Of a stretch of 64,000 bases of DNA, positions 1 through 64,000 are shown piece after piece. The stretch spans positions 1,709,018 through 1,773,017 of the forward strand of contig NZ_LUKE01000001.1 of the NCBI RefSeq assembly GCF_001592735.1. Direction: 5' to 3'. A program made the position numbers and the translations under genes. The stretch's first letter is position 1, and every line of letters begins with the position of its first letter. This DNA comes from Bdellovibrio bacteriovorus (GTDB lineage Bacteria > Bdellovibrionota > Bdellovibrionia > Bdellovibrionales > Bdellovibrionaceae). The notes beneath the pieces are model-generated. The model was not told where the DNA came from. It made no database searches and was given only the letters and a program-made list of their open reading frames with translations.

Positions 1-2039
1 TTTGGAATATTTACGGGTATACGCAAAGTGAACTCGCTGCCGCGACCTTCTTCAGATTGGACGGAAATTTCACCACCTAAAAGCAGACTGAGTTCCCGTG
101 AAATTGTCAGACCTAAACCAGTGCCGCCAAATTTTCGCGAAATAGAACTGTCACCTTGTTCAAAGGCATTAAAGATCAGGTCTTGTTGAGCCTTCGGAAT
201 TCCGATGCCGGAATCGCGAACGCGGATATCGATATATTCTTTGTTATTTAAAGATCTAGCTACGCGAACGTCGATAGAGCCTTTTTCCGTGAACTTTATT
301 GCGTTTGAAATAAAGTTGCGCAGGATTTGGCTGATACGTTGCGGATCGCTATTGATGATTAAATTTTGGATGTCGGGTTCAATCTGAAAATTGAAATCTA
401 AGTTTTTCTTAGAGATTTGTGGCATGAACGTGGATTGAAGCTGCGCCATCAAAGTCTGCAGAGAGAAAGCTTCCGCGCGAATGCTCAAGCGACGAGCTTC
501 AATCTTAGAAAGATCTAAAATATCATTAATAAGTGAAAGGAGATCATTTCCGGAGTCATAAATCGTGCTCGCAAAAGTTTTTTGCTGCTCATTCAGATTG
601 CCTTCTTTATTTTCACGCAACAAGGTCGCTAAGATTAGCAGACTATTCAGTGGTGTTCTTAGTTCATGCGACATTTTGGCTAAGAAATCAGACTTATATT
701 GATTCAAACGTTCAAGTTCAGAATTGCGTGAATTCAACGTCTCTTGTTGAACCTCAAGTTGGCGGGCTTGTTCTTCAAGTTCCTCATTGGATACGCGAAG
801 TTCTTCTTGTTGAACTTGCAGTTCTTCGGCTTGTTGTTGAGTTTTTTCTAACAACGCTTGTAGGCGGAAGCGGCTTTCTGAAGAGTGAACCCCGTTGGCG
901 ATAACCTCACGAACTTTTTCAAAAAGTTCCATCGTTTCTTTGTTGGGTTCTTCAAAAAGAGCCATCTCGATGATGGCCACGTTTTTGCCGAAATGGCTTA
1001 GTGGCATCATTAATAGCGAACGAGGTTGTTTTTGACCTAAACTGGACCCCACCCAGAAATAGTCTTGAGGCAGTTCATTGATCACGGTCATTTTTTTATT
1101 GCGAATAGCTTGTCCTAAAAGACCATCACCCATTGGAATGATCGAAGCAACGCGGCTGTATTCCCCGGACACACGCCCATAGTTTGCCGCCAGACGCAGT
1201 TGATTGCCCTCAGCCACATATAAAGTGGCAGCGGGAATATTAAAATGTGTGGCGAAGAATTCTAAAGTGGCGTTTGAAAGGGACTGAGTATCGGTGTCGC
1301 CAGCGACGAACTGAGACAGCTCTGTCAGGCGCTCCTGAGACCAAAGCTGGAGTTTTTGCAATTCCGACTCTATCAGGGCCGCAATATTAGCGCGACGGAT
1401 GAAGTAGTAGGCTGCCGCAGACAGTAGCAGGTTAATAATCGTCGCGGCGATGATAGACCAATATCCTAAGGACTGGCTGTTGCGGGTTTGTTCAGATCGA
1501 ACTGCCAACAGGCGACGCTCTTGTGACTTCATTTCATCCACAAGCTTACGAAGGGCATCCATCGTAGATTTGCCCTCGTTCAAAGTGCCTTTGCGGGAAA
1601 GAATTCCGCTTGTAGCAGGGGCGGCCATGGCCGCAGAGGTTCCTTTGATTGCGTCGGCTAAGATTTGGAGGCGCTTTTGAATGATGTCTTGCAAAGCGGC
1701 CAAGCTGTCCTGCTGAGCGCGGTTGTCGCCAGTAAGCTGTTTAGCTAAGCGAAAGTGCGCCCACACTTCGGTGGTACCTTCATAATACGGCTCCAGGTAA
1801 CTCGAGTCGCCGGTCAAAAGGTAACCCCGCATCCCTGTTTCAGCGTCCTTGACCGATGACAGGATAAGTTCCAGTTCTGACAAAACATCATTGCTGTGCT
1901 GCAGCCAAGCTTCGTTTTCACGAGCCTTCTGGAAAGAAGAAAAAAGATAGGCTGAGTTAAGGACCATCAAGAAAGTGGCCGCCACAAAAAAGACATTCAA
2001 CCCGGTGAATTTAGCTGAGTTTTTTATTCTATTCCGCAT
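1..2039 (-). CDS. Sensor histidine kinase, CHASE3-GAF-HisKA-HATPase (3' end cut by window)
   Basis: Reading the minus strand from ATG at 2039 gives an open frame that runs off base 1. A first membrane helix lies at about residues 12-33, then a periplasmic CHASE3-like region with the typical KDAETGMRGYLLTGD segment, and a second helix at about 203-225. A GAF-like domain follows (about 245-380), then a glutamine/glutamate-rich coiled coil. The HisKA H-box MSHELRTPLN has the phosphorylated His at residue 458. The ATPase domain shows an N-box (SNAIKFT), a G1 box (DSGIGIP) and a G2 box (GGTGLGL) close to the edge. It should be an inner-membrane sensor that phosphorylates itself; receiver domains may follow beyond the window. 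The signal sensed cannot be told. No neighbour in the window is clearly its partner. Confidence 0.93.
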   Translation of the reverse strand, partial: MRNRIKNSAKFTGLNVFFVAATFLMVLNSAYLFSSFQKARENEAWLQHSNDVLSELELILSSVKDAETGMRGYLLTGDSSYLEPYYEGTTEVWAHFRLAKQLTGDNRAQQDSLAALQDIIQKRLQILADAIKGTSAAMAAPATSGILSRKGTLNEGKSTMDALRKLVDEMKSQERRLLAVRSEQTRNSQSLGYWSIIAATIINLLLSAAAYYFIRRANIAALIESELQKLQLWSQERLTELSQFVAGDTDTQSLSNATLEFFATHFNIPAATLYVAEGNQLRLAANYGRVSGEYSRVASIIPMGDGLLGQAIRNKKMTVINELPQDYFWVGSSLGQKQPRSLLMMPLSHFGKNVAIIEMALFEEPNKETMELFEKVREVIANGVHSSESRFRLQALLEKTQQQAEELQVQQEELRVSNEELEEQARQLEVQQETLNSRNSELERLNQYKSDFLAKMSHELRTPLNSLLILATLLRENKEGNLNEQQKTFASTIYDSGNDLLSLINDILDLSKIEARRLSIRAEAFSLQTLMAQLQSTFMPQISKKNLDFNFQIEPDIQNLIINSDPQRISQILRNFISNAIKFTEKGSIDVRVARSLNNKEYIDIRVRDSGIGIPKAQQDLIFNAFEQGDSSISRKFGGTGLGLTISRELSLLLGGEISVQSEEGRGSEFTLRIPVNIP

Positions 2040-2273
2040 ATAGGATGCTCTTATCAGTGTGGGGGCAAAAAGACCACCTTGAGAATCCACATTAGGGAAA
2101 AAAGTGAGTGCCCTAAATGAAATTTCACCACTTTTTGACGGATGACAGGCAAAAAATAAATTCGTTACAGTTTGTTTCGCCCCCGTTGCTTTTTGACATT
2201 TTAATGGAGGGCTGGGTTTTCGAGACTCTTTGAGAAGTCTGTGGCATTCTAAATAAAAGAGATCGGAGGACTT

Positions 2274-2408
2274 ATGATCAGCCTTACTGTCGTAATTCTT
2301 TTTTTCGTCTTGGTATTTGCTTCCCTTTATTTAATTTTCGGGACGACTCGGAATTCCCATTTAGCGAAAGCTAGACGGCGCCATCCTCACAAAAAGCAGA
2401 CGCAATGA
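2274..2408 (+). CDS. Small single-helix membrane protein, 44 aa
   Basis: ATG at 2274 follows a strong Shine-Dalgarno GGAGGA at 2265-2270. The product has 44 residues: a hydrophobic helix at about residues 3-24 (starting MISLTVVILFFVLVF) and a basic tail rich in Arg, Lys and His. It would sit in the inner membrane with the basic tail in the cytoplasm. It lies alone between the divergent kinase gene and the convergent arsC-like gene. I do not recognise a family. The good ribosome site and the clean helix-plus-basic-tail layout are the reasons to call it a gene. Confidence 0.6.
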   Translation: MISLTVVILFFVLVFASLYLIFGTTRNSHLAKARRRHPHKKQTQ

Positions 2409-2422
2409 ATATTGCGCCTGCT

Positions 2423-2782
2423 TTAGAAATTCTCTTTCCATTCGTCTTCTTTAAAGCCGACAAGATGAATGTCGTCGCCGATGACGAAAGGCCTTTTCAC
2501 CAGCTTTCCGTTGTCGGCCAAAAGTTTTAAAGCTTCTGTTTCGGAAAGATTCGGAAGCTTTTCGCTTAACTTCATTTCTTTGTAAACCAAGCCCGAAGTA
2601 TTAAATAAATTGCGGATACTGCCGCCATTTTCTTTCACAGAGGCCAACATCTCTTTAAGCTCTTTCATCGAAGGAGGTGTGTCGACGATGGCCATCTTTT
2701 GATACTTCACTTTTTTGCTGTCCAAAAACTTCAATGCTTTTACACAAGTTGAGCACTTGGCGTATTCGTAAATTTTAAGCAT
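2423..2782 (-). CDS. ArsC/Spx-family thioredoxin-fold protein
   Basis: A 119-residue protein that opens LKIYEYAKCSTCVKALKFL, the beta-strand plus CxxC start of the ArsC/Spx/YffB family. The two cysteines are at residues 9 and 12. The later segment LSETEALKLLADNGKLVKRP resembles the conserved LLxxNPxLIKRP stretch of the family. Such proteins are arsenate reductases, Spx-type regulators or uncharacterised YffB/YfgD reductases; the sequence does not decide, and no arsenic genes are nearby. Its ATG overlaps the last 8 bases of the agmatinase gene, so the two are co-transcribed and probably translationally coupled. Confidence 0.82.
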   Translation of the reverse strand: MLKIYEYAKCSTCVKALKFLDSKKVKYQKMAIVDTPPSMKELKEMLASVKENGGSIRNLFNTSGLVYKEMKLSEKLPNLSETEALKLLADNGKLVKRPFVIGDDIHLVGFKEDEWKENF

Positions 2783-3830
2783 TGGATTTCACCAACCAGC
2801 CGCACATTTTATACAAAATACGCGCGCCTACGTTGCCGTCCCATTCCACTTCGTGTTCAGCAAGGCCGCCCGTTGAAACCTCATTCAAATCAAAAGCGAT
2901 GATTTTGCGACCTGAGTTGTGGACTTCGCGGAATAAAAAGAAGACCTGATCTACACTCAAACCACCTGGAACTGGTGTTCCCGTATGGGGGCAGAAAGCA
3001 GGGTCTAGCCCGTCGATATCAAAGGAGATGTATACGTTTTGCGGCAAATCTTTAATGATGTCTTGGCAAAGCTTTTCCCAAGTTTCCCCTTTGAGCATGC
3101 GACGTTTAAGCTCAAGGTCATAGTGAGTTTTGATATCTTCGCGAGAGTTGCTAAAGTCGTATTCTTCTTCGCAGAAATCGCGAATTCCCACTTGCACCAA
3201 TTTTTTTGGTTTTTTCGCGTCCGTCATGACGTTGTACATGATTGAAGCATGGGACTGTTTGAAGCCCTGATAGCCTTTGCGTAAGTCGGCGTGAGCATCT
3301 ATGTGTAAAACACCAAAGTCGCCTTTGAACTTGTTGCTCACCGCACGGATGGCTCCAAGCGGGGTGGAGTGGTCGCCGCCCACAAGTCCTAAAAGCTTTC
3401 CTTTTTTAAGGACGTCAGAGCATTGGTCATAAACCCATTGGGTCATATTTTCACAAGCCACATTCACTTCGCTTGCTAATAAATCCATTTTGGCGTGGTC
3501 TTCGCTCATGCTGGTGCGCATTTCAATCAGTTCTTGTGCAACCGCTTTAAAGCGATCATTCATTTGGCAAAGATCTTCCGGGAAGTCGCGCATGTGATAA
3601 CCAACTTCGTAAGCTTTACCGACTTCGATATCAAAAAGGTCAATCTGTTCACTGGCTTGGCGGATGATCTTGGGTCCGCGGGAGGCGCCCTCGCCGTAAG
3701 ATGTCGTTACTTCCCATGGCACTGGTACTAAAATGACTCTAGATTCCTCTTCCGTCATTGGGATGCCGAAGATGCCGAACTCAGCGGAAATAGTGGTGGT
3801 GGGGTCGAACTTGACGTTCTTCTCAGACAT
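2775..3830 (-). CDS. speB: Agmatinase / arginase-family ureohydrolase
   Basis: A 351-residue protein of the ureohydrolase superfamily. The manganese-binding motifs are visible in order: GGDHS, then DAHADLR, then SFDIDGLDPAFCP. Members hydrolyse agmatine, arginine or formimidoylglutamate. Agmatinase (agmatine to putrescine plus urea) is favoured because a biosynthetic arginine decarboxylase, which makes agmatine, is encoded 4 kb away at 8129-10033. At 351 residues it is longer than E. coli SpeB (about 306); the extra length is mostly before the GGDHS motif. The start is well supported by AAGGAG upstream of ATG. The downstream arsC-like gene overlaps its stop. Confidence 0.85.
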   Translation of the reverse strand: MSEKNVKFDPTTTISAEFGIFGIPMTEEESRVILVPVPWEVTTSYGEGASRGPKIIRQASEQIDLFDIEVGKAYEVGYHMRDFPEDLCQMNDRFKAVAQELIEMRTSMSEDHAKMDLLASEVNVACENMTQWVYDQCSDVLKKGKLLGLVGGDHSTPLGAIRAVSNKFKGDFGVLHIDAHADLRKGYQGFKQSHASIMYNVMTDAKKPKKLVQVGIRDFCEEEYDFSNSREDIKTHYDLELKRRMLKGETWEKLCQDIIKDLPQNVYISFDIDGLDPAFCPHTGTPVPGGLSVDQVFFLFREVHNSGRKIIAFDLNEVSTGGLAEHEVEWDGNVGARILYKMCGWLVKSNA

Positions 3831-3978
3831 ATATTGCTCCTTAGGAATGCTCTGGGTTTATAGCATTTAAGCCGCGCGTCAATCGAGCAATAACTTGATT
3901 ATTTTTAGCTCATAAACCATTTTAACCGCACCTTGGGAACTATTGAAATTCCCTACGAAATTCTTTGGAGGATACACA

Positions 3979-5601
3979 ATGAATATGAAGGGTCTCCTAG
4001 CTTTATTATTAAGCTCAGCTATGGCAGCTCCCGCTTTGGCTCTTGCACCGAATGCATCAGCTCCACAAGGCGGCAATTTCGTCATCAACTTAGGTGGAGA
4101 GCCACCGACAGTTCATCCGATCACTAGCACTGATACATACAGCCGTGCGGTTCAGGGTTATGTGTGTGAAGGCTTAGCGACTCGTGACTCTGAAACTTAC
4201 GACTGGAAACCTCGTTTGGCAGAGAAGTGGGAAATCTCCAAAGACAATAAAACATTCACATTCTTCTTGCGCAAAAATGCTGTTTTCCATGACGGAACAC
4301 CGGTGACTGCGGAAGACGTGAAGTTTTCTTTCGACGCGATCTTTGAGCCAAAATATGAAGCGGCTCATCTTCGTCCTTACTATGAAGGTTTAACGAAAGC
4401 GGAAGTGGTTGATGCTCACACCATCAAATTCACCGCCAAAGATCTTTACTTCAAAAACTTTGAGTCTGCGGCGACATTGACCGTCATTCCAAAAGCGACT
4501 TACAGCGATGTTGAAAAGTCTAAAAAAATGAACCGCAGCTTGAACTGCTCGGGCCCATACCAATTGTCTAAATTTGATCGTGGTCAATTGATCACTCTTA
4601 AGAAGTTTGACAAGTGGTGGGGTATCAATGACCCAATTTACAAAGGCACTTACAACTTCGATACTGTGACAATGCGTTTTTATAAAGATGAAAACGTGCA
4701 ACTTGAGCGCGCTAAAAAAGGCGAGCTTGATTACATCGATTTACGTATTGAAGCTTTCATGAAAAAAACCGAGGGTGCTCCTTGGGGTAAAACAGTTATT
4801 AAGCACAAAGTGGCTAATGATGCTCCTAAATCTTACGGCTTTGTAGGTTGGAACTTCCGCAAAGAATTGTTCCAAGATAAAAATGTTCGCGTGGCTTTGG
4901 CACACTTGTTAAACCGCGAAGAAATGAACAAAAAATTCCGTTACGGTATGTCGGATCTTGCGAACGGTGCTGTTTACATCCGTTCAGAGTTCAACCCAGG
5001 CAACAAAGCTTTGGAGTTCAGCCCTAAGAAAGCTCAAGAGCTTTTGGCTAAGGCAGGTTGGACTGACGCTGATAAAAACGGTGTTTTAGAAAAAACTGTG
5101 AATGGTAAGAAAACTGAATTCAAATTCACATTGATCTATCCAAATAAAGACGTTGAAAAATACTGGACTCTTTACCGCGAAGACTTGAAAAAAGCCGGTA
5201 TCGACATGGAATTGAAATACCTAGAGTGGAACTCATTCCTTAAGTTGATTGATGAAGGAAACTTCGACGCGGTGACTTTGGCTTGGGGTGGCGGTTCGGT
5301 TGAACCAGACCCAAAACAAATCTGGCATTCTTCGGGTGCCGTAGCCGGTGGATCTAATTTCATCGCTTACAAAAACCCTGAAGTTGATAAACTTATCGAC
5401 GAAGCTCGTGTTGAACCAAACCGTGCTAAACGTGTGACTAAGTTGAAAGAAGCTTACAAAAAAATCGCGGAGGATGCTCCTTACGCATTCTTGTTCAACG
5501 ATAAGTATGAATTCTATGCAAATTCTTCACGCATGGGCTCTCCAGGCGAGACATTTAAATACGAAGTTGGTACAGACTACTGGTGGATGAAGCCTCAATA
5601 G
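3979..5601 (+). CDS. Peptide ABC transporter substrate-binding protein (family 5)
   Basis: ATG at 3979 is chosen because GGAGG lies 8 bases upstream and because the protein then begins with a signal peptide (MNMKGLLALLLSSAMAAPAL). The open frame itself extends to 3943. The mature protein is a family 5 extracytoplasmic solute-binding protein: it shows GGEPPTVHPITSTD near the start, the signature-like run LAEKWEISKDNKTFTFFLRK followed by FHDGTPVTAEDVKFSF, and the usual overall length (540 residues). It should bind peptides in the periplasm and hand them to the permeases encoded directly downstream. The operon continues with yejB- and yejE-like genes. Confidence 0.93.
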   Translation: MNMKGLLALLLSSAMAAPALALAPNASAPQGGNFVINLGGEPPTVHPITSTDTYSRAVQGYVCEGLATRDSETYDWKPRLAEKWEISKDNKTFTFFLRKNAVFHDGTPVTAEDVKFSFDAIFEPKYEAAHLRPYYEGLTKAEVVDAHTIKFTAKDLYFKNFESAATLTVIPKATYSDVEKSKKMNRSLNCSGPYQLSKFDRGQLITLKKFDKWWGINDPIYKGTYNFDTVTMRFYKDENVQLERAKKGELDYIDLRIEAFMKKTEGAPWGKTVIKHKVANDAPKSYGFVGWNFRKELFQDKNVRVALAHLLNREEMNKKFRYGMSDLANGAVYIRSEFNPGNKALEFSPKKAQELLAKAGWTDADKNGVLEKTVNGKKTEFKFTLIYPNKDVEKYWTLYREDLKKAGIDMELKYLEWNSFLKLIDEGNFDAVTLAWGGGSVEPDPKQIWHSSGAVAGGSNFIAYKNPEVDKLIDEARVEPNRAKRVTKLKEAYKKIAEDAPYAFLFNDKYEFYANSSRMGSPGETFKYEVGTDYWWMKPQ

Positions 5602-5657
5602 GCTTCGTTCACTAATAATTGTACATTTTGTCTCTCTAGAAAATTGGGAGTAGCGCC

Positions 5658-6692
5658 TTGGTCGTTTACTTAATTCGCCGATTATTACTGATGATCCCGA
5701 CATTTTTCGGGATCACGATTGTGACTTTTGCCCTTATCAATATGGCTCCAGGTGGGCCTATCGAACAAAAACTGCAAGCCATTCGCTTTGGTAGCGGTGG
5801 TGGAGGCGGGGGTTCTACTGGTTCTTCTGTTGGCAATCGCGGCGACTCCGCTGTGAACGAAGAAGTTATTGAGGCTCTTAAAAAACAGTACGGTTTTGAT
5901 AAGCCTCTTCATGTGCGCTACCTGATCTGGCTTAAAAACTTAAGTCGCCTGGATTTCGGCGAAAGCTTTACTTACCAGGAACCAGTGACTGATGTGATCA
6001 TCAGTAAATTCCCAGTTTCTTTGACCTTCGGTCTTACCTCATTGTTTTTAACTTACCTCATTTGTATTCCGTTGGGGGTCAGTAAGGCCACCAAAGCAGG
6101 GGGTATTTACGATCGACTGACCACGTTCGGATTGAATCTGACATATTCCATTCCACCTTTAATTTTGGGTATTTTCTTAATCGTTGTGGTTGCAGGTAAG
6201 TGGAATTTGGCTCCGCTCGGGGGATTTCAGTCTGATGACTATGAATCTTTGAGTACTTGGGCGCGTTTCACTGATCGCCTTCATCATATGATCTTGCCTT
6301 TGCTTTGTTATATGATTGGTGGCTTTACAGAGCTTTCTACGTTGATGCGAAATTCGATGCTAGATGTGATTAAGTCTGACTATGTTCGTACGGCACGGGC
6401 GAAAGGTCTTTCTGAGCGCAAAGTTATCTTTAAGCATGCCCTTCGCAATGCTTTGATCCCAATTGCAACGGGCCTAGGTGGATTCTTCGGAGTTTTCTTA
6501 GCGGGTTCGTTGATTATTGAACAGATCTTTAATTTAGATGGTATCGGTCTTTTAGGATATCAATCCATTATGTCGCGTGATTATAACGTGATCATGGGAC
6601 TGACGTTCATGTCGTCGATGGTACTGATGTTAGGTCGAATTTTCTCTGACGTTATTTATGTGATGGTTGACCCAAGGATTGATTTCAAATGA
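5658..6692 (+). CDS. Peptide ABC transporter permease, YejB/OppB type
   Basis: A 344-residue inner-membrane permease with a TTG start at 5658 preceded by GGGAG. It opens with a membrane helix (YLIRRLLLMIPTFFGITIV) and the APGGP motif, then a glycine-rich loop (about residues 45-65) like the insertion in the first periplasmic loop of YejB. Further helices follow, and the EAA-type loop is seen in YVRTARAKGLSERKVIFKHA, which would contact the ATPase. The last codons overlap the start of the next gene by 4 bases (ATGA), indicating tight coupling. YejABEF imports peptides and microcin C in enterobacteria; the substrate here is unknown. Confidence 0.93.
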   Translation: MVVYLIRRLLLMIPTFFGITIVTFALINMAPGGPIEQKLQAIRFGSGGGGGGSTGSSVGNRGDSAVNEEVIEALKKQYGFDKPLHVRYLIWLKNLSRLDFGESFTYQEPVTDVIISKFPVSLTFGLTSLFLTYLICIPLGVSKATKAGGIYDRLTTFGLNLTYSIPPLILGIFLIVVVAGKWNLAPLGGFQSDDYESLSTWARFTDRLHHMILPLLCYMIGGFTELSTLMRNSMLDVIKSDYVRTARAKGLSERKVIFKHALRNALIPIATGLGGFFGVFLAGSLIIEQIFNLDGIGLLGYQSIMSRDYNVIMGLTFMSSMVLMLGRIFSDVIYVMVDPRIDFK

Positions 6693-7717
6693 TCGACCCA
6701 ATTCAAAAATACCTTATTAAGAATGAGCTGACCTTAAAACGTTACCGACGTTTTAAAAAGGACCGAGTAGCTGTATTGTCCGTTTGGATCTTGCTAACCA
6801 TGTTCTTTTTCAGCTTTACTGCAGAGCTGTGGGCTAACAATCATCCCCATGTAATTAAATACCACGGTAAATTGTATTTCCCTTTATTTAAGGATTATCA
6901 TCCGACAGAATTTGGGCGCGACGACATCTATGTGATGGATTATCGTGCGCTTAAGCTGGCGGAAGGTGATTGGGCGGTTTGGCCATTGATTCAATGGAAT
7001 GCTTACGAAAGTAATAAAACTGTTGATACGTATCCATCTCCTCCCTCCAAGAGCAATTGGTTCGGCACGGATGAAAGTGGTCGGGATGTGACAACTCGCG
7101 TCCTTTATGGTTTCCGTTATTCGATGATGTTCTCTTTGGGTGCTTGGCTTGCGTCTTATGCGATCGGAATCTTGTTGGGATCCATCATGGGTTATGCGGG
7201 AGGTAAAACGGATTTGATTGGCCAGCGTATTGTAGAAATCATCGAAAGTATGCCTATCATTCTGATCTTGTTGACGATGATTTCGATCTTTACACCGTCG
7301 TTGTTGTTCCTAGTGCTGTTTTATTCCATCTTCTCTTGGACGGGTATTTCGGCTTACATGCGTGCGCAGTTCTTACAACTGCGTAAACGTGAATACGTCG
7401 AAGCAGCGCAAGCTTTAGGTGCCAATCACCGGCGTGTTATCGGGAAGCATATTTTACCCAACGGCTTAACTCCGATTATCACATTCTCTCCATTTGTGAT
7501 TTCTGGGAATGTTTCGGTTTTGTCTTTCTTAGACTATTTAGGTTTAGGTTTGACGCCACCAACTCCGTCTTGGGGTGAGTTGTTAAGCCAGGCGCAAAAA
7601 TGGTTCACAATTGCTCCGTGGTTGGTCTGGGCGCCATTGATAGCTCTTTTTGTAACTTTGTTGTTATTGATCAATATCGGTATCGCCGTTCGCGACGCCT
7701 TCGACTCTCGAATGTAA
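6689..7717 (+). CDS. Peptide ABC transporter permease, YejE/OppC type
   Basis: A 342-residue permease. After the first helix comes a long periplasmic segment containing KYHGKLYFPLFKDYHPTEFG, close to the YejE consensus, and then NWFGTDESGRDVTTRVLYG, the standard OppC-family motif. The EAA loop is YVEAAQALGANHRRVIGKHI. The gene starts within the stop of the yejB-like gene. No ATPase (YejF or OppD/OppF) follows: the operon ends at a terminator and a degenerate transposase, so the motor subunits must be encoded elsewhere. The stop codon at 7715-7717 directly abuts an inverted-repeat arm. Confidence 0.93.
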   Translation: MIDPIQKYLIKNELTLKRYRRFKKDRVAVLSVWILLTMFFFSFTAELWANNHPHVIKYHGKLYFPLFKDYHPTEFGRDDIYVMDYRALKLAEGDWAVWPLIQWNAYESNKTVDTYPSPPSKSNWFGTDESGRDVTTRVLYGFRYSMMFSLGAWLASYAIGILLGSIMGYAGGKTDLIGQRIVEIIESMPIILILLTMISIFTPSLLFLVLFYSIFSWTGISAYMRAQFLQLRKREYVEAAQALGANHRRVIGKHILPNGLTPIITFSPFVISGNVSVLSFLDYLGLGLTPPTPSWGELLSQAQKWFTIAPWLVWAPLIALFVTLLLLINIGIAVRDAFDSRM

Positions 7718-7758
7718 GGTACCAGCTTCTTTCCGTCGAATTTCCGGTACATAAAAAG
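7718..7758 (+). repeat. Left arm of inverted repeat flanking RAYT relic
   Basis: This 41-base segment, starting GGTACCAGCTTCTTT right after the yejE-like stop, recurs as an inverted copy at 8086-8125. The copies differ only at a few positions: one substitution and one C insertion in the GTCGAATTTC region. Each arm merges on its inner side into a hairpin terminator. The pair looks like the ends of a small mobile unit (REP/MITE-like) mobilised by the enclosed transposase type. Confidence 0.75.
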
Positions 7759-7784
7759 CGCTTGGAAACAGGCGCTTTTTTTAT
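7753..7784 (+). terminator. Rho-independent terminator of the yej-like operon
   Basis: A 9-base stem (AAAAAGCGC at 7753-7761 with GCGCTTTTT at 7772-7780) with a 10-base loop, followed by more T residues. It ends the substrate-binding protein/permease operon on the plus strand and overlaps the inner end of the left repeat arm. Confidence 0.85.
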
Positions 7785-7785
7785 T

Positions 7786-8058
7786 TGTCCGAAATGCCAC
7801 AATCGCGAATGGTTCGACCTTCCCATGTCGCAAGTTTGAGAGACCATGTCAAACTACTTGTGCTTTATCCATCACGCTTACAAGGGGGAAATTTATGCCT
7901 TTGTCTTAATGAGTAATCACTTCCACCTTTTAATCCGCTTTCCTGAAAACAATATGTCTGAAGCGATGACATATTTTATGCGAGAGTCTTCCAGAATGAT
8001 TTCCCGGCAGGCGGGGCGAATCAATCAAACTAAATACAAGTCCGTCAGAACAAGATAA
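7786..8058 (+). pseudogene. REP-associated tyrosine transposase (RAYT) relic
   Basis: One reading frame carries two parts of a RAYT (IS200-like, Y1 transposase) separated by a stop. The first part reads CHNREWFDLPMSQV and ends in TGA at 7837-7839; the second resumes ETMSNYLCFIHHAYKGEIY and contains the HUH-like motif SNHFHLLIRFPENNMSEAM. A single change, TGG to TGA, would explain the stop, since Trp is expected there. The N-terminal domain start is missing, and the frame ends shortly after GRINQ, so the catalytic tyrosine region and the C-terminal half are gone. The relic lies between the two inverted-repeat arms and between two convergent terminators. It cannot encode an active enzyme. Confidence 0.85.
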
Positions 8059-8091
8059 AAAAAAGGGCGCATCGTAAGACGCACCCTTTTT
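8057..8091 (-). terminator. Rho-independent terminator of speA
   Basis: On the minus strand, an 11-base stem with one mismatch (8081-8091 against 8060-8070, loop at 8071-8080) is followed by a run of eight T residues. It would end transcription of arginine decarboxylase. It overlaps the inner side of the right repeat arm, mirroring the arrangement on the left. Confidence 0.8.
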
Positions 8092-8125
8092 ATGTACCGA
8101 AATTCGACGAAAAGAAGCTGGTACC
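8086..8125 (-). repeat. Right arm of inverted repeat flanking RAYT relic
   Basis: Read on the minus strand this 40-base segment starts GGTACCAGCTTCTTT and matches 7718-7758 almost completely. Its outer end is 3 bases from the speA stop codon (8129-8131), so the element fills the whole space between the two convergent genes. Confidence 0.75.
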
Positions 8126-8128
8126 TTC

Positions 8129-10033
8129 TTATTCTGGTTCTTCGAGGTAGGTGTAGCCGGAAAGTCCTTCTTCGTAGTGTTTGATCAAAAGCTTGGCTTC
8201 TTGCTTTGTGATCGAACCTTTTTGAATAGAATCTTCGGTCGCTTGGCGAACGTTATCAACCATCTCAGATCTTCCGTACTGCACGTAAGAAAGAACTTCC
8301 GTCACGGTGTCGCCCGGAACATAGTGATCAATGGTGTAGCCCATGTCGTTTAATGAAATATGAACGGCATCGGTGTCACCAAAAAGATTGTGCAAGTCGC
8401 CAAGAATCTCTTGGTAAGCGCCCGTTAAGAACACGCCCAAGTAATACTGTTGCCCATCGGTGAATTGGTGAAGACGAACTGTTTCTTTAGGTTCACCAGA
8501 TTCAGTGTCGATGAATTTTTCAATCACACCGTCAGAGTCACAAGTTAAGTCTGCCAAAGTCGCCTCACGCACAGGCTCTTCGCCCAAGCGGTGAATGGGG
8601 ATCACTGGGAACAATTGTCCCACGGCCCAAGAATCCGGAAGAGATTGGAACAAAGAGAAATTTGAATAATAGGTGTCGCAAAGCTCTTTGGAAAGAGAAG
8701 AAATAATGTCTTCTGTATCTGGCGTAGTTTTGGCGATTTTTACCATTTTGGTAGAGATGGCGAAATACATCGATTCACACCAGGCGCGTTGTTCAAGAGT
8801 CAAAACGCCATAAGTGAACAGCTGCAAAGTTTCTTGCTTAGCTTGTTCTAAGTCATTGAAGCATTCGTTGATATTGTCTTTGTTCACCTTTTCAAAGATG
8901 TACTGCATATCCCGCATGATTGATGGATCCGTTTTCGTCGCCGGACGAGGCGGTTCATGGCGGTGAAGGTCGTTCACTCCCATAACATTGAAAACCAAAA
9001 CGGAGTGATGGGCCACCAAGAAGCGACCGGATTCCGTCACAATACTTGGATGAGGAATTTCTTTTTCGTCACACAGAGTTTGCAAAACAGACACGATATC
9101 GTTGGCATATTCTTGTTCAGAATAGTTCACCGAGCTGTCAGAGTGGCCAGAGCCATCGTAATCGATTCCTAAGCCGCCACCCACGTCGATGTATTTAAGA
9201 CCGGCACCCATTTTATAAAGTTCAGTGTAAAAACGCGCGCCTTCTTTAAGGGAGGACTTAATTGACTGAATTTGAGGTACCTGAGAGCCGATGTGGTAAT
9301 GAAGAAGCTCAAGACAATCCAGCATGCCTTCTTTTTTTAGAAGCTCCACACCTTCGACGATTTCCACCGCCGTTAAACCAAATTTAGAACGAGCGCCGGA
9401 AGAATCAACCCATTTACCCGCACCTTGCGTGTTTAATTTCGCGCGGAAGCCGATTTTGGGGCGAGTATTGAATTTCTTAGCGGCATTGATGATCAGTTGC
9501 AGCTCTTCTTTGCGGTCCACAACGATGATCGTGTTGCGACCTAGTTTTTGTGACAAGATCGCAGTCTCAATATACTCAACGTCTTTAAAGCCGTTGCAGA
9601 TAATCAAAGCATTTTCGGTGTTCATAAGCGCAAGCACCACCAGAAGTTCTGGTTTAGAACCGCACTCAAGGCCCATTTTAAAGCCTTTTCCGTATTTTAC
9701 CAACTCTTGCACCAAGTGACGTTGTTGATTCACTTTGATTGGATAAACGCCGCAATAATTGCCCTTATAACCGTGGTCGGCAAAGGCTTTTTGAAAGCAT
9801 CCATTCAGCAATTCCACACGGGATTTAATAATTTCAGGAAAGCGGATCATGATAGGAACGCGGATGCCGCGATCCAAAAGATCTTGGGTCAGTTCGTAAA
9901 GATCAACTGAAGGGCCTGAGGCTCCCATGGGCGTCACCGAGACGTTGCCTGCTCCATTAATTCGGAAATAACCATTACCCCAGTTATTAATTCCATATAA
10001 AGCGGCGCTTTTCTCTGGACTCCAGTTGCTCAT
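8129..10033 (-). CDS. speA: Biosynthetic arginine decarboxylase
   Basis: A 634-residue PLP enzyme of the alanine-racemase-fold decarboxylase group, near the length of E. coli SpeA (658). The PLP lysine lies in YPIKVNQQRHLV; FKMGLECGSKPELL and the glycine-rich phosphate-binding DVGGGLGIDYDG are as expected. It converts arginine to agmatine in the cytoplasm; the agmatinase at 2775-3830 would take this to putrescine. The start is supported by GGGAGGG upstream. It lies downstream of leuS on the same strand with only 31 bases between, so the two may share a transcript. Confidence 0.95.
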   Translation of the reverse strand: MSNWSPEKSAALYGINNWGNGYFRINGAGNVSVTPMGASGPSVDLYELTQDLLDRGIRVPIMIRFPEIIKSRVELLNGCFQKAFADHGYKGNYCGVYPIKVNQQRHLVQELVKYGKGFKMGLECGSKPELLVVLALMNTENALIICNGFKDVEYIETAILSQKLGRNTIIVVDRKEELQLIINAAKKFNTRPKIGFRAKLNTQGAGKWVDSSGARSKFGLTAVEIVEGVELLKKEGMLDCLELLHYHIGSQVPQIQSIKSSLKEGARFYTELYKMGAGLKYIDVGGGLGIDYDGSGHSDSSVNYSEQEYANDIVSVLQTLCDEKEIPHPSIVTESGRFLVAHHSVLVFNVMGVNDLHRHEPPRPATKTDPSIMRDMQYIFEKVNKDNINECFNDLEQAKQETLQLFTYGVLTLEQRAWCESMYFAISTKMVKIAKTTPDTEDIISSLSKELCDTYYSNFSLFQSLPDSWAVGQLFPVIPIHRLGEEPVREATLADLTCDSDGVIEKFIDTESGEPKETVRLHQFTDGQQYYLGVFLTGAYQEILGDLHNLFGDTDAVHISLNDMGYTIDHYVPGDTVTEVLSYVQYGRSEMVDNVRQATEDSIQKGSITKQEAKLLIKHYEEGLSGYTYLEEPE

Positions 10034-10056
10034 CTTCGCGAACCCTCCCTAGGTGG

Positions 10057-10077
10057 CGTTAAGGCTAAACCTTAACG
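10057..10077 (-). promoter_or_regulatory. Hairpin around the leuS stop codon
   Basis: A perfect 8-base stem (CGTTAAGG at 10057-10064 with CCTTAACG at 10070-10077) with a 5-base loop holding the leuS stop codon (10065-10067). There is no T-run, so it is not a standard terminator. It may mark an RNA processing site or set the ratio of LeuS to SpeA. Confidence 0.5.
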
Positions 10078-12473
10078 ATCAAATTCAAAATTTTTCCGGC
10101 TTTATAAATCACCTTATCAGGGGATTTGCCAGCTAAAACTGCAGAAACTCCGGCAACTTCTTTTGCCGCAGCGACCGCGTCGGATTCAGAGGCATCAGCC
10201 GCGATTTCAATCGTTCCGCGCATCTTGCCGTTCACCTGAACACCGATCGTTACCGTGTCGTCGGTCACCAGGGCCGGGTCATATTTTGGCCAAGGGGCCA
10301 AAGCACATAAACCTTTTCCGCCCATTTTCTCCCACAGCTCTTCAGCCAAGTGGGGAGCAAACGGCGCAAGCACTTGCACCAGGGGACGCAAAGCCTCTTC
10401 GGAACGGCAGTCCATTTTATAAAGCTCATTGACCAGAATCATCATAGCACTGACAGCCGTATTAAAACTCATGCTTTCAATGTCTTCTGTCACCTTTTTC
10501 ACAGTTTTGTGAACAAGCTTAACAATTTCTGTCGGTGCCGGAGTTTGAGTAGCGACATAACCGCCGTCATCATTAACGACCAATCTTGAAACGCGGTCCA
10601 AGAAGCGTTTTACTCCGTCAATACCTGTTGGCGACCAGGCTTTGTCCTTGTCCAAAGGTCCCATGAAGCAAACGAAAGTTCTTACGGCATCCGTTCCATG
10701 AGTTTGGGCGATATCCAAAGCGGGAATCACATTGCCGCGGGATTTCGACATTTTCTCGCCATCGGGTCCCAAGATCATTCCCTGGTGGGCCAGTTTTTTA
10801 AATGGTTCATCGTGAGTGACTAAACCGCAGTCAAAAAGAACCTTCATCCAAAAGCGTGAGTAAAGTAAATGTCCCACCGTGTGCTCAGGTCCACCCACAT
10901 AGAGGTCGACCGGCATCCAGTATTTTTCAGAATCAGCACTGAATGGCGCATTGGCATTATGCGGATCAATATAACGCAAGAAATACCATGATGATCCCGC
11001 TGCTCCCGGCATGGTGTCGGTAATACGACGACCTTCTTCACCCCCGTTGGCGGCCCCTTTATAACGAACCCAATCATGGATTTTAGCTAAAGGAGCTTCA
11101 CCCGTGTCTGAAGGTTCATAGTCAGCAACTTCAGGTAAAAGAACCGGAAGTTCATTTGCCGGAACTGCTTTTTGGACCCCATTTGGGAAATCCACGATCG
11201 GGAACGGCTCGCCCCAATAACGTTGACGGCTGAATAACCAGTCACGCAATTTGTATTGAACTTCACGCAAGCCCAATTTTTTGCTTTCAAGGTGAGCCAG
11301 CATTTTTTTAATGGCATCAGTTTTTGTCAAGCCATCTAAAAACTGCGAATTGACCATGGTGCCTTCACCTTCAAAAGGCAAAGCCTCACCGCCCTCAACC
11401 ACGCGCTTAATAGGAATATTAAATTTTGTAGCAAATTCGAAATCGCGAGCATCATGACCCGGAACCGCCATAATCGCACCTGTTCCGTAATCCATAAGAA
11501 CGTAATCCGCGATCCAGATTTCAATTTTTTCGCCCGTGATGGGGTGAAGAGCATGCGCTCCGGTAAAAACTCCGGTTTTTTCAGTTGTTGCTTTACGATC
11601 TACTTCTGATTTTTTTGAAGTATCAAAAATATAGTTTTCAACCGCCGCGGCCTGCGGGTCCGTCATGATGGCCTTCACTAACGGATGTTCCGGAGCCATC
11701 ACCATGAAAGTCACGCCAAACAAGGTGTCCGGGCGAGTGGTGAAGACTTCAAAGGTATCTTTTTCGCCTTCAACCTGGAAAGTGATGCGCGCCCCTTCGC
11801 TTTTGCCAATCCAATTGCGTTGCGCTTCTTTTGTGCGCTCGGGCCAGTCAACGTTGTCTAAATCTTTAAGCAGGCGTTCAGCGTAATCAGTGATTTTAAG
11901 CATCCATTGTTTCATCGGAACGCGAATAACCGGATGGCCCCCGCGTTCTGACTTTCCGTCGATGACTTCATCATTGGCCAAAACTGTTTTTAAAGCCGGG
12001 CACCAGTTTACAGGCACTTCTTTTTGGTAAGCTAAGCCGCGCTCATAAAGTTTTAAGAAAATGAACTGGGTCCATTTATAGTAATCAGGTTCACACGTGG
12101 AAATCTCTCGTGACCAGTCAAAGCTAAAACCGAAAGTTTGCAAAGTTTTACGGAACGACTCAATCGCCTTACGGGTGGTGACAGCCGGATGAATACCGGT
12201 TTGGATGGCGTATTGTTCTGCGGGCAAGCCAAAGGCATCATAACCCATTGGATGAAGAACATTAAAACCATTGGCTCTTTTATAGCGAGAGATGATATCC
12301 GCCGGGGTGTAAGAGGCGATGTGGCCTACGTGCAGGCCAGATCCTGAAGGGTAAGGAAACATGTCTAAGGCATAGTACTTAGGCTTTGTGCTTTTCATGT
12401 CGGCTTCAAAGGCTTTCGCCTCGGCCCACTTAGTCTGCCATTTTTGTTCGATCTCGGTAAAATTCAAAGCCAT
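10065..12473 (-). CDS. leuS: Leucyl-tRNA synthetase
   Basis: An 802-residue class I aminoacyl-tRNA synthetase that charges tRNA-Leu. The HIGH-type motif is in PYPSGSGLHVGH (about residues 40-51) and the KMSKS motif in GEKMSKSRGNV. The editing (CP1) domain is present, with TTRPDTLFGVTF and the GAIMAVPGHDARD loop. It is somewhat shorter than E. coli LeuS (860), as in many bacteria. The C-terminal domain ends with a typical VNGKMRGTIEIAADAS segment. Transcription continues toward speA. I see no T-box or leucine leader upstream. Confidence 0.97.
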   Translation of the reverse strand: MALNFTEIEQKWQTKWAEAKAFEADMKSTKPKYYALDMFPYPSGSGLHVGHIASYTPADIISRYKRANGFNVLHPMGYDAFGLPAEQYAIQTGIHPAVTTRKAIESFRKTLQTFGFSFDWSREISTCEPDYYKWTQFIFLKLYERGLAYQKEVPVNWCPALKTVLANDEVIDGKSERGGHPVIRVPMKQWMLKITDYAERLLKDLDNVDWPERTKEAQRNWIGKSEGARITFQVEGEKDTFEVFTTRPDTLFGVTFMVMAPEHPLVKAIMTDPQAAAVENYIFDTSKKSEVDRKATTEKTGVFTGAHALHPITGEKIEIWIADYVLMDYGTGAIMAVPGHDARDFEFATKFNIPIKRVVEGGEALPFEGEGTMVNSQFLDGLTKTDAIKKMLAHLESKKLGLREVQYKLRDWLFSRQRYWGEPFPIVDFPNGVQKAVPANELPVLLPEVADYEPSDTGEAPLAKIHDWVRYKGAANGGEEGRRITDTMPGAAGSSWYFLRYIDPHNANAPFSADSEKYWMPVDLYVGGPEHTVGHLLYSRFWMKVLFDCGLVTHDEPFKKLAHQGMILGPDGEKMSKSRGNVIPALDIAQTHGTDAVRTFVCFMGPLDKDKAWSPTGIDGVKRFLDRVSRLVVNDDGGYVATQTPAPTEIVKLVHKTVKKVTEDIESMSFNTAVSAMMILVNELYKMDCRSEEALRPLVQVLAPFAPHLAEELWEKMGGKGLCALAPWPKYDPALVTDDTVTIGVQVNGKMRGTIEIAADASESDAVAAAKEVAGVSAVLAGKSPDKVIYKAGKILNLIVKV

Positions 12474-12661
12474 AAAACTGCTCCCTCAAAGGCGAAAAAT
12501 CCTAAGCTAATTAAATAGCGAAGAACTCTTAAAAACTCACTTAAAAAGTACTGCGTCACCCCACAAGTTCTGGACTGGACGTGGGTCGAGAGAGATTCGG
12601 TCGAAAGATCAGAATTTTGCCTAAATTCTTAACCCTTATTAACCGATAAGAAGTCTTGAAG

Positions 12662-12679
12662 TTACAATGGGAATTGTAA
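12662..12679 (+). promoter_or_regulatory. Inverted repeat directly before the GGDEF gene start
   Basis: TTACAAT-GGGA-ATTGTAA (7-base perfect arms, 4-base spacer) ends exactly one base before the ATG at 12680. The only Shine-Dalgarno-like bases (GGGA) are in the loop. It could be a repressor site or an mRNA hairpin that controls translation. Confidence 0.45.
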
Positions 12680-13678
12680 ATGAGCTTTGAAGCCAATTTT
12701 AAACATCCTAAAAGTCGCCGCGTCCTAGTGATCGACGACGATCCAGACAGCTTAGAGATTCTTCTAGAACCTCTTCGTTGGGAAGGCTATGACGCCCGGG
12801 GAGTCACTTCTGAAAAAGAAGCGCACACTCTTATTGAGTCATGGATTCCTCATATCGTAATTCTGGATTGGATTGCGCCATCGATGGCGGGCTTAAAATT
12901 ACTTAAATCTGTCCGTGAACGCTTAAACCATGTTTCGTGCGTTTTCGTCTCTGAAAACTCCAGTACGGAAGCCATTATTGAGGCCTTAGACTCTGGCGCT
13001 GATGATTATATCGTCAAGCCCTTCGTGCCGCTAGAGCTTTTGGCCCGTATTCGTACCCAATTGCGTATCCGTGATTTGCATGAACAACTTCTTTTTGCCA
13101 ATGAAAAACTGAAGGAGCTTGTCGATACCGATGACTTAACGGGTCTGTTTAATATGCGCTCGCTTTATCAAAAATTAGATTTAGAGTTAGAGCGGGGACG
13201 CCGTTTTCACCGTGATGTTTGCGTTGTCATGATGGATATGGACTTTTTTAAAACCGTGAATGATGGTCATGATCATCTTTTTGGAAGTTATGTGCTTTCT
13301 GAGGTCGGCAAAATCATTCGTGCTTCGACTCGTAATATCGACTTACCGGCCCGTTATGGCGGGGATGAGTTTCTTATCGTATTAACCGAAACAAATCACG
13401 AAGGGGCTATTCATTTCTGCGAGCGCTTGCGTGACAGTATTCGTGAAACACTATTTAAAAACGGTGCTGATGAAATCAAGCTAACGGCTTCTTTAGGTTT
13501 TGCCATTACTATCCCAGGGGAAAATATCAGTGCGCGCGATTTAGTTCGTCGTGCCGACCACGCTTTGTATGATGCCAAAAATGCAGGTCGCAATCAGGTT
13601 CGCTTCTATGAACCCGAGCAAGCCCCTGTGGTGCAATTAAAAACGGCTGCTCAAAAACGTCGAAAAGCAGCAGGTTAG
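12680..13678 (+). CDS. Response regulator with GGDEF diguanylate cyclase output
   Basis: A 332-residue two-domain protein. The N-terminal receiver (about 12-130) has the acidic pair in VIDDDPDS, the phospho-acceptor Asp in VILDWIAPS and the Lys in DYIVKPF. After a short helix comes a GGDEF domain (about 155-320) with the active-site motif RYGGDEF. An inhibitory I-site RNID sits exactly five residues before GGDEF, so product feedback is likely. Metal-binding Asp residues are in MMDMDFF. It should make cyclic di-GMP when phosphorylated. The cognate kinase is not obvious here. The PilZ protein at 21.5 kb is a possible reader of the same signal. Confidence 0.95.
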   Translation: MSFEANFKHPKSRRVLVIDDDPDSLEILLEPLRWEGYDARGVTSEKEAHTLIESWIPHIVILDWIAPSMAGLKLLKSVRERLNHVSCVFVSENSSTEAIIEALDSGADDYIVKPFVPLELLARIRTQLRIRDLHEQLLFANEKLKELVDTDDLTGLFNMRSLYQKLDLELERGRRFHRDVCVVMMDMDFFKTVNDGHDHLFGSYVLSEVGKIIRASTRNIDLPARYGGDEFLIVLTETNHEGAIHFCERLRDSIRETLFKNGADEIKLTASLGFAITIPGENISARDLVRRADHALYDAKNAGRNQVRFYEPEQAPVVQLKTAAQKRRKAAG

Positions 13679-13717
13679 TCATTGACGAAACCAGGGGGAT
13701 CATAGAAAACCCTCTAT

Positions 13718-14722
13718 ATGGCTGAATCCATTTTCAATACCACCGATCGTATCCGTAATCGAGCTGCTTGGATCTCGGCTATCGCTAGTATCTTGATTTT
13801 TCTTTTAAAAGTTTACGCTTATCGCCTAACAAATTCTGCGGCCGTTTTATCCGATGCTTTAGAAAGTATTGTAAACGTGATTGCGGCGGGTGTGGCTTTG
13901 TACGTGATTCGCATCTCTTCAGAGCCCGCTGATGAAAATCATCCCTACGGTCACGGTAAAGCTGAAAGTTTTTCTTCTACGTTTGAAGGGGGATTGATCT
14001 TTTTTGCGGCGGTCATGATTATTGCCGAAAGTATTAAGGCGTTGATCTATCACGAACCGGCCCAAAAATTAGAGTTAGGATTGGTTTTTGTTGGGGCCGC
14101 AGCAATATTAAATCTTGTATTGGGTTTGTATCTAAAAAACACCGGAATTAAGCATCAGTCCGAAGCCTTGCGCGCCAGCGGCACGCATGTTTTGTCGGAT
14201 GTTGTCACCACCGTGGGTGTGATGTTGGGATTGGGTTTGGTTCTGTTGACTGGCTGGGAGTGGATTGATCCGGTCGTGGCCATTTTGGTGGGTTTGCAAT
14301 TGGCGTATTCGGGATATAAAATCGTGCGCGAATCTTTAGGCGTTTTAATGGACGAACAAAATGAAGAGGTTTTGGGAAATCTCGCGCGTTCGTTAGAAAA
14401 AAATCGTCGTCCCGGGATCATTGATATTCATGAGCTGCGCACCATTCGTTCGGGGCGTTTTCACCATGTCGATGCCCATTTGGTGGTGCCCGAATACTGG
14501 GACGTTTCCCGGGTTCATAGTTTGGGTAATGCCTTTGAGGCCGACGTGGTTCGCGATTATGAGTTTGATGGGGAGCTCGCTTTCCACATTGACCCGTGTA
14601 AAAAATCCTTTTGTTCGGTTTGTTCCGTGCCGGACTGCCCAATTCGTCAGGCCCCTTTTCAGCAAGAGCGTCCTTTCACAGTGAAAAGCTTGACCGGAGG
14701 GCCACAGCCGACTAATCCATGA
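13718..14722 (+). CDS. Cation diffusion facilitator (CDF) metal transporter
   Basis: A 334-residue inner-membrane protein of the CDF family, which exports divalent metals such as Zn, Fe, Co or Mn in exchange for protons. The metal-site signature is seen in NSAAVLSDALESIVN (helix 2) and HPYGHGKAESFSS follows in the second loop; a second HxxxD set is in GTHVLSDVVTT. The cytoplasmic C-terminal domain includes RSGRFHHVDAHLVV. The tail ends in an unusual cysteine cluster, CKKSFCSVCSVPDCP, which could bind metal and gate or sense. The gene begins 39 bases after the GGDEF gene and is followed closely by trmB. Confidence 0.93.
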   Translation: MAESIFNTTDRIRNRAAWISAIASILIFLLKVYAYRLTNSAAVLSDALESIVNVIAAGVALYVIRISSEPADENHPYGHGKAESFSSTFEGGLIFFAAVMIIAESIKALIYHEPAQKLELGLVFVGAAAILNLVLGLYLKNTGIKHQSEALRASGTHVLSDVVTTVGVMLGLGLVLLTGWEWIDPVVAILVGLQLAYSGYKIVRESLGVLMDEQNEEVLGNLARSLEKNRRPGIIDIHELRTIRSGRFHHVDAHLVVPEYWDVSRVHSLGNAFEADVVRDYEFDGELAFHIDPCKKSFCSVCSVPDCPIRQAPFQQERPFTVKSLTGGPQPTNP

Positions 14723-14726
14723 CGCC

Positions 14727-15443
14727 ATGACAGACTCTAATACAACGACTTCGGTTCCGCCTCGCCGCCAAATCAATATTACCTCTGAGTTGCCTCGCCA
14801 AAATGCTTATACTTTGGCCCTTAATGGCGAATTTTCTCACGTTGCTTTTGATGAAGTGCGCGCTCCTGGAAATAAAGGCCTTTGGCGTTCGAATGTTTTT
14901 AAAACAGACGCTTCATTGCCGATGGATGTGGAAGTAGGAACAGGCAATGGAACTTATTTTGCTCATCACGCAAAACAAAATCCGAATCGTTTATTGGTCG
15001 GTTTAGAGCTTAAGTATAAGCCGTTAGTGCAAACCATTCGTCGTGCGGTCACGGCGGGATGCAAAAATGCGGCGATCGCGCGTTTTCATGCGTTTAATAT
15101 CGATGAGCTTTTCACGGAAGGTGAAATCGATAACGTTTATATTCACTTTCCGGATCCATGGACATCGCCAAAAAAACCCAAAAACCGTTTTGTGTGTAAG
15201 CAAAATTTAGAGATCTTGCATCGCTTGCAAAAGCCAGGTTCTTTCATCAATTTCAAAACCGATTCTTTGACTTACTTCTTATGGGCGATGGATGAAATCC
15301 GCCAGTCGCCGTATAAGATTTTATTTGAAACCCAAGACCTTCATAATTCTGAAATGAAAAATGAAAATTTTGAGACGGCTTTCGAAAAAATCTTTTTGCG
15401 AGAAGGTATCAAAATCAATCTAGTTCGCTTGCAAAAGGTCTAG
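14727..15443 (+). CDS. trmB: tRNA (guanine-N7-)-methyltransferase
   Basis: A 238-residue SAM-dependent enzyme that methylates G46 in the tRNA variable loop. The SAM-binding motif is VEVGTGNGTYFAHHA followed by GLELKYKP. The family hallmark is YIHFPDPWTSPKKPKNRFV, and FKTDSLTYFLWAMDE matches the TrmB C-terminal FxTDxxxY motif. Its start is 4 bases after the CDF stop, so the two genes are very likely co-transcribed although functionally unrelated. Confidence 0.95.
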   Translation: MTDSNTTTSVPPRRQINITSELPRQNAYTLALNGEFSHVAFDEVRAPGNKGLWRSNVFKTDASLPMDVEVGTGNGTYFAHHAKQNPNRLLVGLELKYKPLVQTIRRAVTAGCKNAAIARFHAFNIDELFTEGEIDNVYIHFPDPWTSPKKPKNRFVCKQNLEILHRLQKPGSFINFKTDSLTYFLWAMDEIRQSPYKILFETQDLHNSEMKNENFETAFEKIFLREGIKINLVRLQKV

Positions 15444-15460
15444 CGTTAAAAGTCACATCG

Positions 15461-15498
15461 CTCACGGCATCTAAATAACTTAGAATAGATGTCGTGAG
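15461..15498 (+). promoter_or_regulatory. Long hairpin in front of the 96-aa secreted protein gene
   Basis: A 13-base stem (15461-15473 with 15486-15498), perfect except for one pair that would be G-U in RNA, with a 12-base loop. It lies between the trmB stop and the ATG at 15508 and runs into the ribosome site AGAGGTG. It may end trmB transcription weakly or control the next gene. Confidence 0.5.
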
Positions 15499-15507
15499 AG
15501 GTGTCCG

Positions 15508-15798
15508 ATGAAATTGACTCCGCTTTTTATCTTTGTTGGTTTTTTTCTGGCAGATGTTTCTTTGGCGGCCGTTCCGGGTCCGCAAGATTCGTCTCCGGTC
15601 GCACTTCCTGATGACAGCTTATCTACCACGACTCGCGGCTCGATGACGGTCTGTGGACGCAAAGGCATACGCTTTATGCAAATAGATAAAGCCGCTTGTC
15701 CTCATGAACCTTCAAAGGCGGTAGGTTGGGATCGACCTCAAGTGGAGCCGGTTTCTCCTGGAGTTCCCTTTCAAGATCAGGGAATTGAAAGATTTTAA
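15508..15798 (+). CDS. Small secreted protein, unknown function
   Basis: A 96-residue protein with a signal peptide (MKLTPLFIFVGFFLADVSLA) and probable cleavage near residues 20-21. The mature part is short and rich in Pro, Ser and Arg, with two cysteines (VCGRKGIRF and KAACPHEP) that could form a disulfide. No family is recognised. It sits convergent to the ferredoxin gene and downstream of a strong hairpin. Confidence 0.65.
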   Translation: MKLTPLFIFVGFFLADVSLAAVPGPQDSSPVALPDDSLSTTTRGSMTVCGRKGIRFMQIDKAACPHEPSKAVGWDRPQVEPVSPGVPFQDQGIERF

Positions 15799-15814
15799 AA
15801 TAGAAAAAATTGAT

Positions 15815-16105
15815 TTACCAATAAGTGGCGTCTATGACGATGTCTCCCAAAACTCCAGTTTGGCAGCTGATGCGCGCTTGAGGGGGAATATTATTGGATT
15901 CCTTTAAGAATATTTCGGTGGCATTTTCTCGAGAAAGATTTTCGGCGCCCTCAACGATGATTATTTTGCATTTGGCGCACACTCCATCACCATCACAGCT
16001 TGATGCGACTGGTAGATCCGCTTGAAGCAGAGCCTTCATCAAGTTCGTATTCAGGGGAACTTCAATGGGCGCGTGGTTGTTTTTTTTAAAGCTGATGCGA
16101 GGCAT
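15815..16105 (-). CDS. 2Fe-2S ferredoxin
   Basis: A 96-residue plant-type ferredoxin fold. The cluster ligands follow the C-x5-C-x2-C pattern in SCDGDGVCAKC (first Cys at about residue 38), with the fourth Cys in ARISCQTG near residue 80. It carries single electrons in the cytoplasm. It is divergent from thioredoxin reductase; a shared intergenic region of 93 bases separates them. The redox partner is unknown. Confidence 0.92.
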   Translation of the reverse strand: MPRISFKKNNHAPIEVPLNTNLMKALLQADLPVASSCDGDGVCAKCKIIIVEGAENLSRENATEIFLKESNNIPPQARISCQTGVLGDIVIDATYW

Positions 16106-16198
16106 GTCTCATTCTAGCTGACGCACTCCAAAACTTGCAAAGAACTAATGAAATAGACCACTTTTATGGTAGTTTAGATTTATCAAAGAGGTTTATTT

Positions 16199-17140
16199 AT
16201 GACTCCAGATCAAAAAATTGAAAATGTCATCATCATCGGTTCAGGCCCTGCGGGTTTGACTTCGGCTATTTACACCGCACGTGCCAATTTATCTCCATTG
16301 ATGATCGAAGGTGAAGAATCAGGTGGTCAGCTGATGACAACCACGGAGGTTGAAAACTTTCCTGGCTTTGAACACGGGATCACGGGTCCTGATCTTATCG
16401 CAGTGATGCGCAAACAGGCTGAACGATTCGGCACGCGTTTTATCACTCGCAATGTGACTAAAGTAGATTTTGAACAAAGACCTTTCAAAGTTTGGATTGG
16501 TGATAAGTTGCATCTTGCAAAAACCATCATCATTTCTACGGGTGCTAAGGCCAAATACTTGGGTCTGCCCTCAGAAAAACAATATGCCAATCGCGGGGTT
16601 TCGGCTTGCGCGACTTGTGATGGCGCATTTTTCCGCAATCAAGAAATTGGTGTTGTGGGTGGCGGTGACACAGCGATGGAAGAAGCAATGTTCCTCACTC
16701 GTTTTGCCAGCAAAGTTATTTTAATGCATCGTCGTGACAGTTTCCGTGCTTCTAAAATCATGGCTGAACGTGTGATGCAAAATCCAAAAATTGAAATTAT
16801 GTGGAATACCGAAGTCACCGAAGTTTTGGGTGATGGCAAAAGCATGACGGGGGCTAGAATTAAAAACACGGTGAATGGGGAGGTCAAAGAACTTCCTATC
16901 ACGGGTCTATTCCTAGCCATTGGACATAAGCCTAATACAGAACTGTTCCACGGAATGTTGGATATGGATGAAACAGGGTATTTGATCACCCAGCCTAATT
17001 CCACATATACTAAAATTCCTGGTGTCTTTGCCGCTGGGGACGTGCAAGATCATGTGTATCGCCAAGCGATCACGGCGGCCGGTACAGGTTGTATGGCTGC
17101 GATCGATGCAGAAAGATGGCTTGAGGGCCAAGAAGCATAA
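16199..17140 (+). CDS. trxB: Thioredoxin reductase
   Basis: A 313-residue flavoprotein that passes electrons from NADPH to thioredoxin. The FAD-binding motif is IIGSGPAGLTSAIYTARA at the N-terminus, the redox disulfide is CATC in ACATCDGAFF, and the NADPH motif is VVGGGDTAMEEAMFL. The C-terminal FAD motif GVFAAGDVQDHVYRQAITA is intact. Length is standard (E. coli 321). The ribosome site AGAGG is well placed. Confidence 0.97.
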   Translation: MTPDQKIENVIIIGSGPAGLTSAIYTARANLSPLMIEGEESGGQLMTTTEVENFPGFEHGITGPDLIAVMRKQAERFGTRFITRNVTKVDFEQRPFKVWIGDKLHLAKTIIISTGAKAKYLGLPSEKQYANRGVSACATCDGAFFRNQEIGVVGGGDTAMEEAMFLTRFASKVILMHRRDSFRASKIMAERVMQNPKIEIMWNTEVTEVLGDGKSMTGARIKNTVNGEVKELPITGLFLAIGHKPNTELFHGMLDMDETGYLITQPNSTYTKIPGVFAAGDVQDHVYRQAITAAGTGCMAAIDAERWLEGQEA

Positions 17141-17174
17141 AGCTTCATAAATAGGGTTCTCTTACAAGGATTGT

Positions 17175-17672
17175 ATGAAGGATAAAAGAATCAATACGAA
17201 GGATCTAATTAGCAAAATCGAAAAGATGACCAAGGCACGTATTGCCGGTCAGGAAGTCGTTCCGTTGGACTCTTTTCGTGAAGCAAAAAAGAAGTTAGAT
17301 CCCAAGGTGATTCTGGTCATCGAAGACGACGAAACCATGCGTCTGGCCCTGAAGAGAATCTTAGAGTCTGAAGGTTACGTCACTAAGCTTGCGGCAGATG
17401 GTACGGAGCTTTCCACCGCCCTTGATGAACACACCGTTGATTTGATTTTGATGGATGTGGGTCTGCCGTGGGTGAACGGTTTTGAACTTGCGCAACTTCT
17501 TAAAGAACACAAAGATCTAAAAAAAATTCCGCTCGTTTTTGTTTCGGGAAAAGCTTCGGATGATGACATGAAGAAAGCTTTTGAGATCGGGGCAGATGAT
17601 TACATCAAAAAGCCTTTCGACGTTGATAAGCTTAAAAAAACTGTCGATACGCTTTTAAAGCTGAACCGATAA
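17175..17672 (+). CDS. Single-domain response regulator with N-terminal extension
   Basis: A 165-residue protein. Residues 1-45 are a charged extension (many Lys and Arg) without a recognised fold. The receiver follows: acidic pair in VIEDDETMRL, phospho-acceptor Asp in LILMDVGLPWVNG (about residue 94), Ser/Thr in FVSGKA and Lys in YIKKPFD. There is no output domain, so it probably acts by protein-protein contact. It lies 34 bases after trxB. The kinase partner is not apparent. Confidence 0.92.
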   Translation: MKDKRINTKDLISKIEKMTKARIAGQEVVPLDSFREAKKKLDPKVILVIEDDETMRLALKRILESEGYVTKLAADGTELSTALDEHTVDLILMDVGLPWVNGFELAQLLKEHKDLKKIPLVFVSGKASDDDMKKAFEIGADDYIKKPFDVDKLKKTVDTLLKLNR

Positions 17673-17680
17673 CCGCCTTA

Positions 17681-17710
17681 GGTCCTGTTTCAGTTTGAGA
17701 AACCTGGACC
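17681..17710 (+). terminator. Hairpin after the response regulator gene
   Basis: GGTCC (17681-17685) pairs with GGACC (17706-17710), and inside it GTTTC (17687-17691) pairs with GAAAC (17699-17703). It begins nine bases after the stop codon. There is no strong T-run, so termination may be weak or Rho-assisted. Confidence 0.4.
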
Positions 17711-17785
17711 CTTCCATAGTTTGACAATAATTCTCTTAGAAAATCAGAGATGTCTGAGAGTTTATTAGCTAAAATGAAAGACTGA

Positions 17786-18532
17786 ATGTCACGTCGTGGA
17801 ATGATAGTCACAATCTTAGTTATTGGGGCGGCTTTAGCCGTTTTCTTTTTGCGCTCTAACAAAGAGGCGGCGGATATCTTATCTCCGGCAGCTGAAGTTT
17901 CCTCGCCGTCTGAAGAGACAACTCAAAATGCAGTCGCAAAATCTGCGCAGAACCCTCGTGATTCTATTTCTTCATCGACTTTTGAAACGACATCTTCATC
18001 TTCAAATCCCGCAGGTCCTCCTCCGAGGGGAGCAAGGTCTGCAGATCGACCCTTAGGTGGTAAAAAATCTTACAACACCCAAGGGGCAAAGCTCGTTGAG
18101 GATCCAGCTTTTGCGGGAACAGCGTGGAAAATATGGAGTGGCGTTTCAGCCTATCCCAAAACTCAAGGCGAACCTTCGGGAAATCGCTTGGGTGAAGTGA
18201 ATGGATATTTCTTAGTGACCGAAGGGCAGGTCAATTCTGCGGAAAATTTTGATCCTGCAAAACCTTTGGTGGTTTTAAGAACGGATTTAAATACGGCGGG
18301 CGTTGTCACCGGTATGTTTGCGGTGGTTTTAGAAGAAGGGGCTTCGGCAGATTTTCTTTCTCAGTCATCACAGTTAAAACTTGTGAGCTCGTTTCCGAAT
18401 ATTCAAACTTACTATGTCACTTCCAGTGAAGTGCCTTTTAGTTTAAAGGGCCTGCAAGAGGCTTTACGTGAAGCACCTGAAGTTAAAGAAGTGAAAATGG
18501 AGATCTTAGATCGTCAGTATGAAAAATTTTAA
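17786..18532 (+). CDS. Membrane-anchored protein, possible separate pro-domain of the next-door protease
   Basis: A 248-residue protein with one N-terminal helix (about residues 6-23), a Ser/Thr/Pro-rich linker (about 28-85) and a C-terminal globular part (about 100-248). The tail, with FPNIQTYYVTSSEVPFSLKG and EALREAPEVKEVKMEILD, resembles the end of subtilase pro-domains, where a strand-helix-strand unit ends just before the mature protease. The gene overlaps the start of the S8 protease gene by 14 bases, so both proteins are made together. I infer an inhibitor or folding chaperone for that protease; no family is recognised with certainty. Confidence 0.55.
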   Translation: MSRRGMIVTILVIGAALAVFFLRSNKEAADILSPAAEVSSPSEETTQNAVAKSAQNPRDSISSSTFETTSSSSNPAGPPPRGARSADRPLGGKKSYNTQGAKLVEDPAFAGTAWKIWSGVSAYPKTQGEPSGNRLGEVNGYFLVTEGQVNSAENFDPAKPLVVLRTDLNTAGVVTGMFAVVLEEGASADFLSQSSQLKLVSSFPNIQTYYVTSSEVPFSLKGLQEALREAPEVKEVKMEILDRQYEKF

Positions 18533-20213
18533 TCGTCGGAAATTTTTCATTTTTACCTTTTTAATTGGAACTTGTATTCCGATGTCGGTGCTATTTACAA
18601 ACTGCTCTCAAGGCGCATTCGAGGCGGCGGTGGCGTTAGGCGATCCTTTGTTGGAACATGCTTGGCACATCAAGAATACCGGTCAGAAGGCTTTTGCCAC
18701 CAATGGCGGCACGGCGGGCGTAGATTTAAATATTGCTAAGACCTGGGGTGCTGGTATTACTGGACGTGGCGTGAAAGTTTTAATTTCAGATGATGGCGTC
18801 GAAGATTCTCATCAGGATCTGACGGGCAATTATCTGTATGGTACGGTTTCGCGCGATTATTCAAAAGCGTATCCTTATTTGTATAACACTTCAGAACCGA
18901 AAACTGCGGACGACAATCACGGTACAGCTGTCGCGGGCCTTGTGGCGGCGGTCGCCGATAACGGGTTTGGCAGTAAGGGGGTTGCTTATGGCGCCTCGAT
19001 TGTTTCGGCGAATTTTTTGTCTGACGGGGTGACGGCCACCGAAACAACGCTTTTAGATCAAGCCAGTGGCAATATCGATGTTTTTAATATGAGCTGGGGG
19101 TCAAAACAAAACACCGTCAGTGTTCCTTTGGCCGTGTTTCAAAATCAATTGCGTTCGGGGGCTTTGACTTTACGCGGTGGTAAAGGTGCCATTTACGTTA
19201 AGGCGGCGGGAAATTTTTATTACGTCACCTGTGCGGGAACTTCGGTTGATTGCTTAGGAAATGCTAATTTTGATGGCGATAACTCAAGTCCATTCCTGAT
19301 TCTAGTCGGAGCTCTTAATGCCAAGGGCGAAGCGGCTTCTTATTCTTCTCCCGGATCAAACGTATGGATCTCTTCTTTTGGTGGAGAATTTGGTGATACG
19401 GATCCGGCGATGGTCACGACGGATCGATCCGGTTGTAATTATGGTTTTGCTCTTTCAAATTCTTCTGGGCCCAAATTTGAACGTGGGGCTAATGGAAATA
19501 TAGGCTGTAGTTACTCTGTCACATTCAATGGAACTTCATCGGCAGCACCGGTTCTTTCCGGGGTGGTGGCTTTACTATTGGAAGCCAATCCGAAACTGAC
19601 ATGGAGAGATGTAAAATATATTTTAGCTAAAACCGCGGTGCAAATTTCTCCAGATGCGACGGCGTTGTATACCCATCCTTTAGGAACGCCTATTCCTGTG
19701 GTCATTTATGAATACCCTTGGTTAACAAATAGTGCTGGTTTTAAGTTTCATAACTGGTTTGGTTTTGGCCGTGTTGATGTGGATGCGGCGGTGGCTTACG
19801 CCAAAAAATACACTTCGCCGTTTGGGACTTTTATCGAAACTGAATTTGATGACAACGTTCGTGCCGTGACTCGAGCTATTCCGGATAATTCCGGCCCCGG
19901 AGTGACCGACTCGATGACCGTGGCAAGTTCGGTGCGAATTGAATCGGTTCAACTTAGATTGACAGTATCCCATGCGGATATTTCTCAAATAGCGGTGGAG
20001 TTAACTTCTCCATCGGGGATGAAAAGTTATCTGGTGAATATGAATAACTCGCTCACAAACTTAGCAAATTACACAGACAACGTCTTTTTATCTAATGCCT
20101 TTTATCAAGAAAGCTCTGCGGGCGTTTGGACAATCAAGTTGATCGATGCCAAGGCGGGGACGACGGGGAACCTGGTGCGCTGGAGTCTTCGCTTCACAGG
20201 TTCCGCCAACTAG
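18519..20213 (+). CDS. Subtilisin-like (S8) lipoprotein protease with C-terminal P domain
   Basis: A 564-residue serine protease. The signal sequence ends in VLFTNCSQ, a lipobox-like site often seen in this lineage. Only about 20 residues separate it from DPLLEHAWHIKNTGQ, the start of the mature kexin/subtilase fold, so no pro-domain is present. The triad is visible: Asp in LISDDGVEDSH, His in DDNHGTAVAG and Ser in NGTSSAAPVLSG. From about residue 455 a proprotein-convertase P domain follows (IAVELTSPSGM, then WTIKLIDAKAG). It would act at the outer membrane or periplasm. The preceding overlapping gene may supply the missing pro-domain. Confidence 0.9.
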   Translation: MKNFNRRKFFIFTFLIGTCIPMSVLFTNCSQGAFEAAVALGDPLLEHAWHIKNTGQKAFATNGGTAGVDLNIAKTWGAGITGRGVKVLISDDGVEDSHQDLTGNYLYGTVSRDYSKAYPYLYNTSEPKTADDNHGTAVAGLVAAVADNGFGSKGVAYGASIVSANFLSDGVTATETTLLDQASGNIDVFNMSWGSKQNTVSVPLAVFQNQLRSGALTLRGGKGAIYVKAAGNFYYVTCAGTSVDCLGNANFDGDNSSPFLILVGALNAKGEAASYSSPGSNVWISSFGGEFGDTDPAMVTTDRSGCNYGFALSNSSGPKFERGANGNIGCSYSVTFNGTSSAAPVLSGVVALLLEANPKLTWRDVKYILAKTAVQISPDATALYTHPLGTPIPVVIYEYPWLTNSAGFKFHNWFGFGRVDVDAAVAYAKKYTSPFGTFIETEFDDNVRAVTRAIPDNSGPGVTDSMTVASSVRIESVQLRLTVSHADISQIAVELTSPSGMKSYLVNMNNSLTNLANYTDNVFLSNAFYQESSAGVWTIKLIDAKAGTTGNLVRWSLRFTGSAN

Positions 20214-21356
20214 TTATTCTTGGGCCGGCGTTTCGGTCACAGTTCCAACCACCATACTCGAGATGCATTTCGTATCGATGCCATAGTTATAAAATGGTAA
20301 AGATCCGGATTTGGTCAAAACTGTCGCGTTGTTGGTTCCGATCGCCGCCGCATTATAAGAAAACTTTTCGATCGCATAGTTTACAACTGTTGTCGCCGTT
20401 GAAATGGCGGTCGCCACATAAAGTGTGTTTGTCTCGGCATCTAAAGTCATCGCGGAAATTCCGTACAGCAAATAATTATAAGTGGTCGGATAATCGCTTA
20501 AGTCATAAATCTTTTGGGCGTTACTGATGACACCTGTTGATTCATCAAAGTTATAAGCATAAATGCTATTTACGTTTACGGTCGTTGCTGAACCCGCATA
20601 AGCGACGATTAATTTACTATTCGCTTTATCAAAGACCATCGCCACGGGATAAGTTGTGGTGATAGGGGCGGCCATCGCCGCGGCACAGCTTCCGTTAGCA
20701 CCCGCTGCTGGAACACTGATCAAGCGATTGTTCGGAGAAGCAGCTCCATTTGCCGTGATCACTCGGCCGGTCGCGGACACCACGACATCTGTTAAAAGAG
20801 CATTGGCCGTCCCACAGGTTGCACCCAAGGCATTATTCACAAAAGGAGTTCCGCTACGCACGCCCGAGGCGGTGACTTTTTCAATAAAGCCCGTGCGCAC
20901 TAAAAGGGCGCCACCATCAGAACTTTTTTGTATTGATTTTGGAGCGGTCGTGATGAAGGTGCTTAAGGCCGGGGTGGTACCAAAGCTATTTCGAGTGCCG
21001 CCTTTTTTAGGCAAGGTTTCTAAGCGAGCCGTTGTACCCACACGAACATAGACTAAAAGATTATCCTGGTCCCAATCAACAATCGATGACGGTGTATCAC
21101 CGGCGGAAGCCGGAGAGGCGGAGAAATCAGCAATGATGCGATCTCGAACTCCCGTTTCGGTATTGATCGTAAAGATCAAATTTGAAGAAGTGGTATTAGA
21201 AAAAGTGGTGATACCATTTCCTGAATAGCATTGTCCGCTGGCGACGTACAAAAATTTATGTGCGGTCAAGGCTGCATTATCTACCACCGGCTGCTGGCAA
21301 GAGACAGAGAACACCAAAATCGCACCACATAGAACAAAGCGCTTAGAGGCTTTCAT
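20214..21356 (-). CDS. Lipoprotein of repeat (beta-propeller-like) type, unknown function
   Basis: A 380-residue protein with a lipoprotein signal (LVFSVSCQQ, Cys near residue 20). The mature part is rich in Ala, Thr, Ser and Gly and shows repeated strand-like blocks such as LLVYVRVGTTARLETLPKKG and KLIVAYAGSATTVNVNSIYA, suggesting a beta-propeller or similar all-beta repeat. No catalytic motif is seen. It is tail-to-tail with the protease gene with no gap. A small hairpin (21369-21385) sits in its leader. Function unknown. Confidence 0.75.
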   Translation of the reverse strand: MKASKRFVLCGAILVFSVSCQQPVVDNAALTAHKFLYVASGQCYSGNGITTFSNTTSSNLIFTINTETGVRDRIIADFSASPASAGDTPSSIVDWDQDNLLVYVRVGTTARLETLPKKGGTRNSFGTTPALSTFITTAPKSIQKSSDGGALLVRTGFIEKVTASGVRSGTPFVNNALGATCGTANALLTDVVVSATGRVITANGAASPNNRLISVPAAGANGSCAAAMAAPITTTYPVAMVFDKANSKLIVAYAGSATTVNVNSIYAYNFDESTGVISNAQKIYDLSDYPTTYNYLLYGISAMTLDAETNTLYVATAISTATTVVNYAIEKFSYNAAAIGTNNATVLTKSGSLPFYNYGIDTKCISSMVVGTVTETPAQE

Positions 21357-21457
21357 TCTAACTCCTTATCTTAGCTCTGCTAAGAATATCGGTATGAGAC
21401 TGAGGGCTCTTGACAGCTTCTCAACAAATCTAGACTAATTGTGAGAGTCTTTTAATA

Positions 21458-22378
21458 TTAGCCGGCGGATTTTCGTAATTGAGCTTGGTAGGCAACGTAA
21501 GCCTTTAACAATGCATCCAAACGCAATGTCATAGCGACATCTTGTTCGATGAACATCAAGCGACGAGCATCGATCAGATCGCCGACAATCTTTGCGCGGA
21601 ATAACAACCGGGCTTTTGTCGGGTCAGGTTCAAAGGGATTGGTGATGATGAGATCAAAGGGCTTATTTAAAAAGTCTTTTGGGATTTCATCTTCAAGCAT
21701 AGTTCCGCTTAAAGAAATATTGCGTGAATAAGTTCTGAAAGAGCGAACTTTCGAAACCAACACGACTTCAATCTTAAAATTATGGCGAGGATCTTTGCGG
21801 CGATCGGATTCTTTGACGGCCGTTGCGGGCTCTTTAGAATCTTTAGCCTTTGTTGCGATTTTTGCGTTGGTGACACTATGTCCTGAAACTTTCTTTTTCG
21901 TAGTTTCAGACTTCGCCATCTTTTGGGCGATTTTTTTTAGATCTAATTGGTCACCATTAAAATCTTGGCGCCAGTATTCATCTACCGATTCATCTTTGAT
22001 GGGCTCTTCACCAACGACGACTTGGGTATAAACGTTATCAGCGTGATTTGTTGCCGGCGCATTTTGTGTGACGGTGATGGTTTGCGTATCAGGTTTTTCA
22101 GGCGCTTCCATGGGTTTTGGAGGTTGAATGATGGCGAAATATTTTTGATCTGAGTCTAAAAACTCGTGAACGCAGATCCATTCATCCCAGCCAGGTGTCC
22201 AAATAAAAAAGCGATGAGGATTTTTAGAAGCCACTGAAAGCAGGGTCACTTGAGCTTGAACCACAGACATAGGTTTTGTCTGTGTCTTTGATTCAGCGTC
22301 GTAAATGATCCACACCTTACCTTGAGTCTTCAAAGTTCCCCCTAAAACTGATTCTTTTTTATCGGGAGAACCTACCAT
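21458..22378 (-). CDS. PilZ-domain protein with N-terminal GYF_2-like domain
   Basis: A 306-residue protein. The N-terminal 75 residues (GKVWIIYDAESKTQTKPMSV, then GWDEWICVHEF) look like a GYF_2 domain. A charged linker follows (about 80-195). The C-terminal part has the PilZ cyclic-di-GMP motifs RKDPR (RxxxR) and NISLSGTML (the N/DxSxxG type). It is thus a likely c-di-GMP effector. A TTG start near 22333, after GGGGGA, is an alternative to the ATG at 22378. It lies downstream of the gph-like gene in the same direction. Confidence 0.85.
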   Translation of the reverse strand: MVGSPDKKESVLGGTLKTQGKVWIIYDAESKTQTKPMSVVQAQVTLLSVASKNPHRFFIWTPGWDEWICVHEFLDSDQKYFAIIQPPKPMEAPEKPDTQTITVTQNAPATNHADNVYTQVVVGEEPIKDESVDEYWRQDFNGDQLDLKKIAQKMAKSETTKKKVSGHSVTNAKIATKAKDSKEPATAVKESDRRKDPRHNFKIEVVLVSKVRSFRTYSRNISLSGTMLEDEIPKDFLNKPFDLIITNPFEPDPTKARLLFRAKIVGDLIDARRLMFIEQDVAMTLRLDALLKAYVAYQAQLRKSAG

Positions 22379-22397
22379 TGGCTTTATGGATAAAGGT

Positions 22398-23069
22398 CTA
22401 GGTACGCGGGGTTTTTTGCGATTGTTCCCTCAAGATAAGAGGTAAATCGTCATAGTGTCTCAATATCGCTACAGGATCGTGCTCATTTAATAAACTCGTT
22501 GCGGTGTAGCCAAAACCAATGGCGATGGATCGAACTCCGGCTCGCAAAGCGGAAAGAACATCGGGAATTCCGTCGCCGATCATAAAGGTTTCTTGTTCTG
22601 TTTTTTTGGCAAGCTTCATCATGGTTTGCAAAGGCAGGGGATGGGGCTTTCTCTCTTTTAAGGTGTCGGCCCCAAAGACTTCCACCCACGGATATTTATC
22701 CAACCCCAGATGTTTCAAAATTGCTTTTGCGGGCAGTTCATTTTTATTGGTCACGATGCCCATGGGGCCCTCGTAAGTGGCCAGAAAATTTTCGACACCC
22801 GGAAAGATATTCGTGCGATTCAGCATTTCTTCTTCATAAATTCTTAGAAATTCCATTTCTAATTCGATGATCGCGGCGGGGGATAGGTTGTCGGCCATAA
22901 AGATATCAGCGATTAGTTTTTTTAACCCTTCACCGATATGGGCGATAATCACGTCGTCTTTAAGGCGTTGTTTTCCGTGATTCACCAAAGTGCGGTTCAC
23001 CGCCACGACAATATCTGGAGCCGAATCAATCAAGGTGCCATCAAGGTCAAAAATCAAAAGTGGATTCAT
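22398..23069 (-). CDS. gph: HAD-family phosphatase, phosphoglycolate phosphatase-like
   Basis: ATG at 23069 is preferred because it places the HAD motif I, FDLDGTLIDSAPD, right at the N-terminus; the frame extends upstream to 23159 without homology. The 223-residue protein has motif II as GIVTNK, a Lys in KPHPLPLQTMM and motif III as MIGDGIPDVLSALRAG. It resembles Gph/PGP phosphatases that remove 2-phosphoglycolate, but HAD substrates are hard to call. One oddity: motif III reads GDGIPD rather than the usual GDxxxD. It is divergent from the O-methyltransferase. Confidence 0.85.
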   Translation of the reverse strand: MNPLLIFDLDGTLIDSAPDIVVAVNRTLVNHGKQRLKDDVIIAHIGEGLKKLIADIFMADNLSPAAIIELEMEFLRIYEEEMLNRTNIFPGVENFLATYEGPMGIVTNKNELPAKAILKHLGLDKYPWVEVFGADTLKERKPHPLPLQTMMKLAKKTEQETFMIGDGIPDVLSALRAGVRSIAIGFGYTATSLLNEHDPVAILRHYDDLPLILREQSQKTPRT

Positions 23070-23132
23070 GGCACTATCTTGCCGCTTCCCATAGACGTCG
23101 ACAACGCCAAAACTGTGTGGCAAAGTGAGTCT

Positions 23133-23792
23133 ATGCGTGAAATAGATCAAACCGCCCAAGATTCGTATATTGCTCAGCTTCTAAAAGAAGAAAACAGCCT
23201 CAAAAAGCAGTCCCGTCAGGCCTCTGAAGATCTGGGACTTGCGCGCATCAGTATTTCGCCGGCCGAAGCGACGTTGGTGAAAACTCTTTTAAAAGTTCAT
23301 GGCGCTAAAAAATTTGTCGAGATCGGCACGTTGACGGGGTTATCGGCGCAATATTTTTTTGAGGCTTTACCCGAAGGCGGGGAGCTTTGGACTTTAGAAA
23401 AAGATCCAAAGCACGCGGAAAAAGCGCACAGCGTGTTCAGTCAGTTGGATCAAAGTAAAAAGAAAGTCCACTTGGTTATCGGGGACGCGCGCGAAGAATT
23501 GCCAAAGCTTGAGGCTCAAGGCCCTTTTGATGGGGTTTTTATCGACGGCAATAAAGCGGCTTATTTGGATTATCTTTTGTGGGCAGAAAAAAATCTTCGC
23601 CGGGGCGGACTTATTTTAGCCGATAATATTTTCTTAAGTGGAGCGGTGTGGGGTGGAACGACCACTCAACGTTTTTCGGAAAAGCAGATTTCGATTATGC
23701 AGGAATTCAATCGTCGCTTGGCCGATCCAAATCTTTACGAAGGAGCCGTGGTGCCGACGTTTGAAGGACTTTATATCGCCATCAAAAAGTAA
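23133..23792 (+). CDS. SAM-dependent O-methyltransferase (caffeoyl-CoA type)
   Basis: ATG at 23133 gives 219 residues, the usual length for the class I cation-dependent O-methyltransferase family (MdmC/COMT). The SAM motif is VEIGTLTGLSAQYF followed by LEKDPKHAEKA. The metal-binding region is FDGVFIDGNKAAYLDYL, then RRGGLILADNIF. The end GLYIAIKK is typical. The substrate is unknown; catechol-like small molecules are common. The longer frame back to 22938 overlaps the gph gene and is not favoured. Confidence 0.9.
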   Translation: MREIDQTAQDSYIAQLLKEENSLKKQSRQASEDLGLARISISPAEATLVKTLLKVHGAKKFVEIGTLTGLSAQYFFEALPEGGELWTLEKDPKHAEKAHSVFSQLDQSKKKVHLVIGDAREELPKLEAQGPFDGVFIDGNKAAYLDYLLWAEKNLRRGGLILADNIFLSGAVWGGTTTQRFSEKQISIMQEFNRRLADPNLYEGAVVPTFEGLYIAIKK

Positions 23793-24587
23793 TCACGCCT
23801 CGTAAGCTTCGACTTTCATTTCAATTGAATACTTATTAGAGGCCTCTTTTAAAGGGGCTAAAAGCCACATCCACTCTTTTACTTTTTTAAAACCCGCAAA
23901 AGAAACGGGGTAGAATCCTTCATAGATGATTTCCCCTTGGGGGTCTTTGTAAATCACTTTGCGATCGCAATAAATCAGCTTTTTGCCTTCGCAGTTTTTA
24001 AGATTTTTTAAATGCATTTCTGTGACGACCGTCGAAATTTCATCTTTTTCAGACAGCTCTAAGTTCTTTTTTATTTTCTTTTCCACGGCTGACATCGGCA
24101 GCAAAGCCAGCTGTGAAAGAATATTACTAGAAACAATGAGGTCGGCTTTAAAGTAGAAAAGTTCTTTATCAGAAATTTTCTTTAAATAAGCTCGTAATTC
24201 ATCTAAGTTTTTTAAGTTCTCAAGATTTTCCAGGATCATGGAAAGATCTTGAGTGACGAGCTTCAACCGAGGGTTTCTTTTTGCGAGCCAGTGGTGGCGC
24301 CAGGGGTGGATCACGTCCACCAAGGTGATCTGTTCAAAGTTTTCCACTAAAAGGTGCAAGGGGATTTCATGTAAATGGGCACTGCCTAAAATCACTACTG
24401 ATTTTTTTTGCGGCAGATCTTGCAGGCTTTCTAAGAAAACATCCTGACAATTTTTTAGGTGCGGAAGCCAGTGTTTTTTAACGCGTTCAAAGCGTGCTTG
24501 CAGTCCGATGGATTCATATAAAAAGCCATATTTTTTAGCTAAAGGTGTTTTGGGAGTAATAAGATACAGAATGGCTTCGCGAATCAT
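23793..24587 (-). CDS. Conserved hypothetical protein, Rossmann-like
   Basis: A 264-residue protein without signal peptide. The middle shows KKSVVILGSAHLHEIPL followed by QITLVDVIHPWRHHWLAK, reminiscent of motif I and the acidic strand-2 end of SAM methyltransferases, and a later segment ADLIVSSNILSQLALLP at the motif IV position. This suggests a methyltransferase-like fold, but the glycine motif is poor (GSAHLHE). It is tail-to-tail with the O-methyltransferase with no gap. Function unknown. Confidence 0.65.
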   Translation of the reverse strand: MIREAILYLITPKTPLAKKYGFLYESIGLQARFERVKKHWLPHLKNCQDVFLESLQDLPQKKSVVILGSAHLHEIPLHLLVENFEQITLVDVIHPWRHHWLAKRNPRLKLVTQDLSMILENLENLKNLDELRAYLKKISDKELFYFKADLIVSSNILSQLALLPMSAVEKKIKKNLELSEKDEISTVVTEMHLKNLKNCEGKKLIYCDRKVIYKDPQGEIIYEGFYPVSFAGFKKVKEWMWLLAPLKEASNKYSIEMKVEAYEA

Positions 24588-24614
24588 GCAAAAACCTTAT
24601 CATTGGCTTTAGAT

Positions 24615-27600
24615 CTATTGCAAAGGCAAAACCCTTTGCGCACGTACGTTGATCTGGCCGCCGACCTTTTCGACTTGGCCCTGGATTTCTAATAAAGATC
24701 GCTCATAAATAGTCACCCGGTCTTTTTCGTAAACATCGGGGTGAATGACGATATTCATAATACCGAATTCATCTTCTAAGCTGATAAAGCACATGCCTTT
24801 GGCCGTCGGAGGGCGTTGAGTGATCGCGACAAGACCAGCTAAGCGCACCTTAGATTTGTGTTTGAGAGTTTTTAAATCGGTTGAGCAATAGTAAGGGACA
24901 AATCTTTGCGGAATCAGCTCGCGATTTTTTACGTGTAAATAAGACCGTAAAACTGAAATAGGATGTGAATCCACGGAATAACCTTTGCTGTCATATTCGC
25001 GACGCAGGCGATCCCAGTTGGACTCAAAAGGCAAATCCTCTGGCTCTTCGTTGTCGTCTTTGGCAAATTGTTCTTTGGGCATGCCCCATAAGAAACTTTT
25101 TTGATCTAGGCTTAAAGATTCTAAATGCCAGATCAGTTCGCGGGCATTGGTGTTAAAACATTCAAAAGCGCCGGCGGCGGCCAGTTTGACTAAAGCACTT
25201 CGTGGCAGAGAGGTGCGCTGAATAAAATCAGTAAGGCTTTGAAAAGGACCGTCTTTTTTTCGCGCGCTTTCAATTCGCATCATGAGTTCTTCGGGTAAAC
25301 CATAGAGCGAACGAAGCCCTACGCGCAGGGCTCTGAGTCCTTCTTTAGTGCCGCCCGGAATATCTTCTAGTGTGTAATCATAATGCGAACTTTGCACGCA
25401 CAAAGGGTGGACTTTTACGTGGTGGCGTTGAGCTTCCGCCACAATTGTGCGAGGAGCATAAAAACCCATGGGTTGGCTATTGAGCAGACTTGCGGCGAAA
25501 ACATCGGGATGATGTTTTTTAATCCAGCAGCTGGCGTATGTAAGTAAAGCAAAGCTTGCCGCGTGACTTTCAGGAAAGCCATAGTTAGCAAAGCCTTCGA
25601 TGGTTTTATAGATTTGTTCACCATATTCTAAAGAAATTCCGTTTTGTAAAAATCCATCCAAGATTCTTTGCTTAATACTGTCCATGGTGGATTGTTTGCG
25701 CCAAGCTGAGGACATAATTCGGCGCAGTTGATCTGATTCACCCGGAGAAAAATTTGCGGCCGCAATGACAATCTTCATAACTTGCTCTTGGAAAATGGGC
25801 ACGCCATGAGTTTTTTCTAAGATAGGCCTTAGAATCTCACTGGGATAAGTAACCTTTTCTAAACCTTGGCGTCGTCGTAAATACGGATGCACCATGCCCC
25901 CCTGCAGGGGGCCGGGGCGCACAATGGCGACTTCAATAACCAGATCATAAAAACAGCGGGGGCGCATGCGGGGCAAGGTGCTCATCTGCGCGCGTGATTC
26001 AATTTGAAAAACCCCGACGGTGTCGGCTTCACAAATCATGTCATAAGTCGGTTTGTCATCATGAGGCAGGCTTGCTAATGTAAAATGCAACCCTTTATGA
26101 TCCCGCAAAAGCTCAAAACATTTTCTTAAGCACGTCAGCATACCTAAGCTTAAAACGTCAATTTTCATGAGTTTTAGAACGGCGACATCATCTTTATTCC
26201 ATTGAATAACATAGCGGCCATTCATGGTGGCCTTTTCTACGGGTACCATTTCGGTGATAGGGTCTTGAGTGATTAAAAATCCCCCCGTATGAATGCTTAA
26301 GTGACGTGGAAAGCCACGCAATTGTTTGGCAAGATGCAAAAACATTTTCCATTGGGGTAAAGGCAGCCCAAATCTTTCTGCCGCTTCAGGCTCCATCAAG
26401 CGACTAAAGCCATCGCGACCCATAAACTTGATCATTGAGTTGATAGTGGCTAAAGGGATTCCAAAAACCTTGGCAGTTTCACGGATGGCCATACGCGAAC
26501 GGTACCGGATGACCGTGCACACCATGGCGGCATGGCGCTCGTTGTATTTTTCGTAAATATACTGAATCACTTCCTCGCGACGACTGTGTTCAAAGTCGAT
26601 ATCAATATCCGGTGGTTCTTGCCGTTCGCGTGAAATAAATCTTTCAAATAAAAGATTAAATTCAATCGGATTTATTGAGGTTAAGCCAATGCAATAACAA
26701 ACAACCGAATTGGCAGCCGATCCGCGACCTTGATGAAGAATGCCTTTGCTGTCGGCGAAGTCGCAGATTTCTTTTAACGTCAGAAAGTAATCTTCGTATT
26801 CTAACTCTTTAATCAGGGCGAGTTCATGTTCGATTTTCGATAAGATTTCGTCAGTGATATTTTGAAATCTCTTTTTTGCTCCCTCTAAAGAAAGATGTCG
26901 TAAATATTCTGACGGCGTCATGCCCTCAGGAAGGTTAGAAGTAGGATAGCGATAACGGATTTCGTTCAAATTAAATTTCACACGTGCGGAGATATCCACC
27001 GTTTTTTCCACAAGGTCTAAGCGATCTTGCCAAAGAAATGCAATCTCTTCCAATGTTCTTAAAGAACGTTCGGCATTTTGGATCAATTTATTTTTGGCTT
27101 CTGACAAAGTTGTATGATGCAAAATGCAAGTCACCACATCAAATAAAGGTTTGCGGTCATGTGCATGCATGAACGGGCGTTGCGTGACGAACAGTTGGGC
27201 TTGAAATTTGTCTTCAAGATTAAAAGCCTGTAAGCAAAATTCATGTGATTCCCACGTGAGATCTCTCCACACGGGAAGATACAGTCGGTCCTCAAATATT
27301 TTTTTTAAACTTTCAAAGCGTTCGTCAGTCCATGGGGGCAAAGCGAAACATAAAAGGTCTTCGTTTAACTGGGCGACTTGATCCAAACTTAACTTAGAAA
27401 AACCTTTGGCTGCCTGCCGTTTGCCTAATGTCAGGATTTCGCAAAGGTTGGAATAGCCTTTCTTGGTTACGGGGACCAAAGTGATGTTGGTTTCATCCGT
27501 CAAGGTCAGTTCTGTTCCGATCAGATATTTAAAACCATCTTTGGCCTTGGGGGCGGCCTCAAAACTTGAAGGGGCGTGCACGGCTTGGTAACCACGAACA

Positions 27601-27815
27601 ACTCCGTATAAACCATTTAAGTCACAAATACCCAGTCCGTCATAGCCAAAATAAATGGCCTGCTGAACCATCTCTTCAGGGGAAGAAGCGCCTTGCAGAA
27701 ACGAAAAATTCGTTCTTCCTAAAAGTTCCACAAAACCCTTTACCGGAATGGAGGGCAGTTTGGATTTAAACTGCGTCACCGCGGGCAGATTGCGTGGATT
27801 AGGCCTAAATAACAT
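24615..27815 (-). CDS. dnaE2: Error-prone DNA polymerase DnaE2 (ImuC)
   Basis: A 1066-residue C-family polymerase, the catalytic subunit of the damage-induced mutasome. The palm aspartates are in PPDIDIDFEHSRREEVI, with the third in LKLMKIDVLSLGML; GRGSAANSVVCYCIGL matches the polymerase active-site loop. The N-terminal PHP domain keeps NFSFLQGASSPEEMV but the first histidine of the family (HCLSNFSF) is replaced (LGRTNFSF), so it is probably not a nuclease. A C-terminal OB-fold (VRLAGLVAITQRPPTAKGM) is present. It is the last gene of an imuA-imuB-dnaE2 operon, with 17 bases to imuB. Confidence 0.96.
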   Translation of the reverse strand: MLFRPNPRNLPAVTQFKSKLPSIPVKGFVELLGRTNFSFLQGASSPEEMVQQAIYFGYDGLGICDLNGLYGVVRGYQAVHAPSSFEAAPKAKDGFKYLIGTELTLTDETNITLVPVTKKGYSNLCEILTLGKRQAAKGFSKLSLDQVAQLNEDLLCFALPPWTDERFESLKKIFEDRLYLPVWRDLTWESHEFCLQAFNLEDKFQAQLFVTQRPFMHAHDRKPLFDVVTCILHHTTLSEAKNKLIQNAERSLRTLEEIAFLWQDRLDLVEKTVDISARVKFNLNEIRYRYPTSNLPEGMTPSEYLRHLSLEGAKKRFQNITDEILSKIEHELALIKELEYEDYFLTLKEICDFADSKGILHQGRGSAANSVVCYCIGLTSINPIEFNLLFERFISRERQEPPDIDIDFEHSRREEVIQYIYEKYNERHAAMVCTVIRYRSRMAIRETAKVFGIPLATINSMIKFMGRDGFSRLMEPEAAERFGLPLPQWKMFLHLAKQLRGFPRHLSIHTGGFLITQDPITEMVPVEKATMNGRYVIQWNKDDVAVLKLMKIDVLSLGMLTCLRKCFELLRDHKGLHFTLASLPHDDKPTYDMICEADTVGVFQIESRAQMSTLPRMRPRCFYDLVIEVAIVRPGPLQGGMVHPYLRRRQGLEKVTYPSEILRPILEKTHGVPIFQEQVMKIVIAAANFSPGESDQLRRIMSSAWRKQSTMDSIKQRILDGFLQNGISLEYGEQIYKTIEGFANYGFPESHAASFALLTYASCWIKKHHPDVFAASLLNSQPMGFYAPRTIVAEAQRHHVKVHPLCVQSSHYDYTLEDIPGGTKEGLRALRVGLRSLYGLPEELMMRIESARKKDGPFQSLTDFIQRTSLPRSALVKLAAAGAFECFNTNARELIWHLESLSLDQKSFLWGMPKEQFAKDDNEEPEDLPFESNWDRLRREYDSKGYSVDSHPISVLRSYLHVKNRELIPQRFVPYYCSTDLKTLKHKSKVRLAGLVAITQRPPTAKGMCFISLEDEFGIMNIVIHPDVYEKDRVTIYERSLLEIQGQVEKVGGQINVRAQRVLPLQ

Positions 27816-27832
27816 GTGCGATCACTTTCAGA

Positions 27833-29155
27833 TTAATCAAAATACCCATGCAGATAGACTTGCGAGTTGATGCGATCCCTGAAAACCCAAAGAAGCTGAC
27901 CTTGATGTGAAAGCGCAAAATAATAATCTCTGTTTTTTAAATCTTGCACGCTGACTTGCCACCAAGACGATTCAATTCGTTCGCTAGGAAGTGACGAAAC
28001 AAATTTCAAACTTTGTACTTCCGAAGCATTTAAGGCTTGCGGTTTTTCTAAAAGCAAAGACGGACGAGGGCTTGAGGCTAAACCTTTGGCGTACACGGAT
28101 TTGACCTGCAAAGCTTGTTCGTTTCGTTCCACTAAGTCTTGGGGCTTAAAATCTTCTGGCCAATCGGTGACTAAGCGAAAACTTTGTTCAGGAAAATGAC
28201 TGGCTTCTTGTTGCAAAAAACCCATTTCGCAATTGGATTGTCGGGCAAAGCTGATCAGGCGGCGCCAGCGGTCTTCGCTGTTGTCGCGAGGTTCAAAAAA
28301 ATCCAACTGCTGAATTTTTTCGGCCACATCTAAAACCGAGATTTCGTATTCACGAATCGGATTTTCAAGTTTTAGCTGTGCCAGTTTCTTTTCTAATAAG
28401 TCTTCAAACAAAGCTTGATCACGTGTCGGGGTGATCGGCTCAATGACAATATTATAGCGTCTATCTGAATACTCACAGTGCAAGGTCAGCTCAAGCTTTG
28501 CGGCATAACGGGAAAGTCCCTCTAGGCGTGCAAACAAAACGTTAAAGTTCGTCTTAAAACGCGCCATCAATAACGACACCGCTCCTATGGGATCGTCAAA
28601 GTAGCCATAGCCCACAAGAGGATCGCGAGGAATAAGAGGAGAAATGACTTGAGCGTCTTGAGAGTGCAAACGATTCCAAAGTAAAACACCGAAGTCTCCC
28701 CATCTTTCGCGCAGCGAATTTAAACGAAACCCATGCACGCCTTCTAAGCCATGCACGCCCAATGTGTGAAAAAACGAAATCATATGTTCCACCGGGCGTT
28801 TTTGTGGCCACGGGTGCAGCCCTTCAAGATCTTTGAGGGCATCTAAACCTAAACCACGAAAGCCTTCGTGTTCTTTGCCCACAGGACAAATAAAAAGCGG
28901 GCGCCAGCGTGCAAACACTTGCGCGGCGGCCGGAGTGTCTGAAATTGCCACGGAAGGATCATTAGAAAATTTAACGGCAATTTCTAAAGCTTTAGTTAAA
29001 AGACCCTCTTCACCGCCAAAGAGGTACGCGGTAGATTCCATTTCCACAAAGACATAATGTGGATAACGGTACTGCACGCGCGGACTTAAATGGAGAAACG
29101 CCTCAGCGCAAGAGCTTTCTTGCGGGGTTTTTAAATTGATGCATAAAGTGCGCAT
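27833..29155 (-). CDS. imuB: ImuB, inactive Y-family polymerase-like mutasome protein
   Basis: A 440-residue Y-family-like protein. It retains MESTAYLFGGEEGLL in the palm-like region but shows none of the acidic metal-binding set of active Y polymerases, as in other ImuB proteins. A beta-clamp binding motif, QLDFF, lies at about residues 283-287. It acts as the hub that brings ImuA and DnaE2 to the clamp during translesion synthesis. Its start overlaps the end of imuA by 53 bases; the precise start is uncertain. Confidence 0.92.
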   Translation of the reverse strand: MRTLCINLKTPQESSCAEAFLHLSPRVQYRYPHYVFVEMESTAYLFGGEEGLLTKALEIAVKFSNDPSVAISDTPAAAQVFARWRPLFICPVGKEHEGFRGLGLDALKDLEGLHPWPQKRPVEHMISFFHTLGVHGLEGVHGFRLNSLRERWGDFGVLLWNRLHSQDAQVISPLIPRDPLVGYGYFDDPIGAVSLLMARFKTNFNVLFARLEGLSRYAAKLELTLHCEYSDRRYNIVIEPITPTRDQALFEDLLEKKLAQLKLENPIREYEISVLDVAEKIQQLDFFEPRDNSEDRWRRLISFARQSNCEMGFLQQEASHFPEQSFRLVTDWPEDFKPQDLVERNEQALQVKSVYAKGLASSPRPSLLLEKPQALNASEVQSLKFVSSLPSERIESSWWQVSVQDLKNRDYYFALSHQGQLLWVFRDRINSQVYLHGYFD

Positions 29156-29759
29156 GGACCATGCTCCCAGAAATATTAAATGGTGTTGGACGGTGTAAAG
29201 CTCTTTGGATAGTGACGAAGTCGCGTTGAAAGTGAATCATCAGACTGAATAAGGGATTCACGAATTTGGAAACTTTTTGATTTACAAAAACCAAAGCCAC
29301 TTTGTGCAAGCGACATAGGCGTTTTAATTTTTGCAGCTGATGATTTTTTAAAAACAACTCTTTTAAGTTACAGCCAATCACTTCAAACAGCGAGCTTGTG
29401 ATCAACTCTTGCAGCAACCAGAAAAGCTGTTCTTTTTCTTGCGGCTCTTTTACCACCAGCAATTTTTTTAAATTGATGTCATGGGATTGCAGGTGCGTGG
29501 GAAAAAGTTGTGAATCACCATTAATCCACGCCGCCCATTTGTTTTGGTTATGCACTTGTTTTACTAAGCGCACCCATAATGAAGTCGCACCGGTGCCGGG
29601 AAGACCTTGAAATAAACTAAGATCCCCTTGCGGGATACCTCGCCATAAAAGGAAATCATCAAGCACATTCACCCCTGTTGCTAAACCGGGAGGGGGTTGC
29701 AGCTGTTCTGCAGAAACAAAGGGAATGTCTTTAAATTCGGGAAGGGCCAAAGACTTCAT
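29103..29759 (-). CDS. imuA: ImuA, RecA/SulA-like mutasome protein
   Basis: The start is placed at 29759 (the second ATG): GGAGAG lies just before it, while the upstream ATG at 29771 directly abuts the LexA operator and has no ribosome site. The 218-residue protein is a RecA-like fold with a degenerate Walker A, GLPGTGATS, lacking the Lys. It is required with ImuB and DnaE2 for induced mutagenesis. First gene of the operon; its promoter carries the LexA site. Confidence 0.9.
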   Translation of the reverse strand: MKSLALPEFKDIPFVSAEQLQPPPGLATGVNVLDDFLLWRGIPQGDLSLFQGLPGTGATSLWVRLVKQVHNQNKWAAWINGDSQLFPTHLQSHDINLKKLLVVKEPQEKEQLFWLLQELITSSLFEVIGCNLKELFLKNHQLQKLKRLCRLHKVALVFVNQKVSKFVNPLFSLMIHFQRDFVTIQRALHRPTPFNISGSMVHAHFMHQFKNPARKLLR

Positions 29760-29771
29760 AACGCTCTCCAT

Positions 29772-29823
29772 TTACATATAAGTTACTATGTAAATTATAT
29801 GTAAGTCAAAGGGCGTATGTAAA
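29772..29823 (-). promoter_or_regulatory. LexA operator and promoter of imuA-imuB-dnaE2
   Basis: TTACTATGTAA at 29783-29793 is an exact match to TTACN3GTAA, the published Bdellovibrio LexA box. It is nested inside a second perfect inverted repeat, TTACATATAA (29772-29781) and TTATATGTAA (29795-29804), with the same centre (29788). On the minus strand TATAAT (29794-29799) overlaps the outer arm, and TTTACA (29818-29823) lies 18 bases upstream as a -35. LexA binding would block the promoter. Confidence 0.88.
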
Positions 29824-29909
29824 TATAGACGAAGGTTTTGATTGTTGCTGAGTTGTTAATAAGTTTAGTGATTTAAGGTGTTTACGCAATATCGCAAACT
29901 GCAAAAAGT

Positions 29910-30011
29910 GAAGTGCCTCCGCCAAGCTGGTCCCTGTATCACTTCCCCCAGGTTATCCCATCCGTTTCCCAGTCACAGGTCCCTGGATGGGTTGTTACTT
30001 GGGTTGCTTGG
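29910..30011. ncRNA. Candidate structured RNA, strand unknown
   Basis: Nested complementary segments fold this region into a rod: CCAAGC (29922-29927) with GCTTGG (30006-30011), CCCAGGT (29947-29953) with ACTTGGG (29997-30003, one G-U pair), CCCATCC (29957-29963) with GGATGGG (29985-29991), and a 21-base end loop. A competing stem is GAAGTG (29910-29915) with CACTTC (29940-29945). No convincing gene lies in this stretch. The rod with a large bulge recalls 6S RNA in outline, but I cannot match it to a known family. Confidence 0.33.
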
Positions 30012-30035
30012 AAAGAGAAACTCCTCTAAGAGCGC

Positions 30036-30143
30036 TTATCCTCGAATCAGTTTTAAAAGCGTCGCGGTCATAAATAATATGACCAGAACCGCTTTAGTTA
30101 GACTCAAAACACGCCGATAACGTAAATAGGTAGATTTACGCAT
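30036..30143 (-). CDS. Small basic membrane protein, 35 aa
   Basis: ATG at 30143 follows AAGGAG on the minus strand with good spacing. The product (35 residues) begins MRKSTYLRYRRVLSL and has one hydrophobic helix (about residues 14-31) between basic ends. A longer frame runs upstream antisense to nothing and overlaps the ogt gene; it has no ribosome site and is not favoured. Function unknown. Confidence 0.5.
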   Translation of the reverse strand: MRKSTYLRYRRVLSLTKAVLVILFMTATLLKLIRG

Positions 30144-30178
30144 GGATTGTTTCTCCTTCTGCGGAGGAAATTCCACCG

Positions 30179-30210
30179 AAAGCGAGCTGGCGAAGGCCAA
30201 GCTCGCTTTT
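30179..30210. terminator. Hairpin downstream of ogt
   Basis: AAAGCGAGCT pairs with AGCTCGCTTT, with GGC/GCC stacked inside and a one-base bulge. The plus strand continues TTTT, the minus strand only TTTC. It lies between ogt and the 35-residue gene and may end the ogt transcript. Confidence 0.55.
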
Positions 30211-30280
30211 GCATTTCTGATACTAACTTTTAAAAGAAAATAGGAACCTAGCGACGAAGTGTCGATCCGAATTTCGGTGA

Positions 30281-30775
30281 TTACTTCAACGCGCCTTCGG
30301 CACGCAAAAGAACTTCTTTCGTATCCGGTCCCCATTTGTATTTTAATTTGCTCGCCCCTTTGCCCACCACGCGGTGGCAAGGAATCCAATAACATACTGG
30401 GTTTTTGGCAATCGCAGAAGCAATCGCGCGAACCGCCGAAGGGCGACGCATTTTTTTTGCGACCTCCGTGTAAGTCCAGGATTTTCCCATAGGGATTTTC
30501 AAAAGTTCTAACCACACGCGTACTTGAAACTCAGTACCTTGCAGTTTGATATCATGTTTGCCAGTCCAAAAATTTCCTTTGTTCCATTTTACGGGTGTAA
30601 AAGAGCCCAGATGGAAATGATAGTGTTCGTGAAAGAATTCACCCACATCTTCTTCAAGCTTTTTTTTGCCCAGGCTGTAGTTGCCTAAATAGATCAAGTC
30701 TTTGCCTTCAAAAACAGCCAGCCAGTCGCCAAACTGTGAAGGAACTTTATAAAGTTTGAATTCTAAATCACCCAT
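30281..30775 (-). CDS. ogt: Methylated-DNA--protein-cysteine methyltransferase
   Basis: A 164-residue suicide DNA-repair protein that moves alkyl groups from O6-alkylguanine to its own cysteine. The active site is IPCHRVVGKG, and the helix-turn-helix/finger motif is in RPSAVRAIASAIAKNP. Length matches Ogt. It adds an error-free alkylation repair function near the error-prone SOS cassette, although it has its own transcription start and I see no LexA box in front of it. Confidence 0.95.
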   Translation of the reverse strand: MGDLEFKLYKVPSQFGDWLAVFEGKDLIYLGNYSLGKKKLEEDVGEFFHEHYHFHLGSFTPVKWNKGNFWTGKHDIKLQGTEFQVRVWLELLKIPMGKSWTYTEVAKKMRRPSAVRAIASAIAKNPVCYWIPCHRVVGKGASKLKYKWGPDTKEVLLRAEGALK

Positions 30776-30832
30776 GTATCACCCCTAAGATGAGGCAGGT
30801 TTAACTCATTCCGGGGCTATACTCAAATAAGA

Positions 30833-31489
30833 TTAAGACCTATATATCGAAAAATGAGCAAAGTGACGGGGCTCGTTGACCTCGGACAACCAAGGGTGAT
30901 CGGAGTGGATCAATGCGCGACTGAGACGACCGCGAGCGATCACTTCGATAGAATGCTGACGAGCCACTTCTTTCAGATCTTGCAATGTCTTACGCACATC
31001 TTGTTCGTGGCCATAGTCGAAAATAAAATAATAGTTAGCGACAGGAAGTTTAAAAGTCGGGCGAGTTAAATCCATTGTCACCATCGATGACGGATCAATA
31101 CCGTGTTCGCTCATCACGCGTTGGGCTTCCTGCACACGTGCAGATTCAATTTCAAAACCGTAAAACCGAGTTAGCGGATAGTGCCTCGCTAAAACAAATC
31201 CCATGCGCCCGTAAGCGGCGCCCAAGTCGACGATGATTTCACCGCTCTTGGGATTTAAAAGATCTAAGATGCCGCGAATTTCCAGGTAGGGTGTTTGAAA
31301 AGATTGGGTCGAAAGATGACTCCAGGTTTGGGGCGCGGGCCCCGCCGCCGGGCGCACAGAGCCTTCGGCGTGCTCGCAGTCAAATCCCAACCAGTCGTCC
31401 ACTAAGGTCGCATGGTCTTTAGCTTCTTGATACGTGTAGGAATCAAAAGCTAACAGAGGATAAGGATCCGATTCTTTAAAATCAATCAT
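30833..31489 (-). CDS. Class I SAM-dependent methyltransferase
   Basis: A 218-residue protein with no signal peptide. The SAM motif is IIVDLGAAYGRMGFVLA, followed by the acidic strand-2 end in FYGFEIESARV; a Dot1-like arrangement is suggested by FIFDYGHEQDVRKTL. The substrate is unknown. Its start overlaps the stop of the hydrolase-like gene upstream by 4 bases, so both are translated from one mRNA. Confidence 0.8.
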   Translation of the reverse strand: MIDFKESDPYPLLAFDSYTYQEAKDHATLVDDWLGFDCEHAEGSVRPAAGPAPQTWSHLSTQSFQTPYLEIRGILDLLNPKSGEIIVDLGAAYGRMGFVLARHYPLTRFYGFEIESARVQEAQRVMSEHGIDPSSMVTMDLTRPTFKLPVANYYFIFDYGHEQDVRKTLQDLKEVARQHSIEVIARGRLSRALIHSDHPWLSEVNEPRHFAHFSIYRS

Positions 31490-32253
31490 ACTGGTGTTGC
31501 TACGCCCGTAAGAAAACGCTCTAAAATTGGCGCATATTCAGATTTAAAATCGCGCAAGCCCGTTAAGTGCTGTGCTTCGGGAAGGGATAGCTTGCTCCAA
31601 TGCAGTTGCGTGTGGGGCTCAAAGACCTCGTCGATATGAGTCGGCGGAATCAATTCGTCTTTCCATCCACGAATGGAAAGAATTTTAAAGCCTTCAGGGA
31701 AGGTGTTGAGGTCCGGCACTAAATCTTTATGAAAAAAGGGACTCCAGCCCAAACTTAAAAAAGGAGCTAATGCCCATGTTAAGGCCCAAGGTTTTACATG
31801 GTAATTGTGGGTAAATAACTTCTGTGCGGAAGGTAAAAAGCGAGCTGTGGGGCCACTATCACAGACTAGGGCTACAGTGTCAGAACACCCTCGGCGCGCC
31901 ATCGCCTCAATCGCCGAAGCGCTGGGGTTAGAAAAGGTGAACATGATTTTTTGGCCGGGGATCAGGTTTAAAAGATGTTCAATTTGATCGGCGTAAATAT
32001 GCTTGGTGCCGAATTTGCCTTTTGCGCTAATCGGAAAGTGGAGGTCTTTTAAGTCTTGTAAGGTGCCAGAAAGTTGAAAGGCAAAGGCGTCAAAGCCCAA
32101 AGAATTTACTAGTTTTATGTGGCGAAGAAGTTGCTTCTTACTGCCCTCATAAAAATGCACGAAGAAAATCAACTCTTGGAATTTCTTGTTTCGCGCTAAA
32201 AAGAACTCCCCTTGGAAGGGGAGTTCTTGGTTGGCAAATTCTGCGTAGTTCAT
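31486..32253 (-). CDS. Alpha/beta-hydrolase-like protein, unknown substrate
   Basis: A 255-residue protein whose layout suggests an alpha/beta hydrolase: strand-rich start (ELIFFVHFYEGSKKQL), a possible nucleophile turn FTFSNPSASAIEA in place of GxSxG, an Asp in IRGWKDELIPP at the usual acid position and a His in LPEAQHLTGL near the end. The nucleophile context is atypical, so activity is uncertain. The first 19 codons contain a complete intrinsic terminator (32198-32228). No strong ribosome site is seen at 32253. It is coupled to the downstream methyltransferase. Confidence 0.6.
   Translation of the reverse strand: MNYAEFANQELPFQGEFFLARNKKFQELIFFVHFYEGSKKQLLRHIKLVNSLGFDAFAFQLSGTLQDLKDLHFPISAKGKFGTKHIYADQIEHLLNLIPGQKIMFTFSNPSASAIEAMARRGCSDTVALVCDSGPTARFLPSAQKLFTHNYHVKPWALTWALAPFLSLGWSPFFHKDLVPDLNTFPEGFKILSIRGWKDELIPPTHIDEVFEPHTQLHWSKLSLPEAQHLTGLRDFKSEYAPILERFLTGVATPV
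32198..32228 (-). terminator. Intrinsic terminator inside the hydrolase-like gene
   Basis: On the minus strand AAGAACTCCCCTT and AAGGGGAGTTCTT form a 13-base perfect stem around a two-base centre (32201-32228), and the 3' side continues as TTTTT. It lies 58 bases after the aceE-like stop and about 25 bases inside the next reading frame. Confidence 0.8.
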
Positions 32254-32286
32254 CTAGTCCAGTTCCACATCTTGCGCGTCCGCGCC

Positions 32287-35097
32287 CTAATGCTTATGAA
32301 CAGGGGTCTTGCTCGGCCACAAATCTGTCCAGTGACCCGCGCGTCCTTCAGCTTGGTGAGTTTCACCTAAAGCATTTTCAGAAACGATGACTTTTTCAAG
32401 AGCTGTTTCTGCAAGAACTTTACCGCAAGCTTCAACGACAGATTCGGCGTCAATGCTGTGGTAAGCATAGATTTCAGAAGGACGACCACACTTAGAGTGT
32501 TTACGTACGGCCAAAGCTTCTTGGCGAACACCGATCACCGAACCGATATTATCCAAGATACCGGCTTCACCGTCGGCAACTGAAACTACTGGTACACGTT
32601 TACCAGCCACAGTGATCAAATCACCTGTAGAAACGTCATCCGTTTTTCTTAAGTACAAGTTTGAGTTCAAGCCCAAATCCTTTTTCAAATACTCATAATC
32701 ATTTTCATGAGCCGGGATGCCGCACACAAGATCTTGTGAAGTCACCACGATCACGTTGGCGTAAATGCCACGAGCAAGCAACGCTTCAGAAGCCTTGATC
32801 GCTTCTGTCGTCATCGTTCCTAAAGAGAAGATGTTAACAACGTTATCACCTGGCTCATAGCCAGCGTATCCGCGGTAATCGATTAAGTAGTAAGCGCCTT
32901 TTAAAACTTCCTCACGGATGGTCGACATCATTTGGCCTTCATCGATGTTGCCAACTTCTTCTTCGTTCGCCGCACCAGTGATAGGGAACTCAGCGCGAGC
33001 TAAAGAACCTTCAAGACCGGCTTTGAAGCGAGCTTGTTTTTTCAAGTAATGAACCATGTCTTTTTGTTCTGCGCCGCGAGTGACTAGACGAAGCAATGTA
33101 CCCGTGCGGCCCGCATTGTCGTTCATCACGTGACGTTTGATTGTATCAACTAAGATCCAATCCAACTCTTGGCAGAAGAACGGCTCCCAAGTGATTTGGT
33201 TCGGGATTTGGATATCAGACTTCCAACCGTGCTGCGCCCCTTCAGGAGACAATGTCACACCTGATGGAGTACCAACACAAATGAACGAGCTCTTCCAGTA
33301 AAGGTTATAGAAATATTGATCCAACGCACGTTTGATGAAGAAGTCATAAACCGTCATCAAAGGAATGATAGGTACGCCCACGGTGTCGCGCATTTTTCCG
33401 AATGCACCCACGCAAGACATTACGTTTCCTTCGGCGATTTCAAAACGCAAGAAGCGATCAGACTCTTCTTCGCCCGGAACTAGATCTGGCAATTTGTGAT
33501 CTTTTACACCCAACTCAGTTTCCAAATCTTGAACTACGGGGGCACCAAAGATCTTACCATCCATCGCTGGATTTAAGTTCGTTGAAGTTCCCACGTCCGG
33601 TGCCATTGAAATGAACAACTCGCCCGGAAGTTTGAATGGTTTTTCATTTGGCGTAAGTGCCTTTTGTTTGTCAGAAAGTTTTTTCTCATCCAGCGGAGTG
33701 TTCGCGATACGAGTTAACTTCGCGGTCAACTGACCGAGCATCCATTGCGTATGCGGATAGCTAGTCATTTTCGTGTTGATATCAAGTGAAGTTGGGATCT
33801 CGCCCCACTCCATTAGTTTTTTCATGAAATAATCTTGGTTCTTAGATTTCAAAGCGTGCTGCGCTTTGATTTCGCCTAGCAACTTCTCTCCGCGAGCGGC
33901 TAAGAATTTACCTTCCGTCGAACCAGCATCGAAGCGTTTATACAAAGTATCGCCAGTGATACCTTGTTTTGCTTTAAGTTCGATCACTTCTTCTTCTTGC
34001 GGAAGGGAAGAGTGATTTCCCGGTTGAGCTGCAGACTTCAAGCCCCAGCCTTTCAAAGTATGCGCAATGATGATTGTCGGTTTACGAGTTGATTTTTTAG
34101 ACTGCAACATGGCATCGGCCAAAGCTAGCATGTCGTGACCACCGAAATCGCGAATCGCATCGAACAATTCTTGGTCCGTGATGCTGTCCAAGAATTTTTT
34201 CATGTCTGGATGTTCTTTAGCGATCCCTTTTTTCAAAGCCTTCATGTCTTGAACAAGAAGAAGCGCTTGCAGCTCGTAATCTTCCAATTCTTTCTCTAGG
34301 AAATTTTTGAAAGTCGCGCCGTCTTTTTTGGCGAACAATTCTTGGCGTTTAGAACCGTGACGAACTTGGATCACTTCCCAACCGTTGGCAGCCATAGTGC
34401 GCTCAACACGGTCAGCATCTGTTCCGTTCATGATATCTTTGTTGGTAATGCGGTGACCATCAAGTGATTGACGGTTGTAATCTAGAATCCAAGTCACAGA
34501 ACCCAACTCACGCTCTGCAAAGTCAGGAACAGCTTCATACATGGAGCCTTCACGGAACTCAGAGTCTCCACACACCGCCCAGAAGTGAGCATCTGGAACT
34601 TCATAACCATGTTCACGCGCGTAACGATACGCCAGCGCCATGTAACCGGCTTCAACTGGTGGAATACCTACAGTACCAGACGGGAAGAAGTTGTGGTGAT
34701 CTGGATCGTAAGCTGAGTGATAAGATTGGAACACAAACTCACTGCCATCAGTGAATTTACGAAGACCATTCATCGCTTGATCAGCTTGTTCTTGAGTCAA
34801 TTTGCTAAGATCATTTTTCAAAAGCAAATCTAGAAGATAGTTGTAAGAGTGATCTGTAGGAGAAGCATGGGGCTTGTTCGCGATATGATCAAAACCAGTT
34901 TTAACTAACAAATGCAAAGCGCCCATGATGTGCAACGAACTTGCAGAGGCCGCAGGGTGACCGCCCACTTTAGGATCACCTTTTTCTTTATCTGAACGGT
35001 GATTGGCTTGCCAGATCATCTGCGTGGCAAGGTAGTGTGCACGGCGTGCGATAGAATCTAGAACGTCAGCTTTGACGTTCTTGAGAGAGTTATCCAT
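32287..35097 (-). CDS. AceE/transketolase-type 2-oxoacid dehydrogenase E1 component
   Basis: A 936-residue thiamine-diphosphate enzyme of the homodimeric E1 (AceE) type. It has GGHPAASASSLHIMGALH at the start, HHNFFPSGTVGIPPVEAGY, the ThDP-binding stretch from GDSEFREGSMYE to DYNRQSLDGH (standard GDG replaced by GDS) and a transketolase-like second half. It should decarboxylate pyruvate or a related oxoacid and pass the acyl group to an E2 protein. No E2 or E3 gene is next to it. The start is supported by AAGGAG. Two hairpins lie upstream. The exact substrate is not certain. Confidence 0.8.
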   Translation of the reverse strand: MDNSLKNVKADVLDSIARRAHYLATQMIWQANHRSDKEKGDPKVGGHPAASASSLHIMGALHLLVKTGFDHIANKPHASPTDHSYNYLLDLLLKNDLSKLTQEQADQAMNGLRKFTDGSEFVFQSYHSAYDPDHHNFFPSGTVGIPPVEAGYMALAYRYAREHGYEVPDAHFWAVCGDSEFREGSMYEAVPDFAERELGSVTWILDYNRQSLDGHRITNKDIMNGTDADRVERTMAANGWEVIQVRHGSKRQELFAKKDGATFKNFLEKELEDYELQALLLVQDMKALKKGIAKEHPDMKKFLDSITDQELFDAIRDFGGHDMLALADAMLQSKKSTRKPTIIIAHTLKGWGLKSAAQPGNHSSLPQEEEVIELKAKQGITGDTLYKRFDAGSTEGKFLAARGEKLLGEIKAQHALKSKNQDYFMKKLMEWGEIPTSLDINTKMTSYPHTQWMLGQLTAKLTRIANTPLDEKKLSDKQKALTPNEKPFKLPGELFISMAPDVGTSTNLNPAMDGKIFGAPVVQDLETELGVKDHKLPDLVPGEEESDRFLRFEIAEGNVMSCVGAFGKMRDTVGVPIIPLMTVYDFFIKRALDQYFYNLYWKSSFICVGTPSGVTLSPEGAQHGWKSDIQIPNQITWEPFFCQELDWILVDTIKRHVMNDNAGRTGTLLRLVTRGAEQKDMVHYLKKQARFKAGLEGSLARAEFPITGAANEEEVGNIDEGQMMSTIREEVLKGAYYLIDYRGYAGYEPGDNVVNIFSLGTMTTEAIKASEALLARGIYANVIVVTSQDLVCGIPAHENDYEYLKKDLGLNSNLYLRKTDDVSTGDLITVAGKRVPVVSVADGEAGILDNIGSVIGVRQEALAVRKHSKCGRPSEIYAYHSIDAESVVEACGKVLAETALEKVIVSENALGETHQAEGRAGHWTDLWPSKTPVHKH

Positions 35098-35121
35098 GAG
35101 GACTCCTTCGGGCTGGTCTGC

Positions 35122-35140
35122 ACTCCGACTTCGTCGGAGT
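35122..35140 (-). promoter_or_regulatory. Hairpin in the aceE-like leader
   Basis: ACTCCGAC and GTCGGAGT form a perfect 8-base stem with a 3-base loop, 24 bases upstream of the start codon at 35097. It lies just upstream of the ribosome site and may be a leader hairpin or part of the promoter region. Confidence 0.4.
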
Positions 35141-35211
35141 AAAATGGCTTTAAATAGCGTCTGGAAACTAACACTCTATCATAGAGGAGTCCACGACTTG
35201 AAGCCCCGCAG

Positions 35212-35235
35212 CACGAGTCGGGGCTCTATTGCGAC
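35212..35235. terminator. GC-rich hairpin after the outer-membrane protein gene
   Basis: AGCCCCG (35212-35218) pairs with CGGGGCT (35229-35235), 10-base loop. It lies 55 bases after the stop of the barrel gene. No clear T-run follows on either strand, so it may be a weak terminator or a 3' end stabiliser. Confidence 0.4.
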
Positions 35236-35289
35236 AAAAGGAGGAGTCTTTGGTCGTTTACAGAGAGAAAAAGGTCTAATTTGGGGACT

Positions 35290-35886
35290 TTAGAAGTTGT
35301 AGCCAATGTACAAATGAAAGTACTCAAACCGAGTGTTCTTAAGATAAATGCTTTCTTCGTCATGCAGCTGGTGGATTTCCCAGTCCGCACCCGTAGAAAC
35401 GCGCTCGTCAGAAATCTGCCAAGTCAGCGGAATGCGGACACTGGCCCAGTCGACACCGAGAACCCAAGATCTTTTGCGCCATTCGTGCCCCAGGGCAAAA
35501 ATCGTGGAGATATTATCCCCCTTAAAACCCAAACCCTTATTCTGGGTAGAGCTATAGTCATTGGCCGAATAGCTCATTTTCATGTACTCTACGCCGCCTT
35601 TTAAGAAAAACTCACTCCCAAACCAGAAGTTCTGAAAGTAATGCTTATAATTGGCGTTGATTCTAAATCGGCTCTCGATGTTTGCATCGCGATAAATATT
35701 TCCACCGGCTTCCAGTTGGAAAATTCCTTGCGGATGGATGTACTTTCCAAATGTCAGGGTCGGACTCCAGAGGTAGGTCGATACCAGATAGTTTCGGTCT
35801 CCAGCCGGAGGAGGGGACTTCTTTTGCGCAAAAGCGACCGTTGTTCCCAGGGTCAACAAGATCATAATCATACTAAGAGTTTTCAT
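35290..35886 (-). CDS. Small outer-membrane beta-barrel protein
   Basis: ATG at 35886 gives a signal peptide (MKTLSMIMILLTLGTTVAFA) and a 198-residue protein; the frame upstream of it is not coding. The mature part alternates aromatic and polar residues in strand-like blocks and ends FEYFHLYIGYNF, with the C-terminal Phe typical of BAM substrates. It should sit in the outer membrane. Its promoter region holds a copy of the 38-base site shared with the lipoprotein operon at 39 kb, and the TIGR02147 regulator is divergent from it. Confidence 0.8.
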   Translation of the reverse strand: MKTLSMIMILLTLGTTVAFAQKKSPPPAGDRNYLVSTYLWSPTLTFGKYIHPQGIFQLEAGGNIYRDANIESRFRINANYKHYFQNFWFGSEFFLKGGVEYMKMSYSANDYSSTQNKGLGFKGDNISTIFALGHEWRKRSWVLGVDWASVRIPLTWQISDERVSTGADWEIHQLHDEESIYLKNTRFEYFHLYIGYNF

Positions 35887-35954
35887 ATAAACGTGTCCTT
35901 TCAATAAATTGACGCAATGTATTACGACCTCACTAGGATCGATAGAGTTATGTA

Positions 35955-35992
35955 GTAAATAGTTGACGTAATTATTAACTAATTGGTTAATA
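35955..35992 (-). promoter_or_regulatory. Regulatory site A (TIGR02147 regulon candidate)
   Basis: GTAAATAGTT, ten bases, then TTAACTAATTGGTTAATA. The same two blocks with the same spacing recur at 39263-39300. The right block is an imperfect inverted repeat (TTAAC...GGTTAA, 35975-35990). It lies 69 bases upstream of the barrel gene and just upstream of, or overlapping, the regulator start. Confidence 0.65.
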
Positions 35993-36003
35993 GTTGTGTG
36001 GCA

Positions 36004-36804
36004 GTGACGATTTACCAATTTCAAGACTACAAAGAGTTTTATAACTCCTGGGTTGAAAATCAGCCTCGCGGGGGGTTTGGTGAATACCGTCGTTTGGCAC
36101 AAGCCCTCAATGTTTCGACCACGATGGTGAGTCAGGTTTTTAAAGGGGATAAGCATCTCAGTTTAGAACTCGCATCGGAAGTTTGTGACTTCCTAGCTTT
36201 GGACGAAGATGAAACAGATTACTTCCTTTTACTTGTCGATCATGGAAGAGCGGGCAGTCACAAGCTGCAACAAAGATTTTTGCGCCAAATTAAATCGCGC
36301 CAAGAGAAAGCAAAAAAAACAGAAAATCGCCTTAAAGCCACAGAGCTTGATGAGTCGGCCAAGATGACTTTTTATTCCAGTTGGGTTTATCAAGGTGTGC
36401 GCATGCTGGCGGATACTGGCCAGTATAATAATGCGGAAGTTTTAGCGACCCGATTAAATCTGCCGCGCAATCATATTCAAAAAGTTTTAGATTTTTTAAT
36501 CGATCACCACTTGCTAGTGGAGGAGAAGAATAAGCTCAAGCTGGGCCCCTCCCATATCCACTTGCCTTCTTCTTCTCCACTAGCAAGTCGCCATTTGCAG
36601 AACTGGCACATTCAAGCCACCAGTAAGATGACGCAAATTCGCGATGAAGATTTTTTCTTTTCAGGTCCGATGTCGATGTCTGAAGAGGTGGCAGAATGGG
36701 TGCGGATGGAGCTTCCAGGCTTTGTTCAGTCCATCACCGCAAAAGTGATTCCGTCAAAGTCAGAGACCGTCCGCTGTTTGAATATCGATTGGTTTGAATA
36801 CTAA
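36004..36804 (+). CDS. TIGR02147-family regulator
   Basis: GTG at 36004 makes the protein begin VTIYQFQDYKEFYNSWV, the usual N-terminus of this family; the frame is open back to a TTG at 35983, but that would lie inside the operator. The 266-residue protein has a Cro-like helix-turn-helix near the start (LAQALNVSTTMVSQVFKGDK) and the family's middle region around FYSSWVYQGVRMLA. A winged-helix-like segment follows (ATRLNLPRNHIQKVLDFL). Such proteins are abundant in Bdellovibrio and Fibrobacter and are poorly studied. It probably controls its own region and the site-bearing promoters nearby. Its 3' end touches the lipoprotein operon tail-to-tail. Confidence 0.88.
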   Translation: MTIYQFQDYKEFYNSWVENQPRGGFGEYRRLAQALNVSTTMVSQVFKGDKHLSLELASEVCDFLALDEDETDYFLLLVDHGRAGSHKLQQRFLRQIKSRQEKAKKTENRLKATELDESAKMTFYSSWVYQGVRMLADTGQYNNAEVLATRLNLPRNHIQKVLDFLIDHHLLVEEKNKLKLGPSHIHLPSSSPLASRHLQNWHIQATSKMTQIRDEDFFFSGPMSMSEEVAEWVRMELPGFVQSITAKVIPSKSETVRCLNIDWFEY

Positions 36805-37577
36805 TACTTACGGAAGTCGTTGGCGTTAAGCCAGGCATCCAGTTGAACTTTCGAAACTTGTCCTTGGTTGCTCCAAAGCTCTGATCCTAAATCGCGAATA
36901 GCGTCATAGTCCTCTTTGGATAACTTGATTCCGCCGCTGCGGTCGCGATTGCTCAGTCCATAAGTCTGTGCGCACTTATCGCGTTGTTGGCGATGTTTGC
37001 CCGCGTCTTCTTCTTTAATACCCAGATAAGCGACTTCAGAATAGCAGTTGTCCAAAGAGTTCTTGTAAGCCATCAAACGAATGCCCATTAAGATCTCGTG
37101 CAATACAAGCTGGGCGCGATTTTCTTCGCTCATCTCTTTGGCGTTAAAAAGTTTTGAATCCACCCACACCGCACTGAGGTTTTGCAAAGCCATCTGTTGC
37201 AAGTCTTTGTCGCCAAAGCTGACACCGATGGCGTGTGCGGGAAGTTTATTTAAATCCACAGGCACGAAATACCATTTACGATTAATCGCGATGTGAACCA
37301 TGTCTGAAGCAAAGCGGGGATGAGCTTCTTGAACCTTCAAAATAATTGGCAGCACCAATTGCTTAAAGGATCCGGTGCTTTTCATATTCACGGCATACGC
37401 CTCTAATGGTTTTCCGTTAACGCCGTTACCGCCACCACCAGTGTCGGCACCACCTTGAGCTTCATTTTGATTGCCTTGTTCGCGTATGACTTCACGAATG
37501 GTTTCTTTTTCCGTGCCTTGGCAGGCGATCAGGCTGGAAAGAATTAAAAAAATGAACAGTGTTTTTAACGTATTCAT
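36801..37577 (-). CDS. Lipoprotein, unknown function (third gene of operon)
   Basis: A 258-residue lipoprotein with lipobox SSLIACQGT (Cys near residue 19), then a glycine/asparagine-rich linker (about 35-60). The folded part includes LVLHEILMGIRLMAYKNS, which has an HE pair but no HExxH, and two cysteines (DNCYSEV and DKCAQTYG) that could pair. The start overlaps the end of the 121-residue gene by 4 bases. Function unknown. It shares 4 bases with the regulator gene at their 3' ends. Confidence 0.75.
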   Translation of the reverse strand: MNTLKTLFIFLILSSLIACQGTEKETIREVIREQGNQNEAQGGADTGGGGNGVNGKPLEAYAVNMKSTGSFKQLVLPIILKVQEAHPRFASDMVHIAINRKWYFVPVDLNKLPAHAIGVSFGDKDLQQMALQNLSAVWVDSKLFNAKEMSEENRAQLVLHEILMGIRLMAYKNSLDNCYSEVAYLGIKEEDAGKHRQQRDKCAQTYGLSNRDRSGGIKLSKEDYDAIRDLGSELWSNQGQVSKVQLDAWLNANDFRKY

Positions 37578-37939
37578 CGGGCACCATGAAGTACGTCAAA
37601 ACGTTTTAGGTCGTTCAAGTTAAAATACGTTTCTTGCGTGGAGCCGTGTGTTTTGGTGTAAAGCACCAGCTGATTTTCTGAAAGATCAATATATCCCGTG
37701 TCGGCTTTTAGAACGGTCTTTTTATTGTTCTTAATTAAAGTAACCACCGGTTTAGTGAGTCGATGAAGTGGGCGCGCTTGGCTGCCTTCAGAAAAAGGCG
37801 CTTCAACTTCCAAGCATCCCTGTTCCGATGAACACACGTTCATCTTAAAGGAAGACATCTTTGCCTCAATAGCTGACGCAAAGGCCGGAGCCCCTGCGCT
37901 AAGATGTATCATGATTAAAAACTTGGCCAAGTGTTTCAT
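37574..37939 (-). CDS. Secreted protein, unknown function (second gene of operon)
   Basis: A 121-residue protein with a signal peptide (MKHLAKFLIMIHLSAGAPAF, then ASA). The mature part has two cysteines close together (NVCSSEQGCLEVE) and a strand-rich remainder with PVVTLIKNNKKTVLKADTG. No family is recognised. It is translationally coupled to the lipoprotein gene downstream and lies 12 bases after the lipoprotein gene upstream. Confidence 0.7.
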   Translation of the reverse strand: MKHLAKFLIMIHLSAGAPAFASAIEAKMSSFKMNVCSSEQGCLEVEAPFSEGSQARPLHRLTKPVVTLIKNNKKTVLKADTGYIDLSENQLVLYTKTHGSTQETYFNLNDLKRFDVLHGAR

Positions 37940-37951
37940 GAATTCTTCCGA

Positions 37952-39178
37952 CTACTTGATTTTCTCTAATAAAGTATTGGCATCTGCTTTCGGTAGTAGA
38001 CCGCCGATAGAAGCATCTGGGACTTCTTTTGGACGTTGGCCTTCTTCAATCCAAAGAGTCGGCATAACCATGCGTAAATCGAAAATAGGTTTATCTAACA
38101 GAACCATGATATTAAAATCTGTCGTGGTTGTTGAGCCGTCTCTTAATTCCACAGGAGCATTGATGATTCCTGCAAGAACGCTATCTAGAACTTGCACGGA
38201 TTTGTTTGCATTCACGGTATCGACACAAATGTCTTTAGTTAAAAATCCACGGCGGGCCACCATGCGACCGTACTCATCACGTTTACAAAGACTTTCTTGA
38301 TATTTAATGGCCCATTTCATACCTACGCTTAAATCCGAACCCAGGCTGCGAATGGCTGTTAAGCCTTGAGACTTCATCAAAAGACCAAAATCTTTTGTTT
38401 GCTTTGCTGATTCGCCAATGGCTTCCGGAGTCATGTTAGCGGATTTCTTAATAAGCTCATCAATAGTGCCAAAGCTATAGCTTGTGGCTCCGGTGGCGTA
38501 AATGATATCTCCTGCAGCCATTTGCTTTAACACTAATAGGTCCGCCATATTTACTTTAACTGTTTCGATTTCTGAAGGATCGCACGTCATCTCCCAACCG
38601 TTGCTGTCCTCTTTAATCTCACAGGCATCCCATTTGTTTTGTTCCACGATGTCTTGAAAGAAGTTTGGGTTTAGGTAAAGTTCTAAATTAATATCGGCAT
38701 TTTCAATAACGAAAGATCTGAAGTCTTCTGCAGCTTTGCGATACTCTAAAAGTAATTTCTGGATATCGGCGACATTCTTGATGAGCTCCGCATCGTCTTT
38801 TTTCTTTAATAAAAATTGGCGCGCGGGACCATTGGGAATTTCTTTAAGTCTTTTAGCGAAAACTTCAGGTTCTCCGTATTTATCAACATAAGGTTGGATG
38901 CGAGGAACAATACCTTCAAAGATCATCACGCGTTTTAAGAAGGTGTGATAAAAGCGGGCTTTTTTATTTGCGGGATCTTTAGCTAAGGCCATTTCGAAAA
39001 CTTTATTTGCCAAATGCAAAGATTGAGGAACCATCAATTGCTCACCTGCGTTGGCAAGTTCGTTGGATTCCATTTGCGCATTGACGGTGATCAATTTTTT
39101 TTGAACCGGCTCAGAACAAGCGGTCAAAACCAATAACAGACTGCTGCTGATAAGTACGTTTTTGATAAGTGATTTCAT
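37952..39178 (-). CDS. Lipoprotein with TPR-like helices (first gene of operon)
   Basis: ATG at 39178 is preferred: it starts a lipoprotein signal (MKSLIKNVLISSSLLLVLTA, Cys following). The 408-residue protein is helical; its N-terminal segment LHLANKVFEMALAKDPANKK looks like a TPR unit and the rest is of unknown fold. Site B, shared with the barrel gene, lies 85 bases upstream. Function unknown; the operon of three exported proteins suggests a complex in the periplasm or outer membrane. Confidence 0.78.
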   Translation of the reverse strand: MKSLIKNVLISSSLLLVLTACSEPVQKKLITVNAQMESNELANAGEQLMVPQSLHLANKVFEMALAKDPANKKARFYHTFLKRVMIFEGIVPRIQPYVDKYGEPEVFAKRLKEIPNGPARQFLLKKKDDAELIKNVADIQKLLLEYRKAAEDFRSFVIENADINLELYLNPNFFQDIVEQNKWDACEIKEDSNGWEMTCDPSEIETVKVNMADLLVLKQMAAGDIIYATGATSYSFGTIDELIKKSANMTPEAIGESAKQTKDFGLLMKSQGLTAIRSLGSDLSVGMKWAIKYQESLCKRDEYGRMVARRGFLTKDICVDTVNANKSVQVLDSVLAGIINAPVELRDGSTTTTDFNIMVLLDKPIFDLRMVMPTLWIEEGQRPKEVPDASIGGLLPKADANTLLEKIK

Positions 39179-39262
39179 AAAGTATCCTTTCGGTTTTAAA
39201 ACTCGTAAGCGTTTGATGACGCTGTTATACAAAGCTTCAAAACCCATCGACAGATCTGTTTG

Positions 39263-39300
39263 GTAAATAGTTATCTAAAAAGTTAACCAAATGGTTAATA
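39263..39300 (-). promoter_or_regulatory. Regulatory site B (TIGR02147 regulon candidate)
   Basis: GTAAATAGTT, ten bases, then TTAACCAAATGGTTAATA: the same arrangement and orientation as at 35955-35992. The right block contains TTAACCA-AA-TGGTTAA, a perfect 7-base inverted repeat (39283-39298). It sits 85 bases upstream of the lipoprotein operon. Confidence 0.65.
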
Positions 39301-39440
39301 TTTTAAAACTCGTTACTTAACGTTATTCAGCACCCAGCACTTCAAAAATGATGCCTTAGTTTCATGAAACCATAGCGAATATAGGGGGTTAGGTGACGGT
39401 AAAGCCGTCTAGATGGACTACATGGGACAAAGAAGGGCGC

Positions 39441-40691
39441 TTAAGGATTGAGTTTTGCTTCCTCTTTTTGCAGTTCCTCGAGGTCAAGCTTCCTAAGCGC
39501 GGGCGACAGGTATCCCACCACCGCGACCGACAGCAGGCACATGATCCCGCCAAAGTACACGGCAGGAACAGTTCCTAAAAGTTTAGCGGCAAGGCCGGAT
39601 TCGACCTCGCCAATTTCGTTGGATGATCCAATGAAAATAGAATTTACGGCAGAGATTCTTCCGCGCATATGATCCGGTGATGCCAATTGAACGGCCGTCG
39701 AACGAATGATCATGCTGACGCTGTCAAACATGCCACTGAGACCCAACGCGATCATTGAAAGATAAAAATTGGTGCTTGCGCCAAAGACAAGAATGCAGAC
39801 CCCGAATCCGGTCACGGCCGTGAACAGCCATCGGCCTGAATTTTTTTGGACCGGAACGCGGGCGAGATAAATAGTCATCAATGTGGCGCCGATGGCGGGG
39901 GCGGCTCTTAGAACTCCTAAGCCTTTAGGGCCCACCATTAAGATGTCGCTAGCAAAAATGGGAAGTAGTGCCGTTACACCACCAAAGAGAACCGAAAACA
40001 TATCTAACGAAAGGGCCGGAAGTAAAAGTTTGTGCTTAAAGACAAACCGCACGCCGGAAAGAAGTTCGTCTTTGATGGATGCATGCTCAAAACGATTTTC
40101 AGGTGGCGCAATTTCAATTTTCATCATCAGCATCGCAGCAATAGCGATCACTAACATCAAACACACCAGAGACGAGGATACGATAGCCCCCATAAATCCA
40201 AAGATGATGCCACCCACTGCAGGACCTGCGATGCGGGCCACCTGCATCACCGAACTTGTTAAAGCGGTCGCGCGCGGTAATTCGGATCTTTCAACGATAC
40301 GTGGAACTGAAGCAAAAATTGCGGGTTGAGAAAATGAACGCGCTAAGCCCGTCAAAAAAGAAGCGGAATAAAGCATCGTCGCTTGTAAGATGATGGGTAA
40401 ATTCGAAGCAAATAAATGTTCGGCTAAAACTAGCACGCCCGAGAGCAGTGAAAGATAAATGATACGACGATAAACGATCAGTGGACGAGATCTGTCCACG
40501 ATATAACCTGCGTACAAAGCAAGGCCAATTGCGGGGACCGCCTCCACCAAACCGATCAATCCTAACGCCAAAGGATCTTTTAAAAGTTCATAAATACGCC
40601 ATCCCAAGATCACGGCCTGCATTTGTACAGCGAAAGTATAAAAGAAACGGGCGGTGAGGAGCTTTTTAAAATCTAAAGGGATCGGTTTCAT
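39441..40691 (-). CDS. MFS transporter (EntS-like)
   Basis: A 416-residue major facilitator protein with about 12 helices. The loop between helices 2 and 3 reads GYIVDRSRPLIVYRR, the expected DR-containing motif, and the second-half repeat is also seen. It resembles the EntS/MFS_3 group that exports siderophores or drugs; there are no siderophore genes here, so the substrate is open. Divergent from the cyclase gene; the 3' side faces a 140-base gap with small hairpins (39359-39370 and 39394-39409). Confidence 0.88.
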   Translation of the reverse strand: MKPIPLDFKKLLTARFFYTFAVQMQAVILGWRIYELLKDPLALGLIGLVEAVPAIGLALYAGYIVDRSRPLIVYRRIIYLSLLSGVLVLAEHLFASNLPIILQATMLYSASFLTGLARSFSQPAIFASVPRIVERSELPRATALTSSVMQVARIAGPAVGGIIFGFMGAIVSSSLVCLMLVIAIAAMLMMKIEIAPPENRFEHASIKDELLSGVRFVFKHKLLLPALSLDMFSVLFGGVTALLPIFASDILMVGPKGLGVLRAAPAIGATLMTIYLARVPVQKNSGRWLFTAVTGFGVCILVFGASTNFYLSMIALGLSGMFDSVSMIIRSTAVQLASPDHMRGRISAVNSIFIGSSNEIGEVESGLAAKLLGTVPAVYFGGIMCLLSVAVVGYLSPALRKLDLEELQKEEAKLNP

Positions 40692-40730
40692 GATAAGGCC
40701 ACTGTACGCCTGCGCGCGACCGAAGACTAG

Positions 40731-40757
40731 GACAATCCTTGGGTCGATTGTCTTTTT
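40731..40757 (+). terminator. Terminator-like hairpin in the cyclase leader
   Basis: GACAATC (40731-40737) pairs with GATTGTC (40746-40752) around an 8-base loop and is followed by TTTTT. It lies 27 bases before the cyclase ATG and 40 bases from the divergent MFS start, so it may attenuate cyclase transcription or block read-in. Confidence 0.5.
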
Positions 40758-40783
40758 GCGTGAATAAAATCATTCTATTTAGA

Positions 40784-43423
40784 ATGAAAACTGACAAAAT
40801 TTCTTATTTTCTTGGCGTCGCGGTCACCGTTGTTTTCGTCTTCCTTTCCATGCGGTTTTATACCTATCAAACTTTGCGAAACGAAGAAAAAGATCCCAAA
40901 AGCATTGTCGGTTTTTTAGAAACCCTCGATTTAAAGATGCTCGATTTAAAAATGCAAATCCGCGGAGTTGAGCCTACTTCAGCACCGGTAGCACTCGTGG
41001 CCATTGATGATCCTTCTTTGGAAGAAGTGGGGCGCTGGCCGTGGGCTCGTAAGGTTATAGCGCAGATGACAGATCAGATTTTTACTGATGGCGCAAAATC
41101 CATTGGCTATGATGTGATCTTTTCTGAACCCCAAATCGGGGATCCAACATCAGATCAAATGTTGGCTGAGTCTTTAACTAAACATCGCGACAAAGTGGTC
41201 ACCGGCAGTTTTGCGGAACCCGCGGGGGACTTATGGCTTCCTTATCAAGATTATTGCGTGAACGAAGCTTTTATTCGGGCCAATGGTGGAGACGTTGTGC
41301 GTTTAAATGCCTCATTTGTCGTCGAAGATCGTGCTGATTTTTATGAGTCCGTGGACTTCGGAAAACTATTAAATCCTTTCTTTGAAATTTATGAAGGTGT
41401 GCAAAAGCCTAAAATCATCAAAGATGAATTAAAAATTTCTGAAGACCGGCTTACCGATGCACAAAAAAGATACGTGCAGATTCAACTGTGGAAAAGAAAC
41501 TTTGAATTTTGCCGTGATTGGCTGACGGAGCATGATTCATTTCTGCCTGGGCATGATGCCAATATTGATAAAGCTTATGCCGAGGCCTTTAATGTGAAAC
41601 CGGAAGAATTAAAAACCGCTATCGCAAAATTTAAAAATAAAGTCCTGCGGCATCCCTTGCCGGCTTCATGGAATTGGACAGCGAATCTGCCCAAGATACA
41701 AGAAGGTGTGGATTTCAACTCAAGCTTTAATGCTTTCCAAGATACCGACGGAAGTGTCCGTCGAATGCCGTTATTTTATCGAACGGGGAATCGCATGGGA
41801 ACGTCCTTTGTTCCCACCTTGTCCCTGCAAACATATTTAACGGGCATGGGCTATCGGGCTCAGGTGGTCGTGGACCGAAGTTCTCGCAATCCAAAAATGA
41901 AAGAGATTGTGGGATTTGATATCTTTGATCCATCGCAAGAGCCTGAAAAGAAAGTTTTCTCTCTTTCCACGGATAAATACAGCTTTATGCGTATTAACTA
42001 TTACGGTGGAACCTATTCTATTCCCCATGTTTCTGCGCGAGAAATTTTGCGGCAAGGCCCCACCATTAAAGTGATTCAAAGGGAGTGGGATCAAGCTAAC
42101 AACCGCTGGAAGGTCGATCAAAAAGAAATGGATCGTAAAGCTTTTTTCAAAGATCGCATGGTCATCATCGGCGCCACGGCGACCGGCGTTTATGACTTGC
42201 GTGTCACTCCGTTTGAAAAGAATTTTCCGGGGCCTGAAATCCACGTTCAGGCCTTAGCCCAAATGTTTGATCAAAAATTCCTCGTCCCTTGGGAAATGGA
42301 AGGCAAGGTCATGCCATGGGTGATCTTGGTGCTAGGGATCTTGCTCAGTATCTTGTGGACCCAAACGGGGGCGGTCGCTGGAATCGTTGTATCGATGTCA
42401 GCGATAGTCTTGATCGTCGGCGTGGACTTATTAATGTTCTTAAAATTCCACGTGATGCTTTCGGCCGTTATTCCGCTGTTCCTTTTGGTGTTCTTAAATT
42501 TTACGGTCTTACAGACTTTTAAATACCTGACCGAAGAACGAAAAAAGAAAGAGCTAAAAAGCACGTTTGCCAAATACGTTTCACCGGCCATCGTGGATGA
42601 AGTTCTAAAAGCTCCTGAAAACTTAGAACTAGGTGGTCGTAAACAGCGTATGACAGTTTTCTTTTCAGATGTCCGCGGTTTCACGACGTTGTCCGAGTCC
42701 TTAGAGCCGCAAAAGCTTTCAGAGATCCTAAGTCGGTACTTATCGCCTATGACCGAGATTGTTTTTAAAAACAAAGGGACCTTGGATAAGTATATGGGCG
42801 ATGCTTTGATGGCCTTCTTTGGTGCGCCCATTCCTTATCCACAACATGCTCAAGAAGCTTGTCGAACAGCTTTGCAGCACCTCGTGAAACTAGCAGAGCT
42901 TCAAGAGGAGTTCAAAAAAGAAGGAATACCTACGATCGATATCGGTATTGGGATTAATACGGGGGATATGAGCGTAGGTAATATGGGGTCGAACATCGTG
43001 CGCAGCTATACCGTCATGGGCGATGCGGTGAATTTGGGTTCGCGCTTAGAAGGTATCAACAAAGAATATGGCACTCGAGTTATTATTAGCGAATTTACTT
43101 ATGCCGAAGTGAAAGAAAAATTCGTCTGCCGCGAGATAGATCAAGTAAAAGTAAAAGGGAAAACCAAACCCGTGCGGATTTTTGAACTGGTGGCGGAAGG
43201 CAACGTCTCTGAAGATAAGAAAAAGCGGCTAGATATTTTTGAAGAAGCATATCGTAAGTATGAACAGAAGAAATTTGCCGAGGCTTTGATTCAGTTTGAG
43301 ACACTGGTCCAAGGTGAAACCGTTGACCCGGTCGCCGAGGTTTATGTCGAGCGCTGCCAAGAATTCATTACAAATCCTCCTCCCGAAAACTGGGATGGTG
43401 TATTTGTAATGACCAAGAAATAG
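40784..43423 (+). CDS. CHASE2-domain adenylate/guanylate cyclase
   Basis: ATG at 40784 gives 879 residues; the frame upstream begins with a TTG inside the leader hairpin. One N-terminal helix is followed by a large CHASE2 sensor domain in the periplasm (about 35-500), three helices (about 506-582) and a class III cyclase domain (about 605-790). The metal-binding Asp residues are in FFSDVRGFT and the second in KYMGDALMAFFG; VMGDAVNLGSRLEG carries the catalytic Asn and Arg. A Lys before YMGD fits an ATP-using enzyme, so cAMP is likely. A TPR-like tail follows. It would turn an envelope signal into a cyclic nucleotide. Confidence 0.93.
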   Translation: MKTDKISYFLGVAVTVVFVFLSMRFYTYQTLRNEEKDPKSIVGFLETLDLKMLDLKMQIRGVEPTSAPVALVAIDDPSLEEVGRWPWARKVIAQMTDQIFTDGAKSIGYDVIFSEPQIGDPTSDQMLAESLTKHRDKVVTGSFAEPAGDLWLPYQDYCVNEAFIRANGGDVVRLNASFVVEDRADFYESVDFGKLLNPFFEIYEGVQKPKIIKDELKISEDRLTDAQKRYVQIQLWKRNFEFCRDWLTEHDSFLPGHDANIDKAYAEAFNVKPEELKTAIAKFKNKVLRHPLPASWNWTANLPKIQEGVDFNSSFNAFQDTDGSVRRMPLFYRTGNRMGTSFVPTLSLQTYLTGMGYRAQVVVDRSSRNPKMKEIVGFDIFDPSQEPEKKVFSLSTDKYSFMRINYYGGTYSIPHVSAREILRQGPTIKVIQREWDQANNRWKVDQKEMDRKAFFKDRMVIIGATATGVYDLRVTPFEKNFPGPEIHVQALAQMFDQKFLVPWEMEGKVMPWVILVLGILLSILWTQTGAVAGIVVSMSAIVLIVGVDLLMFLKFHVMLSAVIPLFLLVFLNFTVLQTFKYLTEERKKKELKSTFAKYVSPAIVDEVLKAPENLELGGRKQRMTVFFSDVRGFTTLSESLEPQKLSEILSRYLSPMTEIVFKNKGTLDKYMGDALMAFFGAPIPYPQHAQEACRTALQHLVKLAELQEEFKKEGIPTIDIGIGINTGDMSVGNMGSNIVRSYTVMGDAVNLGSRLEGINKEYGTRVIISEFTYAEVKEKFVCREIDQVKVKGKTKPVRIFELVAEGNVSEDKKKRLDIFEEAYRKYEQKKFAEALIQFETLVQGETVDPVAEVYVERCQEFITNPPPENWDGVFVMTKK

Positions 43424-43475
43424 AAAGTCCAACCCTACGACTTTATTTCTAAATGTGAGAGCCCGAAAAGATATC

Positions 43476-45701
43476 ATGGACCACAAAATTCTTTTCGCTC
43501 TTACAAGTTTTTTGGTTTTACTTAACGCCTGTGAACGTAATGCCGGGGGCAAGTCTAAACTCTCCATCCAATTTCCCGAAGTTGTACAGACTGGTAAAAT
43601 ATCAGCATTGGTTTCAAACGGATCAACGGATGATTGGTCCTTAGTGATCCCGACGGGCTTTTCCGGTAATGCGCCCTTTAACTGCTTTGGTGTCTATATC
43701 TCAGGTCCCGAAGCTGCATTAAGAACTAATCAGTGCTATAAAAATCAAGCATCGACGATCCCAATGAAAGTTTTTGGAAAATGGAAGGGTGGCGTTTTAC
43801 AGGGAAAAACTTTAGATTTTGAAGTCGAAGCCGGCAAGGACCGCGTCGTCGGCGTTTTTGGTTTTTATGCAGCAGATCCCAGTGCTTGTAAGGATTTTAC
43901 GGGCACGGCAGATATGGATAAATCTCAACTTTCAAAACCTTATTTTTTGGGCGAAGCAGGACAGCTGGAGTTTATCGGTGGTCAAACCAAGGAAGTTGCA
44001 GTTAATTTAACGTTTGATGCCAATCAATCCTTTGAAGAATGCAAAGGCCCGGATTTTCAAAATGGAAGTGGCGGCGGTGGAGGCGGATCAACACCCAGTT
44101 ACGGTGATTTCGGAACGGGTGCTGATGGAAACTTCATAGTAAGTTCGGGGATGACAGATCCACGGAATGTTAACAGTCCTTTAAAAGCCGTGCCTCTTAT
44201 TACCACCACGCGGGTGATGTCCCTAAACGTGGGCAGCAGTGCAAAAAATCTTGTTATCGGAACGAAACTGACGGGCTTAGCATCCAAATTTGTGGTCGGT
44301 GATGAAGTCGCGCTTTATGTCGCCGCCGGTAACAGCTGTGGCAATACGGTGGTCGGATTTAGAACTCGTGGAATAGTTCAAACGGTGGCGTCAGCAGAGC
44401 TAAATATCAATGTCGATGATGAGCGTTTTTCCACTATTACCACCTCGGCTTTGGCGGCCACTGCGGGCGGAGTGGTGGCGTCTCGAAATTTCTGTCGACT
44501 CGTAATTACTCGTGTTCCCAATTTCAATACTTTGACTTTTAACGGCAGTAACGGCGCGAACATCGCATTTAATGCGGCAGGATTCGGTGATCTTAGTAAT
44601 GACAGTGCCGATCATGAGGCCGGGATCGTGATTATCCGTGTGAAAGATAAAGTTGTACTTACCACGAGTGGTGGAATTGATGTCGCGACTCGTGGTTACA
44701 ACGGTGGCGCTTACAGCAAAGACGGCCAAGGTTATGACGGTGCAAATACGGATACGCCGACGACTTTTGCGGTCAATGGTTCGGGGGGATCTGGTGGATT
44801 GTCATCACCCTCAATTCATCCAGGTGGCGGCGGGCACGGTGGTACCGGCGGAAATGGCTTAGCAAATGGTTTTGGTGGTCTTGTTGTTGGAGATCAATAT
44901 GGATGTGGTTATGGAGTTGTGGATACTTCGTGCTTGTTTGGCAAGGTCTTTATGGGTGGCGGAGGCGGCGGAGGATACGATGCAGCCGGCGGATCAGGTG
45001 GTGGCTTGATTCTTTTAGATGCAAAAACCATCGAGCTTAATGGGAATAGTTTTGTCTTAAATGCCGATGGCGCTAATTCGTTTGGTGGTTCAACCATGGG
45101 GGGCGCCGGTGGAGCTGGCGGATCTGTGCGCGTGATCACGCAAAACGTGACGGGTTCTGGATCAGCAGAAATGAAACTGCGTTCGAACGGCGGTTATGCG
45201 AAAACCTCTTCGGGTCTTGGGCTAGGGCGTGGTGGCAGTGGAGGCGGTGGCAGAAATCATCTTCACGTGACGGGCTCATGCAGTGTTCCTAGTACCGCCA
45301 TTGCCTTAGAGGCTTATTCTCCAAGTCAGTATGATAATACTATTCAAGGATTTGGCGGCGGCGCTGGCTCGAATCGGGCGGACGGAGCGGGAATCGGGAC
45401 GTGTAACGGCATCGCTCAAAATATTACTCCCTTTATCGCTCGGTTTTACCCAACATCGGCGACGGCTGATATAACGTTCGGTGCAACGGTGACAGTGTAC
45501 GGGGAATCTCTAGGTAGCGTGACCAGTGCGGTTTTGCAAAACACCGTGACACCGGCTTCTCAATATAATTGTACTATCTCAAATCAGACGGCGACGAAGT
45601 TTGATTGTTTAACCATGGCCCCCGCGGCTCAGTATCATTTGATTGTGACCGGAGCCGGTGGGCGAAAAACAACATATCAGGCGGCGATCACTTTGAATTA
45701 G
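43476..45701 (+). CDS. Large glycine-rich lipoprotein with C-terminal Ig-like domain
   Basis: ATG at 43476 gives a lipoprotein signal (FLVLLNACERN); the frame back to 43455 adds residues before it. The 741-residue protein has an N-terminal domain (about 20-195), a flexible GSGGGGGGS linker, a middle domain and a long glycine-rich region (about 395-650) of GGxGG blocks such as GGGGHGGTGGNG. The last about 90 residues (ITFGATVTVYGESLGSVTSA) resemble an IPT/TIG fold. It is probably surface-exposed. Its stop overlaps the convergent TPR/barrel gene by 4 bases. Similar glycine-rich surface proteins occur in gliding and predatory bacteria; function unknown. Confidence 0.8.
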   Translation: MDHKILFALTSFLVLLNACERNAGGKSKLSIQFPEVVQTGKISALVSNGSTDDWSLVIPTGFSGNAPFNCFGVYISGPEAALRTNQCYKNQASTIPMKVFGKWKGGVLQGKTLDFEVEAGKDRVVGVFGFYAADPSACKDFTGTADMDKSQLSKPYFLGEAGQLEFIGGQTKEVAVNLTFDANQSFEECKGPDFQNGSGGGGGGSTPSYGDFGTGADGNFIVSSGMTDPRNVNSPLKAVPLITTTRVMSLNVGSSAKNLVIGTKLTGLASKFVVGDEVALYVAAGNSCGNTVVGFRTRGIVQTVASAELNINVDDERFSTITTSALAATAGGVVASRNFCRLVITRVPNFNTLTFNGSNGANIAFNAAGFGDLSNDSADHEAGIVIIRVKDKVVLTTSGGIDVATRGYNGGAYSKDGQGYDGANTDTPTTFAVNGSGGSGGLSSPSIHPGGGGHGGTGGNGLANGFGGLVVGDQYGCGYGVVDTSCLFGKVFMGGGGGGGYDAAGGSGGGLILLDAKTIELNGNSFVLNADGANSFGGSTMGGAGGAGGSVRVITQNVTGSGSAEMKLRSNGGYAKTSSGLGLGRGGSGGGGRNHLHVTGSCSVPSTAIALEAYSPSQYDNTIQGFGGGAGSNRADGAGIGTCNGIAQNITPFIARFYPTSATADITFGATVTVYGESLGSVTSAVLQNTVTPASQYNCTISNQTATKFDCLTMAPAAQYHLIVTGAGGRKTTYQAAITLN

Positions 45702-47584
45702 AACGCGCCTGAGTACGTGTACATATTCGAGATTGTGATCTTGTCGTATTTATAGGCGTCAACGTTCGAAGTGTTGTCGCTCCAACCTAAACTTACAGAC
45801 GTATTCCACTGTTTTGTAAGCGGCTTACTTGCAGAAAAAGTCAGACCATAGTTTGAATCTTTTCTGCCAGCCGAAGAATCGGGATAGTCCGCGGTGCCAA
45901 AATCAATACGAGCTGCACCTTGAGTTTGCCAGTAAAAATTTTGCGCATAAGTCAGGCCTAAATTGATGCGGTTGTATCTCTGATTATCACCTTTAGCGGC
46001 ATTGTTGATCAGAAACAGATCAGCAATATATGTTTTGCCAGTTTTTAGATCCCCGATGAAAATCTGCGTGGTACCTATCGAGGTTTTTAGGGCCGTTTGA
46101 TCATCGGCTTCAGTGGCGTCAATATTTGAAATATCATTGCGAATATCAAGATCATAGTTTGCGACCCATTTTTCCGAATGAAAGAATGTGTTACTAACCG
46201 TTAGATAAGTGGAGTTGTTGGTATTTTCGCGCGCCCCTTCACCGTCCACATTCATCATGATGGATTCAAGCCCCGGGGTGAGTGTCAAAGAGTAACTCTT
46301 ATCGAATAAACTCGTCTTCCATTTAAACGGAGCTTTTAGTCCGAACACCAAAGGATCGGCGTTCTGAAGGTCTTCTTTTGCTTCAAGACTTGTGCTGGTT
46401 GAATAGATATCACTGATGCTACCAACAATCGAAAACTCTTTGAAGTAATCGTAAATCAGTCGACGCTCTAAGCTTGCTCCGTACATGAAACGAAGTCCGG
46501 CCAAATCAGTGGGTGCATTTGCGGCAGCAATATTGAGGACATTGGAGTCATACATCACGCCGCCATAAAGATCATAGGCCCATTTGTCTTTGAATTTTGC
46601 GTTAAACTCTTCAATGGCATCAATTTTCTCGATGTAAGATTCCGCCGTATTATCCATGCTTGGATCTTTAGATCGATCTAAAACATATCCAAAGGAGTCT
46701 TTGGCTTCAGAAAATCGGGAAGAGTTGTACTGCAACATACCCGCGTAATAGGCGGCCGTCGCACTGAGCATTTCATCATTTTCATCGCGAACTTCGATAA
46801 AATATTTTAAGGCACTTTCCGGTTCGTTCATGCGGTAGTAATTCATGCCGATGAAGTAGTTTTTATCGACGCGAGAATAATCACCGTCTTCAGCCATTGA
46901 TAAGGCGACCAGGGATTTTTGATATTCTTCTTCTTGAAAAAGCGAAACACCGTATTGGAAATAGTATTTGTTATTAGAAGGATCCATTTCGATGGCTTCT
47001 TTAAACTTTGTGGTGGCTTGCTTGTAGTCTTTATTTTGATAAAAGGTCATGGCGGCCGCGGCGGCGTTTTGTGCTTTGAGCTGTCGATTTTTGCGTTCTT
47101 GCTCAGACATCGCCAGGGCTTTCTTTTCAAGTTCTTCACGACGTTTAGATTCTGCTAGTTCATAAGCAATGCGTTCTTTTTCTTGTTGATTGCTTTGCAA
47201 AAGAATTAGGTTTGCTTTGCGGATATCTGTGCTTGGGGCCATCTTCGTGCTGGTGGCGCGGATCGGATAAACATCAAGAGTGATGTTGGTCACGCCTTTA
47301 GGAGCATCTTCCTCTTTTTCATCAAAGACGATGACGAATGTTCCTTCATAAAGGCCTTCCTTATTATTCACCAGAGGCAATGCAATAAGGGCGCGTTTTC
47401 CGGTTTGTTTGTCTTTTATAAGAACCGTTTTTGAGTCGCCTTTGTGTCTTTTTGAAGTGTAGCGAATTTTTACGGGTTTACCTTGTTTTACATCAACGGT
47501 CAGGCTGGATTCTTGAGCTTTTACAAATACCGGAGCCCCCAAAAGGAGGCTCATGGTCATGAGGGTGCAAAGGATGGTTTTCAT
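45698..47584 (-). CDS. TPR-repeat protein with C-terminal outer-membrane barrel
   Basis: ATG at 47584 gives a signal peptide (MKTILCTLMTMSLLLGAPVF); a GTG at 47593 is an alternative. The 628-residue protein has a beta domain (about 25-130), a coiled-coil linker rich in Glu, Lys and Arg (about 135-165), several TPR units (NKDYKQATTKFKEAIEMDPS and following) and a C-terminal half of amphipathic strands that looks like a beta-barrel (WKTSLFDKSYSLTLTPGLES). The layout resembles outer-membrane proteins that export or anchor surface material. Third gene of the TonB-C/FecR operon; 11 bases from the FecR gene. Confidence 0.8.
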   Translation of the reverse strand: MKTILCTLMTMSLLLGAPVFVKAQESSLTVDVKQGKPVKIRYTSKRHKGDSKTVLIKDKQTGKRALIALPLVNNKEGLYEGTFVIVFDEKEEDAPKGVTNITLDVYPIRATSTKMAPSTDIRKANLILLQSNQQEKERIAYELAESKRREELEKKALAMSEQERKNRQLKAQNAAAAAMTFYQNKDYKQATTKFKEAIEMDPSNNKYYFQYGVSLFQEEEYQKSLVALSMAEDGDYSRVDKNYFIGMNYYRMNEPESALKYFIEVRDENDEMLSATAAYYAGMLQYNSSRFSEAKDSFGYVLDRSKDPSMDNTAESYIEKIDAIEEFNAKFKDKWAYDLYGGVMYDSNVLNIAAANAPTDLAGLRFMYGASLERRLIYDYFKEFSIVGSISDIYSTSTSLEAKEDLQNADPLVFGLKAPFKWKTSLFDKSYSLTLTPGLESIMMNVDGEGARENTNNSTYLTVSNTFFHSEKWVANYDLDIRNDISNIDATEADDQTALKTSIGTTQIFIGDLKTGKTYIADLFLINNAAKGDNQRYNRINLGLTYAQNFYWQTQGAARIDFGTADYPDSSAGRKDSNYGLTFSASKPLTKQWNTSVSLGWSDNTSNVDAYKYDKITISNMYTYSGAF

Positions 47585-47595
47585 GTGACTCACGA

Positions 47596-48564
47596 TTATT
47601 GAGGTTTAGGCGTAACGATCACTTTGGTTTTTGTACCTTTATTTTGAATGGCTTCGGTCGCAGTTTTAGGAATTGGCGTCGGTGTCGCCAGAGGTGCAGC
47701 TACAACAGGTTTTGGAGGCGGTTTGATTTCAGGTGCCGGAGGTGGGGCATTTTTTGGATTCGAGACAGCAGTCCCCCCATGATCTTCCGAAGTCACCATG
47801 CGCTCAGCGGGCTTTGCTTCAGAACTGGGCATTCTTGAATCGTCTTTTTTCGGCTCATCATTTTTACTTGAATCAGGCGTGCCACCGCTTTGAGGAGCCG
47901 CGGCTGGCGCTTCTTTTTGAATGGCGTCCATTGATTTGGTGTCAGACATGTTTGAGAAACTATTCATTTGTTCTTTGGAGACAGAGAATGTTTCTAATTT
48001 TGCCGTGGATGATCCCACATTAACTCCTTGATTCGGAGTCACGGGGATAGCGGGTGCGCCTGCCGTAACCGGAGCGACCATAACCTTACCACTCATAACC
48101 ATGATTGATGTCATGGCCGTCGTGGGATTGTATTGAACAACGTATTGAGTGCCCCGAACCCCAGCAACCGCCGTGGGTGTGCGCATTTCAAATTTATTTT
48201 TTTCGCCGTATTTTTGTTCGACCTGGGCGCGAACTTTACCTTGCATCAAAGCCAGTTGAGCCGTTCTTTCGCTTTCGATTTCACTGGTTTTATAGTTGGT
48301 GATTTCAAACTTTGTATCCGGGGAAAGTTGTAAGACGTTGCGATCCGCCATGACGATTTTAGCTCTTGAGTCTTTTTCGGTAACAACGGTGTCGCCTGAA
48401 AAAACTTTGGAACCGACTTTTGCGATATTTGTGGACTTGTCTTTACCCGAAATGACTTTGACCGAACCTTTAACCACCATGAACAAGCCATTATCAGCGG
48501 CGTGAACAGGGCCTACCCAAAGACACATCGACGCAACCACCACACTAAGTGTGAACTTAGACAT
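47596..48564 (-). CDS. FecR-domain periplasmic protein
   Basis: A 322-residue protein with a signal peptide (MSKFTLSVVVASMCLWVGPVHA). A FecR domain follows: VKGSVKVISGKDKS, GDTVVTEKDSRAKIVMADRN, then the hallmark FEMRTPTAVAGVRGTQYVV. The C-terminal half (about 205-322) is rich in Pro, Ala and Lys, a flexible tail. No sigma factor is next to it, so it is not a classical FecR-type anti-sigma; stand-alone FecR proteins near CHASE2 cyclases and TPR proteins are common. RBS AAGGAG is clear. Confidence 0.88.
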   Translation of the reverse strand: MSKFTLSVVVASMCLWVGPVHAADNGLFMVVKGSVKVISGKDKSTNIAKVGSKVFSGDTVVTEKDSRAKIVMADRNVLQLSPDTKFEITNYKTSEIESERTAQLALMQGKVRAQVEQKYGEKNKFEMRTPTAVAGVRGTQYVVQYNPTTAMTSIMVMSGKVMVAPVTAGAPAIPVTPNQGVNVGSSTAKLETFSVSKEQMNSFSNMSDTKSMDAIQKEAPAAAPQSGGTPDSSKNDEPKKDDSRMPSSEAKPAERMVTSEDHGGTAVSNPKNAPPPAPEIKPPPKPVVAAPLATPTPIPKTATEAIQNKGTKTKVIVTPKPQ

Positions 48565-48654
48565 ACTCTTATCTCCTTCACCGGATCTCTTTATATTATT
48601 GTCAAAGGTGGTAAGTAGTAAGTCTCGTTAATGATAAGTCTAGGTAGAGTTATT

Positions 48655-49611
48655 TTAAACTTCGAGGACAAAATCCCAACGGATTTTGACGGTGCCGTCA
48701 GTTTCGACAATCCCTTTAGGTGGATTGGGAAATGGAGCCGCGTCACGGAAGGCTTCGATCGCAGCATCATCAAGATCGCGCACACCAGAATCGCTAAGAA
48801 CTTGCACACGGACTAAAGTCCCGGCGTCGTTTAAAACGATAAGCACTTTGGTCACACGGTCTTTATTAGTGGCTGCGGGGGCGCGACCTTCTTTAAAAAG
48901 CTTAGTGAGTTTTTCACGCACGCGTCCTTCCCAGTGCTGGGAAAGCTGTTTGCGGATTCGATTATAGTACGAATAATACTTAAACTCGCGGGTATTCAAA
49001 AGCGTCTCTAAACCTTGATCAACATCTTTAAGATAGTCATTGGTTTGACTGGTTTCGCCACCCACGCCGGAATTTTGGGAACCTTGACCTTCACCTAGGC
49101 CCTTATCCACTTTTTCTTCGGCAAGTTTTTGGTTATCCAAGGCGGCCGTTGAGTCAAAGCCTTTAAAGATGTCTTTTTCGATCATCTTTTTAGACTCTTC
49201 TTTAACTTCGGCTACTTTTTTACGGCCATCGCCCTTAGCGCCTGCTTTTTCAGCAGACGGCTTTTTTAAGTTTTGAAACTCACCACGGTTTTTCGCCACG
49301 GTTTGTTTTTCGACTTTTTGGTTTTTAGCGCTTAGGAAACGAGAATCCTCTGGCGCAACATTGTTGGCCGTGTCTTCGTTTTGCTCAACCACTTGATTAT
49401 TCGGGGTATGACGTTCACGACGCTGCTTTACCGCTTCCTCAATCTGAGCCATCTTTTGTAGGTCTTCCGGAGTCAGAAAGTTGATGCTTACAGTTTCTTT
49501 TGGTTGGTCCGACGGAGTTAATTTCTCCGCTACCAGCAAAGAAGCAACTACGATCGCATGGGCGACCAGGGACAGCAGCATGTACATTCTGAAAGACGGT
49601 GACTTCTTCAT
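48655..49611 (-). CDS. TonB-like protein with C-terminal TonB domain
   Basis: A 318-residue protein with an N-terminal anchor helix (about residues 8-27), a long charged periplasmic linker rich in Lys, Glu and Gln (about 50-210), and a C-terminal TonB/AgmX-type domain (about 215-318) with VQVLSDSGVRDLDDAAIEAF and FPNPPKGI. It would span the periplasm and transmit force or contact outer-membrane proteins. No ExbB/ExbD are adjacent. First gene of the operon with FecR and the TPR/barrel protein; divergent from the PP2C gene. Confidence 0.88.
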   Translation of the reverse strand: MKKSPSFRMYMLLSLVAHAIVVASLLVAEKLTPSDQPKETVSINFLTPEDLQKMAQIEEAVKQRRERHTPNNQVVEQNEDTANNVAPEDSRFLSAKNQKVEKQTVAKNRGEFQNLKKPSAEKAGAKGDGRKKVAEVKEESKKMIEKDIFKGFDSTAALDNQKLAEEKVDKGLGEGQGSQNSGVGGETSQTNDYLKDVDQGLETLLNTREFKYYSYYNRIRKQLSQHWEGRVREKLTKLFKEGRAPAATNKDRVTKVLIVLNDAGTLVRVQVLSDSGVRDLDDAAIEAFRDAAPFPNPPKGIVETDGTVKIRWDFVLEV

Positions 49612-49745
49612 AGGACCTCACCCCTTTCTATCGGTATTATGACACCCGAACGTGAGATCTGGGTGAAACTAGTCCGCAGAATTCGACACAAGTCTAGGAC
49701 CAGACTTTGACTCTTTTGTCAGGTATAGGTGAGAATGAACCATCT

Positions 49746-50471
49746 ATGAAGTTTGACTCCTGGTATCTGACAGATAAGGGCCTTAGGCGTGAATCAAATC
49801 AAGATTCTTGTTTAATTAACAAGGACTTGGGATTGTTCATCGTTGCCGACGGCATGGGTGGACATTCAGGCGGGGAAGTCGCTTCCAGCATGGCCGTGGA
49901 AACGGTGGAAGAGATCATGCTGCAACCTGAATCTCCTAAGAAATCTCCTCGAGAATTGATTTTGCATTCTTACGAAGAAGCTTCACGCCGAATTTTTGAT
50001 AAGGCCGCCAACGAAAGACCCGAGCTCGCCGGCATGGGCACAACAATGGTTATGGCTCACATCCGCGGAAAGTATCTTTATGTTGGTAATGTTGGAGATT
50101 CGCGCTGTTATTTATTTAAGAAACCCAACTTGTGGCAAATTACTGAAGACCATTCGTTGCTAAACGAACAATTGCGCGCTGGTGTCATGAGCGAGGAACA
50201 AGTTCGTCAATTTGTGGGGCGAAATGTCATCACGCGAAGCGTGGGATATGAACGCGATGTTTATCCTGATGTGATTGAAAGAGAAATTTTTCCGGGCGAA
50301 ATTTATCTGCTTTGTTCGGATGGACTTTCAAGTTTAGTCGAAGACAAAGTGATTTCTGAGATTTTAAATCAAAATCCACCTGACAAAGCAGTCAAAGCGT
50401 GTGTAGAACAAGCTTTAGCCAATGGTGGGGACGATAATGTAACGGTCATGCTGTTGCATTTTCACGAGTAA
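49746..50471 (+). CDS. PP2C-family serine/threonine phosphatase
   Basis: ATG at 49746 gives 241 residues, the usual length for a bacterial Stp-type PPM phosphatase. All motifs are present: ESNQDSC, VADGMGGHSGGEVAS, VGNVGDSRCYLF, EDHSLLNEQ, CSDGLSSLVED and GGDDNVTVMLL. It removes phosphate from Ser/Thr in the cytoplasm using Mg/Mn. The partner kinase is not in this window. It lies 15 bases before the M23 peptidase gene and may be its operon partner. Confidence 0.94.
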   Translation: MKFDSWYLTDKGLRRESNQDSCLINKDLGLFIVADGMGGHSGGEVASSMAVETVEEIMLQPESPKKSPRELILHSYEEASRRIFDKAANERPELAGMGTTMVMAHIRGKYLYVGNVGDSRCYLFKKPNLWQITEDHSLLNEQLRAGVMSEEQVRQFVGRNVITRSVGYERDVYPDVIEREIFPGEIYLLCSDGLSSLVEDKVISEILNQNPPDKAVKACVEQALANGGDDNVTVMLLHFHE

Positions 50472-50486
50472 GTAAGGGACTGCGAT

Positions 50487-51491
50487 TTGGACAAAAAAAA
50501 GGTGACGCTTTTTGTAGTGAGCAATCAGACGGGAAAAACCCGTAAGATTGTTCTCTCGGCAGCTTGGGTTAAAGCCGCCTCTTTTGTCGCAGCCATCGTT
50601 TTAGTGATTGTTGCCGCGGGTCTAGTTGATTATTTCGGACTTCTTCTTCAAGCCATGGAAAATAAACGTCTTAAAGCTGAAAATGCGCAGCTGATTAAGC
50701 AGTTCCAAGTGGTTGAAAGTAAAGTCAGCGCCTTAGAAAATTCCTTAGAGCGTGTTAAAACATTCACCACGAAGTTAAAATTGATCACCAACGTTGATGC
50801 GGATGATCGTATCAGTAAGCTGACCATGGGGCCAAAACCTTCAGCGGGACAGCCAGTAGAAGAATACGAACCAATGGAAGCGCGTGAAGGAACTGATGTC
50901 TTAGAAGAGCAAGACGAAGTTTTTTCAAACAAAAAGCCACTTAATGATCAAGTGGGAGAACTGGCGAACGAATCCACGGATAAAGATTATGCCTCTCTTG
51001 TGGTGCGCATCGATAAGGCTGTTAAGGAAACTCAGTTAAAAGAACAAAGTGTTATCGACTTGTGGGAAAGTCTTTCAGAACGTCAAAGTTTGTTGAATGC
51101 AACCCCGAATATGAAACCGGCAAAGGGATGGATCACGTCTCGTTTCGGTTATCGTATTTCTCCATTTTCTGGAAAATCCGCTCTGCATGCCGGTCTTGAT
51201 ATCGCAGCGGCCCCGGGCTCTCCAGTTTATGCGCCCGCTGATGGAGTCGTCGTTTTTGCCAGTTATGATGAATCTTACGGTAAGTTGATTTCGATTGATT
51301 ATGGTTATGGTGTGACGACTCGTTTTGCCCATTTATCGCAGATCTATGTTCAGGTCGGTCAGCGAGTAAATAAGTGGGATGTCGTGGGTGCCGTGGGTAA
51401 CACGGGCCGTTCGACGGGTCCGCATCTGCACTATGAGGTCCGAATCAACGGAACACCGGTGGATCCTATCAATTTCATTCTTGATGAATAG
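50487..51491 (+). CDS. M23 (LytM-type) peptidoglycan endopeptidase, membrane-anchored
   Basis: A 334-residue protein with a TTG start at 50487 preceded by AAGGGA. A membrane helix (about 24-48) is followed by a coiled coil (about 55-95) and a linker, and then the M23 domain (about 225-325). Zinc ligands are His234 and Asp238 in HAGLDIAAAPG, and His313 and His315 in GPHLHYEVRING. It would cut peptide cross-links in the cell wall or, if inactive, activate amidases; all ligands are present, so it is likely active. Cell-wall remodelling is central to prey invasion and to growth. Confidence 0.92.
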   Translation: MDKKKVTLFVVSNQTGKTRKIVLSAAWVKAASFVAAIVLVIVAAGLVDYFGLLLQAMENKRLKAENAQLIKQFQVVESKVSALENSLERVKTFTTKLKLITNVDADDRISKLTMGPKPSAGQPVEEYEPMEAREGTDVLEEQDEVFSNKKPLNDQVGELANESTDKDYASLVVRIDKAVKETQLKEQSVIDLWESLSERQSLLNATPNMKPAKGWITSRFGYRISPFSGKSALHAGLDIAAAPGSPVYAPADGVVVFASYDESYGKLISIDYGYGVTTRFAHLSQIYVQVGQRVNKWDVVGAVGNTGRSTGPHLHYEVRINGTPVDPINFILDE

Positions 51492-51567
51492 TTTGTTGAA
51501 ATACAGCCCTAAAGTTTAAGGATCTTTCCTCCTCACAGTTTAAGATGATAAACGTGTGGGAGGTCCT

Positions 51568-52167
51568 ATGAAAGCCGTCGTAATTTCTATATTATTTTTG
51601 TTCTTTGGAATGTGGGCCCAGGCGGCTTTGCCTCCGCAATTTTCTGAATGTCTTAGTGATTTAAGTTCAACCAATATGAGCGCCGCCGATGTCAAAGAGA
51701 TCGCCAAGGTTTCGCGTGTCACCTATTGCCAAAACCAAGTCAGTTTGGTGGGAAAAGTCGAAACTCAAGATCTGCTGACCAATCCTAACATACAAATCGG
51801 GATTTCCGTGGCGAAGACGGCCTATTCCTATACTGATTTCTTAGACATGGCTCGATCGGGTAAATACGTTCTGTACGTCGATGGCTCGCGCATCTCAAGA
51901 GATAATTTGATCAGTCTTTCTCAAGCTGGAGTTCAGCTGGTGGTACTAGCGAGTTCATCAGGATTATCAAAAGCGGATTTGCTGCAAATGGCCTCTGCAA
52001 AAAGTTTTATTCTGAATGTGAATGCAACGACGACTCAAGCAGACTTGCGGGATTATTTAACGGCGGGAATTCAGTTAGTGATTCGAACGTCACAGGTGGG
52101 CTTAAGTGGAGCAGCCATTGGTGAAGTGGCTGCCCTCAACTCGGCCCTTGTGACCATTATGCCTTAA
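51568..52167 (+). CDS. Secreted repeat protein, unknown function
   Basis: ATG at 51568 follows GGGAGG; the 199-residue product has a signal peptide (MKAVVISILFLFFGMWAQA). The mature part contains a unit of about 40 residues that repeats: DFLDMARSGKYVLYVDGSRI with GVQLVVLASSSGLS, then DLLQMASAKSFILNVNATTT with GIQLVIRTSQVGLS. The pattern (helix, loop, strand, strand) suggests a small solenoid. No family is recognised. It is tail-to-tail with the next gene (3 bases apart). Confidence 0.75.
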   Translation: MKAVVISILFLFFGMWAQAALPPQFSECLSDLSSTNMSAADVKEIAKVSRVTYCQNQVSLVGKVETQDLLTNPNIQIGISVAKTAYSYTDFLDMARSGKYVLYVDGSRISRDNLISLSQAGVQLVVLASSSGLSKADLLQMASAKSFILNVNATTTQADLRDYLTAGIQLVIRTSQVGLSGAAIGEVAALNSALVTIMP

Positions 52168-52170
52168 AGG

Positions 52171-54378
52171 CTATTCATTCATAACGGATACAGGTGGAAG
52201 TGGGCATTCAAGCTCTTCCATTTTTTCGTTAAGAAGCTTAGCGTCTTTTTGGAAACCTTTAGTAACAAGTTTAGAAACGGCACCGTCAACAAGTGATTTA
52301 GAAACGACAGTTCCATTCAATTCAACATTACCACGGCAAGCTTCCAAGACGCTTGAATCCATTTTCGGATCAAGAACGGGATCAATCATGTTACAGAAAA
52401 GTTGGATCGCACCTAAGTGATCCAATGATGCTGACCAATCCAACCACGCGGATTCCAATTGTTGGCAGGCAATTTCATTTTCACGAGAACCCACTGGCAA
52501 TTGAGATTTGTTGAAGGTCGCCAGGTTTTGGCTGGCCGTATAGCTGTCGTATTGGATGTTGTAATCGATACGCATTTTACCATCGGTACCGAAATTAACT
52601 GCGCCACCGCGACCCATGGCAGTCAATGTGTAAGCGCTATCACGAAGTGTCGCCATGCCTGTACTTAGCGCGGCTACCGCTTGATCGTGAATTTTCTTAG
52701 TGTGGTTGATCCAAGCCAATACAGGAGGTTTTCCAAAACCCCAAGCACTACGTGAACCAAAAAGACCTGATTTCAAAATTCTCATGCGTTGATCAAGTTC
52801 TGAACGATCAATGACTGAAGTGTCTTTTGCTAGCTCTTCCATCGCTTTTTCTACGCGAGAGATAGTGACTCTTTCCGTTTGGATGCGATTGAATTGAGCT
52901 TTCCAGCGAGTGTACTCTGGGCGGCTGGACAATTCAGTTTCAAGTTCATTTCGTGATTTGTTTGTCAGCTCGTAAGTCATCGTGATGGCTTGGCGTACAC
53001 CCGCAATCCATGAACGACCTGCTTGGGCACATGTTTTCAACGATGCTTCATCTTCGTAAGCTTTCGCTGAAGCATCGGTAATGCGTTTCATCGATGTCAA
53101 ATTTAAAGCTTTAAGACTTGCGGATTGAAGTTTCACGGCGCGCTCGCTTTGTGAAGCCGCAGCTTCTAAGTTAGCAAATGCAGAAGTCGGGAAGGTTTTT
53201 CCGTCCTTTGCCCATGTCGCAAGTTCTGTCGCCAACGTACAAACCATCAAGTCGTCACTGTCTTTACCCATTTGAGTTTCAACAGAAGACAAATCATTAC
53301 GGTCTGCTTTGTATTGGTTTTCGATGGCCAAGTTGTATTTACTTTTAGAATCGCGATAGTTTAACAAGCTTCTTAACTCGTTGCTTGGAGCGCCGAAATC
53401 TTGTTTATAAAGGTCAATTCTTTTTTCAAGCTCTTGCGTGATGGTTTTAATACGACCACTTTGAGCAAGTTGCATGAAGCGAACTTTAGCCGCTATTTTG
53501 GTGTATTGACATGTGTTCTGAAGAACCGCTTTACGATGTTCAGGGATGTCCATTTCTAAAGTTTTTGAATCAATCATTTTTGCAACGGCTGAAATACCCG
53601 CACTGGCAACGACACCACCGATAACAAATGGTAATGCTGGTGCTAAAGCGGCATTCATCGAAACGGCAAAAAGAGCATAAGGTGAAAAGCCATTGATGAT
53701 GTCATTCACTGCTAACAACACTTTACCGGTCGACATTGATTGGCGACCGCATTTTGAATTTAAAAATTCGTTGTTATTGATGACGCTGCCAAGATTAGAA
53801 ATGGCGCCCAAAGCGGACGTCATTGTTTGTTCAATTTGCGCTGGGTTCACAGTCGCTGCATCCTGGGATTGCATAACGGCTTGAATGGCAGCAAGACTTT
53901 CTTTTAAAGTTTTACCATTTTCTTCAATCGTTTTTGCTGAGGGAGCACCCGAACACTCTGGAACGACGGTGACTTCTTTGATCATCAAGTCGATGGCGCT
54001 GATCAATTCAGCATGAGGGCGATTTTCAAAAACAGGACATTGATAATCCGCGCTGACCTTAGCCACATTCATCGATAGCTTGCCATTACTATTAATGGTT
54101 ACCGGAGTACCGGGGCGCGTGTTGTTATTATTATTTTTATTACCATTGGCTCCGGGGATTGGTTTTACCGTTGAGTCCCCACCTTGGCCATTATTGGCGT
54201 TGCCACCGTTGTTGTTGTCGCTATTCCCGCCCGTGCTAGGCATGACCGGGCTTGATGGAAATAGATCCGCCAAAACTCCGTTAGATGCCAATTGGGCATG
54301 GGCCGAAGTCGGAGGAAGTACGAAACCCATGGACACAACCAGGGCTACTGCACATCGTTGAACGTTCTTAATACTCAT
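52171..54378 (-). CDS. Large secreted helical protein, unknown function
   Basis: ATG at 54378 is supported by GGAGAA upstream and gives a signal peptide (MSIKNVQRCAVALVVSMGFV, cleavage near AHA). The 735-residue protein has an Asn/Gly-rich low-complexity linker (about 45-80), a hydrophobic segment (about 225-250: ALFAVSMNAALAPALPFVIG) and long helical stretches rich in Ala, Gln, Lys and Glu. Several cysteines are scattered (DYQCPVF, VPECSGA, SKCGRQS). No enzyme motif is seen. It is probably periplasmic or exported; Bdellovibrio genomes hold many such proteins. Confidence 0.75.
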   Translation of the reverse strand: MSIKNVQRCAVALVVSMGFVLPPTSAHAQLASNGVLADLFPSSPVMPSTGGNSDNNNGGNANNGQGGDSTVKPIPGANGNKNNNNNTRPGTPVTINSNGKLSMNVAKVSADYQCPVFENRPHAELISAIDLMIKEVTVVPECSGAPSAKTIEENGKTLKESLAAIQAVMQSQDAATVNPAQIEQTMTSALGAISNLGSVINNNEFLNSKCGRQSMSTGKVLLAVNDIINGFSPYALFAVSMNAALAPALPFVIGGVVASAGISAVAKMIDSKTLEMDIPEHRKAVLQNTCQYTKIAAKVRFMQLAQSGRIKTITQELEKRIDLYKQDFGAPSNELRSLLNYRDSKSKYNLAIENQYKADRNDLSSVETQMGKDSDDLMVCTLATELATWAKDGKTFPTSAFANLEAAASQSERAVKLQSASLKALNLTSMKRITDASAKAYEDEASLKTCAQAGRSWIAGVRQAITMTYELTNKSRNELETELSSRPEYTRWKAQFNRIQTERVTISRVEKAMEELAKDTSVIDRSELDQRMRILKSGLFGSRSAWGFGKPPVLAWINHTKKIHDQAVAALSTGMATLRDSAYTLTAMGRGGAVNFGTDGKMRIDYNIQYDSYTASQNLATFNKSQLPVGSRENEIACQQLESAWLDWSASLDHLGAIQLFCNMIDPVLDPKMDSSVLEACRGNVELNGTVVSKSLVDGAVSKLVTKGFQKDAKLLNEKMEELECPLPPVSVMNE

Positions 54379-54731
54379 GGGTTCTCCACTCATGTTTAAC
54401 TTTTGGTCAAACTAGCAAATATTATAGTTATCCATTTCGTAACGACGGCGGCACTTAAGCTAACTTCCTGTAAGCACAAGCCTCTTTCCTGATCACGATT
54501 TTTCAAACCTTACGCGGAATCCAGCTTTGCAAAGATGGTGCTAGCTTGTCTCATCTTGAGAAGCTTTGGGGTCATTTTGACTTCGGGGGGTTACGAAAAT
54601 AGACACCATTTTAGGGTCTTTTCAGCCCTGTCAAACTTCTTTAGGCCCACTTTGTTTTAATACTATTTCAAGTCGTATTTATGCGGCCCCAGGTTTTCAG
54701 TGTTGGAACAGGTTTTGTATAGTACTAAGGT
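54379..54731. other. Divergent intergenic region, 353 bases
   Basis: Between the 735-residue protein gene (minus) and the 181-residue protein gene (plus). On the minus strand TATAAT (54421-54426) lies 43 bases upstream of the start codon and is a likely -10; its -35 is poor. On the plus strand TATAGT (54718-54723) lies shortly before the ATG at 54732. The remainder holds no open frame with a ribosome site, no RNA gene and no repeat that I can support. Confidence 0.5.
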
Positions 54732-55277
54732 ATGAGAAGACTTTTATCTTTTCTTATTCTATTTGGCTTTTCGTGCACTTGCCCTGCGAAGGTGGCTTTG
54801 AAGTCCACCAAGCGTCTTATTATCCCGGTGGACAACGTCACACCCAAAATCACTTCGGAAGATGTCGCCAAGGTCATTCCTTTAGATTTAAAAGAAGGCG
54901 ATAGCCAAGGCACTGTTTTTGGTCGTATTGCCGATCGGGGCTTTTCTTTGTGGTTTAATTCTTCATTTGTTAAATCGTCCGCTTTAGGTCAGATGGCTGA
55001 GCGCACTCAGGAAAAACTAAAAACCGATGTCGTGGTTCCTGCGGGCACCCCGAATGGAGTCAGTCATAAGTTTTCATTCCGTGTTGAAGCCTTCCAGGCT
55101 TTAGCAAAATTAGAATATTCGGGTTGGTTAAAAGCGTCAGTGAATTACGATGCAAAAGCCTCGTGTACGGATATTTTATTTAAAGAAAAAGTTCTAGAAA
55201 ACAAAGACCTTGTGGTAAGTCACAAGGTATCAAAAGAAGAAGGCTTATCCATGGTAGGCCTTGGCTGGTCCTTCTAA
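54732..55277 (+). CDS. Secreted protein, unknown function
   Basis: A 181-residue protein with a signal peptide (MRRLLSFLILFGFSCTCPA). The mature part is strand-rich with VFGRIADRGFSLWFNSSF and the C-terminal GLGWSF, which would fit a small outer-membrane or periplasmic beta protein. One cysteine is in KASCTDILF. No family is recognised. It stands alone upstream of the thiolase gene. Confidence 0.65.
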   Translation: MRRLLSFLILFGFSCTCPAKVALKSTKRLIIPVDNVTPKITSEDVAKVIPLDLKEGDSQGTVFGRIADRGFSLWFNSSFVKSSALGQMAERTQEKLKTDVVVPAGTPNGVSHKFSFRVEAFQALAKLEYSGWLKASVNYDAKASCTDILFKEKVLENKDLVVSHKVSKEEGLSMVGLGWSF

Positions 55278-55329
55278 TTTTATCCTAGTCTAGTTCCCAC
55301 TTGCGTCGTGACGAATCCCCTGATGAAAG

Positions 55330-55347
55330 CATACCCTTTTGGGTATG
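55330..55347 (+). promoter_or_regulatory. Hairpin containing the thiolase start codon
   Basis: CATACCC, TTTT, GGGTATG: a perfect 7-base stem whose right arm ends with the ATG at 55345-55347. There is no Shine-Dalgarno upstream of this ATG. The fold would hide the start codon. Confidence 0.5.
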
Positions 55348-56526
55348 GAAAATATCGTATTTATCGCTGGAAAAAGAACTCCATTTGGGGCATTTGGTGG
55401 GTCCCTTAAGGATGTATCAGGAACAGAGCTTACAGTCGTTGCTGCCAAAGCAACGCTTGAGCAAGCCGGAGTCTCTGCGGACAAAGTAGATCACGTTATC
55501 ATCGGTAACGTTGTTCAGTCCGGTGCCGACGCTGCTTATCTTCCACGACATGTGGGTTTGAAGTCAGGTGTACCGGTCGGTGTGGGCGCTTTGGGTGTTA
55601 ACCGCCTGTGTGGCAGTGGTTTTCAATCATGGGTTGATGCTGTGCAAATGATCCGTTGCGGGGACGCTTCAATCGTTCTTGCTGGTGGTGTTGAGCAGAT
55701 GTCACAGATTCCCTACGTTGCACGCAAAGTTCGTTTCGATGGAATGCGTATGGGAAATTTTGAACTTGAAGACTTAATGACTTCAGCCCTGACTGACGCT
55801 TACGCAAAAATGCCGATGGCGATCACTGCTGAAAACCTGGGTGAAAAATACGGCATTACGCGTGAACAGTGTGATAAGTATGCGATCCAAACACAAACAC
55901 GCTTTAAAGCGGCCTTAGACAAAGGCTATTTTGCCGAAGAGATCACGCCAGTCACGGTTGAAGGCCGCAAAGGTACCGTGGTTGTTGATAAAGACGAACA
56001 TCCAAAGCCAGATTCAACTTTAGAGAAATTAGCTACATTAAAATCACTTTTCAAAAAAGAGGGCTTGGTCACGGCGGCGACGGCTTCAGGCATCGTGGAT
56101 GGTGCGGCTTGTTCACTTTTAATGAGTGAATCAAAAGCGAAATCGTTAGGTCTTAAGCCTTTGGCTCGCATCGTGAGTTATGCTTCTGTGGGTTGTGATC
56201 CAACGATCATGGGCATTGGCCCAGCAGGGGCCGCGCGTATGGCACTGGATAAAGCCGGATTAAAGCTAGAACAAATGGATCTAGTTGAAGTGAACGAAGC
56301 ATTTGCCGCACAGTACTTGGCTGTTGAAAAAGAATTAAAACTCAATCCTGAAAAAACCAATGTGAATGGCGGCGCGATCGCTGTCGGCCATCCATTGGGA
56401 GCATCAGGAACACGTATCATGAATCACTTGGTGTATGAACTGCACCGTCGCAGTGGCAAGTATGCCTTGGGTTCAGCGTGTATTGGTGGCGGTCAAGGGA
56501 TCGCAATTATTATTGAAAAAATGTAG
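55345..56526 (+). CDS. Acetyl-CoA acetyltransferase / thiolase
   Basis: ATG at 55345 gives 393 residues, the standard thiolase length. The acyl-binding cysteine is Cys89 in VNRLCGSGFQSW; the His is in GGAIAVGHPLGASGTR and the second cysteine in GSACIGGGQGIAIII. It condenses or cleaves acyl-CoA thioesters (acetoacetyl-CoA formation or fatty-acid beta-oxidation). The degenerate SDR gene follows 11 bases later, so they are probably one operon. No 3-hydroxyacyl-CoA dehydrogenase or hydratase is next to it, so the pathway side is not settled. Confidence 0.94.
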   Translation: MENIVFIAGKRTPFGAFGGSLKDVSGTELTVVAAKATLEQAGVSADKVDHVIIGNVVQSGADAAYLPRHVGLKSGVPVGVGALGVNRLCGSGFQSWVDAVQMIRCGDASIVLAGGVEQMSQIPYVARKVRFDGMRMGNFELEDLMTSALTDAYAKMPMAITAENLGEKYGITREQCDKYAIQTQTRFKAALDKGYFAEEITPVTVEGRKGTVVVDKDEHPKPDSTLEKLATLKSLFKKEGLVTAATASGIVDGAACSLLMSESKAKSLGLKPLARIVSYASVGCDPTIMGIGPAGAARMALDKAGLKLEQMDLVEVNEAFAAQYLAVEKELKLNPEKTNVNGGAIAVGHPLGASGTRIMNHLVYELHRRSGKYALGSACIGGGQGIAIIIEKM

Positions 56527-56537
56527 TCGGGGGAAAA

Positions 56538-57296
56538 GTGGAAGCAAATTTTAACTTAAGAGAGCGCACGGCTCTAATTGTAGGGCCTTTTACTTCCACT
56601 GTTCAAAACCTGATGATGGGTTTAACCCAACTTGGTTCCGATGTCGTGCTGCTAGATTTTGACAATGCCGGCAGCCAACGTTTTTGTAATCAAATCAATG
56701 ATTCCCGCGAAGTGAATCCTAAATTTGGTCGCGCCTTAGGTATTAAATCGCCAATGCAAACCGCAGACGATTTTAAAAATGCAATTGGTGATGCCGCGCA
56801 TGCGTTTGGCAGCGTGGATCTTTTCATTGATGCGCAAACTTATGATCGTCCGAATAAATTTGTAATCGGGCAACCATTAGAACAACTTGAAGAGGACGTA
56901 CAAAAAAACTTCAAAAGTTCGGTCATGCTTACTCACGGAGTTTTGAACTTTCTAAAAAATCGTAAGCGTGGACGCATCTTGTACATGCTTAATGAGTCTT
57001 ACCCAGATCCCATCGTGGCCGGTGCGCGGGGGGCATTGATTCCCTTTGCCCACACTTTGTCAAAACAAGTCGCCGAACACAACATCACGGTGAATGTGTT
57101 AAAGCTGGGGTTGACCGAAGAGTTTATATTGAATCAATATCCCGAAGCGAAATCCATTAAAGAAGCCGTTGAAAAAATGCGGTTGGTTCAACCGCATTTA
57201 AGAATCACCGAACCTGAAAAAATCACCAACACCGTCACGTACTTGGTAAGCCAGTATGGGGCGGCGGTGAACGGTCAGGTCATTTCGTTGTCTTAA
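56538..57296 (+). CDS. SDR-family protein lacking the YxxxK catalytic motif
   Basis: GTG at 56538 follows GGGGGA. The 252-residue protein has the SDR overall layout and ends TNTVTYLVSQYGAAVNGQVI, as in FabI-like and FabG-like enzymes. However, the cofactor glycine motif is replaced by LIVGPFTSTVQNLM, and at the catalytic position VAGARGALIPFAHTL replaces YxxSKaAl, so both Tyr and Lys are missing. It is unlikely to be an oxidoreductase; a structural or regulatory partner for the thiolase is possible. It lies 11 bases after the thiolase gene. Confidence 0.8.
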   Translation: MEANFNLRERTALIVGPFTSTVQNLMMGLTQLGSDVVLLDFDNAGSQRFCNQINDSREVNPKFGRALGIKSPMQTADDFKNAIGDAAHAFGSVDLFIDAQTYDRPNKFVIGQPLEQLEEDVQKNFKSSVMLTHGVLNFLKNRKRGRILYMLNESYPDPIVAGARGALIPFAHTLSKQVAEHNITVNVLKLGLTEEFILNQYPEAKSIKEAVEKMRLVQPHLRITEPEKITNTVTYLVSQYGAAVNGQVISLS

Positions 57297-57370
57297 TTGA
57301 TACTTAGCAAGTATCAATGCGGTCCCAAAATAGAAATAATCATACAGCAAGGTAGTGATATACTGCCTGC

Positions 57371-58060
57371 ATGGAAAAATCAGATCTTTTAACATTTTTT
57401 GGTGAAGCCCAAGCGAAAAGTTACGACGAGCGTTGGAATAAGCTTGCGCCCGTCGCGAACTCTCTTCATTTTTTAATTCGTATCGTCTTAGGAAATCTTC
57501 CGGCCAAGGCCCGCATTTTGTGCGTGGGCGCTGGGACAGGGGCGGAAGTTTTATTTTTAGCTGAACATTTTCCTCAATGGACATTTACATTGGTGGAACC
57601 CTCTGGACCGATGTTAAAAGTGGCTCGCGAAAAAATGAAAGCAGCAGGAATCAGCGATCGCTGTGACTTTCACGAAGACTTCCTGCACACGCATGTGTCA
57701 GCGGATTTATATGATGCCGCTACGACTTTGTTTGTTTCGCAATTTTTGACAGTCAAAACAGAACGCGAAGATTTCTTTAAAGAGATTGCTAAGCGCCTAC
57801 GTCCTGGTGGGATATTAATCAATTCAGAACTGACCACACCGGCACTATGCGAAGAGTTTGACAGAATGTTCGATGTCTGGTTGCGGGCTCAGAACTTAGC
57901 GCCCGCGGAGGGTGTGCTTTTACGTGAAGCTTGGAATACGCAATTGGCAGTGTCCAGTGATGAGCAGATTCAGTCGGTGGTGCAAGCGGGGGGCTTTGAT
58001 AGGCCCGTTCGTTTTTTCCAGGCGCTCTTTATGTGCGCCTGGTTTTCAAAAAAGATTTAA
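57371..58060 (+). CDS. Class I SAM-dependent methyltransferase
   Basis: A 229-residue soluble protein. The SAM motif is ILCVGAGTGAEVLFLAEHF, followed by FTLVEPSGPMLKVAREKM and, later, RLRPGGILINSEL (motif VI). Overall it resembles UbiE/small-molecule methyltransferases. The substrate is unknown. Its stop overlaps the stop of the MerR gene (convergent, 4 bases). Confidence 0.85.
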   Translation: MEKSDLLTFFGEAQAKSYDERWNKLAPVANSLHFLIRIVLGNLPAKARILCVGAGTGAEVLFLAEHFPQWTFTLVEPSGPMLKVAREKMKAAGISDRCDFHEDFLHTHVSADLYDAATTLFVSQFLTVKTEREDFFKEIAKRLRPGGILINSELTTPALCEEFDRMFDVWLRAQNLAPAEGVLLREAWNTQLAVSSDEQIQSVVQAGGFDRPVRFFQALFMCAWFSKKI

Positions 58061-58410
58061 TTTACAAGTACACTGTTTTTTAACGTCTTATCTAAAAGAC
58101 GCCTGCTCTCCTTCAAGGCTTCGATTTCCTCATCTATTCTTCGAAGCTCGTCCTCAAATAGGCTTTTTAGATCATGACACATCAAAATCTTAGTCTCTTG
58201 CAGAGTGCAAGGAACAATGAACTTAATTTTTTTTAAACTCAGACGAGCTTTCAATAACCATTGAATCTGTTCAATCGTATCGGCCTGAGACTTGTTATAC
58301 TCCCGATATCCATTTGAATTTCTCAAAGGAACGATAAGTCCCAACTTCTCATAATGGCGAAGGCTTCTTGCAGAAGTTCCACAGAATTTTGCGAATTCGT
58401 TGATTTTCAT
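58057..58410 (-). CDS. MerR-family regulator
   Basis: A 117-residue protein with the N-terminal MerR helix-turn-helix (INEFAKFCGTSARSLRHYEK, then NGYREY) and a long C-terminal dimerisation helix (about 75-117). One cysteine (PCTLQETK) and another (MCHDL) could sense thiol-reactive compounds or metals. It is divergent from the GFA-family gene and the shared promoter holds a perfect MerR-type palindrome. Confidence 0.92.
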   Translation of the reverse strand: MKINEFAKFCGTSARSLRHYEKLGLIVPLRNSNGYREYNKSQADTIEQIQWLLKARLSLKKIKFIVPCTLQETKILMCHDLKSLFEDELRRIDEEIEALKESRRLLDKTLKNSVLVN

Positions 58411-58426
58411 GGCTTAATCCTATTGA

Positions 58427-58446
58427 CCTTGACATTGGTGTCAAGG
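58427..58446 (+). promoter_or_regulatory. MerR operator between merR-like and GFA genes
   Basis: CCTTGACA-TTGG-TGTCAAGG is a perfect inverted repeat with 8-base arms. A -35 TTGACC (58423-58428) and a -10 TAAACT (58449-58454) are 20 bases apart, the stretched spacing typical of MerR-activated promoters, with the operator inside the spacer. Confidence 0.8.
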
Positions 58447-58476
58447 TGTAAACTTTCCCGTAGATAGGAGAAGCCC

Positions 58477-58833
58477 ATGATTCGTGGAAGCTGTTGCTGT
58501 GGAAGTATCCAATTTGAATTAAATAAAAATCCCAGTTCAATGGGAACTTGTTACTGTTCAAGGTGCAGAAAGGCCGGAGCAAGCCTCATGGTCTTTGTTC
58601 AATCCGAAGACATTAAATGGATTCAAGGAAAAGAGCTGGTAGCGTCGTATCGCCCGGAGCCACCATTTACATACGTAAGAAATTTCTGTTCCCGGTGTGG
58701 GACGTCCTTGGGAGAGATTCTTTCGCAAGAGAAAAGCTTCCCCTTGGCGGCCAACTGTTTAGATGACGATCCGGGAGTGAGAAATACGTTTTACGAGCAC
58801 ATGGAAAGTAAACCCGCATGGTACGAAAACTAG
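58477..58833 (+). CDS. GFA-family (glutathione-dependent formaldehyde-activating-like) zinc protein
   Basis: A 118-residue protein with the GFA zinc motifs: RGSCCCGSIQFEL near the N-terminus, TCYCSRCRKAGAS and NFCSRCGTSLGE. GFA proteins include the S-(hydroxymethyl)glutathione synthase Gfa and many relatives of unknown function. The start has GGAG upstream. It is divergent from the MerR gene and very likely its target, so an aldehyde or thiol-stress response is possible. Confidence 0.9.
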   Translation: MIRGSCCCGSIQFELNKNPSSMGTCYCSRCRKAGASLMVFVQSEDIKWIQGKELVASYRPEPPFTYVRNFCSRCGTSLGEILSQEKSFPLAANCLDDDPGVRNTFYEHMESKPAWYEN

Positions 58834-58891
58834 CTTAAATGTGGTACTGCCTCCGAAGTCGAAACTTATATATCTATTGATTAAAAAGAAT

Positions 58892-58911
58892 GACCGGCGA
58901 TTCCGCCGGTC
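58892..58911 (-). terminator. Terminator of the SelO-like gene
   Basis: GACCGGCG and CGCCGGTC form an 8-base GC-rich stem. On the minus strand it begins four bases after the stop codon of the 58915-60705 gene and is followed by ATTCTTTTT. Confidence 0.8.
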
Positions 58912-58914
58912 CAA

Positions 58915-60705
58915 CTAACCAGCAAACACGGATCGGCAAGAGCCTCCGTGGACAGAGTCATTTAAAACTTTTATCGGTGCTTGGACTTTCATCGTCTTGC
59001 CAAGCTTAGCATCAAACACGGTGCGCTCATACTTACCATTCACGCGGCGTTCGCTGATCACCAAGGTGTAAGGTTTGGCATCATGGAAATCACGACGGCT
59101 TTGTTCAATAGTTGAATCAATCAAAGTTTGAACTGAGCTGATTTTACCGCCTTTTTCTTTAAATTCGTCGTTTACGGCCCAAATTTTCTTTTCGTTATCT
59201 ACCGTAGAAAAAAGTTCCGTCATCTTTTTGTTACGAATCTTCGCGGCTTCTAAACGATATTTTCCCTCGGCTTGGCCTGAAATGCCTACTTGCGCTAGCA
59301 TATCTTGTTGCATACGGAAAGTTCGCACATACCACTCAATAAGCTGCGCCCTTAAAGCGGAGTCTGGCACCAAGGCCATCAGTTTTGCGGTGTCGGCGGG
59401 TGCACTTAAGTTCAACTCTGCTAATGCTGTCATGACTTTTTCAAGACTGTAAGTTCCTTGTTTAAAATAATCTTCTGCAAACCCAGGAAGTTTCCACTTC
59501 TCAATTTCCTTCTCATTGCCAGCTTCCGCCATGGACTTAACTAGCTTGGCTAACTGCAAACCTTCATGAGTATTTAATAAAGCCGAAGTCGTTTCGTTAA
59601 ATGAGCCGGCTAGGCGCAACATTTCTAGCAGCTGCGTGCGCTCGAACGTTTGATCAAATCTCTCAAACCATTCTTGCTCTGAAGGCATGGCGCGAGCCAA
59701 TTCTGGTGGTAACGTTTTAACCAAACTGTCACGCATGTCCTTTAAAAGATCTGTTTTATATACCTTTGTTTCGCCATTAAACCCATCATCATGAATAACA
59801 CGGATTTTTTGGTAACCGTCTAAGGCTTGATAAGTTCCAAAGTCCAAGGCGCGACCATCCATACCTGCATTTGACGGGCTGGTTCCGCCGTGGAAAAGAC
59901 TGTGTGCCCAACCGTAAGAATGCATTTGCGCTTGGCGATCGATCATTTCAAAGATCCCTGAGCGGAAACGCTCAGCTTCCGTTCGTGCGGTGGAATTTTT
60001 AGGTTGAGGCAAAGCATTGGTAATATGTTTCATAGCATCACTGATGCGATTTTTTTCGCGTTCAGTGCCGCGCTTTTGTCCATTTTCATTCACGACAAAG
60101 TGAGCAGGGCGAATCGGGGCTTCACGAACGATAAGTACGCGAGGTTCACCGTCGGGACCACCAACTCGGGTGCCGGTGGCGATGATCGCTAAAACGCGAT
60201 GGGCCCCTCGAGGCAACTCATCAGCTAAAAGGTTGGACCAAATGGCCTCATGAATTCCTTCAGGCAATAACGAGGCTCCGTTGCGATGGCTGGCTTCGGA
60301 TGTCGCGGCAACAAAAGGTGTGATACCTCCACCTTTATTTTCCCACATCGAATCCACGGTGAAAGTACGTCCGTTGCCTTCGTTTCCATTTAATCCAATA
60401 CCGCCATACCCATCGGCATAGACAGTCTTTGTTTTATTCGTATATCCACCGGCTGTTTCCCCTGAAACCGGGGCGGCAAAAGCGGTCATCTCTAAAACTT
60501 TTTGCAGATCAAGACCTTGTTCGGCCATAAGCTTATGATTTAGGTAAATGGCGTTGGGATTTGCGAGCTGTTTGGCTTGCATCGGTACGAAGGCTCCCGC
60601 GCCGATAATCTTTGCGGCGTCTGGCAGTGGAGCTTTTTGGGCATAAGCCATGGGTTGGAAAGCCATAGTGAATGCGACTAGTGATAAAACAGATCGTGCT
60701 TTCAT
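58915..60705 (-). CDS. Exported SelO/YdiU-like protein (divergent protein AMPylase fold)
   Basis: ATG at 60705 (after AAAGG) gives a signal peptide (MKARSVLSLVAFTMAFQPMA, cleavage near YAQ) and 596 residues. The order of blocks follows SelO: LANPNAIYLNHKLMAEQGLD, a glycine-rich loop NGNEGNGRTF, NKGGGITPF with Lys124, GIHEAIWSNLLADELP with Glu153, then HGGTSPSNAGMDGRALDFG with Asn279 and Asp288. The 9-residue spacing from Asn to the DFG Asp equals that in SelO. The residue before Asn is Ser instead of the catalytic Asp. SelO moves AMP to Ser, Thr or Tyr of redox proteins, usually in the cytoplasm or mitochondria. Here it would act in the periplasm or outside. I infer the family from these motifs. 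Confidence 0.75.
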   Translation of the reverse strand: MKARSVLSLVAFTMAFQPMAYAQKAPLPDAAKIIGAGAFVPMQAKQLANPNAIYLNHKLMAEQGLDLQKVLEMTAFAAPVSGETAGGYTNKTKTVYADGYGGIGLNGNEGNGRTFTVDSMWENKGGGITPFVAATSEASHRNGASLLPEGIHEAIWSNLLADELPRGAHRVLAIIATGTRVGGPDGEPRVLIVREAPIRPAHFVVNENGQKRGTEREKNRISDAMKHITNALPQPKNSTARTEAERFRSGIFEMIDRQAQMHSYGWAHSLFHGGTSPSNAGMDGRALDFGTYQALDGYQKIRVIHDDGFNGETKVYKTDLLKDMRDSLVKTLPPELARAMPSEQEWFERFDQTFERTQLLEMLRLAGSFNETTSALLNTHEGLQLAKLVKSMAEAGNEKEIEKWKLPGFAEDYFKQGTYSLEKVMTALAELNLSAPADTAKLMALVPDSALRAQLIEWYVRTFRMQQDMLAQVGISGQAEGKYRLEAAKIRNKKMTELFSTVDNEKKIWAVNDEFKEKGGKISSVQTLIDSTIEQSRRDFHDAKPYTLVISERRVNGKYERTVFDAKLGKTMKVQAPIKVLNDSVHGGSCRSVFAG

Positions 60706-60832
60706 GAGCATGCCTTTCAATAGATCGGTTTTTACGGCGTTGCCATTTTTCGCGACGACTTGATCAAACTGCCAACAGTGATCATGCGCTATAATTTACG
60801 CCGTAGTCAAAAGACCGATTCATCCAAGAAGA

Positions 60833-60931
60833 ATGCAAGGGCAGGCCCAAAAGATCGTGTCTCATATTGAGATAGGAGTTTTCACCACCGCAGCGGTTCT
60901 GCATGGAGTCATATTGCTTTGGTTGTGCTAA
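60833..60931 (+). CDS. Possible 32-aa membrane peptide
   Basis: ATG at 60833 opens a 32-residue frame (start MQGQAQKIVSHIEIG) that ends in a hydrophobic helix (about residues 17-32). TATAAT at 60790-60795 lies 38 bases upstream, giving a possible promoter. The ribosome site is only GAAGA-like. It lies in a 309-base gap (60706-61014) that also holds long inverted repeats at 60724-60819. Weak candidate. Confidence 0.3.
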   Translation: MQGQAQKIVSHIEIGVFTTAAVLHGVILLWLC

Positions 60932-61014
60932 AAAGCTCATCCATCTTGAATTTGCGGTGGGTTAAAAGGTTTTCCTATGTTGATCGAGCAGTCAGGGCTG
61001 TTTAATCTAAGTGC

Positions 61015-61404
61015 ATGAGAGCATCGATTCTTCTTTTCTTTATTGTCTTAGGTGGTTGCGGCACTTTTGGTCTAAAAAACATTCGTAAATCGGAAGCCTC
61101 ATTGGAATATGCCAAGCAAGTGTTTTCGCGAGTTAACTATCAAAATATTCTTCAGAGGACGAATCCGCAAATGCCCCCACTAAAAGCTGTTGGGCCAGTT
61201 AGACTTTATTCTGCGACAAATGACTTTCTCAGCGTTGAACAGTCAGGATGGAACTACATCCAAAGCATTAGACTTGTCAGCGGAAGAGAGTGCTACAGCT
61301 ATCTTTTGGTTGAGTCTGATGACTCGAAATCTTTCAAACATACTATGGGAAGCCTTTACTGTTTTCACGACGATGATTCGTTTTTGAAAATTCCGCTTCA
61401 GTAG
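61015..61404 (+). CDS. Small lipoprotein, unknown function
   Basis: A 129-residue lipoprotein with lipobox VLGGCGTFG (Cys at residue 15). Two further cysteines (GRECYSYL and SLYCFHDD) may pair. The mature part is strand-rich with QSIRLVSGRECYSYLLVE. No family is recognised. A hairpin (61414-61430) follows the stop codon. Confidence 0.65.
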   Translation: MRASILLFFIVLGGCGTFGLKNIRKSEASLEYAKQVFSRVNYQNILQRTNPQMPPLKAVGPVRLYSATNDFLSVEQSGWNYIQSIRLVSGRECYSYLLVESDDSKSFKHTMGSLYCFHDDDSFLKIPLQ

Positions 61405-61538
61405 CTGGTTATCTGACCGTTTCGCGGTCATTAAAGTTCAGAGAAGGCGACCGAGAGTATGGTTTAGCTTTTTCAGTCGTTGATTTAATTGAAGCTTAGG
61501 CCATATTCTGTATTTACAGACCTGGGTGGGGAGTGAAA

Positions 61539-61976
61539 ATGAAATTCGCTTTGGCTATTCTATTGATGTTTGCTGGAAATGCTCATGGGAAGACTGCTCC
61601 CCAAGAGATGACTGAGTTTAACAAAACTTGTCCGGCTCCCACAATATGCGTAGAACTTTCTGAGAGCCTCTATGCTTGTGAAAGTGGAGAAAAAAAGAGC
61701 TGTGACAGTTTTGTAGATTACTTTAAAAAAGCACTGCCAGAATATGATTGTCAGCGCAAGTTAGACTCTAAACAAACTGCTAAATATATAGTGCCCGCCT
61801 ATTGGTTATGTGATTCGCATGATATCTATGTTAATGCCTTATCGAAATTAAAATCTAAAAAAGCCCAAAGACTCTATGGGAGCAAAGAATTGCGAGCAAC
61901 TCTAGATGGGCACATCGCTGAAGATCATTTGGAAAAATCTAAAAAGGTGGGAAGGAAGTTAAAGCTTCCCAAGTAG
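61539..61976 (+). CDS. Small secreted cysteine-rich protein
   Basis: ATG at 61539 (GGGGAG upstream) gives a signal peptide (MKFALAILLMFAGNAHG) and 145 residues; a GTG at 61533 is an alternative start. Six cysteines fall in NKTCPAPTICVEL, YACESGEKKSCDSF, YDCQRKL and YWLCDSH, fitting disulfide-bonded exported proteins. The tail is very basic (KKVGRKLKLPK). Function unknown. Confidence 0.65.
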   Translation: MKFALAILLMFAGNAHGKTAPQEMTEFNKTCPAPTICVELSESLYACESGEKKSCDSFVDYFKKALPEYDCQRKLDSKQTAKYIVPAYWLCDSHDIYVNALSKLKSKKAQRLYGSKELRATLDGHIAEDHLEKSKKVGRKLKLPK

Positions 61977-62026
61977 TCCATTTTCTTTGACTCCTCCGGA
62001 TATGCACTCTGCGCGGCAAGGGGCGC

Positions 62027-63343
62027 TTAAAACTTCAAACTCTTTAAAATAGAATCGGCCTGCGCCATATTTTCCGGCGCCACGTAAATACGATCAATAA
62101 TACGCGCCCCTTCATAACGTTGAAAAATTTCGGTCGTTTGATTGATCGGGGCAGGTTTTGCCCAGCGGTCGTATTGATCAACCACGTAAATCTGCAAAGC
62201 ACGCTCTTCAGGTGAAGCCGTGTGATATTTCGACAAACGAGCTTTAGAGCTCGTGTGAATCACTTCAATGCCATCAGCTTCGATCGCTTTTTTAATTTTT
62301 TCGGGCTGATCCGATTCGTGGGTGTTGTGCTGTTCGATTAAAACTTTAAATGGTTTTCTTTGGGCAATTCTTTGCGCCCAAGAGTTGTCCGCTTGGGTCA
62401 AGTGCTCATGCAGGCGATAGTCGTTGTACTTAGAGTACTCTTTGATATCGCCAGGTAAAACGAAAGTACAGTCAGGCGAAGTCAGATAACGATTCAGCAT
62501 TTCTTCGTAAATAATGCTTTTGTGATGCGAATAAACCATCAAATGCATGTGGTGGCGTGAAATCAAAAAGTCGTCGAATGAATAAAGCGCACGGCGGTTT
62601 AAAGCCAAATACATTTTATTTTCACGGCGATGGAAGGTTAGATTTTGCATCAACCATGCAAGATCGATCTTACCGTAATTGGTTCCACAGAAATAACTGT
62701 CGCGTTCTAAGTAATCCATGCGATCCACGTCCAGTTCACTTGAAACCAGCTGTGAAAGGATAGGGCGGAAGTCGACACCCCCGTCAATAAAGAAGTCATC
62801 CGGGCAGTGCAGGGCTTTATCAATCAAACATGCAACATGAATAGGTAAAATATCTGGGAACTGACTTAAAATGGTCTCGGCAATATTGGAATCAGTGACA
62901 TACTTAATCGTATAGTCTTCGTGATTCGCGCGACGATTGTGATTCATCACCGTGTGCGCTTCTTCACCGAACTTTTCTTGCTCTTTATATAACTTGATAT
63001 CCAGTTCTGACAAATGAGGCATCACTTGTTCAGTGGTGTGACTTAATGGACCGTGACCCACATCGTGAAGCAATGATCCTAAGCGCAAGACTTGGCGAAA
63101 ACGCGTTTTCACTGAAGGTTTGCTAAATGGATAAACTTTGAAAATAGAATCAAACGCCACACCGGCAAGATGGCAAACGCCCACAGAGTGTAAGTATCTA
63201 TTGTGAGTCGCCCCCGGGAAAGAAAACTCCGCATAACCTAATTGTTTGATCGCGCGCAGACGTTGAAACTCAGGCGTATCTAAGATCGCCACTTCAGCAT
63301 CAGAATAATAGACAGAACCATGTACGGGATCGCGAATTTCCAT
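62027..63343 (-). CDS. HD-domain phosphohydrolase (dGTPase/SAMHD1-like)
   Basis: A 438-residue protein. The HD motifs are visible: His in THNRYLHSVGVCHLAG, the HD pair in GSLLHDVGHGPLSH and the distal Asp in LDVDRMDYLERD. The start DPVHGSVYYSDAEVAILDTP is typical of the YdhJ/SAMHD1-like group that hydrolyses dNTPs or other phosphoesters. The substrate cannot be told. It is divergent from the flagellin gene. Confidence 0.9.
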   Translation of the reverse strand: MEIRDPVHGSVYYSDAEVAILDTPEFQRLRAIKQLGYAEFSFPGATHNRYLHSVGVCHLAGVAFDSIFKVYPFSKPSVKTRFRQVLRLGSLLHDVGHGPLSHTTEQVMPHLSELDIKLYKEQEKFGEEAHTVMNHNRRANHEDYTIKYVTDSNIAETILSQFPDILPIHVACLIDKALHCPDDFFIDGGVDFRPILSQLVSSELDVDRMDYLERDSYFCGTNYGKIDLAWLMQNLTFHRRENKMYLALNRRALYSFDDFLISRHHMHLMVYSHHKSIIYEEMLNRYLTSPDCTFVLPGDIKEYSKYNDYRLHEHLTQADNSWAQRIAQRKPFKVLIEQHNTHESDQPEKIKKAIEADGIEVIHTSSKARLSKYHTASPEERALQIYVVDQYDRWAKPAPINQTTEIFQRYEGARIIDRIYVAPENMAQADSILKSLKF

Positions 63344-63497
63344 GAATTTCCCCTAGGATTTCCCCGTTTTCGCCTTTGGCAGCAGGCTTGTCAATCGGGG
63401 AGCGACTATCTGAGTCGTCTTATAAGCGATTTAAGGGGTTTTGAGGCCTGATTTGCCCGCCTTTAGCCCAGAAATGTAAAAAATTGAGACGTATCAC

Positions 63498-63524
63498 TTT
63501 AGGAATCTCACAACGAGCCGATCA
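63498..63524 (+). promoter_or_regulatory. Sigma-28-like flagellin promoter
   Basis: TTTA (63498-63501), 15 bases, GCCGATCA (63517-63524) resembles the FliA consensus TAAA-N15-GCCGATAA. It lies 88 bases upstream of the flagellin ATG, in the right direction. Confidence 0.55.
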
Positions 63525-63565
63525 GTACATTAAGCAACACCATATCAGGCCATGATGGCTTGACG

Positions 63566-63586
63566 GAGTTTCAAGGATCGAAACTC
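63566..63586 (+). promoter_or_regulatory. Hairpin in the flagellin leader
   Basis: GAGTTTC (63566-63572) pairs with GAAACTC (63580-63586), 7-base loop, 25 bases before the start codon and just ahead of the strong ribosome site AGGAGGAGG. It may stabilise the abundant flagellin mRNA. Confidence 0.5.
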
Positions 63587-63611
63587 TGGAAATCTTCAAG
63601 GAGGAGGAATT

Positions 63612-64000
63612 ATGGGGTTAAGAATTAACACGAACACAGCTTCGTTGAACGCACAGAGAGTTCTGTGGGGAACGAAGATTGGTCTAGACAAGAGTATGGA
63701 AAAACTCGCGTCTGGATTCCGCATCAACCGCGCCGGTGACGATGCCGCAGGTCTAGCGATCTCTGAGAACTTAAAAGCTCAAGTTCGCGGTCTAAAGCAA
63801 GCATCACGAAATGCGCAAGACGGTATCTCTCTAGTCCAAGTGGCAGAGGGTTCAATGAATGAGATCTCTTCGATCTTAATCCGTCTCAGAGAGTTGTCTG
63901 TACAAGCAGCTTCTGACACTGTCGGACCGACAGAGCGTCAGTTCCTGAATGTAGAGTACGATCAACTGGTATCAGAGATCGACCGTATCTCAGAAGGTAC
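63612..64000 (+). CDS. fliC: Flagellin, N-terminal part (cut by window)
   Basis: ATG at 63612 follows AGGAGGAGG. The visible 129 residues start MGLRINTNTASLNAQRVLWG and contain LASGFRINRAGDDAAGLAIS and NAQDGISLVQVAEGSMNEI, the conserved flagellin N-terminal (D0/D1) coiled-coil. It polymerises into the filament of the (often sheathed) flagellum. Bdellovibrio species carry several flagellin genes; more copies may lie to the right. Confidence 0.97.
   Translation, partial: MGLRINTNTASLNAQRVLWGTKIGLDKSMEKLASGFRINRAGDDAAGLAISENLKAQVRGLKQASRNAQDGISLVQVAEGSMNEISSILIRLRELSVQAASDTVGPTERQFLNVEYDQLVSEIDRISEG

Follow-up and report, generated by a model that had tools for sequence, protein, structure and literature searches.

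The gene at positions 58915 to 60705 on the minus strand of the window (the whole 64,000-nucleotide stretch of Bdellovibrio bacteriovorus DNA analyzed here) almost certainly encodes an exported SelO-like protein of the MchC branch. With confidence just short of even, we propose that this protein is an accessory exported ATP-dependent enzyme that has no need of a general base, is perhaps carboxylate activating, and acts outside the cytoplasm or in prey. The gene specifies 596 amino acids followed by a stop codon (58915 to 58917); reading of the minus-strand frame places its start at an ATG (60703 to 60705), with a Shine-Dalgarno-like GAAAGG (60713 to 60718, minus strand) 7 nucleotides ahead of it. 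A TTG start at 60720, taken from a mechanical open reading frame call, is unneeded, and the upper bound of 60705 is right. The gene stands alone, with a divergent small lipoprotein-like gene to its right and GFA-like and MerR-like genes (assigned by eye) to its left, and these neighbors are unrelated to a microcin cluster. No partner gene, or any further gene, was common to the exported loci compared. A run of genes of 400 to 480 amino acids immediately upstream was considered as a source of candidate partners and turned out to encode unrelated proteins, and a phage origin was rejected because the phage search gave no match.

The N terminus (MKARSVLSLVAFTMAFQPMAYA, followed by QK) is a plain Sec-type signal peptide covering residues 1 to 22 (60640 to 60705, minus strand; AYA/QK junction). 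Signal peptides were assigned by hydropathy and a motif rule, and the hydrophobic core had a KD value of 2.33 in the window protein, compared with 0.4 or less in SelO. Signal sequences were present in the exported homologues with readable N termini, with the exception of L022 (two further N termini are masked by N), and one homologue, L017, carries a lipoprotein signal with the lipobox LTSC. A comparable hydrophobic N terminus was found in none of the SelO and none of the MchC sequences compared. The signal peptide named in the preliminary description is thus borne out by hydropathy and by its recurrence in homologues. A fold that uses ATP would suit a protein that stays in the cytoplasm and whose signal peptide is spurious, but this recurrence in nearly all homologues with readable N termini, one of them a lipoprotein, and the lack of such signals in MchC and SelO make that reading very improbable. 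For B. bacteriovorus, release of a reporter to the supernatant requires no more than a Sec signal peptide, and the bdelloplast is reached by a Bd0468 fusion (PMC12622784).

The Pfam SelO model (PF02696) matched the protein with an E value of 4.2e-6 and 26.2 bits, above the gathering score of 22.8, and the NCBIfam YdiU-family/SelO equivalog gave 6e-7 and 22.9 bits, far under its cutoff of 900. In a sequence search of the PDB, YdiU and SelO came up with values of about 0.004. The mature protein was modeled with AlphaFold2 on an alignment of 28 sequences (the window protein and scanned loci), and the resulting model had a pLDDT of 86.7 and a pTM of 0.89. The first nine Foldseek matches to this model were SelO/YdiU chains (1e-12 to 3e-11), with the next match at 0.02. 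In VIA-align, Pseudomonas syringae SelO (6eac) reached a Z score of 26.2 across 424 residues, compared with 11.8 for the best non-SelO structure, the siderophore synthetase SbnC, and less than 10 for ordinary kinases. The predicted fold is therefore the SelO-type kinase-like fold, common to SelO and YdiU (6eac; Escherichia coli YdiU, 9jym) over the whole chain, and the protein is a member of the SelO superfamily. Both the family assignment and the fold, on which the preliminary description had depended, held up when checked, with SelO/YdiU as the sole strong structural match. The identity to these proteins is 13 to 17%, and the window protein differs from them in being exported. Most exported homologues have an extra C-terminal Ig-like beta domain (e.g., residues about 545 to 660 of L092), which the window protein lacks and which gives weak matches to PF23166, the Ig domain of glucan water dikinase, and to CBM53.

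Within the superfamily, the window protein scored 218 bits with an MchC HMM but only 38 bits with a canonical SelO HMM. A maximum-likelihood tree grouped MchC with the exported proteins in one clade (99/97) apart from SelO, and MchC was monophyletic (100/99) within an exported grade of Bdellovibrionota, with the window protein outside the MchC subgroup. The earlier label of exported SelO-like protein is therefore correct in its fold, family, and export signal, but the protein belongs to the MchC branch and is not a modified SelO. Dudkiewicz et al. 2012 (PMC3281104), a paper in which the word Bdellovibrio is absent, had already shown that MchC belongs with the SELO proteins as a distant subfamily whose HGD-like motif varies; a literature word search found no paper in which Bdellovibrio and SelO occur together.

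MchC and MceJ, which take part in the maturation of siderophore microcins (microcins H47, M, and E492), share the RPAH motif and a Ser in place of a catalytic Asp with the window protein, and QIKGIG occurs in relatives. MchC is cytoplasmic and lies beside, or is fused with, HlyC-like MchD near microcin export genes, whereas the exported form starts with a signal peptide, ends in a Cys tail, and lacks both MchD and microcin genes. In the MchC loci examined, an MchD/HlyC-like gene adjoins MchC or is fused to it; no such gene lay near the exported genes in any of the exported loci examined, and a PF02794 (HlyC-like) search that detected the positive control records found none in this genome or in the nine searched genomes that encode exported members. 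MchC and MchD appear to be fused or overlapping in Albitalea (L102:7842-11282) and Mitsuaria (L110:7836-10504), supporting a tight MchC-MchD complex. Together, MchC/MceJ and MchD/MceI couple the carboxylate of the microcin C-terminal serine to a glucosylated siderophore (PMC7680869, PMC7472721), and according to PMC7472721 what exactly MchC/MceJ contributes is not established.

Homology searches turned up about 20 homologues across the phylum Bdellovibrionota but none in the 23 congeners searched. A scan of 84,980 species yielded 28 loci, comprising 9 Bdellovibrionota MAGs and 19 others of the MchC type, nearly all gamma- or betaproteobacterial. In the plasmid collection, matches were confined to MchC proteins of microcin-type clusters in Gammaproteobacteria.

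Other SelO relatives were observed along the way. The B. bacteriovorus genome has a third SelO-superfamily protein (L072:3663-5522; G000:C1, about 941.7 kb, plus strand), which is cytoplasmic, has 620 amino acids including WDGDNVLADAGIIDYGS, gave an hhalign E value of 2e-12 without a Pfam match, and has relatives in dozens of the 369 phylum genomes searched; these proteins are apparently an unnamed family. A separate exported SelO family, which we call family B, also occurs in the phylum (L090:7407-9236, L091, L253, L254, and L255; Pfam SelO at 8e-12 for L090). Its members L090, L091, L253, and L254 resemble the window protein in having a signal peptide and a near-terminal Cys but differ in a Gly preceding the metal Asn (SPTAGN), and the family clusters with SelO in the tree on long branches that leave its placement unsure. 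Two adjacent minus-strand genes (L155:13929-15545 and L155:15588-17087) encode exported proteins ending in GKCQAVF and SCGRVLGF. The first (539 amino acids) has IKGYGG, R..R, DNFGIAEVVDFG, and K..E..DN..DFG-like motifs, but its candidacy as a very distant SelO relative was rejected because the profile comparison was not significant; the second is transglutaminase-like by eye.

The residue set of the flipped ATP site in the SelO superfamily (Lys, Glu, two Arg, Asn, and the DFG Asp) is present in the window protein. Alignments equate Lys124 (60334 to 60336) with SelO K113, Glu153 (60247 to 60249) with E136, and Arg194 and Arg199, in the motif VREAPIRPAH (60109 to 60126), with the gamma-phosphate arginines R176 and R183; R113 is also retained. 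The metal-binding residues, Asn279 (59869 to 59871) and Asp288 of the DFG (59842 to 59844), are invariant and 9 residues apart. Ser278 (59872 to 59874; all of these coordinates are on the minus strand) takes the place of the Asp that precedes the metal-binding Asn in canonical SelO and is its proposed general base. Lys124, Glu153, Asn279, Asp288, their spacing, and Ser278 are all as first described. Among 14 exported homologues, K124, E153, R199, N279, and D288 were invariant and S278 was at least 90% conserved, and the conservation of the site, judged from these sequences, is far beyond chance.

In a joint alignment, the residue preceding the metal Asn was Asp in all 8 SelO sequences, Ser in all 24 MchC sequences, and Ser in 17 of 18 exported proteins (Thr in the other). 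The MchC core encoded in the E. coli microcin H47 cluster (LTTSPSNIAMDGRLMDFNG) and that of the window protein (GGTSPSNAGMDGRALDFG) have TSPSN...DF in common. The Ser is thus an old conserved state of the branch and not a defect of the window protein, and the changed active site noted earlier is real in that Ser replaces the proposed base Asp but is the rule in the MchC/exported group, not a private change. How much the replacement matters depends on the role of the Asp. D252 has been named the general base of SelO (PMC8017715), whereas a review assigns deprotonation to D262, the DFG Asp (PMC8097203), in which case the change at Ser278 matters less.

The review's assignment, the SelO-like fold, and the retention of all nucleotide residues would all suit an exported hydroxyl AMPylase of the SelO kind, with deprotonation by Ser278, another residue, or Asp288. 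We consider such an enzyme unlikely, since the base Asp is Ser across MchC and nearly all exported proteins but Asp in every canonical SelO sampled, and since this genome already encodes a canonical SelO (448 bits). The possible extracytoplasmic AMPylase of the preliminary description is, as a hydroxyl AMPylase, unsupported. The missing base Asp and the absence of a partner gene could instead indicate a pseudoenzyme or scaffold that binds and senses nucleotides outside the cell. This also seems an unlikely explanation, as the Lys, the Glu, the two Arg, the Asn, and the Asp of the site persist almost without exception at 20 to 40% identity, which would be unusual after loss of catalysis, and as the same site in MchC is needed for a covalent modification.

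The window protein is probably catalytic with ATP. From the computed homology, fold, export signal, ATP and metal residues, clade-wide Asp-to-Ser change, and missing MchD partner, we infer a mode of ATP binding and a chemistry. Mg-ATP would be bound as in SelO, with the gamma-phosphate buried by K124, E153, R194, and R199 and the metal held by N279 and D288, and the nucleophile attacking the alpha-phosphate would be one that reacts without being deprotonated, a carboxylate being the simplest case. Because a carboxylate is already ionized, a SelO-like site without a base would be well suited to AMP transfer onto it; we favor base-free (carboxylate) chemistry only tentatively and somewhat short of evenly. 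The product would be an acyl-adenylate or an AMP-modified target, which would suit MceJ/MchC in attaching a siderophore at the C-terminal carboxylate of a microcin. We thus propose carboxylate activation for MchC and, less confidently, for the exported form, to which the MchC reaction is not simply transferable because no MchD-like acyltransferase was found near the exported genes or, by PF02794, in the genome. SidJ-type pseudokinase glutamylases, which we liken to these proteins by description and not by sequence comparison, use a kinase-like fold for AMP-dependent carboxylate activation and work in host cells with calmodulin. Such glutamylases are mentioned in PMC12599244.

The place of action would be outside the predator cytoplasm and would need ATP there, a supply that we assume. 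Since the periplasm holds little ATP, the likeliest site would be the prey, as an invaded cell or as the cytosol of a lysing one, and the sufficiency of a Sec peptide for release together with the Bd0468 fusion in the bdelloplast (PMC12622784) makes prey a possible one. Action on or in prey is a suggestion that we consider somewhat more unlikely than likely, and slightly less probable than base-free chemistry.

The window protein ends in CRSVFAG (58918 to 58938, minus strand), containing its sole Cys, C590, six residues from the C-terminal end. A Cys 4 to 14 residues from the end was found in 25 of 28 complete exported-branch members and in 5 of 37 cytoplasmic SelO, MchC, and third-family proteins (Fisher P value = 8e-10, indicative only because the sequences are related; the MchC proteins among the five are Cys rich). 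SelO has been reported to act as an NADase for which its C-terminal Cys/Sec is essential (PMC13391479), and YdiU with NAD was among the best structural matches, so the near-terminal Cys might point to an extracytoplasmic NAD/nucleotide pyrophosphohydrolase that salvages prey nucleotides. However, the tail is unordered in both predicted models, and the same tail occurs on Fic and J-domain proteins and so is probably outside SelO chemistry; we regard this activity as quite improbable.

A DNA pattern for C-[RS]-x-V-F-A-x-stop occurred three times in the B. bacteriovorus genome (control, 0), each time at the genuine end of an exported protein, namely the SelO-like protein, a Fic protein, and a J-domain protein. 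The Fic protein (G000:C1:394925-398875; L142:14928-18875, minus strand; about 1,310 amino acids) ends in AMCRNVFAI and contains HPYSDGNGRLARL and HPYSDGNGR (PF02661, 6e-8); Fic is the classic AMPylase fold. The J-domain protein (G000:C3:87301-88614; L223:105-1415, minus strand; DnaJ, 3e-15) ends in NKCSKVFAE. Neither tail-bearing protein was found in the 23 congeners. Distant homologues of the two retain the near-terminal Cys with the remainder diverged (NVCSKLFN and GRGCSSAWETLKAKLK); the first of these endings belongs to the J-domain homologue in G043 (L250), whose similarity otherwise stops at the J domain. In the congeners, matches to the tail pattern were mostly chance, with one real gene (G005:C1:3253094; L251), whose unrelated exported product (about 250 amino acids) ends in CRTVFAL, has DIDWT near its N terminus, and is HAD-like by eye.

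A general tail of C followed by two residues and two hydrophobic residues was not enriched among exported proteins genome-wide (6/450 versus 9/658; another count gave a mild excess only), and the tight C-[RS]-x-V-F-A-x form alone stood out. The motif was picked after two examples and to that extent counts for little; independent support comes from the third example and the homologues. Because the tail is common to three unrelated folds, a tag is likelier than a catalytic element. We suggest, rather doubtfully, that the Cys tail (C-x-x-hydrophobic-hydrophobic, here in its tight form) may be a tag by which Bdellovibrionota sort or attach a set of accessory Sec-exported proteins (MchC/SelO-like, Fic, J-domain, and others) and deliver them to one shared destination, possibly prey with its available ATP.

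Overall, the MchC branch, known from gamma- and betaproteobacterial bacteriocin clusters, has an exported form across Bdellovibrionota in which a single conserved substitution affects the proposed catalytic base. Two questions are thereby made testable, namely the chemistry of MchC/MceJ and the secretion of nucleotide-using modifying enzymes by Bdellovibrio-like predators, and the tail common to exported Fic and J-domain proteins offers a search handle for further candidates.
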